DNA from: Thiobacillus sp.
Lineage (GTDB): Bacteria > Pseudomonadota > Gammaproteobacteria > Burkholderiales > Thiobacillaceae
Direction of reading: 5' to 3'
Length of the DNA: 41,382 nucleotides
Assembly: GCA_024709685.1 (NCBI GenBank)
Contig: JANJWF010000019.1
Coordinates: forward strand, 1 to 41,382
Every line of letters starts with the position of its first letter. Position 1 is the stretch's first letter. The position numbers and the translations under genes are program-made. Positions 1-41,382 of the stretch are shown here, one piece after another. The notes beneath the pieces are model-generated. The model ran no database searches. It was not told the origin of the DNA and saw only the letters and a list, made by a program, of their open reading frames with translations.

Positions 1-1
1 C

Positions 2-913
2 CATCTGGCGGCTGACGTGCGCCCGCTGGTGCGACTGTCGCTGCAGGTCATCGCCGAACAGAACGGCCGTCGCGAACAGGGCAGCGGCGGCGGCGGCGGG
101 CGTTTCGATTACGCCTACTTCACCGACGACATTCTGGAAAAATACGCCCGTCAGGCGGTACATCAGGCCACCGTCAATCTCGACGCGCGCCCGGCACCCG
201 CCGGCAGCATGACCGTCGTGCTGGGCTCCGGCTGGCCCGGCATCCTGTTGCACGAGGCGATCGGCCACGGGCTGGAGGGCGACTTCAACCGCAAGGGCAG
301 TTCGGCATTCTCCGGCCGCATCGGCGAGCGTGTCGCCGCCCCCGGCGTCACGGTGATCGACGACGGCACCATCCCGCAGCGCCGCGGCTCACTCAACATC
401 GACGACGAAGGCAATCCCACCCAGCGCACCATGCTGATCGAGGACGGCATCCTCACCGGCTACATGCAGGACATGATGAATGCGCGCCTGATGGGCATGC
501 CGATCACCGGCAACGCGCGGCGCGAATCGTATGCGCACCTCACCATGCCGCGCATGACCAACACCCTCATGCTCGCCGGCGACAGGAATCCGCACGAGAT
601 CATCGCCTCGGTGAAGAACGGCCTCTACGCCGTCAACTTCGGCGGCGGCCAGGTCGACATCACCAGCGGCAAGTTCGTGTTCTCCGCCGCCGAGGCCTAC
701 ATGATCGAAGACGGCAAGATCACCTACCCGGTCAAAGGCGCGACGTTGATCGGCAACGGGCCCGAAGTGCTGACGCGCGTGTCGATGATCGGCAACGACA
801 TGGAGATGGATTCCGGCGTGGGCACCTGCGGCAAGGAAGGGCAGAGCGTGCCCGTCGGCGTCGGGCAGCCGACGCTCAGGATCGACGGCCTGACAGTGGG
901 CGGGACGGCGTAG
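2..913 (+). CDS. tldD: TldD metalloprotease, C-terminal part (5' end outside window)
   Basis: This is the C-terminal two thirds or so of TldD, a zinc metalloprotease that works with TldE/PmbA on small peptides (microcin maturation, CcdA turnover in E. coli). The reading frame is open from base 2, so the start lies upstream; the GTG at 17 is only an internal codon. Seen directly: the HExxxH metal site (HEAIGH) near residue 84 of the fragment, followed by [19 protein letters not shown], and near the C-terminus the conserved GTCGKEGQ segment, whose cysteine is the third zinc ligand in the family. It ends at TAG 911-913, nine bases from the convergent gene behind it. No partner tldE is in the window. 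Identification is secure. Confidence 0.95.
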
Positions 914-922
914 ACGAAAAAG

Positions 923-2131
923 TCAGCCTTCGAACTGGAGGCGCACCCCGAGCTTGCTGAAGCTGTAGAAGTCCAGCGTCGATTCGGTTCTTTCGTATAT
1001 CACGCCGATCTGCGGCCGATAGCCCCCGATGCGCAGCGAGGGCCGCAGCAGGTCGAGGCTTGCCACGTAGCGCGTGTCGCGGCGCCGGTCGCCGAAGAAG
1101 GGATCCATCGCCTGGTAGTTCCGAATGCCGGCGGAGCCGTACAGCGTGAATCGCGTATCCCAGGTGTCGGACGGCCACACCACCGTGCCGCCGATGCTGC
1201 CGCCGTCATACGAATACGCTGCTGCGCTGGCCTTTGCCCGCTCCAGCGTCGCCTCGTTGCTGAACGCAAGCCCGAGCGCCGGCGGGTAGGCCAGCCTGCC
1301 GATCAGGAACAGGTTGTGCGAATCGAGGTTCGGCGACTGCGGCACCTGCAGCCTGCCGAATTTGAATTCTCCCATCAGGCGGGAGCCCTCCGACGGCGCC
1401 ATGGCGGCGAGCGCGCCCACGTACGGAAAGCGGTAGAGGGTGTCTCCGCCCAGCCGGGCGCCTTCGAAGCCCGCCTTCGCCTTGAGCCAGGGCACGCCCG
1501 GCACCGCCTGCGCGAGGCCGGCGTCGCCGGTGAGGCGGTCGAAGGGGGATGCGGGAAAGTCTGAATAGGAGGCGGTGAAGAAGGCCGTGGTGCGGCGATT
1601 GTCGTCGAGCGGCCGATAGCCGCGCACCGACAGCCTGACGCCGTACACGGGGTCGTTGTCCACGGGCTCCACCACCCGCAGCGTCTGCCCGCCGATGAAC
1701 ACCTCGCGGCTGTTGGTGAAGTTGCGCGGGTTCGAGTCGCTGACCATGCCGACGGAAAACCTGACGTAGCCCGTCGCCATGTCGATTTCGTCGAGGTAGA
1801 CGCGGATGTTCTCGCCGACCCGCCACGGCAGTTCCGGCAGCGCCAGCACCTCGCGAAACAGCTGCTCCGAGCGCTCGTAGTCCTGCATCAGGTACAGCGC
1901 ACGGGCGAGCTCCAGCTTGACCCGCGGGCTGCCGGTCTCGGCCAGCAGGCGCTCGAAGATCGTCGCCGCCCGCATCGGATCGCCCGCGTTCAGGGCCTCG
2001 ACGCCGTGGAGGAAGCGCGCCTGGTACTGGCTATTGCTTGCCTGGACCGTGCCGGCCGGCGTGTCTTCGGCGAGCGCCGGGCCCGCCTGCAGCGCAAGGA
2101 TGCAGGCCAGCGCTGCCGCGCAGCGCCGCAT
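923..2131 (-). CDS. Slam-type surface lipoprotein assembly modifier
   Basis: A 402-residue outer-membrane protein with a signal peptide (MRRCAAALACILALQAGPALA), a TPR-like helical N-terminal region (about residues 35-120) and a C-terminal part of alternating hydrophobic/polar strands ending in LGVRLQFEG, as in a beta-barrel. The segment around VGMVSDSNPRNFTNS resembles the start of the DUF560/Slam barrel. Slam proteins move lipoproteins across the outer membrane to the cell surface. The start at 2131 is chosen because it directly begins the signal peptide and lies one base after the stop of the upstream lipoprotein gene (TGACATG), so the two are probably translationally coupled; an in-frame start at 2164 would lie inside that gene. 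It is somewhat shorter than neisserial Slam. The pairing with a TbpB-like lipoprotein strengthens the call. Iron or haem use is not shown. Confidence 0.75.
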   Translation of the reverse strand: MRRCAAALACILALQAGPALAEDTPAGTVQASNSQYQARFLHGVEALNAGDPMRAATIFERLLAETGSPRVKLELARALYLMQDYERSEQLFREVLALPELPWRVGENIRVYLDEIDMATGYVRFSVGMVSDSNPRNFTNSREVFIGGQTLRVVEPVDNDPVYGVRLSVRGYRPLDDNRRTTAFFTASYSDFPASPFDRLTGDAGLAQAVPGVPWLKAKAGFEGARLGGDTLYRFPYVGALAAMAPSEGSRLMGEFKFGRLQVPQSPNLDSHNLFLIGRLAYPPALGLAFSNEATLERAKASAAAYSYDGGSIGGTVVWPSDTWDTRFTLYGSAGIRNYQAMDPFFGDRRRDTRYVASLDLLRPSLRIGGYRPQIGVIYERTESTLDFYSFSKLGVRLQFEG

Positions 2132-2132
2132 G

Positions 2133-3056
2133 TCAGGGGGTCGTCTGCGTGGCGCCGTATGCACCCGAATAGGTCTCGACGCTGGTCCCTGCAGCCGGGA
2201 GGACGAAGACGCCGCCCAGTTCTACCGCACCGGGGCCGTAGAACTGGCCGGTCGACCCGCCCGTAAGGCCGCTGGTAGTAGTCAGTGTCCCGCTGAACGT
2301 GCCATTGCCCGCAATGTTCAGCGTGCCGGTCAGGTCCAGGGTTCCTTTAGAGACAAATGCCTGGTTTTGCCATACGTCGGGTGAGATTCTGGTGCCGGAA
2401 GTCGTGAGACCCAATGTCTTGGCGTCGAAATTGGCGGTTACGGTCAGGTTTGCAAGCACGGTATTGCCGTTTCCAGCCGTGTCGACATAGCTGCCGACGA
2501 CCTCGCCGTAGAATGTGGCGCTGCCGGTCCGGTTGAAGTTGGCCGTGGGGCTGCCTACGCTCATGACGCCGACGGTCCGGTTGGTGGAAGTCAGGCCATT
2601 TTCCCACACGCCGAAACTCTGATAGTTCCATGCCGTGCTCTTGGGGTTGGATACAACTGCCCGGGTGGTGAGATCCAAGGCTGTCACGAAATCCGGGTCT
2701 GCTGTCAGGTTAGAGGTCAGACCGCCCGCCAGCCGCCCGTTCGAATTGATGGATACGCTTGTCAAGGCACCATTATCAAACGAGAAGACTGCGCTGGTCT
2801 GCGGATTCGGAGAATCCTGGACAATGTCGTCGAAAGACGTCACGACGCCGTTTACGTGGGTGTAGTTGGCGTACTTGCCCAGGCCTTTGGCTTCGATGTT
2901 CGTCGTGCCCTGCACGTCGCTCCACTTCGTGAACGGAGTGGTCTGCACGACAACCCCGGTGGGCGCGGCCACGGTGCCGCCCCCGCCGCCGCCGCAGGCT
3001 GACAGCATCAATGAAGCGATCAGAAAAGCAGCGCCCTTGCCGTATTCTGTTTGCAT
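2133..3056 (-). CDS. Slam-dependent TbpB-like surface lipoprotein
   Basis: A 307-residue predicted lipoprotein. Signal peptide and lipobox are clear: hydrophobic stretch then LSAC with Cys21, followed by a run of six glycines that would form a flexible tether. The rest is rich in Thr, Ser, Asn and Gly and beta-like, and carries the hallmark FYGPGAVELGGVF (about residues 272-284) of the transferrin-binding-protein-B-like beta-barrel domain found in Slam cargo. The ATG at 3056 is preceded by a strong purine-rich ribosome site (GGGGGAAGGA). It sits directly upstream of the Slam-type gene on the same strand, so the pair looks like exporter plus substrate. Whether it binds a metal, haem or a host/environment protein cannot be read from the sequence. 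Confidence 0.75.
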   Translation of the reverse strand: MQTEYGKGAAFLIASLMLSACGGGGGGTVAAPTGVVVQTTPFTKWSDVQGTTNIEAKGLGKYANYTHVNGVVTSFDDIVQDSPNPQTSAVFSFDNGALTSVSINSNGRLAGGLTSNLTADPDFVTALDLTTRAVVSNPKSTAWNYQSFGVWENGLTSTNRTVGVMSVGSPTANFNRTGSATFYGEVVGSYVDTAGNGNTVLANLTVTANFDAKTLGLTTSGTRISPDVWQNQAFVSKGTLDLTGTLNIAGNGTFSGTLTTTSGLTGGSTGQFYGPGAVELGGVFVLPAAGTSVETYSGAYGATQTTP

Positions 3057-3092
3057 GATGTCCTTCCCCCTTTGGCTATGTATCTCAGCCAG

Positions 3093-3098
3093 ACTATA
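3093..3098 (-). promoter_or_regulatory. Possible -10 box for the lipoprotein-Slam operon
   Basis: TATAGT on the minus strand lies about 36 bases upstream of the lipoprotein ATG and fits a sigma-70 -10 box. No convincing -35 and no recognisable Fur box was seen, so this is a weak call. Confidence 0.3.
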
Positions 3099-3232
3099 GA
3101 TCAAACATTGAACGGGGTCGGACGCGCCACATTGCCGGTTTGGCCGGAATGCCGGCGCCGTTTTGCTTGATGGGATGCGCATGCTGGCCGAAAGACGTGT
3201 TGCGGTGATGGGACCGGCAGTCCTCTCGGCGC

Positions 3233-3262
3233 TTGGCGTGATCCGCCCGCTTTTGGTAGACT
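3233..3262 (+). promoter_or_regulatory. Candidate aroG promoter
   Basis: TTGGCG (3233-3238) and TAGACT (3257-3262) are separated by 18 bases, a reasonable sigma-70 arrangement. It would start RNA at about 3269, just before the leader peptide codons. Read by eye; no start site has been measured. Confidence 0.5.
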
Positions 3263-3269
3263 GCAATGC

Positions 3270-3338
3270 ATGATCCGTGCCGCAATGTTCTTTTTTAGCC
3301 ATTTTTATCCCACGCCGCAGGCGGTCGGGAGGCGCTGA
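3270..3338 (+). CDS. Phe-rich leader peptide of the aroG attenuator
   Basis: A short open frame of 22 codons, ATG 3270 to TGA 3336-3338, reading MIRAAMFFFSHFYPTPQAVGRR. A second ATG at 3285 gives a 17-residue version that begins MFFFSHFYP. Four Phe codons and one Tyr codon fall within seven codons (3288-3308), just ahead of an intrinsic terminator and aroG. This is the layout of the pheA and pheST leader peptides of enteric bacteria, where a ribosome stalled at Phe codons prevents termination. No strong ribosome site is visible before either ATG, and with the proposed promoter the message would be nearly leaderless for the first ATG. The role is inferred from the arrangement; the peptide itself probably has no function. 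Confidence 0.7.
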   Translation: MIRAAMFFFSHFYPTPQAVGRR

Positions 3339-3360
3339 GACGAACAGCACGGCCTTCACG

Positions 3361-3389
3361 AAAACCGCCAGCCTGCTGGCGGTTTTTTT
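3361..3389 (+). terminator. Attenuator terminator upstream of aroG
   Basis: A perfect 11-bp stem (3361-3371 with 3376-3386), a 4-base loop and a seven-T run (3383-3389) form a strong intrinsic terminator 42 bases before the aroG ATG. The upstream segment GGCGGT (3320-3325) can pair with ACCGCC (3364-3369) of the terminator arm, and CGCC (3313-3316) can in turn pair with GGCG (3320-3323). Those are the 1:2, 2:3 and 3:4 pairings expected of a ribosome-controlled attenuator. Confidence 0.8.
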
Positions 3390-3431
3390 GTTCAAGCCGC
3401 GGCGGGCGACACCAACGAACGGAGCCTGACA

Positions 3432-4508
3432 ATGACCGCCATCCGAACCGACGACACTCGCATCGAGCAGAGCGGCGAACTGCTGTCCCCGATTCAGCTC
3501 ATGCGCGAGTTGCGGGCCAGCGACGCCGTGCACGCGCACGTCGCGCATGCACGCAGCGCGATCCATGACGTACTGCGCGGCGCAGACGACCGCATGTTCA
3601 TCGTCGTCGGCCCGTGTTCGATCCACGACCCGGCTGCCGCGCTGGATTACGCAAAGAAGCTGAAGCCGCTGGCCGACGAACTCGCACACGATCTCATCGT
3701 CGTGATGCGGGTGTATTTCGAGAAACCGCGCACCACCGTGGGCTGGAAGGGGCTGATCAACGACCCGCACCTCGACGAAAGCTTCGATATCAACGAGGGC
3801 CTGCGGCTGGCGCGCAAATTGTTGCTGGAGATCAACGAAATCGGCCTGCCGTGCGCGACCGAGTTTCTCGACCTGATTTCGCCGCAATACATCGCCGACC
3901 TGGTGAGCTGGGGGGCGATCGGCGCGCGCACCACCGAGTCGCAGTCGCACCGGCAGCTTGCGTCGGGGCTGTCTTGCCCGGTGGGCTTCAAGAACGGCAC
4001 CGATGGCAGCCTGCGTATCGCGGTGGACGCGATCAAGGCGGCGGCGGCGCGCCACCATTTCATCTCGGTCACCAAGTCGGGCCACGTCGGCGTGTTCAGC
4101 ACTTCCGGCAACGAGGACACCCACGTCATCCTGCGTGGCGGCAAGGCGCCGAACTTCGACGCGGCGAGCGTCAGCCTGGCCTGCGGCGAACTGGCGGCGG
4201 CAGGACTCCGCCAGCAGTTGATGATCGATTTCTCGCATGCCAATGCGAGCAAGCAGTACCAGCGCCAGCTCGATGTCGCAGCCGATGTCGCGGCACAGGT
4301 GGCGGGCGGCGACACCCGCATCATCGGCGCGATGGTCGAAAGCCACCTCAATCCGGGGCGCCAGGATCTGGTCGTGGGGCAGGCACTGGAGTACGCCAGG
4401 TCGATCACCGATGCCTGCATCGGTTGGGACGATACCGTTCCGCTGCTGCGATTGCTGGCCGATGCGGTGAAAAAACGCCGGCTGGCCGCGCCGGCGGACG
4501 AGGAATAA
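3432..4508 (+). CDS. aroG: 3-deoxy-7-phosphoheptulonate (DAHP) synthase, class I
   Basis: This enzyme condenses phosphoenolpyruvate and erythrose 4-phosphate to DAHP, the first step of the shikimate pathway to Phe, Tyr and Trp. It is 358 residues, close to E. coli AroG/AroF/AroH (about 350). Family motifs are all present: GPCSIHD (60-66, with the metal-binding cysteine), KPRTTVGWKG, TTESQSHRQLASGLS, GFKNGTDG and SHANASKQ. The ATG at 3432 has a GGAG site a few bases upstream. Expression is probably attenuated by Phe-tRNA supply through the leader and terminator in front. Which aromatic amino acid inhibits the enzyme itself cannot be decided by eye, but the Phe-rich leader favours a phenylalanine-linked isoenzyme. 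The gene is followed by the SRP RNA with no terminator seen between them. Confidence 0.95.
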   Translation: MTAIRTDDTRIEQSGELLSPIQLMRELRASDAVHAHVAHARSAIHDVLRGADDRMFIVVGPCSIHDPAAALDYAKKLKPLADELAHDLIVVMRVYFEKPRTTVGWKGLINDPHLDESFDINEGLRLARKLLLEINEIGLPCATEFLDLISPQYIADLVSWGAIGARTTESQSHRQLASGLSCPVGFKNGTDGSLRIAVDAIKAAAARHHFISVTKSGHVGVFSTSGNEDTHVILRGGKAPNFDAASVSLACGELAAAGLRQQLMIDFSHANASKQYQRQLDVAADVAAQVAGGDTRIIGAMVESHLNPGRQDLVVGQALEYARSITDACIGWDDTVPLLRLLADAVKKRRLAAPADEE

Positions 4509-4522
4509 ACCTGCTTCCGGGT

Positions 4523-4528
4523 TAAAAT
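4523..4528 (+). promoter_or_regulatory. -10 box of the SRP RNA gene
   Basis: TAAAAT ends 5 bases before the predicted 5' end of the SRP RNA (4534), the right distance for a -10 box. The matching -35 region overlaps the end of aroG and is poor. Confidence 0.5.
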
Positions 4529-4533
4529 GCAGG

Positions 4534-4630
4534 TGGCGGGCCTCCCCGCATGGCTAAATCGTGAATCGGGTCAGGTCCGGAAGGAAGCAGCCACAGCGAT
4601 CGATGCCAGTGCCGGGGCTCTGGCTCGCCA
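4534..4630 (+). ncRNA. ffs: Signal recognition particle 4.5S RNA
   Basis: About 97 nucleotides with the invariant SRP domain IV core GGTCAGGTCCGGAAGGAAGC followed by AGCCA, and the opposite strand element AGTGCCGGGG. The ends pair (TGGCGGGCC with GGCTCGCCA), closing the single long hairpin of a bacterial small SRP RNA. With Ffh it targets nascent membrane proteins to FtsY and the Sec translocon. The position just upstream of dnaX is common in proteobacteria. Exact ends were set from helix closure and may shift by a few bases. Confidence 0.93.
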
Positions 4631-4749
4631 TTCCTGGCTGCATTCGGGCAGGCTCTATTTGATCAGATCGGGCGTTGTCGCGCCTTGCGTACTTACGGTA
4701 CTGTTTGCGGCGCTCCGCCTTGTCTCCGCCCGAATGCAGCCAGGAATGG
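4628..4749 (+). repeat. 22-bp perfect inverted repeat between ffs and dnaX
   Basis: Bases 4628-4649 are an exact reverse complement of 4728-4749, with 78 bases between. AGGC (4650-4653) can also pair with GCCT (4717-4720), extending the stem past a bulge. The left arm overlaps the last three bases of the SRP RNA and the right arm ends 21 bases before the dnaX ATG. It could be a tiny MITE-like insertion or a large RNA hairpin that ends or processes the ffs transcript. No target-site duplication is obvious. Confidence 0.85.
4675..4704 (+). promoter_or_regulatory. Possible dnaX promoter inside the inverted-repeat loop
   Basis: TTGTCG (4675-4680) and TACTGT (4699-4704), 18 bases apart, are a plausible sigma-70 pair. 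If used, the dnaX message would contain only the right arm of the inverted repeat. Weak, by-eye call. Confidence 0.3.
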
Positions 4750-4770
4750 TTGCAGCCACCCATCACATTC

Positions 4771-6501
4771 ATGACTGACCTCTTTGGCGATTCGGCATCC
4801 CCCGCACTTGCGCTGGCGCGCAAATGGCGGCCGCGCGCGTTTGCCGATCTCAAGGGGCAGGAGCATGTGGTGCAGGCGCTCTCCAACGCGCTGACCCAGG
4901 GCCGGCTGCATCACGCCTACTTGCTGACCGGTACGCGCGGGGTCGGCAAGACCACGCTGGCGCGCATTCTCGCCAAGTGCCTCAACTGCGAGACCGGCGT
5001 CACTGCGACACCTTGCGGTACATGCTCCGCCTGCACCCAGATCGACGCCGGGCGCTTCGTCGACCTGCTCGAGCTCGATGCGGCGTCGAATACCGGTGTC
5101 GACAACATGCGCGAGGTGCTCGACAACGCGCAGTACGCGCCGACGGTGGGACGCTACAAGGTCTACATCATCGACGAAGTGCACATGCTGTCGAAGCCGG
5201 CGTTCAACTCCATGCTGAAGACGCTGGAAGAGCCGCCGGCGCACGTCAAGTTCATCCTCGCCACCACTGATCCGCAAAAGATTCCGGTGACGGTGCTGTC
5301 GCGCTGCCTGCAGTTCAACCTCAAGCCGATGCCGCCCGCGCTGGTCGCGCAGCACCTGGGCGAGGTGCTGGCGCAGGAAAATGTCGACGCCGAGCCCGCC
5401 GCGCTCAACCTGCTGGCACGCGCCGCCGCCGGCAGCATGCGCGATGCGCTGTCGCTCACCGACCAGGCCATTGCCTACGGCAGCGGGCGCATCGAGGCCG
5501 CGGGCGTCGAGGCCATGCTCGGCACGGTGCGGCGCGACTACCTGTTCGACCTGCTCGATGCGCTGGCGGCGCACGACGGTGATGCGCTGCTGGCGCAGGC
5601 GCGGCAGCTGGCCGAGCGCGGCATTGCCTTCGACGCGGCGCTGCAGGATCTGGGCAGTTTGCTCACCCAGCTGGCCTTGCTGCTGCACGCGCCGGGCACG
5701 GTGGAAGCCGGCATGGATGCCGAGCGCATGCAGGCTGCTGCGGCGCAACTGGAGGCAGAAACCGTACAGCTGTATTACCAGATCGCGCTGAACGGCCGCC
5801 GCGACCTGCCGTATGCGCCGGACGAATTTTCCGGCTTTTGCATGACGCTCTTGCGCATGCTGGCATTCGCTCCCGGCTCGGCGGGCGGCCCGTCACGGCC
5901 TGCGGCAACGGCACGTCCGGCACCCGCCCCGCGCACCGAACCGGCGCCGCGTGCCCCGGCACCCGCTACCGTACGCGGCACCGAACCTGAGCCCCGCATG
6001 CCTCCTGCGCCCGCGCCGGCCGCTGCGCCGGTTGCCGCGGCCGCGCCAGCTGAACCGCTTGCGCCACCGGCTTTCGCCCCCACGCTGACGGTATCCGAGC
6101 CTGGCCCGCGCGCGGCCTGGGATTGGCTCGCGGTCGTCGCCGAACTGCGCCTTGGCGGCATGGCCAAGATGCTCGCAGACCACTGCGAACTGGCGGCACA
6201 GGCGGGCGATACGGTGACGCTGAGGGTGGGCGAGGCGCACAAGCACCTGCTCGACCGCACCTACCAGGACCGGCTGGTTGGGGCGCTGCGCGACAAATAT
6301 GGCGCGATGCTCGACGTGCGCTTCGAGATCGGCGCCGCCGCCGACAAGACGCCGCAACAGGTGCGCACCCGCATCAGGGAGGCGCGCCTGGCCGAGGCCG
6401 AAGCCGCCATCGAATCGGATCCATTCGTGCGCGAGCTGGTCGACCATTTTGGCGGCCAGGTCGACGCCGCGTCCATACAGCCATTAGGAGAAGCAACATG
6501 A
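4771..6501 (+). CDS. dnaX: DNA polymerase III subunit tau (DnaX)
   Basis: The 576-residue clamp-loader ATPase of the replicative polymerase, which loads the beta clamp and links polymerase cores to DnaB. Seen: start of the AAA+ domain ([15 protein letters not shown], 16-30), Walker A GTRGVGKT (54-61), zinc cysteines C73, C82, C85 and C88, Walker B IIDEVHML (133-140), and sensor SRC before QFNLK. A Pro/Ala-rich linker (about residues 370-455) leads to a C-terminal tau-specific domain. I chose ATG 4771, just before the conserved domain; an in-frame start at 4675 lies within the inverted repeat region. No good ribosome site precedes the ATG. I saw no A-rich slippery heptamer near the linker, so an E. 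coli-style frameshifted gamma form is not indicated. The stop overlaps the ybaB start (ATGA). Confidence 0.95.
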
Positions 6502-6824
6502 TCAAGGGCGGCATCGGCAACATGATGAAGCAGGTCCAGCAGATGCAGGAAAACATGGCCAAGATGCAGGCCAAGCTGGCCGAAATCGAGATCGAGGGCG
6601 CCAGCGGCGCCGGCATGGTCAAGGTGGTGATGACCTGCAAGTACGACGTGCGCCGCGTCAGTATCGATCCCAGCCTGATGAGCGATGACAGGGAAATGCT
6701 GGAAGACCTGGTGGCTGCGGCGGTGAACGATGCGGTGCGCAAGGTCGAGTCTACGGTGCAGGAAAAGATGGGCAGCGTGACCGCCGGCCTGCCGATCCCG
6801 CCCGGCATGAAGATGCCGTTCTGA
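6498..6824 (+). CDS. ybaB: Nucleoid-associated protein YbaB/EbfC family
   Basis: A 108-residue dimeric DNA-binding protein of the YbaB/EbfC family. The N-terminal helix ([20 protein letters not shown], then [14 protein letters not shown]) and the C-terminal PPGMKMPF are typical. The start overlaps the dnaX stop by four bases (ATGA) and has a ribosome site (AGGAGAAG) seven bases upstream. It is sandwiched between dnaX and recR as in most proteobacteria, so a link to replication and recombination is usually assumed, although its precise role is not established. Confidence 0.95.
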
Positions 6825-6826
6825 CG

Positions 6827-6921
6827 GACACGGCATGCGCCAGCCCATCCATCCGGAACGGCGCGCCAGCCGTGTCGGCCCGCTCTCCCCATTCCTCACC
6901 AGTCAGGAGAGGGTGAGCGGG
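6827..6921 (+). repeat. Two hairpins between ybaB and recR
   Basis: GACACGGC (6827-6834) pairs with GCCGTGTC (6869-6876), and CCCGCTC (6879-6885) pairs with GAGCGGG (6915-6921). Neither has a T run, so they are not intrinsic terminators. They fill most of the 123-base gap and may affect recR translation or mRNA stability. Confidence 0.5.
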
Positions 6922-6947
6922 ACGGCGCTGCCGCGACGGGGGCATTA

Positions 6948-8941
<1,994 letters not shown>

Positions 8942-8952
8942 TCGGAGGCGCC

Positions 8953-9795
8953 ATGTCCGAGCATGCCCTCGATGTCGGCCTCGCCGACTTCCCGCAACAC
9001 GTTCTCGAAGAATCGAGGCATCGCCCGGTGGTGGTCGATTTCTGGGCGCCCTGGTGCGGGCCGTGCAAGTCGCTGAAACCCATCCTGGAGAAGCTCGCGA
9101 CAGAATACGGCGGCAAGTTCCTGCTCGCCAAGATCAATTCGGACGAGAACCAGGAACTCGCCGCACGCTATGGCGTGCGCGGTATTCCCAGCATCAAGGC
9201 CTTCGTCGGCGGCGAGCAGGTCGACGAGTTCTCCGGCGCGCTGCCGGAATCAGAGGTGCGCGCATTCCTCGATCGGCTCATTCCCGGTCCCGCTGACGAA
9301 ATGCGCCGGCAGGCGACGGCAGCGCGCATGGCAGGGGATACTGCGGGCGCACTGAAGCTGCTCGCCGAGGCCTCGAAGCTCGACCCGGCCCACATCGGCG
9401 TGCGGCTCGACGCGGCTGAAATCATGCTCGACCTGAACGAAACCGACGAGGCCAGCCGCCTGCTCGGCGGCGTGCCGGACGATGCCGACCCGCGGGTGCC
9501 GCAACTGAAGGCCCGCCTGCAGTTTCTGGGCGCGGCGGGCGAGGACGAGGCCGCGCTGACCGCGCGGGTGGCGGCGAACGAAAATGATCTCGATGCACGC
9601 CTGAAACTGGCCAACCTGCTGGTCGCCGCCGGGCAACACGAAGCTGGGATGGACCAGTTGCTGGAAATCGTCCGCCGCGACCGCAGCTTCGGCGACGACG
9701 TCGGCCGCAAGACGCTGCTGTCGGTCTTCAACCTTCTGGGCGGCGGTGAACTGGTAAACCGTTACCGGCGCATGCTGGCGAGCGCGCTCAACTGA
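8953..9795 (+). CDS. cnoX: Thioredoxin-TPR co-chaperone, CnoX/YbbN family
   Basis: A 280-residue two-domain protein. Residues 1-110 are a thioredoxin fold with a complete WCGPCK active site (C35 and C38); residues 115-280 are helical TPR-like repeats. In E. coli, CnoX hands oxidised or chlorinated clients to GroEL and lacks the first active-site cysteine, while some other bacteria keep a full CxxC. This copy has the full site, so it may also act as a reductase. ATG 8953 has a GGAGGC site. It ends one base from the convergent greB stop. Confidence 0.88.
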   Translation: MSEHALDVGLADFPQHVLEESRHRPVVVDFWAPWCGPCKSLKPILEKLATEYGGKFLLAKINSDENQELAARYGVRGIPSIKAFVGGEQVDEFSGALPESEVRAFLDRLIPGPADEMRRQATAARMAGDTAGALKLLAEASKLDPAHIGVRLDAAEIMLDLNETDEASRLLGGVPDDADPRVPQLKARLQFLGAAGEDEAALTARVAANENDLDARLKLANLLVAAGQHEAGMDQLLEIVRRDRSFGDDVGRKTLLSVFNLLGGGELVNRYRRMLASALN

Positions 9796-9796
9796 C

Positions 9797-10354
9797 TCAA
9801 TCGATGGCCTGGTAGCGCACCTCGATGATTTCGACTTCGCGCCGTCCATCCGGCGTCTGCACGCTGACGGTGTCGCCTTCGCGCGCCTTCAGCAGCGCGC
9901 GCGCCATCGGCGATATCCAGGCGATACGCCCGCGGCCAGCGTCGGCTTCGTCGATGCCGACGATGGCGTAGGTGGATTCGCTGCCGTCCTGATCCGCGAC
10001 CGTCACGGTGGCGCCGAAAAAAACCTGGTCGGTGGCTTCGCGGGTAGCGGGATCGACCACCTCCGCGTGCTCCAGGCGCTTGGACAGGAAGCGGAGGCGG
10101 CGGTCGACTTCGCGCAGCCGCTTCTTGCCATAGATGTAGTCGCCATTCTCCGAGCGGTCGCCGTTGCTCGCCGCCCAGGTGATGGTTTCCACCAGCCTGG
10201 GCCGCTCAACCTTCCACAACTGGTTGAATTCTGCGTCGAGCCGCGCGTAGCCGACGGGCGTCATGTAGTTTTTCGACCCGGTGGGCAGCGCCGGTGCGGC
10301 GAGATCGTCGTCGTCGTCTGGTGCGTCGGTTTCCTTGACGAATGCTTTGTTCAT
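9797..10354 (-). CDS. greB: Transcription elongation factor GreB
   Basis: A 185-residue Gre factor that rescues backtracked RNA polymerase by stimulating transcript cleavage. The coiled-coil hairpin with acidic tip is visible (SNGDRSENGDYIYGKKRLREVDRR), followed by the FKBP-like C-terminal domain (SPMARALLKAREGDTVSVQTPDG). It is longer than E. coli GreB (158) owing to an acidic N-terminal tail (DAPDDDDDL), which is common in betaproteobacterial copies. The KKRLREVDRR stretch favours GreB over GreA. The ATG at 10354 overlaps the stop of the upstream DUF2905 gene by four bases. Confidence 0.93.
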   Translation of the reverse strand: MNKAFVKETDAPDDDDDLAAPALPTGSKNYMTPVGYARLDAEFNQLWKVERPRLVETITWAASNGDRSENGDYIYGKKRLREVDRRLRFLSKRLEHAEVVDPATREATDQVFFGATVTVADQDGSESTYAIVGIDEADAGRGRIAWISPMARALLKAREGDTVSVQTPDGRREVEIIEVRYQAID

Positions 10355-10551
10355 CGGCCAAACAGATAGGCAAGCAGCGAGAGCAGCAGCGACATCAGGA
10401 TGACGCTGGTGAAGGGGAAGTAGAATGTGCCCCGCGCGCGTTTCACCCGCAGGTCGCCCGGCAGCCGCCCGAGCCCGAGGCGGTTGAGCCAGGGCGTGAG
10501 CAAACCCAAAACCACCAAGGCGGCAATCAGGGTGAGCAACCATTTCAACAT
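10351..10551 (-). CDS. DUF2905 small membrane protein
   Basis: A 66-residue protein with two hydrophobic helices (about 4-22 and 46-64) flanking the conserved loop LGRLPGDLRVKRARGTFYFPFTS. That loop defines the DUF2905 family, whose function is unknown. It would sit in the inner membrane as a hairpin. Its stop overlaps the greB start, so the two are co-transcribed. It is divergent from tcdA with 16 bases between the start codons. Confidence 0.88.
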   Translation of the reverse strand: MLKWLLTLIAALVVLGLLTPWLNRLGLGRLPGDLRVKRARGTFYFPFTSVILMSLLLSLLAYLFGR

Positions 10552-10567
10552 GAGGAGATTTTAACCG

Positions 10568-11296
10568 ATGGACGCCCTGCCGCAGTTCGAACGCACCCGC
10601 ATTCTGCTCGACGCCGACGAGCAGGCGCGGCTTGCCAGCGCGCATGTGCTGGTGGCCGGGCTGGGCGGCGTCGGCTCGTATTGCGCCGAAGCGCTGGCGC
10701 GCGCCGGGGTGGGGCGGCTGACCCTCATCGACCACGATGTGGTGGCGACGTCGAACATCAACCGCCAGCTGCCTGCGTTGCTGTCCACAGTGGGGCAGCC
10801 GAAGGTCGAGTTGATGGTGGCACGCATCCGTGACATTAATCCGGCGTGCGAGCTGACGCCGATCCGCGAATTCATCATTCCCGAGACCGTGGTCGACCTC
10901 GTTCCGGCCGACGTCGATTTCGTCGTCGACTGCATCGATTCGCTCAACTGCAAGGTCGCGCTGGTGGCGACGAGCATCGAGCGCGGTCTCAGGGTGGCGT
11001 CGAGCATGGGCGCCGGCAACAAGCTCGATCCGACGCGCATCAGGATCGCCGACATTTCAAAGACCGAGATGTGCCCGCTCGCCTCGGTGATGCGCAAGCG
11101 GCTCAGGAAGCGCGGCATTCCGAAGGGGGTGCTCACTGTGTTCTCGGATGAGCCGGGGCGCACGCCGCTGCCGCCGGAGCCGGTCGAGGGACGCGGGCGC
11201 GACCGCGCGATCAACGGCACCATCAGCTACATGCCGCCGCTGTTCGGGCTGATGCTGGCGGGAGCGGTGGTGCAGCGGCTGATCGCGGCGGGCTGA
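10568..11296 (+). CDS. tcdA: tRNA threonylcarbamoyladenosine dehydratase TcdA (CsdL)
   Basis: A 242-residue E1-like (ThiF/MoeB family) enzyme that activates t6A37 of ANN-decoding tRNAs with ATP and cyclises it to ct6A. The nucleotide-binding motif GLGGVGS starts at residue 31, with ID (54-55) and NINRQ (63-67) behind it. The TcdA-specific region GAGNKLDPTRIRIADISKTEMCPLA is seen. It is slightly shorter than E. coli TcdA (268), lacking part of the C-terminus. The MoeB/ThiF C-x-x-C zinc pairs are absent, as expected for TcdA. ATG 10568 has a strong GAGGAG site. Alternative: another ThiF-family protein, but the dehydratase signature makes this unlikely. Confidence 0.9.
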   Translation: MDALPQFERTRILLDADEQARLASAHVLVAGLGGVGSYCAEALARAGVGRLTLIDHDVVATSNINRQLPALLSTVGQPKVELMVARIRDINPACELTPIREFIIPETVVDLVPADVDFVVDCIDSLNCKVALVATSIERGLRVASSMGAGNKLDPTRIRIADISKTEMCPLASVMRKRLRKRGIPKGVLTVFSDEPGRTPLPPEPVEGRGRDRAINGTISYMPPLFGLMLAGAVVQRLIAAG

Positions 11297-11322
11297 TCGG
11301 CGGCTGCCGCAAACGGAGGCGG

Positions 11323-11345
11323 AAAAAAACGCCGGGTGGGCGTTT
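11323..11345 (-). terminator. Intrinsic terminator of the long minus-strand block
   Basis: Read on the minus strand: AAACGCC, loop CACCC, GGCGTTT, then a T run (A run at 11323-11329 on the plus strand). It lies about 150 bases past the small lipoprotein gene. The bases between (11346-11495) hold no convincing gene. Confidence 0.75.
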
Positions 11346-11495
11346 CGAAGTGTAAGGAAATCCGATTCAGGCGAGCGCGGTCTCGCGTGCAGTCTTGGCG
11401 TTCTGCAGTGCGCGCGGTCCGTCCCATGCGGACCCGCAGCGTCGTCCAGGTTTCGCGTTCGAGGACCGGAACGGTGGCTTGGTTGGGCAGGCCCC

Positions 11496-11705
11496 CTATG
11501 GTTGTCCTGCCTGGTCAATCTGCTCGTGCTGTGCCTCCGCTGCATCCCTCAGCTGTCCTTCCACCGCACGAGCCTTTTCCATCGCCTGAATCTGTGTCTC
11601 GAATACGCGGTTGGAGTGGCTCCCCGTTTCGGGCTGTTGGGACGGGGCGGGGTCGCAGGCGACCAGGGCGAGCGCAAGCGGAAGCAGAAGCAGGTTCCAT
11701 TTCAT
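11496..11705 (-). CDS. Small predicted lipoprotein
   Basis: A 69-residue protein with a short signal peptide and lipobox (LALVAC, Cys17), leaving about 52 mature residues that are Gln/Glu/Ala-rich and probably helical (VFETQIQAMEKARAVEGQLRDAA). The function is unknown to me; similar tiny lipoproteins with an AMEKARAVE-like helix occur in other betaproteobacteria. It overlaps the end of the PNPOx-like gene by four bases (ATGA), so it is the last gene of the operon. The short length lowers certainty, but the lipobox and coupling support it. Confidence 0.65.
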   Translation of the reverse strand: MKWNLLLLPLALALVACDPAPSQQPETGSHSNRVFETQIQAMEKARAVEGQLRDAAEAQHEQIDQAGQP

Positions 11706-12253
11706 CGTTCATTCTCCAGCAGCCCGGTGGGCAGGCCGTCGATGCTGACCTGATTCTTCTCGCGCCAGTAATCCTGCAAACCTGCGACACCTTTTTTCTC
11801 GACCCAGCGCGCCATGGTGTCGCGCTCGCCCTGGTAGCCATACATCGGCACGGCATAGCCGCACGAGGTCTGCACCGACTCGATGTCGAGTACGATCATC
11901 TGGCGTTCGCCCGGCAGGTCGGGAAAGAGGTGCCGCAACTCGGCCCATTCGGCGTCCTGCCTGTGCACGGCGCGGCCGCGGCCGTACAGGCGCAGGATCA
12001 GTGGGTCGACATCGAAGCTGCACCACATGATCGTCATGCGCCCGTCGTGCCTGAGGTGGGCGGCGGTTTCGTTGCCGCTCCCGGTGAGATCGAGGTAGGC
12101 GACGCGGGTGTCGGACAGCACGCGCAGACTGTCCATGCCCTTGGGCGACACGTTGAGGCGGCTGTCGCCGGTGCCGGTGGCGGTGAAAAAAATCTTCTGC
12201 GCGGCAATGAAAGTGCGGTGCCTGGCTTCAAGCGCCGGATAGGAGCGTGCCAT
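11702..12253 (-). CDS. Pyridoxamine 5'-phosphate oxidase family flavoprotein
   Basis: A 183-residue protein of the PNPOx-like split-barrel family, which binds FMN or a related cofactor. Typical features: FFTATGTGDSRLNVSPKGMDSLRVLSD near the N-terminus, YLDLTGSGNETAAHLRHDGRMTIMW, and the LYGRGRAVHRQD strand. The C-terminal SCGYAVPMYGYQGERDTM is shared by a bacterial subfamily without a known substrate. It is not the vitamin B6 enzyme PdxH. The start at 12253 overlaps the previous stop by one base (TGATG), and the next gene overlaps its stop by four. Confidence 0.8.
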   Translation of the reverse strand: MARSYPALEARHRTFIAAQKIFFTATGTGDSRLNVSPKGMDSLRVLSDTRVAYLDLTGSGNETAAHLRHDGRMTIMWCSFDVDPLILRLYGRGRAVHRQDAEWAELRHLFPDLPGERQMIVLDIESVQTSCGYAVPMYGYQGERDTMARWVEKKGVAGLQDYWREKNQVSIDGLPTGLLENER

Positions 12254-12849
12254 CAGTTGATCTGCTTCTTGAGGAATTCGGTCAGAATACGCAGCCGCAT
12301 CACGCTGTCGTTCATTTCCAGCAGGTTCTGCCGGGTGCTTAGCTTGAGCGGCAGCACTTCGGACAGCCGGTAGCCGACCCAAACGGCGTTGTCGAATTCA
12401 TGCGGAGCGGGAAAATGCGTGTCGCCGTATTCGTCGACAATGTGGCGCAGGATCTCGACGGCGAGTTCGAGGTCGTCGGGCACCGCTGCGGGGGCCTCGC
12501 TGCTGACGGATTCCACGGTACCAACGAGCAGTCCGCTCGGTTCCGTATGGATGTCGCGGATGACGAAGCGCTCCTGTCCCCGGGTGTCGATATGCAGGAT
12601 GCCGGTCTCCGGCATGTCCCAGTCGGTGATGCGCACCCGTGTACCGACGCCGTGAGGGACAGCGGGTGTGCCGGTCTCCGCTCCCTCCCGGATGGCGCAG
12701 ATGCCGAACGGCGCGTCGCGGGCAATCGCCTGCTTGACCATCTCGAGGTAGCGCTGCTCGAAAATCCGCAACGGCAGTCTTCCCCCGGGGAACACCACGC
12801 TATTGAGCGGGAACAGCGGCAACGTCGAGGGCTTGAAGTCGGCACTCAC
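12253..12849 (-). CDS. Lon N-terminal substrate-binding domain protein
   Basis: A 198-residue stand-alone version of the Lon protease N-terminal (LON/PUA-like) domain. It begins [28 protein letters not shown], the family hallmark, and contains no ATPase or protease domain. Such proteins are widespread in proteobacteria; their role is not established, though protein recognition is likely. The start is GTG 12849, which overlaps the ubiX stop by four bases (GTGA); frame extensions upstream are antisense to nothing conserved and lie inside ubiX. Confidence 0.85.
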
Positions 12850-13451
12850 CGCGCGCTCCCCCAGCGTGCCATCAACTCGTGTCCGACCCCCAGCTGGTCG
12901 AGGATCCGCGCAACGATGAAATCGACGATGTCCTCGACCGATTGCGGGTGGTGATAAAAGCCGGGGTTGGCAGGCAGGATTACTGCGTTCATCCTCGACA
13001 GCGTCAGCATGTTTTCCAGATGCAGGGTGGAAAAAGGCGCTTCGCGCGGGACGAGAATCAGCTTTTTCTGCTCTTTCAGCATCACGTCGGCGGCTCGCTC
13101 GATCAGATTGTCGGACAGGCCGTGAGCGATCGCGGCGAGCGTGCCCATCGAGCACGGGCATACCACCATTGCGTCAGCCGGATTGGAGCCGGAGGCAACC
13201 GGCGCATTCCAGTCTTCGCGCCCGAATACGCACAATTGGCCGTCGCGTGCATTCAGGCTTTCGCTCAGCTGTCTTTCGAGATCGCCGACGCGTGCCGGCA
13301 ACGCGATGCCGAGCTCTTGCTTGGCGACGAGATGGGCAGCCTGCGACACCAGCAGGTAGACGCGCAGGTCGGCGGCCAGCAGACATTCGAGCAGGCGCAG
13401 GCCGTAGGCCATGCCGGATGCGCCTGACAGCGCAAGCGTGACAGTATTCAT
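12846..13451 (-). CDS. ubiX: Flavin prenyltransferase UbiX
   Basis: A 201-residue enzyme that joins dimethylallyl phosphate to FMN, making the prenylated FMN cofactor of UbiD decarboxylases used in ubiquinone synthesis. Seen: N-terminal [17 protein letters not shown] (8-24), [21 protein letters not shown], and [19 protein letters not shown], all typical. The start at 13451 overlaps the preceding stop by four bases (ATGA); an ATG twelve bases earlier (13463) is a weaker alternative. No ubiD is in the window. Confidence 0.93.
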
Positions 13452-13999
13452 GGGGGCGTACATGGCGAGGATTGTCGCCTTTCTGTCGCCGGGGCGGCAA
13501 GCAGACGCGCTACGATGACCCCGTTCACCGCGCCAAAAATCAGGGCCGCGGCGGCGAATACCGGCATCAGCTTGAGCAGGGCCGTGGCCGGCAACAGCCA
13601 TAGGCCAGCCAGAACAAGCTGCCCGCCGATGTGGCCGAACGCCGCCAGTACCGATAGGCTCACCGGGCCGAAATGACGGCTGGGCAAATGACGCGCCAGC
13701 CCCAGTACCAGCAGGCTGACGAGCGCGCCGGCGGCCGACAGCCAGAAGCCTGGTGCAAACAGGCTGCCCAGCAGCAGGCCGCCGGCCAGTACGCGCAGGG
13801 CGGATACCCAGGCTGCTGCGCGCCAGCCGTATTCGAGCAGCACCAGCAGGATGACGATGTTGGCGAGTCCGGGTTTTACGCCGGGGACCGGGCTGGGAAT
13901 TGCCGCTTCAGCCAGCGTCAGGCCGATTGCCAGCGCGGCCAGCCGCGCGATGCGGCGGTCCTCCCGGGTAACCGGCAATTCAATAGCCAAGTGTGTCAT
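13448..13999 (-). CDS. Gx transporter / heptaprenyl-PP synthase component I family membrane protein
   Basis: A 183-residue polytopic membrane protein with four to six hydrophobic helices. It carries the family motif [28 protein letters not shown] (residues 31-58) of the Hpre_diP_synt_I family, also described as Gx transporters. Despite the historic name, a prenyl-synthase role is not supported for most members; a small-molecule (possibly flavin or quinone precursor) transport role has been proposed by genome context only. It overlaps the upstream NusG-II gene by 20 bases and the ubiX start by four. Confidence 0.78.
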
Positions 14000-14339
14000 A
14001 GGCGGGGGAGTGGCCGCGGATTTCGAGACTTACCTGGTTGGGCAGGCATAAGGCTGCCTGGCCGGAAAGCGTGAGCCAGCCCTGTTTGACACACAGCTGG
14101 CGCGGCGAGGGGTCGGCTGCGATGCGGGCACGGCCGGGCTCGATTTCGATCTGTGTGGTGCCGAGCGGTCCGTTGACGGAAAACGACTGCACGTGGGTAA
14201 GCGCCGCGGTCTGAACGACCTGGCCGGCAGCGCGGATGACGACGGTGTCGCCGCGGCCGCCGCTCCATGCCCACAGCGTCAGCGCGACGACGAGGACTGC
14301 GCCCGCCAGCAGCACGCCGAGGTCACCGATGCGCAGCAT
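13980..14339 (-). CDS. NusG domain II-containing exported protein
   Basis: A 119-residue protein with one N-terminal membrane anchor or signal (about residues 8-25) and an extracytoplasmic domain of the NusG-II type (VVIRAAGQVVQTAAL, then IEIEPGRARIAADPSPRQLCVKQGWLTLSGQAALCLPNQVSLEI). The two cysteines, in LCVKQGW and ALCLPN, are typical of the family. It is not a transcription factor NusG. This family is repeatedly found next to Gx-transporter genes, as here. Its start overlaps the rapZ stop by four bases. Confidence 0.75.
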   Translation of the reverse strand: MLRIGDLGVLLAGAVLVVALTLWAWSGGRGDTVVIRAAGQVVQTAALTHVQSFSVNGPLGTTQIEIEPGRARIAADPSPRQLCVKQGWLTLSGQAALCLPNQVSLEIRGHSPAYDTLGY

Positions 14340-15175
14340 CAGGCCAGCTCGCGGTGCCGCACCAGCACCTGTTCGCGTTGACGGAAGGCAGCGGCCAGCG
14401 TTTCTGCAAAATACACGCTGCGGTGCTGCCCGCCCGTGCAGCCGATGGCAACCGTCAGATAGGCACGATGGTCGCGGATGAAGCACGGCAGCCAGTTTTC
14501 GACAAAGGTGCGAATATCGGCCAGGAGCGACATGGCGTCGGGGCTCGCTTCGAGAAAAGCCTGCACCGGCTGGTCGCGTCCGGTGAGCGGGCGCAATTCT
14601 GCAACATAGTGCGGGTTGGGCAGGCAGCGCACGTCGAACACCAGGTCGGCATCGAGCGGGATGCCGTGCTTGAAGCCGAAGGACTCGAACAGCAGCGTGA
14701 GGCGCGAGCGATCCTGGCCGATCAGCTCCTTGATCCAGAGGCGCAGGGCGGAGGGGGACAGGTCGCTGGTATCGATGCGGTGCGCCAGCGGTGCGATGTC
14801 GGCGAGCCTCTCGCGTTCGAGCTGGATCGCTTCCTGCAGCGAGACGCTGTCGCTGGAGAGCGGATGTCGGCGCCGCGTCTCGGAGAAACGCTTCACCAGC
14901 GAAAGCGTTTTTGCCTCGAGAAAGATCACTCGCAGGTCGGCGCCCTCGGCACGCAGCGCCTCGGTGATTGCAGGCAACTGCGCGAAACTCGTGCTGCTGC
15001 GTGCGTCGATTGCGATGGCGATGCGCTCGTGGCCTTCCAGCCTGAGACAATCGACCAGCGGCTGCAACATTGCAAGCGGCAGGTTGTCGACGCAGTAATA
15101 GCCGATGTCTTCCAGCACCGCAATGGCGATGCTTTTGCCCGAACCCGACAATCCCGAGACCAGAATAATCTGCAT
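14339..15175 (-). CDS. rapZ: RNase adapter protein RapZ
   Basis: A 278-residue P-loop protein of the YvcJ/RapZ family. In E. coli it binds the small RNA GlmZ and delivers it to RNase E, setting glucosamine-6-phosphate synthase levels. Seen: Walker A GLSGSGKS (8-15), DNLP (30-33), and the C-terminal [10 protein letters not shown] with RH at the end. Length matches E. coli RapZ (284). It starts at ATG 15175, overlapping the hprK stop by one base (TAATG). Whether a GlmZ-like RNA exists in this organism is not visible here. Confidence 0.95.
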
Positions 15176-16125
15176 TAGCTGTTTCCGTCGATGGCCGCCT
15201 GCTGGCGCTTGATGAACTGTTCGACCGGATTGATGCCGCGGTGTTTCAGGATGTGATTGCGTACCGCCACCTCGACCAGGACGGCGAGATTGCGGCCAGC
15301 TGCCACCGGGATGCGGACCTTGGGAATGGCAACGCCGAGGATGGTCTCGGTTGAGGCCACCATGTCGAGCCGATTGAGCCCGATTTCGCCAATCCCTTGC
15401 GGATGCACCAGTTCGACGACGAGCTTGAGGTTCTTTTGGGTCTTGACGGCCGTTTCGCCGAACAGGAAGCGGATATTGAGGATGCCGAGCCCGCGCACCT
15501 CCAGAAAGTCGCGGATCAGCGTGGGGCAGTTGCCTTCCAGCGTATCCGGCGCGACGTGTTTCAGTTCGACTACGTCGTCGGCTACGAGCCGGTGGCCGCG
15601 GGTAATGAGTTCAAGCGCCAGTTCGCTCTTGCCGACGCCGGCTTCGCCCTTGATGAGGACGCCGGTGCCGAGTACCTCGAGGAATACCCCGTGGATCGAG
15701 GTAATCTCGGCCAGGCGCTGCGTCAGGTAATGCCCCAGGTAGGACATCAGGACCGGGCTTGCGAGCTGCGAGGTGAACAAGGCGGTCCCGCTGTGCTCCG
15801 CGCGCTCGAGCAGGGCCGCCGGCACCGTTTCGCTGTTGGTGACGATGACGGCTGCCAGTTCGGTTGAAAACAGCCGGTCGATCGCGTCCTGCAGGCCGGC
15901 TGTCGGCAGCCCGTGCAGATAGTCCAGTTCGGTACGCCCCAGCACCTGTACCCGGTTGGGGTGAACGAAATTCAGGTGGCCGATCAGGGCCAGTGCCGGC
16001 TTCTGGGCGGTCTCGGAAGACAGGGTACGCTGGCCGCCGCTGCGTCCGGCAATCCATTGCAGAAAGAGCTGCTCCGCCATGTCGCGGAACATGGTCTCGA
16101 CCGAGACATGGCTGCTCTCGTCCAT
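15175..16125 (-). CDS. hprK: HPr kinase/phosphorylase
   Basis: A 316-residue bifunctional enzyme that phosphorylates and dephosphorylates the regulatory serine of HPr. Seen: the catalytic-domain histidine in SIHGVF (H145), Walker A GEAGVGKS (160-167), [11 protein letters not shown] (177-187) and the signature [11 protein letters not shown]. The start at 16125 gives the usual N-terminus ([15 protein letters not shown]). In betaproteobacteria HprK works with the incomplete nitrogen-type PTS, and its place between ptsN and rapZ fits. HPr and enzyme I genes are not in this window. Confidence 0.95.
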
Positions 16126-16141
16126 GTTCCGGGCGCGGGGA

Positions 16142-16597
16142 CTAGCCTGACCACGCGCCGAGCAGCGCAATCAATTCGGACGGGGTGGCGGCGTTGGTCA
16201 TTTTCAAGCGCATGGTTTCATCGCTGAACAACTGGGCCAATTCGCCCAGAATCTGCAGGTGGCGTTCGTTGGCGTCCTTGGGAACCAGCAGGATGAAGCA
16301 AAGCGATACCGGCTGATTGTCGGGGGCATCGAACTCAAGCGGGGTCTTCAGCCGATAGAACGCGCCGCTGGCATCCTTCAGGCCCTTGATGCGGCCGTGC
16401 GGAATGGCGATTCCGTAGCCGAGCGCGGTCGAGCCCAGGCGTTCGCGATCGAACAGGCTGGTGAAGATATCGGTGGGTCTCAGGCCGTGGGCGCGTCCGA
16501 GCAGTTCGGCCGCGTGCTCGAATAGCTTCTTCTTGCTGGTAAAGCTCATATCCAGCAAGGTGGTGTCGGGGGTGATGAGGGGGGCGATCAGGTTCAT
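16142..16597 (-). CDS. ptsN: Nitrogen-type PTS EIIA protein (PtsN)
   Basis: A 151-residue PTS EIIA-Ntr, a regulator that receives phosphate from NPr/HPr and controls processes such as potassium balance and stress rather than sugar import. The phosphorylated histidine is H67 in YGIAIPHGRI. The start at 16597 (MNLIAPLITPD) matches family N-termini; an in-frame start at 16627 would add ten unlike residues. It lies 76 bases downstream of hpf in the rpoN-hpf-ptsN order usual for proteobacteria. Confidence 0.94.
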   Translation of the reverse strand: MNLIAPLITPDTTLLDMSFTSKKKLFEHAAELLGRAHGLRPTDIFTSLFDRERLGSTALGYGIAIPHGRIKGLKDASGAFYRLKTPLEFDAPDNQPVSLCFILLVPKDANERHLQILGELAQLFSDETMRLKMTNAATPSELIALLGAWSG

Positions 16598-16673
16598 GCC
16601 GGTTGCAAGGCCGGAAGGGTCCGGCACCTCAAATTATACGCCCGGAAGCATCGAGCCGCCGGGCGGCTCCGCC

Positions 16674-17009
16674 TCAGGCAGGGCTTTGCGTCGGGACGTG
16701 CTTCAGCCCGCCGCTGTCCTGGTGGACGTTCGCGGTTTTTTCCTTGTGCCTGACGATCTGGCGATCCAGTTTGTCGGCCAGAAGGTCGATCGCGGCATAC
16801 ATGTTGCCGTCCTCGCTGTGGGCGTGAAAATCGTGGCCCTTGACGTGCAGGGTGGCTTCCACTTTGTGCACGAGTTTCTCCACCTGCAGGATCACGCTCA
16901 CGTTGATGACATGGTCGAAGTGACGTTTGACGCGGTCGAGCTTGTCGGAAACATAGTTGCGGATCGCGGGGGTTACTTCCAGGTGATGACCGGAAATCGT
17001 CAAATTCAT
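16674..17009 (-). CDS. hpf: Ribosome hibernation promoting factor (short HPF)
   Basis: A 111-residue short-form HPF that binds the 30S decoding region to inactivate ribosomes in slow growth. The beta-alpha-beta core (MNLTISGHHLEVTPAIRNYV, then KLDRVKRHF and DGNMYAAIDLLADKLDRQI) is complete. There is no long C-terminal dimerisation domain, so ribosome dimers would need RMF. ATG 17009 has a strong TAGGAGG site. It follows rpoN, which is the standard context. Confidence 0.94.
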   Translation of the reverse strand: MNLTISGHHLEVTPAIRNYVSDKLDRVKRHFDHVINVSVILQVEKLVHKVEATLHVKGHDFHAHSEDGNMYAAIDLLADKLDRQIVRHKEKTANVHQDSGGLKHVPTQSPA

Positions 17010-17035
17010 AGAGCCTCCTAAGTCTACTGAACGGA

Positions 17036-17067
17036 ACTGGAAACCGGCTTTTTTACCGGCCTCCAGT
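17036..17067 (-). promoter_or_regulatory. Stem-loop in the hpf 5' leader
   Basis: On the minus strand ACTGGAGGCCGG (17067-17056) pairs with CCGGTTTCCAGT (17047-17036), a 12-bp stem with two G-U pairs and a loop TAAAAAAG. A second short hairpin (GGGCGC with GCGCCC) lies just upstream, around 17066-17083. They lie between the rpoN stop and the hpf ribosome site. There is no T run after it, so it may process or stabilise the transcript rather than terminate it. Confidence 0.5.
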
Positions 17068-17166
17068 GGGGCGCGCTTGCGCCCGGTTTCATTGTGGGAC
17101 GAATGGCGGACACATTCAAGCATGATGCTGCCCTGGCGCCGGGACTGGTGTGAAAGGCATTTGCGA

Positions 17167-18591
17167 TCAAAGCATGCGGCGCATATTGGCAGGCGGGATC
17201 TGCAGCGATTCGCGGTATTTTGCGACGGTGCGGCGGGCCACCACGATGCCCTGCTGGCCGAGCACTTCGGCCAGTTGGCCGTCCGACAGCGGTTTCTTGC
17301 CGCCTTCGGCGGCGATCAGCTGCTTGATCAGCGCCCGGATCGCGGTCGACGAGCAGGCGCCGCCGTTGTCGGTCGCGACGTGGCTGCCGAAAAAGTATTT
17401 CAATTCGTAGAGGCCGCGCGGCGTCATCATGTACTTTTGCGTGGTGACGCGCGATATGGTCGATTCGTGGAGATCCACCGCCTCGGCGATTTCGCGCAGC
17501 ACCAGCGGCCGCATCGCCACTTCGCCGTGCTCGAAGAAGTGCTTCTGGCGGTCGACGATGGCCTGCGAGACGCGCAGGATGGTGTCGAATCGCTGCTGCA
17601 CGTTCTTGATCAGCCAGCGTGCCTCCTGCAACTGGCTGGCGAGCTGGCTGCCGCCGTTCTCGCGGTGGCGCGCCAAGATGTCCGCATAGACGCGATTGAC
17701 GCGCAGCCTGGGCATGGCATCGGGGTTGAGGCTGGCGATCCAGATGCCCTTGACCTTGCGCACATACACGTCGGGGACGACATAGTGCGTCTCGTCCGCG
17801 CCGAAGGCGGCGCCCGGGCGTGGATTCAGCGCGAGGATCAGCGCGCGCGCGGCGCGTAGCGTGGCGTCGTCGATGCCGAGCATTTTCTTCAGCTTGCCGA
17901 CATCGCGTGCCGCGAGCAGTTCGAGGTAGTGCGCAGTCAGCCGCATGGCGGCGTCGCGTGCCGGTCTGTCGGGTGGCAGGGCACGCAGCTGCAGGGTCAG
18001 GCATTCGGCCAGGTTGCGCGCGCCGACGCCGGTCGGGTCCATGTTCTGCAGGTGTTTGAGCGCAGTCTCGACTTCTTCGGGTTCGAGCTCCTCGATTTCG
18101 GCCTGCAGGCTGGCAATGATATCCGCCAGCGGCTGGGTCAGGAAACCGGCCTCGTCGAGATCGTCGATCAGCGCGGCGACCAGGGTGCGGTCACGCAGGG
18201 TGAGCGGGCTGACGATCAATTGGTTCAGCAGGTGCTCGCGCAGAGTCGAGCCCGCTATCGAGCCCTGTGCGTAGTCGCTGTCCTCGTCATCGCCGCCCGC
18301 GGTGCTGTATTCGTTCCAGTCGGAGTCGTCGAGGGCGGTAACCGGTTCGGATTCGGCGCTCTCGGGCTGCGGGGGTTCCGCGTTCTGGGCTTCGGCGGTA
18401 TGGGCAGGTGCATCGGCCGGGTAGTCCGTTTCATCCTCTTCCTCGCGCTCCAGCAGGGGGTTGTCCTGCAGCATCTGCTCCAGTTCCTGGTTCAATTCCA
18501 GCGTCGACAGCTGCAGCAGCCGGATAGACTGCTGCAGCTGGGGCGTCAGGGTGAGGTGCTGGCCGAGCTTGAGTTGGAGGCTGTGCTTCAT
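17167..18591 (-). CDS. rpoN: RNA polymerase sigma-54 factor RpoN
   Basis: A 474-residue sigma-54. Region I is Gln/Leu-rich (LGQHLTLTPQLQQSIRLLQL), region II is acidic (EREEEDETDYPADAP onward to about 110), and the C-terminal DNA-binding domain ends with the RpoN box ARRTVAKYRE (452-461), which reads the -24 element. The start at 18591 begins the canonical MKHSLQLKLGQ. It sits between lptB and hpf as in most proteobacteria. Candidate targets in this window are the prepilin promoter near 24822 and possibly the response-regulator promoter near 39118. Confidence 0.97.
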   Translation of the reverse strand: MKHSLQLKLGQHLTLTPQLQQSIRLLQLSTLELNQELEQMLQDNPLLEREEEDETDYPADAPAHTAEAQNAEPPQPESAESEPVTALDDSDWNEYSTAGGDDEDSDYAQGSIAGSTLREHLLNQLIVSPLTLRDRTLVAALIDDLDEAGFLTQPLADIIASLQAEIEELEPEEVETALKHLQNMDPTGVGARNLAECLTLQLRALPPDRPARDAAMRLTAHYLELLAARDVGKLKKMLGIDDATLRAARALILALNPRPGAAFGADETHYVVPDVYVRKVKGIWIASLNPDAMPRLRVNRVYADILARHRENGGSQLASQLQEARWLIKNVQQRFDTILRVSQAIVDRQKHFFEHGEVAMRPLVLREIAEAVDLHESTISRVTTQKYMMTPRGLYELKYFFGSHVATDNGGACSSTAIRALIKQLIAAEGGKKPLSDGQLAEVLGQQGIVVARRTVAKYRESLQIPPANMRRML

Positions 18592-18665
18592 GAATCTTGA
18601 ATACGGCAAAAATCGTGCCGGCTTGAGACACAGTTTAACGCGATTGCCTTGCGTGGGGTAAGCTT

Positions 18666-19388
18666 TTACAGACGGAAATTTTCGCCCAGATAGAACTTGC
18701 GCGCGTTGTCGTCCTGGATGATGAGGTCCGGCGTGCCGGCGGTCAGTACGCGCCCTTCGTTGATGATATAGGCGCGATTGCAGATGCCCAGCGTTTCCCG
18801 CACGTTGTGGTCGGTGATGAGCACGCCGATGTCGCGCTCGATCAGGAAATGCACCAGCTTCTGGATATCGATCACTGCAATCGGGTCGACCCCGGCGAAA
18901 GGCTCGTCGAGCAGGATGAACTGCGGATTGATCGCCAGCGCACGGGCAATTTCCACCCGGCGCCGCTCGCCCCCAGACAGGCTGACGGCACTCGCGTCGC
19001 GCAGGTGGGCGATATGCAGGTCGTCGAGCAGGTTGTTCAGATGTTCCTCGCGTTCGTCCTCGCTGTAAGGCTTGAGTTCCAGAATCGCCCGGACGTTTTC
19101 TTCCACCGTCATCTTGCGGAAGATGGAGGGTTCCTGCGGCAGGTAGGACAGACCGAGCCGGGCGCGCTGGTGGATCGCCATGTGGGTGAGGTTGTGCGTG
19201 TCCATCTGTACGTTGCCGCCGTCCACGGCGACCAGCCCCACCACCATATAGAAGCACGTGGTCTTGCCGGCGCCGTTGGGTCCCAGCAGGCCGACCACCT
19301 CGCCACTGTTGACCTCGAACGAGACGTCGTGCACCACGGTGCGTTTGCCATACGTCTTGCGCAGGCGCTGGGCGGATATCTGGCTCAT
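18666..19388 (-). CDS. lptB: LPS export ABC ATPase LptB
   Basis: A 240-residue ABC ATPase that powers LptFG extraction of LPS from the inner membrane. Seen: Walker A GPNGAGKTT (36-44), Q-loop LPQEPSIF, signature LSGGE (137-141), Walker B FILLDE (157-162) and H-loop H194. The DPIAVIDIQ and ITDHNVRETL stretches are typical of LptB. It overlaps lptA by four bases. Confidence 0.96.
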   Translation of the reverse strand: MSQISAQRLRKTYGKRTVVHDVSFEVNSGEVVGLLGPNGAGKTTCFYMVVGLVAVDGGNVQMDTHNLTHMAIHQRARLGLSYLPQEPSIFRKMTVEENVRAILELKPYSEDEREEHLNNLLDDLHIAHLRDASAVSLSGGERRRVEIARALAINPQFILLDEPFAGVDPIAVIDIQKLVHFLIERDIGVLITDHNVRETLGICNRAYIINEGRVLTAGTPDLIIQDDNARKFYLGENFRL

Positions 19389-19918
19389 GGTTGTGCAGCG
19401 GGCTGTTCGGCACGCGGTTTCGGGCGGATGACGGCGCGCACGCGCCCACCCGGGGTCTGGGCATCCGGCTGGCCGACCACCTTGTAGAATTCGGTATTGG
19501 CGTTGTACGAAATCTGTGCACCGCGCAGTTCGTCGCCGTCGCGGCGCAGGCGCGCCTGGCCGATCAGCTCGAGCTGGTTGTTGGTGCCCGTGTATTCGAT
19601 GCGGTTGGCATGGCCTTCGATGAATTCGTCGCGCCCATCGAGTTTCTGGCGGAACGACACCGGGCGTCCGGTGGCGACGAGCTTGTCGAGCCCGCTCTCG
19701 TTTTGTGTCACCTGCAGGCGATCGGCGCGCAGCATCAGCGTGCCCTGGCTGAGGACGACATTGCCTTCGTATACGCTGACTTTCCTGATGTCGTCGAGGG
19801 TGACCGTGTCGGCTTCGAGGTTGATCGGCTTGTCGCGATCCGCCTTCTCTGCGAAGGCGGGCGAAGCCAGCAGGACGGCACACAGTGCCGAAAGACAAGC
19901 CGTTTTCAATGTTCGCAT
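19385..19918 (-). CDS. lptA: LPS transport periplasmic protein LptA
   Basis: A 177-residue OstA-like protein that forms the periplasmic bridge between LptC and LptDE. It has a signal peptide (cut near SPAFA-EKADRD) and the LptA start (KPINLEADTVTLDDIRKVSVYEGNVVLSQGTLMLRADRL). The C-terminal PKPRAEQPAAQP tail is Pro/Ala-rich. It starts four bases after the lptC stop and overlaps lptB by four. Confidence 0.94.
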   Translation of the reverse strand: MRTLKTACLSALCAVLLASPAFAEKADRDKPINLEADTVTLDDIRKVSVYEGNVVLSQGTLMLRADRLQVTQNESGLDKLVATGRPVSFRQKLDGRDEFIEGHANRIEYTGTNNQLELIGQARLRRDGDELRGAQISYNANTEFYKVVGQPDAQTPGGRVRAVIRPKPRAEQPAAQP

Positions 19919-19922
19919 GGCG

Positions 19923-20495
19923 CTAGCCTTTCCCGGGAATATAGCGGGCCTGTACCCGCCCTGACAATTTGATGACGCGGCGCTGGGAGTCGTACTCCAT
20001 GGCGCCTGCGTGCAAGGTCTGGCTGCCGTCTTGGATGGCGACCGCACCCGGGGCACGCAGCAGGTCGAGGTCGGGGAAAACCAGCAACTGCGCCGTGCGC
20101 AGGGTCATGGCAGGCTGATCGGGCCGGGCAGCACGCTCCACGACAACGTTGCCGCGCAGGTCAACCTCGTCGCCACTGGCCGAGATGGTCGCCTGCCGCG
20201 CCGCGGCGCTGACGTCCCCCGAGACGGCGTCGAGCTGGACGAAATGGGGAGACTCCAGTTCGGTCAGCCTGCTGCCGGAGTAATGCCTGAGCTTCTTGGC
20301 GGACAGGCGGTAACGCGGACGCCCCGCAGGATCGGTGCGCAGCGCCTCGAAGTTTTCCATGATGCCTTCGGGGTCGGTCTCGACTGCCGGGCTGTCTTGG
20401 GCCGTGCCCTGGACCGAGCGCTCGACCCAGAAACTGAGGGCCGCCAGCAACATCAGGATCGCCAGCGGCAGCCACAGCGAACCCCGCGCGATCAT
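19923..20495 (-). CDS. lptC: LPS export protein LptC
   Basis: A 190-residue bitopic inner-membrane protein: one N-terminal helix (about residues 7-24) and a periplasmic beta-jellyroll (YRLSAKKLRHYSGSRLTELESPHFV onward). It takes LPS from LptBFG to LptA. The start at 20495 has a GGGGGCGG ribosome site. Position between kdsC and lptA is conserved. Confidence 0.92.
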   Translation of the reverse strand: MIARGSLWLPLAILMLLAALSFWVERSVQGTAQDSPAVETDPEGIMENFEALRTDPAGRPRYRLSAKKLRHYSGSRLTELESPHFVQLDAVSGDVSAAARQATISASGDEVDLRGNVVVERAARPDQPAMTLRTAQLLVFPDLDLLRAPGAVAIQDGSQTLHAGAMEYDSQRRVIKLSGRVQARYIPGKG

Positions 20496-20541
20496 GCCGC
20501 CCCCGAATCTGCGGCGCGCGCCGGGATCGCTGCATGACGCA

Positions 20542-21066
20542 TCATTTCAAGTAGGGGGCCAGCGCCGCATCCAGCGTGCCCTGCGTTCGCATCAGGAATT
20601 CGCATGCTTCGCGCACTGCGCCGCGCCCGGCTTCGCACGTCGTCGTGTAGTGGCTGTAGGCCTTCACCAGATCGGGTGCGGCGGGCACGGTGATCGCCAG
20701 GCCGGCGCGCCGCATGACCGGCAGGTCGACCACGTCGTCCCCCATGTAGGCGGTAGCTTCGCAGTCAAGGTTCAGCTTACGGCAGAGCGCTTCGTACACC
20801 GTGAGCTTGTCGTGCGCGCCCTGGTGGACGATCTCGATGCCGAGGTTCCTTGCGCGGTGTTCCACCACGCGGGAATTGCGCCCGGTGATGATGGCAAGCT
20901 CGACGCCGCTGCTCTTGAGCATTTTCAGACCGTGGCCGTCGAGCGAGTTGAAACCCTTGTATTCCTGACCGTCGTCGGCCAGGAATAGGGTACCGTCGGT
21001 CATCACGCCGTCGACGTCGAAGGCGACCAGCTTGATTCTCCGGGCGCGGGTGATCAGGTCGGTCAT
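20542..21066 (-). CDS. kdsC: 3-deoxy-manno-octulosonate-8-phosphate phosphatase
   Basis: A 174-residue HAD phosphatase that removes the phosphate from Kdo-8-P, a step in making the LPS inner-core sugar Kdo. Motif I DVDGVMTDG (17-25), ITGR (motif II) and GDDVVDLPVM (motif III) are present, and there is no cap domain, as expected of KdsC. ATG 21066 overlaps the kdsD stop by one base (TGATG); a GTG one codon earlier is possible. Confidence 0.95.
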   Translation of the reverse strand: MTDLITRARRIKLVAFDVDGVMTDGTLFLADDGQEYKGFNSLDGHGLKMLKSSGVELAIITGRNSRVVEHRARNLGIEIVHQGAHDKLTVYEALCRKLNLDCEATAYMGDDVVDLPVMRRAGLAITVPAAPDLVKAYSHYTTTCEAGRGAVREACEFLMRTQGTLDAALAPYLK

Positions 21067-22052
21067 CACACCACTCCCGCTTTCAGCAGGTCGTGCATGT
21101 TGAGCGCACCCACCAGGGTGTTGTCTTCATTGACCACCAGGAGGCCGTTGATCTTCAGGGTTTCCATTTTTTCCACGGCGGCCACGGCGAGTTCGTCCGC
21201 GCGGATCGTCTTGGGGTTGCGGGTCATGACGTCGGCAATTTTCGCCTGCTGCAGATCGAATGCAATTTCCAGCGTGCGCCGCAAGTCGCCGTCGGTGAAC
21301 AGGCCGACGACCCTGTCGGCGGCGTCGACCACGGCGGTCATGCCGAGTCCCTTCTTCGTCATTTCGAGCAGCGCGGTCTTGAGTGAGGCATCGCGATCAA
21401 TCTTCGGCAGTTCTTCGCCGCTGTGCATGACATCGCGCACGTGTATCAGCAGGCGCCGCCCGAGGCTGCCGCCGGGGTGGGTGCGCGCAAAGTCGTCCGC
21501 CGAAAAGCCGCGCGCATCGAGCAGGGCCACCGCCAGCGCGTCGCCCAGCGCCAGCGCCGCGGTGGTGCTGGCGGTGGGCGCCAGGTTGAGCGGACAGGCT
21601 TCCTTGTCGACGCCGGCATTGAGGTGCACATCGGCTTCCCGCGCCATGGTCGAGTTGGGGTTGCCGGTCATCGCAATGAGCTTGGCGCCGCGGCGCTTGA
21701 TGAGCGGCACGATGCTGACGATCTCGTTGCTCTCGCCCGAGTTCGACAGCGCCAGCACGACATCGTTGGGGGCGATCATGCCGAGGTCGCCGTGGCTGGC
21801 TTCGCCCGGATGCATGAAGAACGCCGGGGTACCCGTGGAAGCCAGGGTGGCGGCGATCTTGCCGCCGATGTGGCCGGATTTGCCCATCCCTGTCACCACC
21901 ACGCGGCCGCGGCAGTCCAGGATCAGCTGCACCGCCCCCGCAAAGCCGGCATCGAGGCGGGAGGACAGCGCATGCAGGGCGTCGGCCTCGATGTCGAGAA
22001 CCTGGCGCGCGAGTGAAAGCAAATGTTCGGGGGGGCTGGCTTGGGGTCGCAT
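21066..22052 (-). CDS. kdsD: D-arabinose-5-phosphate isomerase
   Basis: A 328-residue enzyme making arabinose 5-phosphate from ribulose 5-phosphate, the first committed precursor of Kdo. It has an N-terminal SIS sugar-isomerase domain (VVVTGMGKSGHIGGKIAATL, PGEASHGDLGM, ALSNSGES, PLNLAPTASTTAALALGDALA) and two C-terminal CBS domains (about 208-328). The start at 22052 is the only ATG before the conserved part; a long upstream extension in the same frame runs antisense through the antiporter gene and is rejected. No clear ribosome site is seen. First gene of the Kdo/LPS block. Confidence 0.95.
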   Translation of the reverse strand: MRPQASPPEHLLSLARQVLDIEADALHALSSRLDAGFAGAVQLILDCRGRVVVTGMGKSGHIGGKIAATLASTGTPAFFMHPGEASHGDLGMIAPNDVVLALSNSGESNEIVSIVPLIKRRGAKLIAMTGNPNSTMAREADVHLNAGVDKEACPLNLAPTASTTAALALGDALAVALLDARGFSADDFARTHPGGSLGRRLLIHVRDVMHSGEELPKIDRDASLKTALLEMTKKGLGMTAVVDAADRVVGLFTDGDLRRTLEIAFDLQQAKIADVMTRNPKTIRADELAVAAVEKMETLKINGLLVVNEDNTLVGALNMHDLLKAGVV

Positions 22053-22068
22053 GGTCGGCAAGTATACT
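22041..22068 (+). promoter_or_regulatory. Candidate antiporter promoter
   Basis: TTGGGG (22041-22046) and TATACT (22063-22068) with 16 bases between would start RNA near 22075, 26 bases before the antiporter ATG. The -10 lies in an AGTATACT palindrome, so the minus strand also shows TATACT, but that one is too close to the kdsD ATG for a normal leader. Confidence 0.4.
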
Positions 22069-22100
22069 AAAGCCTGCCTTCCGGACCGCGTTTTTCCCTG

Positions 22101-24071
22101 ATGCATTCCAGTCTTCAGCTCGTTCTGATCTTGCTCGCGGTCGCGGTGCTGGTGGCCGCTGCTGCGCGCGCCCTGCGCCTGCCGACCATGCTCGGCTATC
22201 TGGTGACCGGGATCGTCATCGGCCCTCTCGCGCTGGGCTGGATTCCGGACAGCCCGGAAGAACGTTATCTGGCAGAGTTCGGCGTGGTGTTCCTGATGTT
22301 TTCCATCGGCCTGGAATTCAGCCTGCCGCGCCTGATGACCATGCGCATGACGGTGTTCGGCTTCGGCGGCGCCCAGGTCATGCTCACCATCGCATTCACC
22401 GCAACGATTGCCTGGCTGCTCGGCTTGCCGCTGCTGGCGTCGGTGGCGCTGGGCGGCATCATGTCGATGTCGTCGACCGCCATCGTGTCGAAACTGCTCG
22501 CCGAGCGGCTGGAGATCCAGACCCCGCACGGGCGCCAGATCTTCGGTGCGCTGCTGTTCCAGGATCTGGCGGTGGTGCCGCTTCTGATCGTGATTCCGGC
22601 CTTTGCCAAGCACGCCGACGACATGGGGATGGCGCTGGCACTGGCGATGCTCAAGGCCGTCGTGGTACTCGGCTTTCTGCTGTTCGTCGGCCAGCGCATG
22701 ATGCGTCCGTGGTTCCAGTGGGTGGCGAGGCGCAAATCGCCCGAACTCTTCACGCTGAACCTGCTGCTGTTCACCCTCGGGCTGGCCTTTCTCACCGAGA
22801 GCGCCGGCCTGTCGCTCGCGCTGGGCGCCTTCCTCGCCGGCATGCTGATCTCCGAGACCGAATATCGCTATCAGGTGGAAGATGACATCAAGCCCTTCCG
22901 CGACGTGCTGCTGGGGCTGTTCTTCGTCACCATCGGCATGCGGCTCGACCTGATGCAGGTGGTGCTGAACTGGAGCGACGTGCTGCTGCTGGTGGTCGCG
23001 ATCGTCGTCGGCAAGGCTGCGCTGGTGGCCGGGCTGGCGATGGCCTTCGGCAGCGCCCGTCCCACCGCGGTGCGCCCTGCGCAGGGACTGGCGCATGCGG
23101 GCGAATTAGGCTTCGTGCTGCTTGCGCAGGCGGCCGACCTCAAGCTGCTGGATGCCGGGATCACCCAGCCGGTGCTGGCCGCGATGGTGGTGTCGATGCT
23201 GATCGCGCCGCTGCTGATCCACCGGATGGATGTTTTGACGCGGCTGATCGCCGGTAGCGAATGGGCGGGGCGTGCCAAGGAAGTGCACGACATCGCGGTC
23301 AAGACCTTCGGCAAGACGCAGCACGTGATCGTCTGCGGCTATGGTCGCAGCGGCCAGAACCTGGCGCGCCTGCTGGAGGCCGAAGACGTCAGTTTCATCG
23401 CACTCGATGCCGACCCCGAGCGCATCCGCGCAGTGGCTGCGTCCGGCGTGTCCGTGGTGTACGGCGATGCCAGCCGCCGCGAGGTTCTGGTTGCCGCAGG
23501 CTTGAGCCGCGCGCAGGCGGTGGTGGTGACCTATTCCGATGTGCACTCCAGCATGGCGATCCTGCGCCATGTGCGCGAACTGCGGCCGGACCTGCCGGTG
23601 GTGGTGCGTACCGTCGACGACAGCCACATCGATGCGCTCAAAGCGGCGGGCGCAGCCGAGGTGGTGTCCGAGGTGATGGAAGGTTCGCTGATGCTGGCTT
23701 CGCAAGCGCTGATGCTGGTGGGTGTCCCGCTTTCCCAGGTGCTGAAACGGGTCAGCGAGGTGCGCGAGACCCGCTACGCGATGATGCGCGGCTTCTTCCG
23801 CGGCGCCTCGGACGCCTACGACGAACTCGACCAGGACGCCCAGCCGCGCCTCCACACCGTGCTGATTACGCAAGGCGCCGCGGCGGCGGGCCACAGCCTG
23901 GAAAGCCTGGCGCTGCATGAATTGCTGGTGGAAGTGGTGGCGATTCGGCGCCAGGGCATCAAGGGGGTGGACCCCCAGCCTGACACCGAAATCCAGGTCG
24001 GGGATGTACTGCTGCTGCGTGGTGCCGCCGACGGGCTGGCCGCGGCGGAATTCAGGGCGTTGCAGGGCTGA
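22101..24071 (+). CDS. CPA2-family cation:proton antiporter with RCK domains (KefB/KefC-type)
   Basis: A 656-residue membrane protein with about 12 helices in residues 1-385 (Na_H_exchanger fold; GLEFSLPRL, STAIVSKLL, QDLAVVPLL typical) and cytoplasmic RCK regulation: an N-terminal RCK/TrkA-N domain from residue 407 (VIVCGYGRSGQNLARLLE, a GxGxxG nucleotide site) and a C-terminal TrkA-C domain (about 590-654). It probably exchanges K+ or Na+ for protons under ligand control. KefC-type glutathione gating is not shown; a YbaL-like role is equally possible. It is divergent from kdsD. Confidence 0.88.
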   Translation: MHSSLQLVLILLAVAVLVAAAARALRLPTMLGYLVTGIVIGPLALGWIPDSPEERYLAEFGVVFLMFSIGLEFSLPRLMTMRMTVFGFGGAQVMLTIAFTATIAWLLGLPLLASVALGGIMSMSSTAIVSKLLAERLEIQTPHGRQIFGALLFQDLAVVPLLIVIPAFAKHADDMGMALALAMLKAVVVLGFLLFVGQRMMRPWFQWVARRKSPELFTLNLLLFTLGLAFLTESAGLSLALGAFLAGMLISETEYRYQVEDDIKPFRDVLLGLFFVTIGMRLDLMQVVLNWSDVLLLVVAIVVGKAALVAGLAMAFGSARPTAVRPAQGLAHAGELGFVLLAQAADLKLLDAGITQPVLAAMVVSMLIAPLLIHRMDVLTRLIAGSEWAGRAKEVHDIAVKTFGKTQHVIVCGYGRSGQNLARLLEAEDVSFIALDADPERIRAVAASGVSVVYGDASRREVLVAAGLSRAQAVVVTYSDVHSSMAILRHVRELRPDLPVVVRTVDDSHIDALKAAGAAEVVSEVMEGSLMLASQALMLVGVPLSQVLKRVSEVRETRYAMMRGFFRGASDAYDELDQDAQPRLHTVLITQGAAAAGHSLESLALHELLVEVVAIRRQGIKGVDPQPDTEIQVGDVLLLRGAADGLAAAEFRALQG

Positions 24072-24097
24072 TGCCAGTCGGGCCGGCACAGCTGAAA

Positions 24098-24123
24098 ATA
24101 AAAAAAGCCCGCCTAAGCGGGCT
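24098..24123 (-). terminator. Intrinsic terminator after the prepilin gene
   Basis: On the minus strand AGCCCGC, loop TTAG, GCGGGCT and a seven-T run form a strong terminator 20 bases after the prepilin stop. It also lies between the convergent antiporter and prepilin genes, but the T run serves only the minus strand. Confidence 0.85.
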
Positions 24124-24143
24124 GGTGTCTGACAGGGCTTGAA

Positions 24144-24782
24144 TCAAATGCCCATGCAGACGGTGTAGGTGTTGGCGTCGACAATCTCGTCGGTTGCCTC
24201 GGCCTTGTTTCCAGTGCCAACCATCAGCGAGCCGGTTGCCGTGTTGCCGTCATCCAGCTGGGTGTCGAGCTGCTTGGCAAACTTTCCCGCAATGCTGCCC
24301 GAACAGACGAAATAGGTGCCATTGATCCCCTCAAACGGTGCTTCGCTTTGGATGCCGATGATGCCGCCGACTGCATTGCGTGGCTGGAAGTCCTCCGCGG
24401 CCAGGGAGGTGGGGCCGGGCGCCAGGCCCGCCAGGCGGACGTGCTGCCAGAACAGCACAGATTCATGGCCCTCTCCCGTGCTGTCCCAGGCGCCGCCGAT
24501 GACGCCATTCCCGTCACCGTTTTTGGCTTTGACGCTGTCAGTTCCCACGTGCGCGTCAGCGGCTTTGTCGTCTCCCGGCAGGGCCCTGAACTTGTCCTGG
24601 TATCCATAGATGTAAAGGGGGACGTTGCGGAAGTCGGCGGCGAGATTTTTCACCCGGGCGCTGTTGATGAGCTCCTGGCCCTTTAGAATGCCGCCGAGCA
24701 GCAGGCCGATGATGACGAGCACGATGGCGATCTCGATCAGGGTAAAGCCCGACTGGCGTCTCGGGAGGTGAGGATGGGGCAT
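24144..24782 (-). CDS. Type IV prepilin-like protein (probable major pilin of the MSHA-like locus)
   Basis: A 212-residue prepilin with a 12-residue leader cut after Gly12 and mature start FTLIEIAIVLVIIGLLLGG, with Glu at +5. After the helix come FRALPGDDKAADAHVG, GDGNGVIGG and SVLFWQHVRLAGLAPG, a pattern shared by a family of long pilins in which a globular head follows the helix. Cys160 and Cys209 could form the C-terminal disulfide loop. Start 24782 is chosen because the sigma-54 promoter at 24822-24837 would start RNA near 24811, which excludes the in-frame starts farther upstream. No strong ribosome site is seen. A major pilin role is inferred from its separate sigma-54 promoter. Confidence 0.82.
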   Translation of the reverse strand: MPHPHLPRRQSGFTLIEIAIVLVIIGLLLGGILKGQELINSARVKNLAADFRNVPLYIYGYQDKFRALPGDDKAADAHVGTDSVKAKNGDGNGVIGGAWDSTGEGHESVLFWQHVRLAGLAPGPTSLAAEDFQPRNAVGGIIGIQSEAPFEGINGTYFVCSGSIAGKFAKQLDTQLDDGNTATGSLMVGTGNKAEATDEIVDANTYTVCMGI

Positions 24783-24821
24783 GGGCACAGCGCTCCGTAT
24801 TACGTTTCTGGGTTGCCGTGA

Positions 24822-24837
24822 TGCAAGATACATGCCG
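24822..24837 (-). promoter_or_regulatory. Sigma-54 promoter of the prepilin gene
   Basis: The minus strand reads CGGCATG-TATC-TTGCA: the -24 GG and -12 GC are ten bases apart, and 10 of the 12 fixed positions of the TGGCACG-N4-TTGCW consensus match. RNA would begin near 24811, 29 bases before the ATG. Pilin genes are classic sigma-54 targets, and rpoN and a sigma-54 activator gene are both in this window. Confidence 0.75.
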
Positions 24838-24923
24838 ATCAATGACGGTTTTTTAAGTCAGTGAATGAAAACAAGAAAACCGGACTGTTCTGGAAGAGAG
24901 ATATGACGATTGTGATGAAAACC

Positions 24924-24937
24924 CGACACCGGTGTCG
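24924..24937 (-). promoter_or_regulatory. 14-bp palindrome, possible activator site
   Basis: CGACACCGGTGTCG is a perfect palindrome about 88 bases upstream of the prepilin -24 element, the usual distance for an NtrC-type enhancer. It is also between the divergent prepilin and sensor-kinase genes, so it could serve both. Confidence 0.5.
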
Positions 24938-25040
24938 AATTGCTGTCAAAACTTCGCGGACGGGGCCGGCCCGGGGCTCCATTTCCGCGGCGGGATGCCG
25001 ATAGCAGTGGTATGCCGCCTCGACTGATTCCGTGCCCCGC

Positions 25041-26792
25041 ATGACTGAACGCACCGCGACATTTGGCCCCCGGCTCGCCTGGCTGGCGTCATTGGCCGCC
25101 CTGCTTACGCGGGTGGCCCCCGGGCGCTGGCTCGGCCTGATGCTGCTGTCCCTGCATGCGGCCGTGGTGCTCGACCCCGAGATGGCGCCCACCCGCGCAT
25201 TCCTGCTGGCTCATTACGGACTCTTCCTGCTGTGGCAGCCGCTGTTGCGCAGCGAGGCGCGCATCGAGCTGCGACACGCCTTGCCGGTGTTCGCCATGGC
25301 GGCGCTGTTGGTGCTGGCGGAGAACACCTGGGTGATGGCGTTGTGGCTGGCGATCCTGGCGGGGCTGGTCGGCGCGGTGGCGGCGTCGCAAACCAAGCCT
25401 GGGCAGCGGCTGGTCTATCTGCTCGCGCTGGCCTATCTGCTTACCCTGCTGCTGGCCTGGGTGCTGCCGCAAAGCCTGGGGGGCGGCACGCTGCCCGACG
25501 TGCTGCAGGCCGCGGTGCGCTATGGGCTGCCGCTGCTGCCGCTGGTGATCCTGTTCCTGCCCGTCACCCGCCAGTCCGGGGCATCGTCGACCCTTGATTT
25601 CATCTACGGCCTGATGCTTTCGCTGTTCATCATGGTGGTGGCGCTCGGCACGTTTACCGTGGTGGCGGTGGTCGAAGTGAGTTATGCCTGGGCGCTGGTG
25701 CAGACGCTGCTGGGGATGGCGGCACTGCTGCTGGCCCTGTCGTGGTTGTGGAATCCGCGCGCCGGATTTGCCGGGTTGGGGCAGGTCACCTCGCGTTACC
25801 TGCTGTCGGTGGGGCTGCCGTTCGAAGGCTGGGCGCGGCGGCTGGCGACCTTGGCCGAACGCGAGCGCGACCCCGAATCCTTCGTGCGCGACGCGCTGGC
25901 CGATCTGCACGAACTGCACTGGATACGCGGCGGTAGCTGGCAGACCGCACGCGGCAAGGGCAGCTTCGGGGAACCCGCTGGGCATGCCATGACGCATGCC
26001 TTCCACGGCCTGACTATGGTGTGGCAATCGCCGAGGCCCCTCACCCCGGCGCTGGCGCTGCACGTACGGCTGCTGTCGCAATTGCTGGGCTATTTCTACG
26101 CGGCCAAGGTGCGGGAGCAGACCCTGCGCGAACAGGCCTACAGCCAGGCCATCCACGACACGGGCGCGCGCCTGACCCACGACGTGAAGAACATCCTGCA
26201 GTCGATGAAGACCCTGCTCGCCGCAACCGACATGTCGACCCCCGAGGACAGCGAGCGCCTGCGGGCTCTGATGAAGCGTCAGTTGCCGCAGCTGGCGACG
26301 CGATTGTCGCAAACCGTCGACAAGCTGAAGCAGCCCGTTGAAATGGACGCGGTGTGCCTCCCCGCCGAGGCTTGGTGGGTGGCGCTGCAGACGCGTTATG
26401 AACACGACGAGGTGAGGTTCTTTGGCGAGGCGGTCGACGCCACATCCCTGCCGCAGGATCTGTTCGACAGCGTGGCGGACAACCTGCTGACCAACGCACT
26501 GCGCAAGCGCCAGAGCGATCCGGACGTCGTAGTGGAAGTCGTCCTGAGGCTCACGCCGCTGGTGAGCCTGACGGTGACCGACAGCGGCGCGCCTGCGCCC
26601 GGGCACGTGGCACGCAATCTGTTCCTGAGCCCGGTGGCGTCGGATTGCGGTCTTGGCGTGGGCCTGTATCAGGCCGCGCGACAGGCCGCGCGCGTGGGAT
26701 ACCGGCTGGAATTGCCCGAGAACCGGACAGGGCAAGTGAGCTTCCGGCTGCAGGCTACGGGCAGCCGCCCGCAGGACACACCCGGCTCCTGA
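25041..26792 (+). CDS. Membrane sensor histidine kinase
   Basis: A 583-residue kinase. Residues 1-235 hold about seven hydrophobic helices, then a GAF-like region (about 245-365), then the H box with phospho-acceptor H380 (LTHDVKN), N box with N484 (DNLLTNAL), a degenerate G1 box (TDSGAPAP) and G2 box GLGVGL from 537. The likely start is ATG 25041; a GTG nine bases upstream is an alternative. It is divergent from the prepilin and its last 38 bases overlap the convergent pseudopilin gene. The likely partner is the sigma-54 response regulator at the other end of the locus (37619-39046), since no other regulator gene is nearby. The signal is unknown. Confidence 0.85.
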   Translation: MTERTATFGPRLAWLASLAALLTRVAPGRWLGLMLLSLHAAVVLDPEMAPTRAFLLAHYGLFLLWQPLLRSEARIELRHALPVFAMAALLVLAENTWVMALWLAILAGLVGAVAASQTKPGQRLVYLLALAYLLTLLLAWVLPQSLGGGTLPDVLQAAVRYGLPLLPLVILFLPVTRQSGASSTLDFIYGLMLSLFIMVVALGTFTVVAVVEVSYAWALVQTLLGMAALLLALSWLWNPRAGFAGLGQVTSRYLLSVGLPFEGWARRLATLAERERDPESFVRDALADLHELHWIRGGSWQTARGKGSFGEPAGHAMTHAFHGLTMVWQSPRPLTPALALHVRLLSQLLGYFYAAKVREQTLREQAYSQAIHDTGARLTHDVKNILQSMKTLLAATDMSTPEDSERLRALMKRQLPQLATRLSQTVDKLKQPVEMDAVCLPAEAWWVALQTRYEHDEVRFFGEAVDATSLPQDLFDSVADNLLTNALRKRQSDPDVVVEVVLRLTPLVSLTVTDSGAPAPGHVARNLFLSPVASDCGLGVGLYQAARQAARVGYRLELPENRTGQVSFRLQATGSRPQDTPGS

Positions 26793-27447
26793 GCAGATCG
26801 GCTGAGATCCACACCGCCAGGTCGTCGAATTCGCCGCTGGCATGATCTGCCCTGGCCGGGATCCGGCTCACGAAGTCAGGGTCGTCGTCTGTGTTTTCCT
26901 GCTCGTCCACACTGCTCGGCGCCGCCATCGTATTGCCGTTGACGTTGAGCGCTCCCCGGCCGTTTGGCCCGTGGGAGATCAGCACCACCGGCACATGGTC
27001 GGCGACATCGACTTTCGCGCAGCCACTGGCGCTGCACAGCCTGAGATCGCCGTCGCCGGAGGGAATCCCTGTCTCTGAATTCGCGAATTCGCCCGTGACC
27101 CGGTAACGCAGGCGGTTGCCCCAGGCGTCCTGCGACGCAGCGCCCAGCGTGACCCAGGGAAACCAGCCCTGATTCTGCAGACACGCGCCCGCGGGGGAGC
27201 GCGCATCCTCGTGCCCGTCGCCGTCGGCGTCCGGGCACGGAAGATAGGGCCGGGCCGCTGCGGTCTTGTGGGACATCGCATAGCCGATGATCACCTCGCG
27301 TGCCTCCTCCAGCGTCCTGTTGGTGTCGGCAACCCGCCGCGCCTGGATCTGCGCTGACAGCGGCACCGCCAGTCCGCCAATCATGATGGTGAGGATGACC
27401 AGCACGATGGCCAGTTCGATCAGGGTGAAGCCCTGCGCTCGCTTCAT
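26755..27447 (-). CDS. Type II/IV pseudopilin
   Basis: A 230-residue protein with a short prepilin leader (MKRAQG) and mature start FTLIELAIVLVILTIMIGG. The head has paired cysteines (LPCPDAD with GACLQN; LCSASGC; VCPAGGC). The DADGDGHEDA stretch is acidic and might bind calcium, which is a guess. It is the last gene of the gspF-to-pseudopilin operon, overlapping its neighbour by four bases. Length suggests a minor pilin near the fibre tip rather than the major pilin, but which MSHA minor pilin it matches is not clear. Confidence 0.8.
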   Translation of the reverse strand: MKRAQGFTLIELAIVLVILTIMIGGLAVPLSAQIQARRVADTNRTLEEAREVIIGYAMSHKTAAARPYLPCPDADGDGHEDARSPAGACLQNQGWFPWVTLGAASQDAWGNRLRYRVTGEFANSETGIPSGDGDLRLCSASGCAKVDVADHVPVVLISHGPNGRGALNVNGNTMAAPSSVDEQENTDDDPDFVSRIPARADHASGEFDDLAVWISADLLRSRVCPAGGCP

Positions 27448-27830
27448 GGTGTGGCTCCCTCGGCGACGGCCTGGCCCGGACCGGGCCGCAGCATCTGATA
27501 GGGCTCGTACACCTTGCCGTCGGCCCGGACCTGGCCCGGTTTCAGACCCGCCACGCCGGATATGGCCCGCGGCTGGCCGTTGACCCAGCTCGTGTTGCGG
27601 CCGTCCGAGCGGATGATGACGCCGTCGAAGTGGAGGGGTTGCGCGACTGTGGAGGGGGCTTGTCTGACCTTGCCGGCACGTGCGGCTTCGAGTTGCGCAC
27701 GCTCGGCGGGTGTATAGAACAGGCGCCCGGGATCGGCGGCGAGACAGTGGCCCCCTGCGCCAAGCGTGATCAGAAGCAGCATCTGGATGATGCGGGGGAT
27801 CCGGCTCGGCCGCAGGCTGTGCAGGTTCAT
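27444..27830 (-). CDS. Small exported pilus-locus protein (MshK-like position)
   Basis: A 128-residue exported protein: signal peptide ending GGHCLA-ADPGRLFYTPAERAQLEAAR, then a domain with FDGVIIRSDGRNTSWVNGQPRAI and a Pro-rich tail. The GRLFYTPAERAQLEAAR segment recurs in small periplasmic proteins of pilus clusters, but I know no assigned function. In MSHA operons MshK sits in this position. ATG 27830 has a strong AGGAGG site. It overlaps the genes on both sides by four bases. Confidence 0.65.
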   Translation of the reverse strand: MNLHSLRPSRIPRIIQMLLLITLGAGGHCLAADPGRLFYTPAERAQLEAARAGKVRQAPSTVAQPLHFDGVIIRSDGRNTSWVNGQPRAISGVAGLKPGQVRADGKVYEPYQMLRPGPGQAVAEGATP

Positions 27831-28426
27831 TTTTCCTCCTTGCCGTTTGCCGCTACGGTAAACCAAAGCAGTTCGCACTCGGCTTCGAGTTCAGGACGGT
27901 TGACCAGCTGAGGGGGGGCGTCGTTGACGCGACTCAGGCGGCAGTAGCTCACCCGGAACAGGCCGGGCGCGCGGGCGCGCAGGGCGTCAAGAAAGCGGGG
28001 CAGGTCGGTTTCCACCAGCAAGGGCATTGCGAGCGACATCGGGGTCTGCTTGAGCGGCAGGCCGCCAGCCAGACTGGCCGGTGCGGCAGTGCGTGGCGAG
28101 AGCCTGTACGTGAGGCCGTAAAGTCGGGCGTCCTGATTGGCCAGATGCACGGCTTCGATCCAGGCCAGCCGGTTTTCTTCGCCGACGAACCCCCGCGCAA
28201 TCATCGCGTGGTAGGCATCGAGGTGCTGTGCAATGAGACGCGCTTCCCGCTGGCCCTGCTGCTCGCGCGCGTGCGCGGCATTGAGCGCCGCCTGCTCGTT
28301 CTGCAGCGCGGCGCGCGCTTCCGTGTTCTGCCTGTGGCTCCAGAAAATTCCCGCAGCCGAGATCGCTACCACGATGAGCAGCAGCAATATCGGCGTCCTG
28401 AGCGAGGCGATCGGCGGGTGGCTCAT
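27827..28426 (-). CDS. PilO/GspM-like pilus alignment protein
   Basis: A 199-residue bitopic inner-membrane protein: a single helix (about 11-29), a coiled-coil stretch (33-65) and a periplasmic ferredoxin-like domain (LPRFLDALRARAPGLFRVSYCRLSRV). This is the plan of PilO, MshJ and GspM, which with PilN links the cytoplasmic machinery to the secretin. Call rests on topology and position; sequence identity to named members is low by eye. Confidence 0.68.
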   Translation of the reverse strand: MSHPPIASLRTPILLLLIVVAISAAGIFWSHRQNTEARAALQNEQAALNAAHAREQQGQREARLIAQHLDAYHAMIARGFVGEENRLAWIEAVHLANQDARLYGLTYRLSPRTAAPASLAGGLPLKQTPMSLAMPLLVETDLPRFLDALRARAPGLFRVSYCRLSRVNDAPPQLVNRPELEAECELLWFTVAANGKEEK

Positions 28427-29904
28427 GACGTGCGTACCTGCAGCTTCAGGGTGAAGCGGGTGTCGCCGGGTGCGGCGTCGCCGGTGGTCCTGCCGGTCAG
28501 GGTGGCGCTGGGGGCGATGTTGACGGGGCTGGCCACGCGCTCGACCGCGGCTACGCCACGTGTGGCGGCAAGGCGGTCGACGAGGCTGTCGATGCGCAGC
28601 ATGGCCGCGCGGTAATTGCCGTCGAATTCGGCGAGCCGCGCGTCCAGCGTGATCTCCGCCAGACCGGCGGTCGTGTCCTGCAACGTCAGCGCCTTGACGA
28701 CCACCTCGGGGTGCGCCGCCAGCACCTGCCCGAGCGGCATCAACAGCGCCTGCACGTCGAGCGGCGCGCGATCGAGCCGAGTGGCGAGAGCAAGCGTCAG
28801 GCCGAGCTGTTCGGGGCGGGTCGCAAGCGTCGGAAAGTTGCGCACGATGGCGGTGTGGCGTGCGTCGGCGCGCTGGGTCGCGGTCTGGAGCTGCTGCACC
28901 TGATTGCGCAGATCCTGGGCATCGAGCCAGTACCCGGCGGTCAGGGCCAGCCCGCTTGTTGCAACGATGCCGGCTGCGAGATTGAGGCCGCGCCGCCAGC
29001 GGAATTCGGTGAAGCCTTGCAGCAACGGTGGGGGCGCCAGATTGAACGGCAAACCTTCGCCTGCAATCGCGGCGAGCGGCGCGATCTCCGGCGTGGCAGC
29101 CAGAAAATCGGCTGGAATGTGCAGTGCACGCGCGAGCCTGGGCAACCCGATCAGGCGCGCGTTGAACGCGGGATCGGCGTTCAGCGCCGCCTGTGCGGTG
29201 TCGAGCTGGCCGCTGGAATCGAGCAGCAGTACGTGCAGGCGCGCTTCTCGCGGCAGGATGCGCTGGCCGGTGAGATAAATCTGCGTCTTGGCAATTTCGT
29301 CGGCCCCATTGCTCGGCGTCTGGGTAGGCGTGTCGGTGGAAACCAGGCGCGAAAAACGCAGCAGCCCGTTGTGATAATAAGACAGCCGCAGCCTGTTATT
29401 GAGGCGGTAGGCCAGTAGCGTGTGCGGCTCCTGCACCCGCAGCCTGACGAGCAGATACTGACAGGCCAGTGCGAGCGGCACGATGCCGGACAACGGGACA
29501 TGCTCGTGCTCGAGGATGCTGAGCCAGGGGATCAGCCAGTCATCGTCGGTCAGGGCGGCCAGCAGATAGCGGTCGTCGCGGCGACCCGTCGTCTCGCGTG
29601 CCTGCCGCCATGCACCGGTGAACCGCGCATTGCGGAATACCTGTCGCAGCTTGCGTGCCAGCAGTTCGCTGCGGGCGTGTCCTCGTACATGCGGCAGGAT
29701 CTCGCTGCGGTAATCCTCGTCCACCGTGTCGGCCACCAGCAGCGCGGGCAAGCGCGCATGCCCGGCCACAACTTGCTGGAATGCAGCCAAGCCTTCCGGG
29801 CTGGCGGAAAACTCGCCCAGCCAGTGCATGTACCCCGGGCGCCAGTCGAGCACGCCGATCTGGCGCGGGGTGGCGAGCAGGATCAGGCGGTGGTCGAATA
29901 TCAC
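28423..29904 (-). CDS. PilM/PilN-like (GspL-type) assembly protein
   Basis: A 493-residue protein that seems to join two roles. The N-terminal 300 residues are cytoplasmic (resembling PilM/MshI actin-like or GspL domains), then one membrane helix (about 305-325), a coiled coil (QDLRNQVQQLQTATQRADAR) and a periplasmic PilN-like domain. Such a protein would connect the GspE ATPase with the PilO-like protein. The start is GTG 29904, overlapping the gspF stop by four bases. The exact family was not decided. Confidence 0.65.
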   Translation of the reverse strand: MIFDHRLILLATPRQIGVLDWRPGYMHWLGEFSASPEGLAAFQQVVAGHARLPALLVADTVDEDYRSEILPHVRGHARSELLARKLRQVFRNARFTGAWRQARETTGRRDDRYLLAALTDDDWLIPWLSILEHEHVPLSGIVPLALACQYLLVRLRVQEPHTLLAYRLNNRLRLSYYHNGLLRFSRLVSTDTPTQTPSNGADEIAKTQIYLTGQRILPREARLHVLLLDSSGQLDTAQAALNADPAFNARLIGLPRLARALHIPADFLAATPEIAPLAAIAGEGLPFNLAPPPLLQGFTEFRWRRGLNLAAGIVATSGLALTAGYWLDAQDLRNQVQQLQTATQRADARHTAIVRNFPTLATRPEQLGLTLALATRLDRAPLDVQALLMPLGQVLAAHPEVVVKALTLQDTTAGLAEITLDARLAEFDGNYRAAMLRIDSLVDRLAATRGVAAVERVASPVNIAPSATLTGRTTGDAAPGDTRFTLKLQVRTS

Positions 29905-31106
29905 AGCGGCAGCCCCCCGATCAGGTCGTAGATCGGCAGCAGCACCGATATCAGAATGCCGCCGAGCAGCAGGCCGAGGATGGCGGTGAGCAGCGGCTCC
30001 AGAATTCTGAGACCGTTTTCGATGGCGTCGAGCACTTCGCGATTATAAAAATACGTCACGTTATCCAGCGCCTCATCGAGTGCGCCGGTGGTCTCGCCCA
30101 CCCGCAACATGCGGATCACCAGCGGCGGAAACAGTGCCAGCGACTGAAAGCTTTCGGACAGGCCATGGCCGTCGGCAATCTGCTGTGCGGCGCGACGGAT
30201 GCCGCCCGCAATCACCCGGTTGCCGGCGATCATTTCGCCGGCGCGCAGCGCATCGAGCACGGTCACCCCAGAGCGATACATCATCGCCAGCGTATTGGTG
30301 AAGCGCGCCAGCGCGATCTTCTGCACGACCGGTCCGATGACGGGCATCTGCAGCTGGGTACGGTCCCACCAGTTGCGCCCGGCCTCGTTCTTCTTCACCC
30401 ACAGCGGCACGCCGATCCCGGCCGCCAGTGCCAGCAGCAGGCCGGGCAGCCAGTACGAGCGCACGGCCCCTGATATCGCCATGAGGATCAGCGTCGGCAG
30501 CGGCAGCACCACGCCCATGGTCTCGACCAGGGTGAGCACCTGAGGCACCAGATACACCAAGAGGAACAGGATGGCTGCGCCGACCACGGACAGCACCAGT
30601 ACCGGGTAGATCATCAGCCGCTTGGCCTTCGCAGCCACTTCCTCCTGCCACTTCAGCGATTCGGCCAGGCGCTCGAATACCGCGTCGAGGAGTCCCGTCT
30701 GCTCGCCCGCGTGCACGCTATGGACGAATACGGCGCCGAACACCGCCGGGTGCGCCGCGAGCGCCTGCGACAGAACCTTGCCGCCTTCCAGGTCCTCCAG
30801 CAGCGCAGTCAGCACGTCGCGGAAGCCACGCTTTTCCATGCTGTCGCGCAGGTCGCGCAGCCCGTCCAGCAGCGGAATTCCGGCGCGGGTGATGTAGCGC
30901 AGGTGGATGCAGAACGTCACGAGATCGCGTCGGGTGACGCGCTCGCGGCCCTGTGGTGCATATTGCCGCGACAGCTCGGAGAGCGTGACGAGGTCGAGCC
31001 CCATGCGTTTCAGGCGCAGCTCGAGGTCGACGTCGTTGACTGCCGACAGTGTTCCGCGGACGCTGCGGCCGGTCGGGTCGATGGCGCGATAGTCGAAGAA
31101 GGGCAT
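29901..31106 (-). CDS. Type II secretion/type IV pilus platform protein GspF family
   Basis: A 401-residue inner-membrane protein with two repeated GspF domains (MPFFDYRAIDPTGRSVRGTL..., LRYITRAGIPLLDGLRDLRDSM; then ARFTNTLAMMYRSGVTVLDALRAGEMIAGN) and three hydrophobic segments (about 165-190, 205-240 and 370-395). It is the platform on which the extension ATPase works; MshG/PilC/GspF are equivalents. A weak ribosome site (GGAGAAG) lies upstream. First gene of the gspF-PilMN-PilO-MshK-pseudopilin operon. Confidence 0.93.
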   Translation of the reverse strand: MPFFDYRAIDPTGRSVRGTLSAVNDVDLELRLKRMGLDLVTLSELSRQYAPQGRERVTRRDLVTFCIHLRYITRAGIPLLDGLRDLRDSMEKRGFRDVLTALLEDLEGGKVLSQALAAHPAVFGAVFVHSVHAGEQTGLLDAVFERLAESLKWQEEVAAKAKRLMIYPVLVLSVVGAAILFLLVYLVPQVLTLVETMGVVLPLPTLILMAISGAVRSYWLPGLLLALAAGIGVPLWVKKNEAGRNWWDRTQLQMPVIGPVVQKIALARFTNTLAMMYRSGVTVLDALRAGEMIAGNRVIAGGIRRAAQQIADGHGLSESFQSLALFPPLVIRMLRVGETTGALDEALDNVTYFYNREVLDAIENGLRILEPLLTAILGLLLGGILISVLLPIYDLIGGLPL

Positions 31107-31145
31107 GGATTAGTTCTTCTCCGCCTGCGATGAGGGGGTGGCTAT

Positions 31146-31340
31146 GGCTTCGCGTTTCGCCTGCGGGCGAGTTCCTTTCTTTTGCGTGGCCAAAAGAAAG
31201 GAACCAAAGAAAAGGCCACCCCTGGTGTGTCGGCCTTCGGCTCCCCTGCGATGCTCGCCGCCCGAGGCGGGACTGGAACTCACCCTGGCGAGCCGCACAA
31301 AACGCGGCTCACTGCGGAGCTCGGACACCCAGTCCCTTTT
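31146..31340 (+). repeat. Intergenic repeat element, copy A
   Basis: First of two related elements between gspF and gspE. It begins GGCTTCGCGTTTCGCC and holds a perfect 11-bp hairpin (31174-31184 with 31191-31201, CCTTTCTTTTG/CAAAAGAAAGG) followed by CCAAAGAAAAGGCCACCCC. A later block near 31281-31330 (CCTGGCGAGCCGCACAAAAC, then TGCGGAGCTCGGACA) also recurs in copy B. I recall similar dispersed elements in many beta- and gammaproteobacteria, where they give rise to spurious protein calls. No transposase is present. Outer ends are approximate. Confidence 0.75.
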
Positions 31341-31479
31341 TCCCTCGGCCGGTTGCGCTTCTCGGCGACACACAAGGGGGCTCATTGCGGACGCTAGCGC
31401 ATGGATGTGAGGGTGCAGTAAGTGCAGTCGGAAGGTTTTTTCCCCCTTCAGCGCTGCCGGTTTGGTGTGTGCGGGCGGG

Positions 31480-31675
31480 GAAGAAGCGGAACCCTGTCCG
31501 AGCTCCGCATCAAGGCACGTTTTGTGTGCCTTGCCAGGGCGAGTTGGTGGAGCGCCCGGCCGAGCGCGCCAAATCGGGGACCCGCAGGGCAGCGATGTGG
31601 GGTCGCCTTTTCTTGGATTACTTTCTTTTGGCGAAGCAAAAGAAAGTGACTCGCCCAAAGGCGAAACGCGAAGCT
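31480..31675 (-). repeat. Intergenic repeat element, copy B (inverted)
   Basis: Reverse-strand relative of copy A: AGCTTCGCGTTTCGCC starts at 31675, the hairpin is ACTTTCTTTTG/CAAAAGAAAGT (31620-31630 with 31637-31647), and TGCGGAGCTCGGACA falls near 31495-31510. Over the first 77 bases about four in five positions agree with copy A by eye. The two copies face each other with about 140 bases between, so the whole 530-base interval could fold as one large imperfect hairpin. Everything in 31107-31716 is explained by the pair; no gene is seen. Confidence 0.75.
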
Positions 31676-31716
31676 GCGGTGCATCCGCGGACGGTAGAAA
31701 TAACGCGAGCCTCATC

Positions 31717-33414
31717 TCACACCCGCCCCGTCAGGTCCACCACCCGCGCCACTTCCGCCAGCGAGGTGATGCCGTCCAGCACGCGCTTGATGCCGTCCTC
31801 GGCCAGCGGGCGGTAGCCATGCTCGAACGCCGCGCAGCGGATCTCGTGCAGCGGCGCGTGGTTGGCCACCAGCTCGTCCAGTTCCGGGCCCATCCGCAAC
31901 AGCTCGATCAGGGCGAGGCGGCCCTTGTAGCCTTTGTGTCCGCACGCCGGACAGCCGCTGGCGCGGTAAATCCGCGGCGGCTCGGCGGGGGCGGCGCCGA
32001 GGATGCGGGCTTCGTCCTCGTCCGGCGTGTAGGCCTCCTTGCAGTGTGGGCATAGCTTGCGCACCAGGCGCTGGGCGATGACGCCGATGATGTTGCCCGA
32101 CAGGATGCCGGGCTGGATGCCGATATCCATCAGGCGCGGAAAGACGCCAAGCGCTGAGTTGGTGTGCAGGGTGGTGAACACCTGATGGCCGGTCATGGCG
32201 GCGCGGAACGCCATCTCGGCGGTGTCCTTGTCGCGGATTTCGCCGACCAGGATGATGTCGGGGTCCTGCCGCATGATCGAGCGGATGCCGTTGGCGAAAT
32301 CGAGCTTGATGGTTTCGTTCACCGAGCTCTGGCGCATCAGCGTGACCGGATATTCGACCGGGTCTTCCAGCGTCATGATGTTGACGGTTTCGTTGTTGAG
32401 GTGCGACAACATCGAGTAAAGCGTGGTCGTCTTGCCGGAGCCGGTCGGTCCGGTAACCACCAGGATGCCTTCGGGTCGCGCCATCATCAGCTGCAGTTCG
32501 CGCAGGGCGTCGGTGGTGAAGCCCATCTGCTCCAGCGGCACGATGGACTTCTCGCGGTCGAGGATGCGCAGCACGAGATTTTCGCCGTGGATGCCGGGCT
32601 GGCTGGAGACACGGAAATCGATCGGACGGCCGTTGAGCGTGAGGGACATGCGGCCGTCCTGCGGCGCGCGGGTCTCGGCAATGTTCATCCCGCACATGAC
32701 CTTCAGCCGCACCAGGATGCCCGGCCAGTAGGTCTTGTGCAGGCTGCGGACCTGTTCCAGCACGCCGTCGATGCGGTAGCGGATGCGCAGGAAGGCATGT
32801 TCGGGCTCGAAGTGGATGTCGCTCGACTCGCGCTTCACTGCGTCGGTGAGCAGCGCGCCGACCAGCCGCACCACCGGCTGCGTGTATTCCTCGGTATCGG
32901 GGTTGAGGCTGGCGTAATCGACCTCGCCGGTCTCGATCTCGCGCAGGATGCCGTCGAGCGAGAGGTCGAAGCCGTAGAACTTGTCGATGTACTCGAGCAG
33001 CTGCGCTTCGCCCGCCAGCAGGGTGTCGATTTCGAGATGTCCGCCGAGCGAGGCCTTCAGCTGGTCGAGCGCAACGACGTTGAACATGTCGGTGGCCGCC
33101 AGCGTCAGCACGTTGCGCACGGCGTCGTGGGCGATCGGCAGCAGGTGGTGGCGGCGGGCGAATTCCTCGGGAACCAGCTGCAGCGCTTCGGGGTCGGCCA
33201 CCACCTGCGCGAGATCGATACCCTGGCTGCCCAGCGCATTGGCGAGCTGGTCGCGCAGCACCGCTTCGGTCATGAAGCCGAGCGCGACGAGCTGACGGCC
33301 GATCGGCAGGCCGGTGGCTTTCTGCTCCTTCAATCCGATGCGCAGCTGGTCGAGGGTGATGAGTCCCTGGATGACCAGGGTTTCGCCCATGCGAAATTTC
33401 TTGCGGCGCTCCAT
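31717..33414 (-). CDS. GspE/MshE-type pilus assembly ATPase
   Basis: A 565-residue extension motor. Walker A GPTGSGKTT (322-330), Asp box, Walker B DPDIILVGE (384-392), His box (GHQVFTTLHTNS) and a zinc-binding pair CPHC...CPAC (C455, C458, C488, C491) are intact. The N-terminal domain has two tandem 24-residue MshEN-type motifs: residues 8-31 (RMGETLVIQGLI, L24, L28, Q31) match the c-di-GMP motif RLGxxLVxxGLIxxxxLxxxLxxQ at every fixed position but one (M for L at 9); residues 37-60 match more loosely, lacking the first Arg and last Gln. It lies seven bases after the TPR gene and is separated from gspF by the repeat pair. Confidence 0.93.
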   Translation of the reverse strand: MERRKKFRMGETLVIQGLITLDQLRIGLKEQKATGLPIGRQLVALGFMTEAVLRDQLANALGSQGIDLAQVVADPEALQLVPEEFARRHHLLPIAHDAVRNVLTLAATDMFNVVALDQLKASLGGHLEIDTLLAGEAQLLEYIDKFYGFDLSLDGILREIETGEVDYASLNPDTEEYTQPVVRLVGALLTDAVKRESSDIHFEPEHAFLRIRYRIDGVLEQVRSLHKTYWPGILVRLKVMCGMNIAETRAPQDGRMSLTLNGRPIDFRVSSQPGIHGENLVLRILDREKSIVPLEQMGFTTDALRELQLMMARPEGILVVTGPTGSGKTTTLYSMLSHLNNETVNIMTLEDPVEYPVTLMRQSSVNETIKLDFANGIRSIMRQDPDIILVGEIRDKDTAEMAFRAAMTGHQVFTTLHTNSALGVFPRLMDIGIQPGILSGNIIGVIAQRLVRKLCPHCKEAYTPDEDEARILGAAPAEPPRIYRASGCPACGHKGYKGRLALIELLRMGPELDELVANHAPLHEIRCAAFEHGYRPLAEDGIKRVLDGITSLAEVARVVDLTGRV

Positions 33415-33421
33415 GCGGTGT

Positions 33422-34522
33422 CTACCGGGCCGAGTTCAGCTGCTGCATGCGCGCTTCGGCCTGGGCGCGATCGAAGCGGTGCACGCCGCCGCTTGCCAGC
33501 GCCTTTTCGTAATACGTCCGCGCGGCTGAATACTGCCGCAGCTGGTCGAGGCTGACCGCCAGGTTGAACGCGTAATCGGCATTGTCCGGGGCGCCCCGCC
33601 AGGCCTCGAAGTAGGCGGCTTGGGCGTCCCCCCAGCGCCCCTGGTCGGCGTAGAGGTTGCCGAGGGTCTGGTGGAGCTGCGGGCTGGGCTCGCGTTCGAT
33701 CAGTGTTTTCAGGCGACTTTCCGTGGCCACGCTGTCGGTGTTGCCGAGCAGGTCGAGGAGGGCGCCCTGCGCCGCGGGATTGTGTGGATCGAGATCGAGC
33801 ACCTCGCGATACAGGCGTTGCGCGTCCGCCTCGCGGTTCTGGATGCTGGCGATCGCCGCCAGACCCAGCAGCGCATCCACGCTGTGTCCGTTGGCGGCGG
33901 CCTGGGCGTAGAGAGGCTGCGCCTCATCCAGTGCGCCGCGCTGATAGGCGGCATAGGCCTCGGCGAGCAGGGTTGTTTGTGGGTCGGGGCGGAACTGCGG
34001 CAGTGCGGCAGGTGGCGCCGCATCGCTCGTGTGCGAGGCAGCACGGTGGGGGGGTACGGCAGCAGGGGGCACGGGTGCAGGGTTGACCTGCGCGGCCAAT
34101 AGCGGCATTTGCGGCAGGTCCGTTTCAGGCAGCGCAACGGGCGCAGGCTCGATCGCAGCGGGATCGGCCGCAGGTGCAGCAGGGGCGGCAGTACTTGCAG
34201 ACCGGGAGGGAACGGCAGATGGCGGCTGCAGGGCGAAGTAGAGATAGATTCCGTAGCCAAGCGCGACCAGTACCGCCAGCAGGGTTGCGAGCGGCACCAG
34301 CGAGAGTCGCGGCCAGTTGAAACCCGTTGCGCGCTGGGGTTCGGGGATGAGCCCGCTGTTGCCGAACAGCAGGCCGGGTGGTTCTGCCCATTGGCGTTGC
34401 TGGCTGGCGGCCGGCGCGGCCTGCGTCTCCAGCTCGAGATCGCCATCGCCCTGGCGAGTGAGGTCGGCCCGGTCGCCGTTGGCGGCTTCGGCCTGTTTCA
34501 ATGCCTTGAGCAGCAGACTCAC
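33422..34522 (-). CDS. TPR protein of the pilus locus (MshN-like)
   Basis: A 366-residue bitopic protein. The N-terminus MSLLLKALKQAEAANG is cytoplasmic, a membrane helix spans about 73-96, a Pro/Ala-rich stretch follows (100-185), then five or so TPR-like repeats to the end (e.g. AEAYAAYQRGALDEAQPLYAQAAANGH, QTLGNLYADQGRWGDAQAAYFEAW). MSHA operons carry MshN with this plan. The start is GTG 34522, in front of the conserved SLLLKALKQAE; a GGGGCG element precedes it. Periplasmic TPRs probably contact the secretin or its lipoprotein. Confidence 0.75.
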   Translation of the reverse strand: MSLLLKALKQAEAANGDRADLTRQGDGDLELETQAAPAASQQRQWAEPPGLLFGNSGLIPEPQRATGFNWPRLSLVPLATLLAVLVALGYGIYLYFALQPPSAVPSRSASTAAPAAPAADPAAIEPAPVALPETDLPQMPLLAAQVNPAPVPPAAVPPHRAASHTSDAAPPAALPQFRPDPQTTLLAEAYAAYQRGALDEAQPLYAQAAANGHSVDALLGLAAIASIQNREADAQRLYREVLDLDPHNPAAQGALLDLLGNTDSVATESRLKTLIEREPSPQLHQTLGNLYADQGRWGDAQAAYFEAWRGAPDNADYAFNLAVSLDQLRQYSAARTYYEKALASGGVHRFDRAQAEARMQQLNSAR

Positions 34523-34544
34523 CGTTCGCCCCGTGCCTCGATGA

Positions 34545-36314
34545 TCATGGTGCGCTCCGTGCGCTGCTCGGCAGCAGGCGTTCGAACCTGCGCAGTTCAT
34601 CGCTTTCCAGCGTCGGATTGGAAACGACGATGGGGCGCAGAAAGATCACCAGTTCGGTCTGGCTGTTGGTGCGCTCGTGCTGGCCGAACAGGGCACCGAA
34701 ACCGTCGGGCCTCGACAGCACGGGCACCCCGTCGCGCGCGTTGTTGCTGTCGTCCTGGATCAGTCCGCCGAGAATGACGGTCTGGCCGCTGCGCACCTGC
34801 AGCAGCGATTCCATTTCGCGCACCTGGATGACGGGGATGCGGTTGCTGATGTTGAGGTCGTTCTTTTTCAACTCGGGATTGGGATCCTCGACCGTGCCGA
34901 CCTGGCGCGAGATGGTGGGGCGCACGGTGAGCGATACCATGCCGTTCTCGTTGATCTGCGGCAGAACCGACATCACCACGCCGACCGGCACAGTCTGCGG
35001 CGTCGAGGTGAATGTGGTGGTTTGCGCCACGTTGGCGGCCGTGGTGGTGTCGGAGGTGATGGTGAAATAGACCAGATTGTTGACGACCTTCAGGAGCGCG
35101 GTCTGGTTGTTCAGCGCCATCAGCTTCGGACTGGACAGCACCCGGGTGTCGCCGAAGGATTCCAGCAAGTCGATGGCGGCGGAAAAACCGTTGCTGCCGG
35201 GGTTGCTGTAGGTGGCCTGGATGAAGGGCGTGAGCGAATTCGCCAGCGCATTGGTGCCGCCGCCGACCGTGTTGATCGTCCATCCGGTCGCGCCCTGCAG
35301 GGCTTTAGACCAGTCAACTCCGGCGCGGTACTGATCCTTCAGCGCGACTTCGACGATGGTGGCCTCGATCAGCACCTGACGCTGGGTGGACTGCATGACG
35401 CGGTCGAGATATTGCTGCACCAGTTCCTGCTGCTTGGCCGTACCCAGCACGGTGACGGTGCCCGCCACGGGATTGACTGCCACATCGTATTTGCCGTCAC
35501 CCAGCGGCTGATCAGCAAACGCAGCGGAGAACAGGCTGGCGGCGCCGGTACCAGCCTTGCTGGCGGCTTCGGCCTGCGAAACGCGTTCGGCGCGAGCCGC
35601 ACGCTCGGCATCGAGCCGGGCGGCCCGTTCTTCGTTGCTTTGGGTGACGGCGCGAGTGCCGGCGAGCATGGTGCGGATGTTGTCGGCCAGCACCGTCCAC
35701 AGGTCGTTGTTCGACTGGCTGGAAACAGTGGTGGTGGATGAGTTGCCGACCGTTGCACCGGCGGAGCCGCTGCCGCTGCTGAGGCTGCCGACACCGGTGC
35801 TGGCGATCTCTGCCGCCACACCGACGCGGGAGGCGGCGTGGCGAGCGACGTTTACATAATTGAATGTGTAGGTCTTGACGTAGGGGGTGTCGGGCATGAT
35901 CGACACGGTGCGGCCGTTCATTTCGTAGCGCAGGCCGGCCTGCCGGGCGATGCGGTCGAGGATGGCGGGCAGCGGTTCCTGCACGGCGTTGAGCGAGACG
36001 CTTCCCGAGATCCCCGGATGCAGGTCGATGTTGTATTGGGTGTCGCGCGCGATGGAAAACAGCAGATCCTTCACCGGCACATTGTTGACCACCACCGTAT
36101 AGGTCGGTACCGGCGCGCTCGGCTTGGGCGGGGACAGCGCGGGCGCCGCCTTCACGGGCAGGGGGGGCGGGCTGGCCGGGGCGGCGGGCGGGGCAGGCCG
36201 GCTGATGTGGTCCGGCGAGGTGTCAAACGCCTGCGGCGACACGCAACCGCCAACCAGTACGAGGCTGGGGACGGCCAGCCGCGTCAGTATGAAGCGTTTC
36301 AACACAGCGTTCAT
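34545..36314 (-). CDS. mshL: MshL-type secretin (outer-membrane pilus channel)
   Basis: A 589-residue lipidated secretin. Lipobox LVGGC with Cys24; a Pro/Ala linker; STN/N0-type domain (VVVNNVPVKDLLFSIARDTQYNIDLHPGISGSVSLNAVQEPLPAILDRIARQAGLRYEMNGRTVSI); an N1 region (AVNPVAGTVTVLGTAKQQELVQQYLDRVMQSTQRQVLIEATIVEV); and the secretin pore (GDTRVLSSPKLMALNNQTALLKV, then PTISRQVGTVEDP and the SGQTVILGGLIQDD signature). The layout matches MshL more than PilQ. Start 36314 is preferred over 36317 because the AGGA site is then at a better distance. The gene has its own promoter-like region. Confidence 0.9.
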   Translation of the reverse strand: MNAVLKRFILTRLAVPSLVLVGGCVSPQAFDTSPDHISRPAPPAAPASPPPLPVKAAPALSPPKPSAPVPTYTVVVNNVPVKDLLFSIARDTQYNIDLHPGISGSVSLNAVQEPLPAILDRIARQAGLRYEMNGRTVSIMPDTPYVKTYTFNYVNVARHAASRVGVAAEIASTGVGSLSSGSGSAGATVGNSSTTTVSSQSNNDLWTVLADNIRTMLAGTRAVTQSNEERAARLDAERAARAERVSQAEAASKAGTGAASLFSAAFADQPLGDGKYDVAVNPVAGTVTVLGTAKQQELVQQYLDRVMQSTQRQVLIEATIVEVALKDQYRAGVDWSKALQGATGWTINTVGGGTNALANSLTPFIQATYSNPGSNGFSAAIDLLESFGDTRVLSSPKLMALNNQTALLKVVNNLVYFTITSDTTTAANVAQTTTFTSTPQTVPVGVVMSVLPQINENGMVSLTVRPTISRQVGTVEDPNPELKKNDLNISNRIPVIQVREMESLLQVRSGQTVILGGLIQDDSNNARDGVPVLSRPDGFGALFGQHERTNSQTELVIFLRPIVVSNPTLESDELRRFERLLPSSARSAP

Positions 36315-36453
36315 CATCGTCCTGTTGGTAAGACTGTGGTGCGCATTTTGCCGGCCGTACGCAGAAGCGGGGTGCCTGCGGCGAAGCCGGCGGTTTACGC
36401 ACTGCCGACATCGTCGCGTCACGCTTGGTCACTCGTCCACCCGGATCCTCCTG

Positions 36454-36476
36454 GCACGCCCAATTTGGCTCCGTGC
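36454..36476 (-). promoter_or_regulatory. Hairpin in the secretin leader
   Basis: GCACG (36476-36472 on the minus strand) pairs with CGTGC (36458-36454) around an inner CCAA/TTGG. It lies in the roughly 180-base leader between the -10 box and the secretin ATG. No known riboswitch was recognised. Confidence 0.35.
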
Positions 36477-36506
36477 AGCACCCGCAGCGGCTGCAAGGTG
36501 GCAGGC

Positions 36507-36512
36507 ATTATA
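36507..36512 (-). promoter_or_regulatory. -10 box for the secretin operon
   Basis: TATAAT, the exact consensus, lies on the minus strand about 190 bases before the secretin ATG, in the 350-base gap after the MshM-like gene. The -35 position is poor. Apart from this and the hairpin I see nothing else in 36318-36666. Confidence 0.45.
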
Positions 36513-36666
36513 CGGCTGTATGGTCGGCTTCTTTAGCCGGGGCGACCTGCATCGCGAGGGTGCGGGGGCGTGTTGGCCCGGGGCAGGTGCTGGGTGCAAG
36601 CCCGCAGTTCGACGCGTTTTCTGCGGTGGGACAGTGAAGGGCAGGCGGTCAGGCCCGAGGCCGGAC

Positions 36667-37584
36667 TCAAAGGGGCTGCATAAGCGCGTGCCAGGCGACG
36701 AATGCCAGCAGGCCCAGTGCTGCTGCCAGGCCGGCGGCCAGCCAAGCCCAGCGACGAAGCCCGGGGCGTGCACCGGCGCGGGGCTGCATGTCCGCGTCGC
36801 CCGCCGCAGCGTCCAGATGGGCCGGAGTCAGGTTGTGGGTCTGCGAGGCATAGGCCGCGAGCAGCGTCTTGTCGGCCAGCACGTTGATGCGGCGCGACAG
36901 GCCGCCCGACAGGTGCGTGATGCGTGCGACGAGTGCCGGCGGGAACAGGTCAGGGCCGCGATAGCCCGCCACGGCCAGCCGCGCGCGCAGGTAGGCGGCC
37001 ACTTCGGATTCCACCAGCGGCGGTAGCCTGAGGGTCAGGGTGATGCGGTCCTTCAACTGCCGGATGCGCGAGTCGGCCAGCAGCGTATCGAGTTCGGGCT
37101 GGCCGAACAGGACGATCTGGAGCAGCTTGTCGGAGGCGGTTTCCAGATTGGTCAAGAGCCGCAGGAACTCCAGATTGTCGAGCGCGATGCCCTGTGCCTC
37201 CTCGACGAAGACCACCACGCGCCGGCCCGCCTCGTGACGTGCCAACAGCACCGTGTTGAGTTGCGCCAGCCTGGCTTGTCGGCCGCTGGCGGGCGTCTCC
37301 CCAAGATCGGCCAGGATTGCGGCCAGCATGTCGTCCGCTCCGAGTGTGGGATTGCCGAGATAGGCGCTGTCGACGCTGACAGGGAGTTGCGCCGCCAGCT
37401 TGCGGCACAGCATGGTCTTGCCGCTGCCGATTTCGCCCACCACCTTGATAATGCCCTCGCCCTGACCGATGGCATAAAGCAGCGCAGCGAGCATCTCGCC
37501 TCGCTGGCCGCCGGCATGCCAGTACCCGGTGTTCGGCGTGATGCGGAAGGGCGCTTCCTTCAGGCCGAAATAGTCAAGATACAC
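36667..37584 (-). CDS. mshM: ExeA/MshM-like AAA ATPase
   Basis: A 305-residue AAA+ protein: MYLDYFGLKEAPFRITPN at the start, Walker A GEIGSGKT (50-57), Walker B VVVFVEE (123-129), and a C-terminal membrane helix (about 278-297) with a very short tail. MshM and ExeA members are this shape and are thought to help place the secretin through the peptidoglycan. There is no peptidoglycan-binding domain after the helix, unlike ExeA, which supports MshM. The start is GTG 37584. It is the only gene between the response regulator and the secretin. Confidence 0.85.
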   Translation of the reverse strand: MYLDYFGLKEAPFRITPNTGYWHAGGQRGEMLAALLYAIGQGEGIIKVVGEIGSGKTMLCRKLAAQLPVSVDSAYLGNPTLGADDMLAAILADLGETPASGRQARLAQLNTVLLARHEAGRRVVVFVEEAQGIALDNLEFLRLLTNLETASDKLLQIVLFGQPELDTLLADSRIRQLKDRITLTLRLPPLVESEVAAYLRARLAVAGYRGPDLFPPALVARITHLSGGLSRRINVLADKTLLAAYASQTHNLTPAHLDAAAGDADMQPRAGARPGLRRWAWLAAGLAAALGLLAFVAWHALMQPL

Positions 37585-37618
37585 GGGTGCCTAGGGGTGA
37601 AATAGATGCCGGCACGTC

Positions 37619-39046
37619 CTAATCGGTGCCGTAGGTCTGCATTCGGCTGTATAGCGTGGTGCGGTTGATACCCAGGAGCTTGGCCGCCTGCGACAGGTTG
37701 CCGTGGGTCATGTTGAGCGCGGCCTCGACGTAGGCCTTTTCCCACTGGCGCAAGGTGACGTCGAGGTTGAAGTTGGCGTGGGTCTGCAACTGCTTGCGCG
37801 CAAGTTCGATCAGAGCCTTGCCGTCGCTGGCGAGGGGGATTTCCTGGGGATAGGCCTGGTCGGTGTCGAGCTCGGCTTCCAGTTGCTGGGCGTTGACCTG
37901 CGCGCCCGGATATTTTGTGGTCAGGCGGATGGCGATGTTGCGCAATTCGCGCACGTTGCCGGGGAAGTGGTAGTCCTTCCACATCTGCTGGGCGCGCGGG
38001 TCGAGCGAGAACGGCTGACTCTTGGCCTCGCGGGCGTAGAAATCACGGAAATAGTCGAGCAGCGTGAGCTTGTCCTCGCCCATCTCGCGCAGCGGGGGCA
38101 CCGCGATGGAAAACACCGACAGCCGATGGTAGAGATCCGCGCGAAAGCGGCCGGCCTTGATCTCGGCGCGCAGGTCGCGGTTGGTGGCGGTGACCACGCG
38201 GGCGTTGGAAAAGCGCGGCTGGGTCTCGCCCACGCGCTGGTATTCGCCGTTTTCAAGCACGCGCAGCAGCTTGGCCTGCAACTCCAGCGGCAGTTCGCCG
38301 ATTTCGTCGAGGAACAGGGTGCCGTTCTCGGCTTCCTCGAAGTAGCCGGCACGCGCGCTGGTGGCGCCGGTGAATGCACCCTTGGCATAGCCGAACAGGG
38401 TGGGCTCGACCAGTGTCGGCGAAATCGCGGCGCAGTTGAGCGCCAGATAGGGCTTGGGCGAGCGCGGCGACAACTGGTGCAGGCTGGAGGCGACGCGCTC
38501 CTTGCCGCTGCCGGACTCTCCTTCGATCAGTACCGGGAACGGTGCGGCGGCGTATTGCATGATCTGCTGGCGCAACTTGTCCATCGCCAGACTGCTGCCG
38601 ACGATGCCGGAATCCTTGACCGCCGGCTCCTTTTCGGCGGTGCGCTCCGCGTTCTGTACCAGCAGCGCGTTGTACAGCAGCGACTTCAGTCGATCGGGTT
38701 CGCATGGCTTGGCGACAAAATCGATCGCGCCGAGCGCACGCGCGTGGCGCGCATTGGCCTCGTCGCTCTGGCCGGAGAGCACCAGAATCTTGATGCTGGG
38801 CGAAACCCCGAGGAGGTCGGCGATCAGCGCGAACCCCTCGTCGGGCTTGTGCGGCTGCGGGGGCAGGCCGAGGTCGACCAGCGCCAGCTGCGGCGGTTCG
38901 TCCAGTTGCATCAGCAGACTTTTCACCTGGGTGCGCGATTCTGCGGCCGAGATATCGAAGTCCTTGCTGAGGACGTAGGTGAGCGTATCGGAAATCAGCG
39001 GATCGTCGTCGACGATCAGCAAGCTGGGTTTGTTGGTTTGGGCCAC
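37619..39046 (-). CDS. Sigma-54-dependent response regulator (NtrC family, PilR/PrsR-like)
   Basis: A 475-residue activator. Receiver domain with acid residues D13 and D14, phosphorylation site D58 (ALVDLGLPP) and K113; AAA+ domain with Walker A GESGSGKE (176-183), GAFTGA loop 223-228 that contacts sigma-54, and the [12 protein letters not shown] motif; and a Fis-type helix-turn-helix at the end ([24 protein letters not shown]). The receiver resembles the PrsR group linked to PEP-CTERM/exosortase loci ([24 protein letters not shown]), but no such loci are here. GTG 39046 has a strong GGAGG site. Its likely target is the prepilin promoter and its likely partner the sensor kinase at 25041-26792; both are inferences. 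Confidence 0.92.
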
Positions 39047-39117
39047 ATATCCTCCAGATTTAGTGGTGTCGCAATCGCGTCAGCTTCTTGTGGGTTTGTT
39101 ATCGGCGTGACGGGACG

Positions 39118-39133
39118 TTCAAGGATTGTGCCA
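39118..39133 (-). promoter_or_regulatory. Sigma-54-like promoter of the response regulator gene
   Basis: The minus strand reads TGGCACA-ATCC-TTGAA. The -24 element is a perfect TGGCAC; the -12 element has GA where GC is expected. RNA would start near 39107, about 60 bases before the GTG. The -12 mismatch makes this uncertain; it may be autoregulation or a decayed site. Confidence 0.35.
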
Positions 39134-39286
39134 GAGAGGCCGTGAAAGTAAAACCGAGGGAGGAGGCGCAGCGCGGCCCGCCTCATCGGGCCATCGGTCG
39201 GGTCGCAACGTGCACCCAGCCTTCGCTGCTCGATCGGTTCGCCCAGGGCGATGAAGCCGGTTCACCTGCGTCGCGGATCTCTGACA

Positions 39287-39312
39287 CCCGGCCCGGCGCG
39301 TAGCGGGCCGGG
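39287..39312 (-). repeat. GC-rich hairpin after alaS
   Basis: A perfect 9-bp stem, CCCGGCCCG/CGGGCCGGG (39287-39295 with 39304-39312), lies about 50 bases after the alaS stop on the minus strand. It has no T run. It may slow RNA polymerase or protect the 3' end. Apart from this and the regulator promoter nothing is seen in 39047-39360. Confidence 0.5.
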
Positions 39313-39360
39313 CCGATGATCTGCTGCCAGCAGGGCCGGCGAGCAGCGCGTGACCTGCCG

Positions 39361-41382
39361 TCAGCCTTCGAGCCTGTTCCGTGCCCACGACTGCACCGAT
39401 GCCAGGGCAGCCGGCAGCCGGGCGGGCTCGTTGCCGCCCGCCATCGCCATGTCGGGCTTGCCGCCGCCCTTGCCGCCGACCTGGCCGGCGACGAAGTTGA
39501 CCAGCTCGCCGGCCTTGATGCGGTCGGTGACGTCGGGCGTCACCGCGGCGATCAGGCTCGCCTTGCCGTCGGCGACGGTGCCGAGCACCAGCGCGCACGA
39601 CTTCAGCTTGTCGCGCAGCTTGTCGGCGGCCTCGCGCAGGCCCTTGGCATCGATGCCGTCGAGCTGGGCGGCCAGCACCTTCACGCCGCCGATGTCTGCC
39701 GCTTGCTGCACCAGTTCGTCGCCGGCGCTCGATGCCAGCTTCGACTTCAGGCGGTCGAGCTCCTTCTCCAGCGCGCGGACGTTGTCGAGCATCTGCGCGA
39801 GCTTGGCGCCAAGCTCTGCCGGCTGAGCCTTCAGGAGGGCGGCGGCCTCATGGATCTCCCGCTCGCGCGTCTGCAGGTAGGCGAGTGCATTGTCGCCGGT
39901 CACCGCCTCGATGCGGCGCACCCCGGCGGCAACGCCGGATTCGGAAACGATCTTGAACAGGCCGATATCGCCGGTGCGGGCGACGTGGGTGCCGCCGCAC
40001 AGTTCGCGCGAGCTGCCGATGTCGAGCACGCGCACCTCGTCACCGTACTTTTCGCCGAACAGCATTATCGCGCCGGTCTTCTGTGCCTCGTCGATCGCCA
40101 TCACCCGCGCCTGGGTGGCGGTATTGGCGAGGATCTCGGCGTTGACGCGCGCTTCCACCTCGCGGATCTGCGCCTCGGTCATGGGACTGGGCTGCACGAA
40201 GTCGAAGCGCGTCTTCTCGCTGTCGACCAGCGAGCCCTTCTGCTGCACGTGTTCGCCGAGCACTTCGCGCAGGGCCTTGTGCATGAGATGGGTGGCCGAG
40301 TGGTTGCGCATGGTGCGCGCACGCGCGATCTCGTCGACGCGCGCGAGCACGGCGTCGCCCACCGCGAGCGAGCCGGTCTTCATGACTCCGTGTTGGCCGA
40401 ACACCTGCGCCTGGATCTTTTGAGTGTCCTCGACCTCGAACACGCCGTTGGTGCTCTGGATTGCGCCGCGGTCGCCGACCTGGCCGCCGGACTCGGCATA
40501 GAAGGGGGTGTGGTCGAGCACGACGACGCCGAGCTCGCCCTCCCTGAGTTCGCTGACCGGGGTGCCGTCCTTGTACAGCGCAAGCACGGTGGCGTCGTGC
40601 GTCAGCGCGTCGTAACCGTGGAAGGTGGTCGCTTCGCCCGAATACTCCAGGCCGGCGCCGAGCTTGAACTTGCCGGCGGCGCGCGCCTGGTCCCGCTGTC
40701 GCTGCATGGCGGCATCGAAGGCGGCAGTGTCGACACTGACATGGGCTTCGCGGCAGATGTCGGCGGTGAGGTCGAGCGGAAAACCGTAGGTATCGTGAAG
40801 CTTGAACGCCAGTTCGCCATCGAAGGTGCCGCCGGCGGGCAAGGTCTTAAGCGTGGCTTCGAGAATGCCCATGCCGTGCTCGATGGTCTCGAAGAAGCGT
40901 TCCTCTTCCTGGCGCAGGATGTCGGTGACCCGGCCCTGCGCCTTGACCAGTTCGGGATAGGCCTCGCCCATCGCCGCCGCGAGGTCGGGCACGATGCGGT
41001 GGAAGAAGGCGACGTGCGTGCCCAGCTTGTAGCCGTGGCGGATCGCCCGGCGGATGATGCGTCGCAGCACGTAGCCGCGGCCCTCGTTGCCCGGGATGAC
41101 GCCGTCGACGATGAGGAAGGAGCAGGCACGGATGTGGTCGGCGATGACCTTGAGCGAGTTGTTCGTGAGATCGCTCGTGTTCGTCTCGCGCGCGGCAGCC
41201 CTGATCAGCACCTGGAACAGGTCGATGTCGTAGTTGGAATGCACGTGCTGCATCACGGCGGAAACGCGCTCGAGCCCCATGCCGGTGTCGACGCTGGGCT
41301 TGGGCAACGGGTGCATCGTGCCCGCCTCGTCGCGGTTGAACTGCATGAACACGATGTTCCAGATCTCGATGTAGCGGTCGCC
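39361..41382 (-). CDS. alaS: Alanine--tRNA ligase (5' end outside window)
   Basis: The last 673 residues of alanyl-tRNA synthetase; the frame is open to base 41382 ([15 protein letters not shown]), so the start lies beyond the window and the ATG at 41352 is internal. Seen: class II motif 3 (DTGMGLERV), the tRNA-recognition helices ([19 protein letters not shown]), the editing site HSATHLMH and [13 protein letters not shown], which bind zinc, and the C-Ala domain ([20 protein letters not shown]) at the end. It charges tRNA-Ala and clears mischarged Ser and Gly. Identification is secure. Confidence 0.97.

Follow-up and report, generated by a model that had tools for sequence, protein, structure and literature searches.

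Organization of the aroG locus

The window analysed here, a stretch of 41,382 nucleotides from Thiobacillus sp. (contig JANJWF010000019.1), carries a gene for a class I DAHP synthase, aroG, with a short leader open reading frame (ORF) upstream and an intrinsic terminator (3361-3389) between the two. The original prediction, made from the letters of this sequence, was that aroG is controlled by a leader-peptide attenuator responding to the charging of tRNA-Phe, and not by a repressor. The features of the region, all on the plus strand, are as follows.

3233..3262, + strand: putative promoter, with TTGGCG (3233-3238), an 18-nt spacer and an extended -10 element TGG-TAGACT (TG 3254-3255, hexamer 3257-3262), from the sequence and relatives
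3269..3270, + strand: predicted transcription start at the leader ATG, from the position of the -10 element
3270..3338, + strand: leader peptide ORF, 22 codons plus TGA, MIRAAMFFFSHFYPTPQAVGRR, in a frame kept in relatives
3288..3308, + strand: control codons in the sequence, three for Phe (3288-3296), then Phe (3303-3305) and Tyr (3306-3308)
3313..3316, + strand: arm 1, CGCC, the pairing partner of arm 2 in the minimum-energy fold of the ribosome-free leader
3320..3325, + strand: arm 2, GGCGGT, putative antiterminator 5' arm, its helix extending over 3326-3337, from GGCGG conservation and the fold of 3319-3370
3361..3371, + strand: arm 3, terminator 5' arm, with ACCGCC (3364-3369) common to the antiterminator, from the sequence, RNAalifold and the fold
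3376..3389, + strand: arm 4, terminator 3' arm (3376-3386) and T-run (3383-3389), from the sequence and fold, with core-flanking pairs that covary in relatives
3421..3424, + strand: Shine-Dalgarno-like GGAG of aroG, from the sequence
3432..4508, + strand: aroG, class I DAHP synthase, 358 aa (PF00793, E 1.7e-94)

The sequence confirms the elements named in the original prediction: the seven codons TTC TTT TTT AGC CAT TTT TAT at 3288-3308, four for Phe and one for Tyr; the positions of GGCGGT, CGCC and ACCGCC; and, before aroG, an 11-bp terminator stem, formed by AAAACCGCCAG (3361-3371) with CTGGCGGTTTT (3376-3386), with its seven T. The conserved start of the leader is ATG 3270, and ATG 3285 is missing from most relatives. 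Arm 2 sits within the leader ORF, which ends at TGA 3336-3338, and 24 nt lie between this stop and the AACCGCC that begins at 3363 in the terminator 5' arm. Two hallmarks of an attenuator, a short upstream ORF rich in codons for an end product and an intrinsic terminator before the gene, are present.

Existing family models do not describe this element. No Rfam family matched it at the gathering score, NCBIfam returned nothing for five leader peptides, and Pfam returned nothing for three. A subthreshold similarity to Rfam Hrs13 (RF02631; 20.2 of 52 bits, E 0.0063) covers 3311-3389 of the window and perhaps reflects similarity between terminators.

The neighbouring genes include a bacterial small SRP RNA (4535-4632, plus strand) directly 3' of aroG and 5' of a dnaX-like gene; an SRP-like stretch lies beside aroG in some relatives too. 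Divergent from aroG, on the minus strand at 923-3058, a Slam-like gene (PF04575 SlipAM; TPR below the cut-off) adjoins a lipoprotein-like gene with a TbpB_B_D barrel (PF01298), and these may form a Slam-substrate pair.

The genome to which the window belongs is incomplete (2.55 Mb, 79% complete) and has one class I AroG. A class II DAHP synthase was found in none of 16 members of the genus and in one of 26 genomes overall. The TyrR-type HTH model TIGR04381 had no match in the same number of genomes (the window's own, 15 of the genus and 10 of other families), and the E. coli control was positive. For TyrR-type HTH proteins, this agrees with the earlier claim that a repressor does not control this step.

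Conservation of the leader within the family

Of 100 genomes of the window's family, 93 had an AroG match, and 88 upstream regions were read (30 loci and 58 first copies); the AroG-matching genomes outside these 88 are G007, G034, G052, G070 and G076. An intact leader ORF containing Phe codons is present in 83 of the 88 regions, and a script that required the leader ORF, a -10 element and the terminator recovered 80 of them. Three regions (L070, L072 and L081) have the leader ORF and lack the exact terminator pattern, and one (L083) is cut by the end of its contig, with the 3' part of the leader element visible.

The original prediction had named a terminator kept in relatives without the Phe codons or the frame as the pattern that would speak against it. 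This pattern occurs in two of the 88 regions: L067 (genome G015) retains the terminator and has lost the leader peptide, and in L016 (G017) an extra T in the Phe run (seven rather than six) ends the frame after FFF. For the extra T in L016, natural loss and homopolymer error are indistinguishable. Neither leader nor terminator is found upstream of aroG in L079 and L084. Two second AroG paralogues from members of the genus (L087 and L089; 64% and 62% identical to the window protein), read in addition to the 88 first-copy regions, have no leader either.

The family set used below comprises 80 records; it excludes L016, L067, L083 and seven regions without the terminator pattern. A single Phe codon is found in 3 of these 80 leaders, and the C-terminal part of the leader peptide is well conserved within the genus. 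Removal of near-duplicates left 55 of the 80 records (alignment A1), on which the covariance model R1 was built.

Distribution across the order and beyond

Model R1 matched 132 of 300 genomes of the window's order at E<=0.01, a set whose weak matches include chance terminators. Among 20 lower-ranked R1 matches, five (L188, L189 and L196-L198) had neither AroG nor a leader, and weak matches were rejected as members. A second model, R2, was built from 62 sequences of many families (alignment A2, out of 81 candidates). At E<=1e-6 it found one full-length match in each of 76 of the 300 genomes, spread over 14 of 51 family labels. Each of these matches closely precedes an AroG homologue in the same orientation, and for 21 of the 76, placed by coordinates, the gap between the two is 32-143 nt. 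Since AroG itself is present in 224 of the 300 genomes (at 1e-80) and most AroG-bearing genomes have no R2 match, the element, though common, is by no means universal. A simple-script census of the closest AroG copy found the leader in 12 of 60 genomes, which is an undercount because in some genomes (G190, G147, G356 and G238) the leader precedes another AroG copy.

A class-wide search with R2 at E<=1e-4 gave matches in 18 of 369 genomes: three of the window's order, four others, at E<1e-14, with the match ahead of AroG, and eleven weak matches not followed by AroG. R2 matches at E 1e-5 to 1e-4 outside the window's order, lacking AroG, were rejected as members. In a second order, that of G554, one of the four genomes with a strong match, 11 of 61 genomes have an R2 match, all before AroG, and the leader peptide of one of them (G793) is identical to that of a Lysobacterales bacterium record (L247).

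Named aroG loci were also searched, and 31 of 80 have a full-length R1 match at E<=6e-8. The carriers include Burkholderia, Paraburkholderia, Caballeronia, Cupriavidus, Massilia, Rugamonas, Janthinobacterium and Noviherbaspirillum; one R1-carrying record is titled Devosia (L262). Among the same 80 loci, those of Citrobacter, Serratia, Vibrio, Thauera and Rhodocyclus have no R1 match, and the same is true upstream of the enterobacterial and Vibrio aroG loci as a group.

Aromatic codons and their spacing

Outside the window's family the leader peptides string together Phe, Tyr and often Trp residues, for example MSAKFYFYFFWHLKPLADREG (the Caballeronia and Burkholderia type), MLRTAPYFFWFWYPTLLAAGRK, MQTQRAYFFYFWFSPPAAER and MNAARASFYFWYYFPKPLAEEGLRSP. 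Five of 161 leader records had no parsable leader and were dropped (L148, L165, L236, L205 and L265). In the counts that follow, aromatic content was one of the criteria by which ORFs were picked, and related sequences enter as independent. Among 76 distinct leaders from outside the family, codons before the arm (GGCGG) specify Phe in 76, Tyr in 74 and Trp in 41; in 73 distinct leaders of the family they specify Phe in 73, Tyr in 55 and Trp in 2. Trp is absent from every leader examined in families f8, f11, f13, f20 and f30. The Phe codons TTT and TTC occur 592 times in 151 distinct leaders and the Leu codons TTA and TTG 23 times, which argues that the codons matter and not a U-rich RNA.

In 142 of 150 distinct leaders the last aromatic codon stands 11-20 nt ahead of the arm, the spacing expected for the control codons of an attenuator, with a mode of 14 nt; the window, at 14 nt, has this modal distance. 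Shuffling (500 permutations) placed on average 30 of 150 leaders, and never more than 46, in this range. With the A site of a ribosome on this last aromatic codon, the size of the ribosome footprint would bring the leading edge just before the arm. The stop codon lies 16 nt past the arm start in 99 of 155 leaders, so that a ribosome that has reached the stop would sit over the arm. Of 151 distinct leaders, 142 have GGCGG 15-75 nt ahead of the terminator, as against 35 of 136 control windows. The motif falls in frames 2, 0 and 1 in 127, 9 and 3 leaders, respectively, and because it persists whichever frame a family uses, it is constrained as RNA.

The original prediction had tRNA-Phe as the only signal, and it is here that we depart from it: the aromatic codon nearest to the arm in the window is Tyr (3306-3308), and Tyr and Trp codons are kept widely enough in the leaders that 'aromatic' describes the signal better than 'Phe'. 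It is nevertheless possible, if doubtful, that the same attenuator in practice senses tRNA-Phe alone, the Tyr codon being passive or kept for the sake of the RNA sequence. Four Phe codons against one Tyr codon in the window, and the presence of Phe in every distinct family leader when Tyr is missing from some, would fit this reading. The same can be said of the best solved-structure matches of AroG (PDB 1n8f, 5cks and 1gg1), which include Phe-sensitive DAHP synthase, and of the F-Y-F leader AroR of Corynebacterium glutamicum, which reportedly answers Phe but not Tyr limitation (PMC11802643). Against it, 43 of the 73 distinct family leaders have a Tyr codon 13-15 nt before the arm and 13 have a Phe codon there, and other families retain Tyr and Trp codons.

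Putative promoter and predicted start of the leader mRNA

The -10 hexamer of the window ends at 3262, seven nucleotides upstream of the leader ATG. Given that a start seven nucleotides past the hexamer would coincide with this ATG, the leader mRNA in the window's family is probably leaderless, a prediction that depends on the position of the -10 element. In the family, the gap between the -10 element and the ATG is 6-9 nt in 78 of 80 leaders when the two are picked jointly. When the start is picked without regard to the -10 element, TGnTAnnnT lies 5-9 nt before the ATG in 63 of 80, compared with 0.4% of shuffled upstream sequences. The hexamers in the family are TAGCAT, TAGACT, TACCAT, TAGGAT, TAAACT or TACGAT. 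The attenuators of C. glutamicum are said to be leaderless.

If instead transcription began further upstream, the leader could be translated from a normal ribosome binding site. We consider this unlikely: in the window's family the spacing just described speaks against it, and the same spacing recurs in families f23 (6 of 6), f49 (4 of 4), f4 (4 of 6) and f40 (1 of 1). What speaks for an upstream start is that TGnTAnnnT is found 5-9 nt before the ATG in no leader of nine families (f3, f8, f10, f11, f12, f13, f20, f30 and f32) and, beyond the order, in a single one of 12 leaders, and that a simple sigma-70 scan of positions 1-8000 did not list the promoter of the window.

Four loci (L105 and L107-L109) and the named Burkholderia-type loci have a similar leader with no extended -10 element 5-9 nt before the ATG. 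By eye, these loci show no obvious Shine-Dalgarno site for the leader.

RNA structures and their covariation

The 139-nt leader folds somewhat better than its dinucleotide shuffles (z -2.39, a modest value; 2 of 200 shuffles were as good). In the fold of the ribosome-free leader, arm 1 pairs with arm 2 and the terminator forms. The nascent RNA from 3319 to 3370 gives a single antiterminator hairpin of -25.6 kcal/mol that includes GGCGGU/ACCGCC, and masking of everything up to 3348 leaves the terminator alone to fold. When the full-length RNA is masked to 3318, as if arm 1 were covered, the terminator still wins at equilibrium (-32.0 kcal/mol), so antitermination would have to be kinetic. A simple terminator scan of positions 1-8000 did not list the hairpin at 3361-3389.

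Two pairs that flank the core of the terminator covary across relatives. The outer pair is A:T in 133 sequences and G:C in 11; the inner pair is A:T in 117, G:C in 19, T:A in 2, G:T in 2 and unpaired in 4. Within the 55 family sequences of A1, RNAalifold returned the terminator only, with none of 11 pairs changed on both sides.

For the antiterminator, the partners of different leaders were exchanged. Within the family the leader's own partner was favoured by a mean of 1.42 kcal/mol, in 71% of cases; between families it was better in 7 of 14 and 4 of 14. The nucleotide preceding GGCGG can pair with its partner in 70 of 148 sequences and forms an A.A mismatch in the window. The pair flanking the antiterminator core is T:A in 52 and C:G in 11 sequences, as against T:G in 5 and C:A in 15, with 47 A:A mismatches; a Fisher test gives 7e-4 over all sequences and 0.10 when these are collapsed per family. 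Strong antiterminator covariation, which the swaps and the flanking-pair table do not establish, was rejected. Antiterminator covariation beyond the invariant core is weak: the GGCGG/CCGCC core is kept across three reading frames and is stable in the nascent fold, with little covariation around it. The original prediction had called for a search for covariation in both helices, and it is the terminator that shows it.

A probable ribosome-mediated attenuator of aroG

We consider it very likely that aroG is controlled by this region acting as a ribosome-mediated transcription attenuator. Conserved aromatic codons, the conserved frame, the geometry and the covarying terminator pairs all favour the leader-peptide attenuation that was originally proposed. 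In this scenario, transcription would begin on ATG 3270 or beside it, with translation initiating on the leaderless leader ORF. When charged tRNA-Phe or tRNA-Tyr is scarce, the ribosome would stall with its A site at 3303-3308, where its leading edge would cover arm 1 (CGCC) and stop just short of arm 2. Free arm 2 could then pair with ACCGCC and the stretch preceding it to form the antiterminator, and transcription would enter aroG. When both tRNAs are charged, the ribosome would reach the stop at 3336 and cover arm 2, and the terminator at 3361-3389 would form. In the event that the leader is not translated, arm 1 would pair with arm 2, and transcription would be expected to terminate as well.

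Alternatively, the locus might serve chiefly to make the short terminated RNA or its peptide, which would act in trans as rnTrpL and peTrpL do, and attenuation would be secondary. In favour of this, termination would yield a compact mRNA of some 120 nt that is probably leaderless, Sinorhizobium meliloti provides a precedent with rnTrpL and peTrpL (PMC7298713), and the C-terminal part of the peptide is well conserved within the genus. We nonetheless find a primary role in trans improbable. The residues encoded by the arm shift with the frame of GGCGG between families when the nucleotides stay constant, the aromatic codons keep a fixed distance from the arm, and the element precedes aroG in all 76 R2 matches.

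The chance that a T-rich tract merely happens to lie next to an unrelated terminator is negligible and was rejected on the order-wide R2 matches and the codon and geometry statistics: the unlisted hairpin, the modest fold score and the five lower-ranked R1 matches without AroG and leader would suit it, but the leader ORF is intact in nearly all family regions and the whole element stands before aroG in 76 of 300 genomes of the order.

The aroG attenuator is real, widespread in the genomes compared here and probably ribosome-mediated. A broader proposal is that this leader family, partly leaderless and deeply conserved in the betaproteobacterial order and in a second gammaproteobacterial order, acts as a multi-amino-acid sensor. 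Phe, Tyr and often Trp codons would be read in series, a shortage of any one charged aromatic tRNA would raise entry into the shikimate pathway, and the leader would replace the TyrR/TrpR-type control of isozymes. We see the case for this proposal as evenly balanced. If it is true, the Thiobacillus-type leader lost, or never gained, Trp codons.

The comparison suggests that the first aromatic step is under RNA-based control in many betaproteobacteria, with Burkholderia, Caballeronia, Cupriavidus, Massilia, Janthinobacterium and Thiobacillus among the named carriers. Leaders that mix Phe, Tyr and Trp codons offer a natural series in which to study how one leader may integrate several tRNAs, and the probable leaderless start raises the question of how Shine-Dalgarno-free initiation is coupled to RNA polymerase. 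Genome annotation gains a small ORF and a regulatory RNA family undetected by Rfam, Pfam and NCBIfam.

Comparison with known systems

The attenuators of pheA and pheST in enteric bacteria (Phe_leader) have a Phe-rich leader peptide and a choice between terminator and antiterminator. The element in the window differs in its target gene, and it scores 22.1 bits with Phe_leader (RF01859; E 0.12) against a gathering score of 55, so that membership in this Rfam family was rejected. If Tyr and Trp are indeed sensed, the leaders with all three aromatic residues would represent a variant among ribosome-mediated attenuators.

In E. coli, the DAHP synthase genes are described as being under the TyrR and TrpR repressors (PMC11802643, PMC5343134). 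The enzyme and the pathway step are those of the window, but the regulators are DNA-binding repressors instead.

Attenuation has been proposed before proteobacterial DAHP synthase genes, as it is here. One source lists putative attenuators ahead of operons of the aroF-tyrA type (DAHP synthase-tyrA) of two Vibrio species (PMC1173090); another gives attenuation as predicted or suggested for aroF and aroH of Shewanella and E. coli (PMC2659441). As far as the accessible parts of these papers go, these cases are predictions or older suggestions (Tyr-tRNA for aroF), and they include neither a Phe/Tyr/Trp leader family nor a betaproteobacterial aroG. In the literature that could be consulted, often in part, a leader-peptide attenuator of a betaproteobacterial aroG was not found; the list of B. 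cenocepacia short 5'UTRs that accompanies PMC5688073 may contain an aroG entry.

For a leaderless start, there is a precedent in S. meliloti trpL, where the 5' end of the leader RNA (rnTrpL) is reportedly the ATG of the leader ORF (PMC7298713). That leader differs from the one in the window in having Trp codons and trpE as its target, and in belonging to an alphaproteobacterium.

The closest known system is AroR-aroF of Corynebacterium glutamicum, in which an F-Y-F leader precedes a DAHP synthase gene whose transcription is said to rise under Phe limitation, with Tyr having no effect (Neshat et al. 2014, as cited in PMC11802643 and PMC4046766). The two share Phe and Tyr codons ahead of a DAHP synthase gene and attenuation as the proposed mode of control (PMC4046766), a likeness drawn from description and not from sequence. 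C. glutamicum is an actinobacterium, and its leader has F-Y-F only, whereas that of the window has four Phe codons and one Tyr codon, and many of its relatives have Trp in addition.
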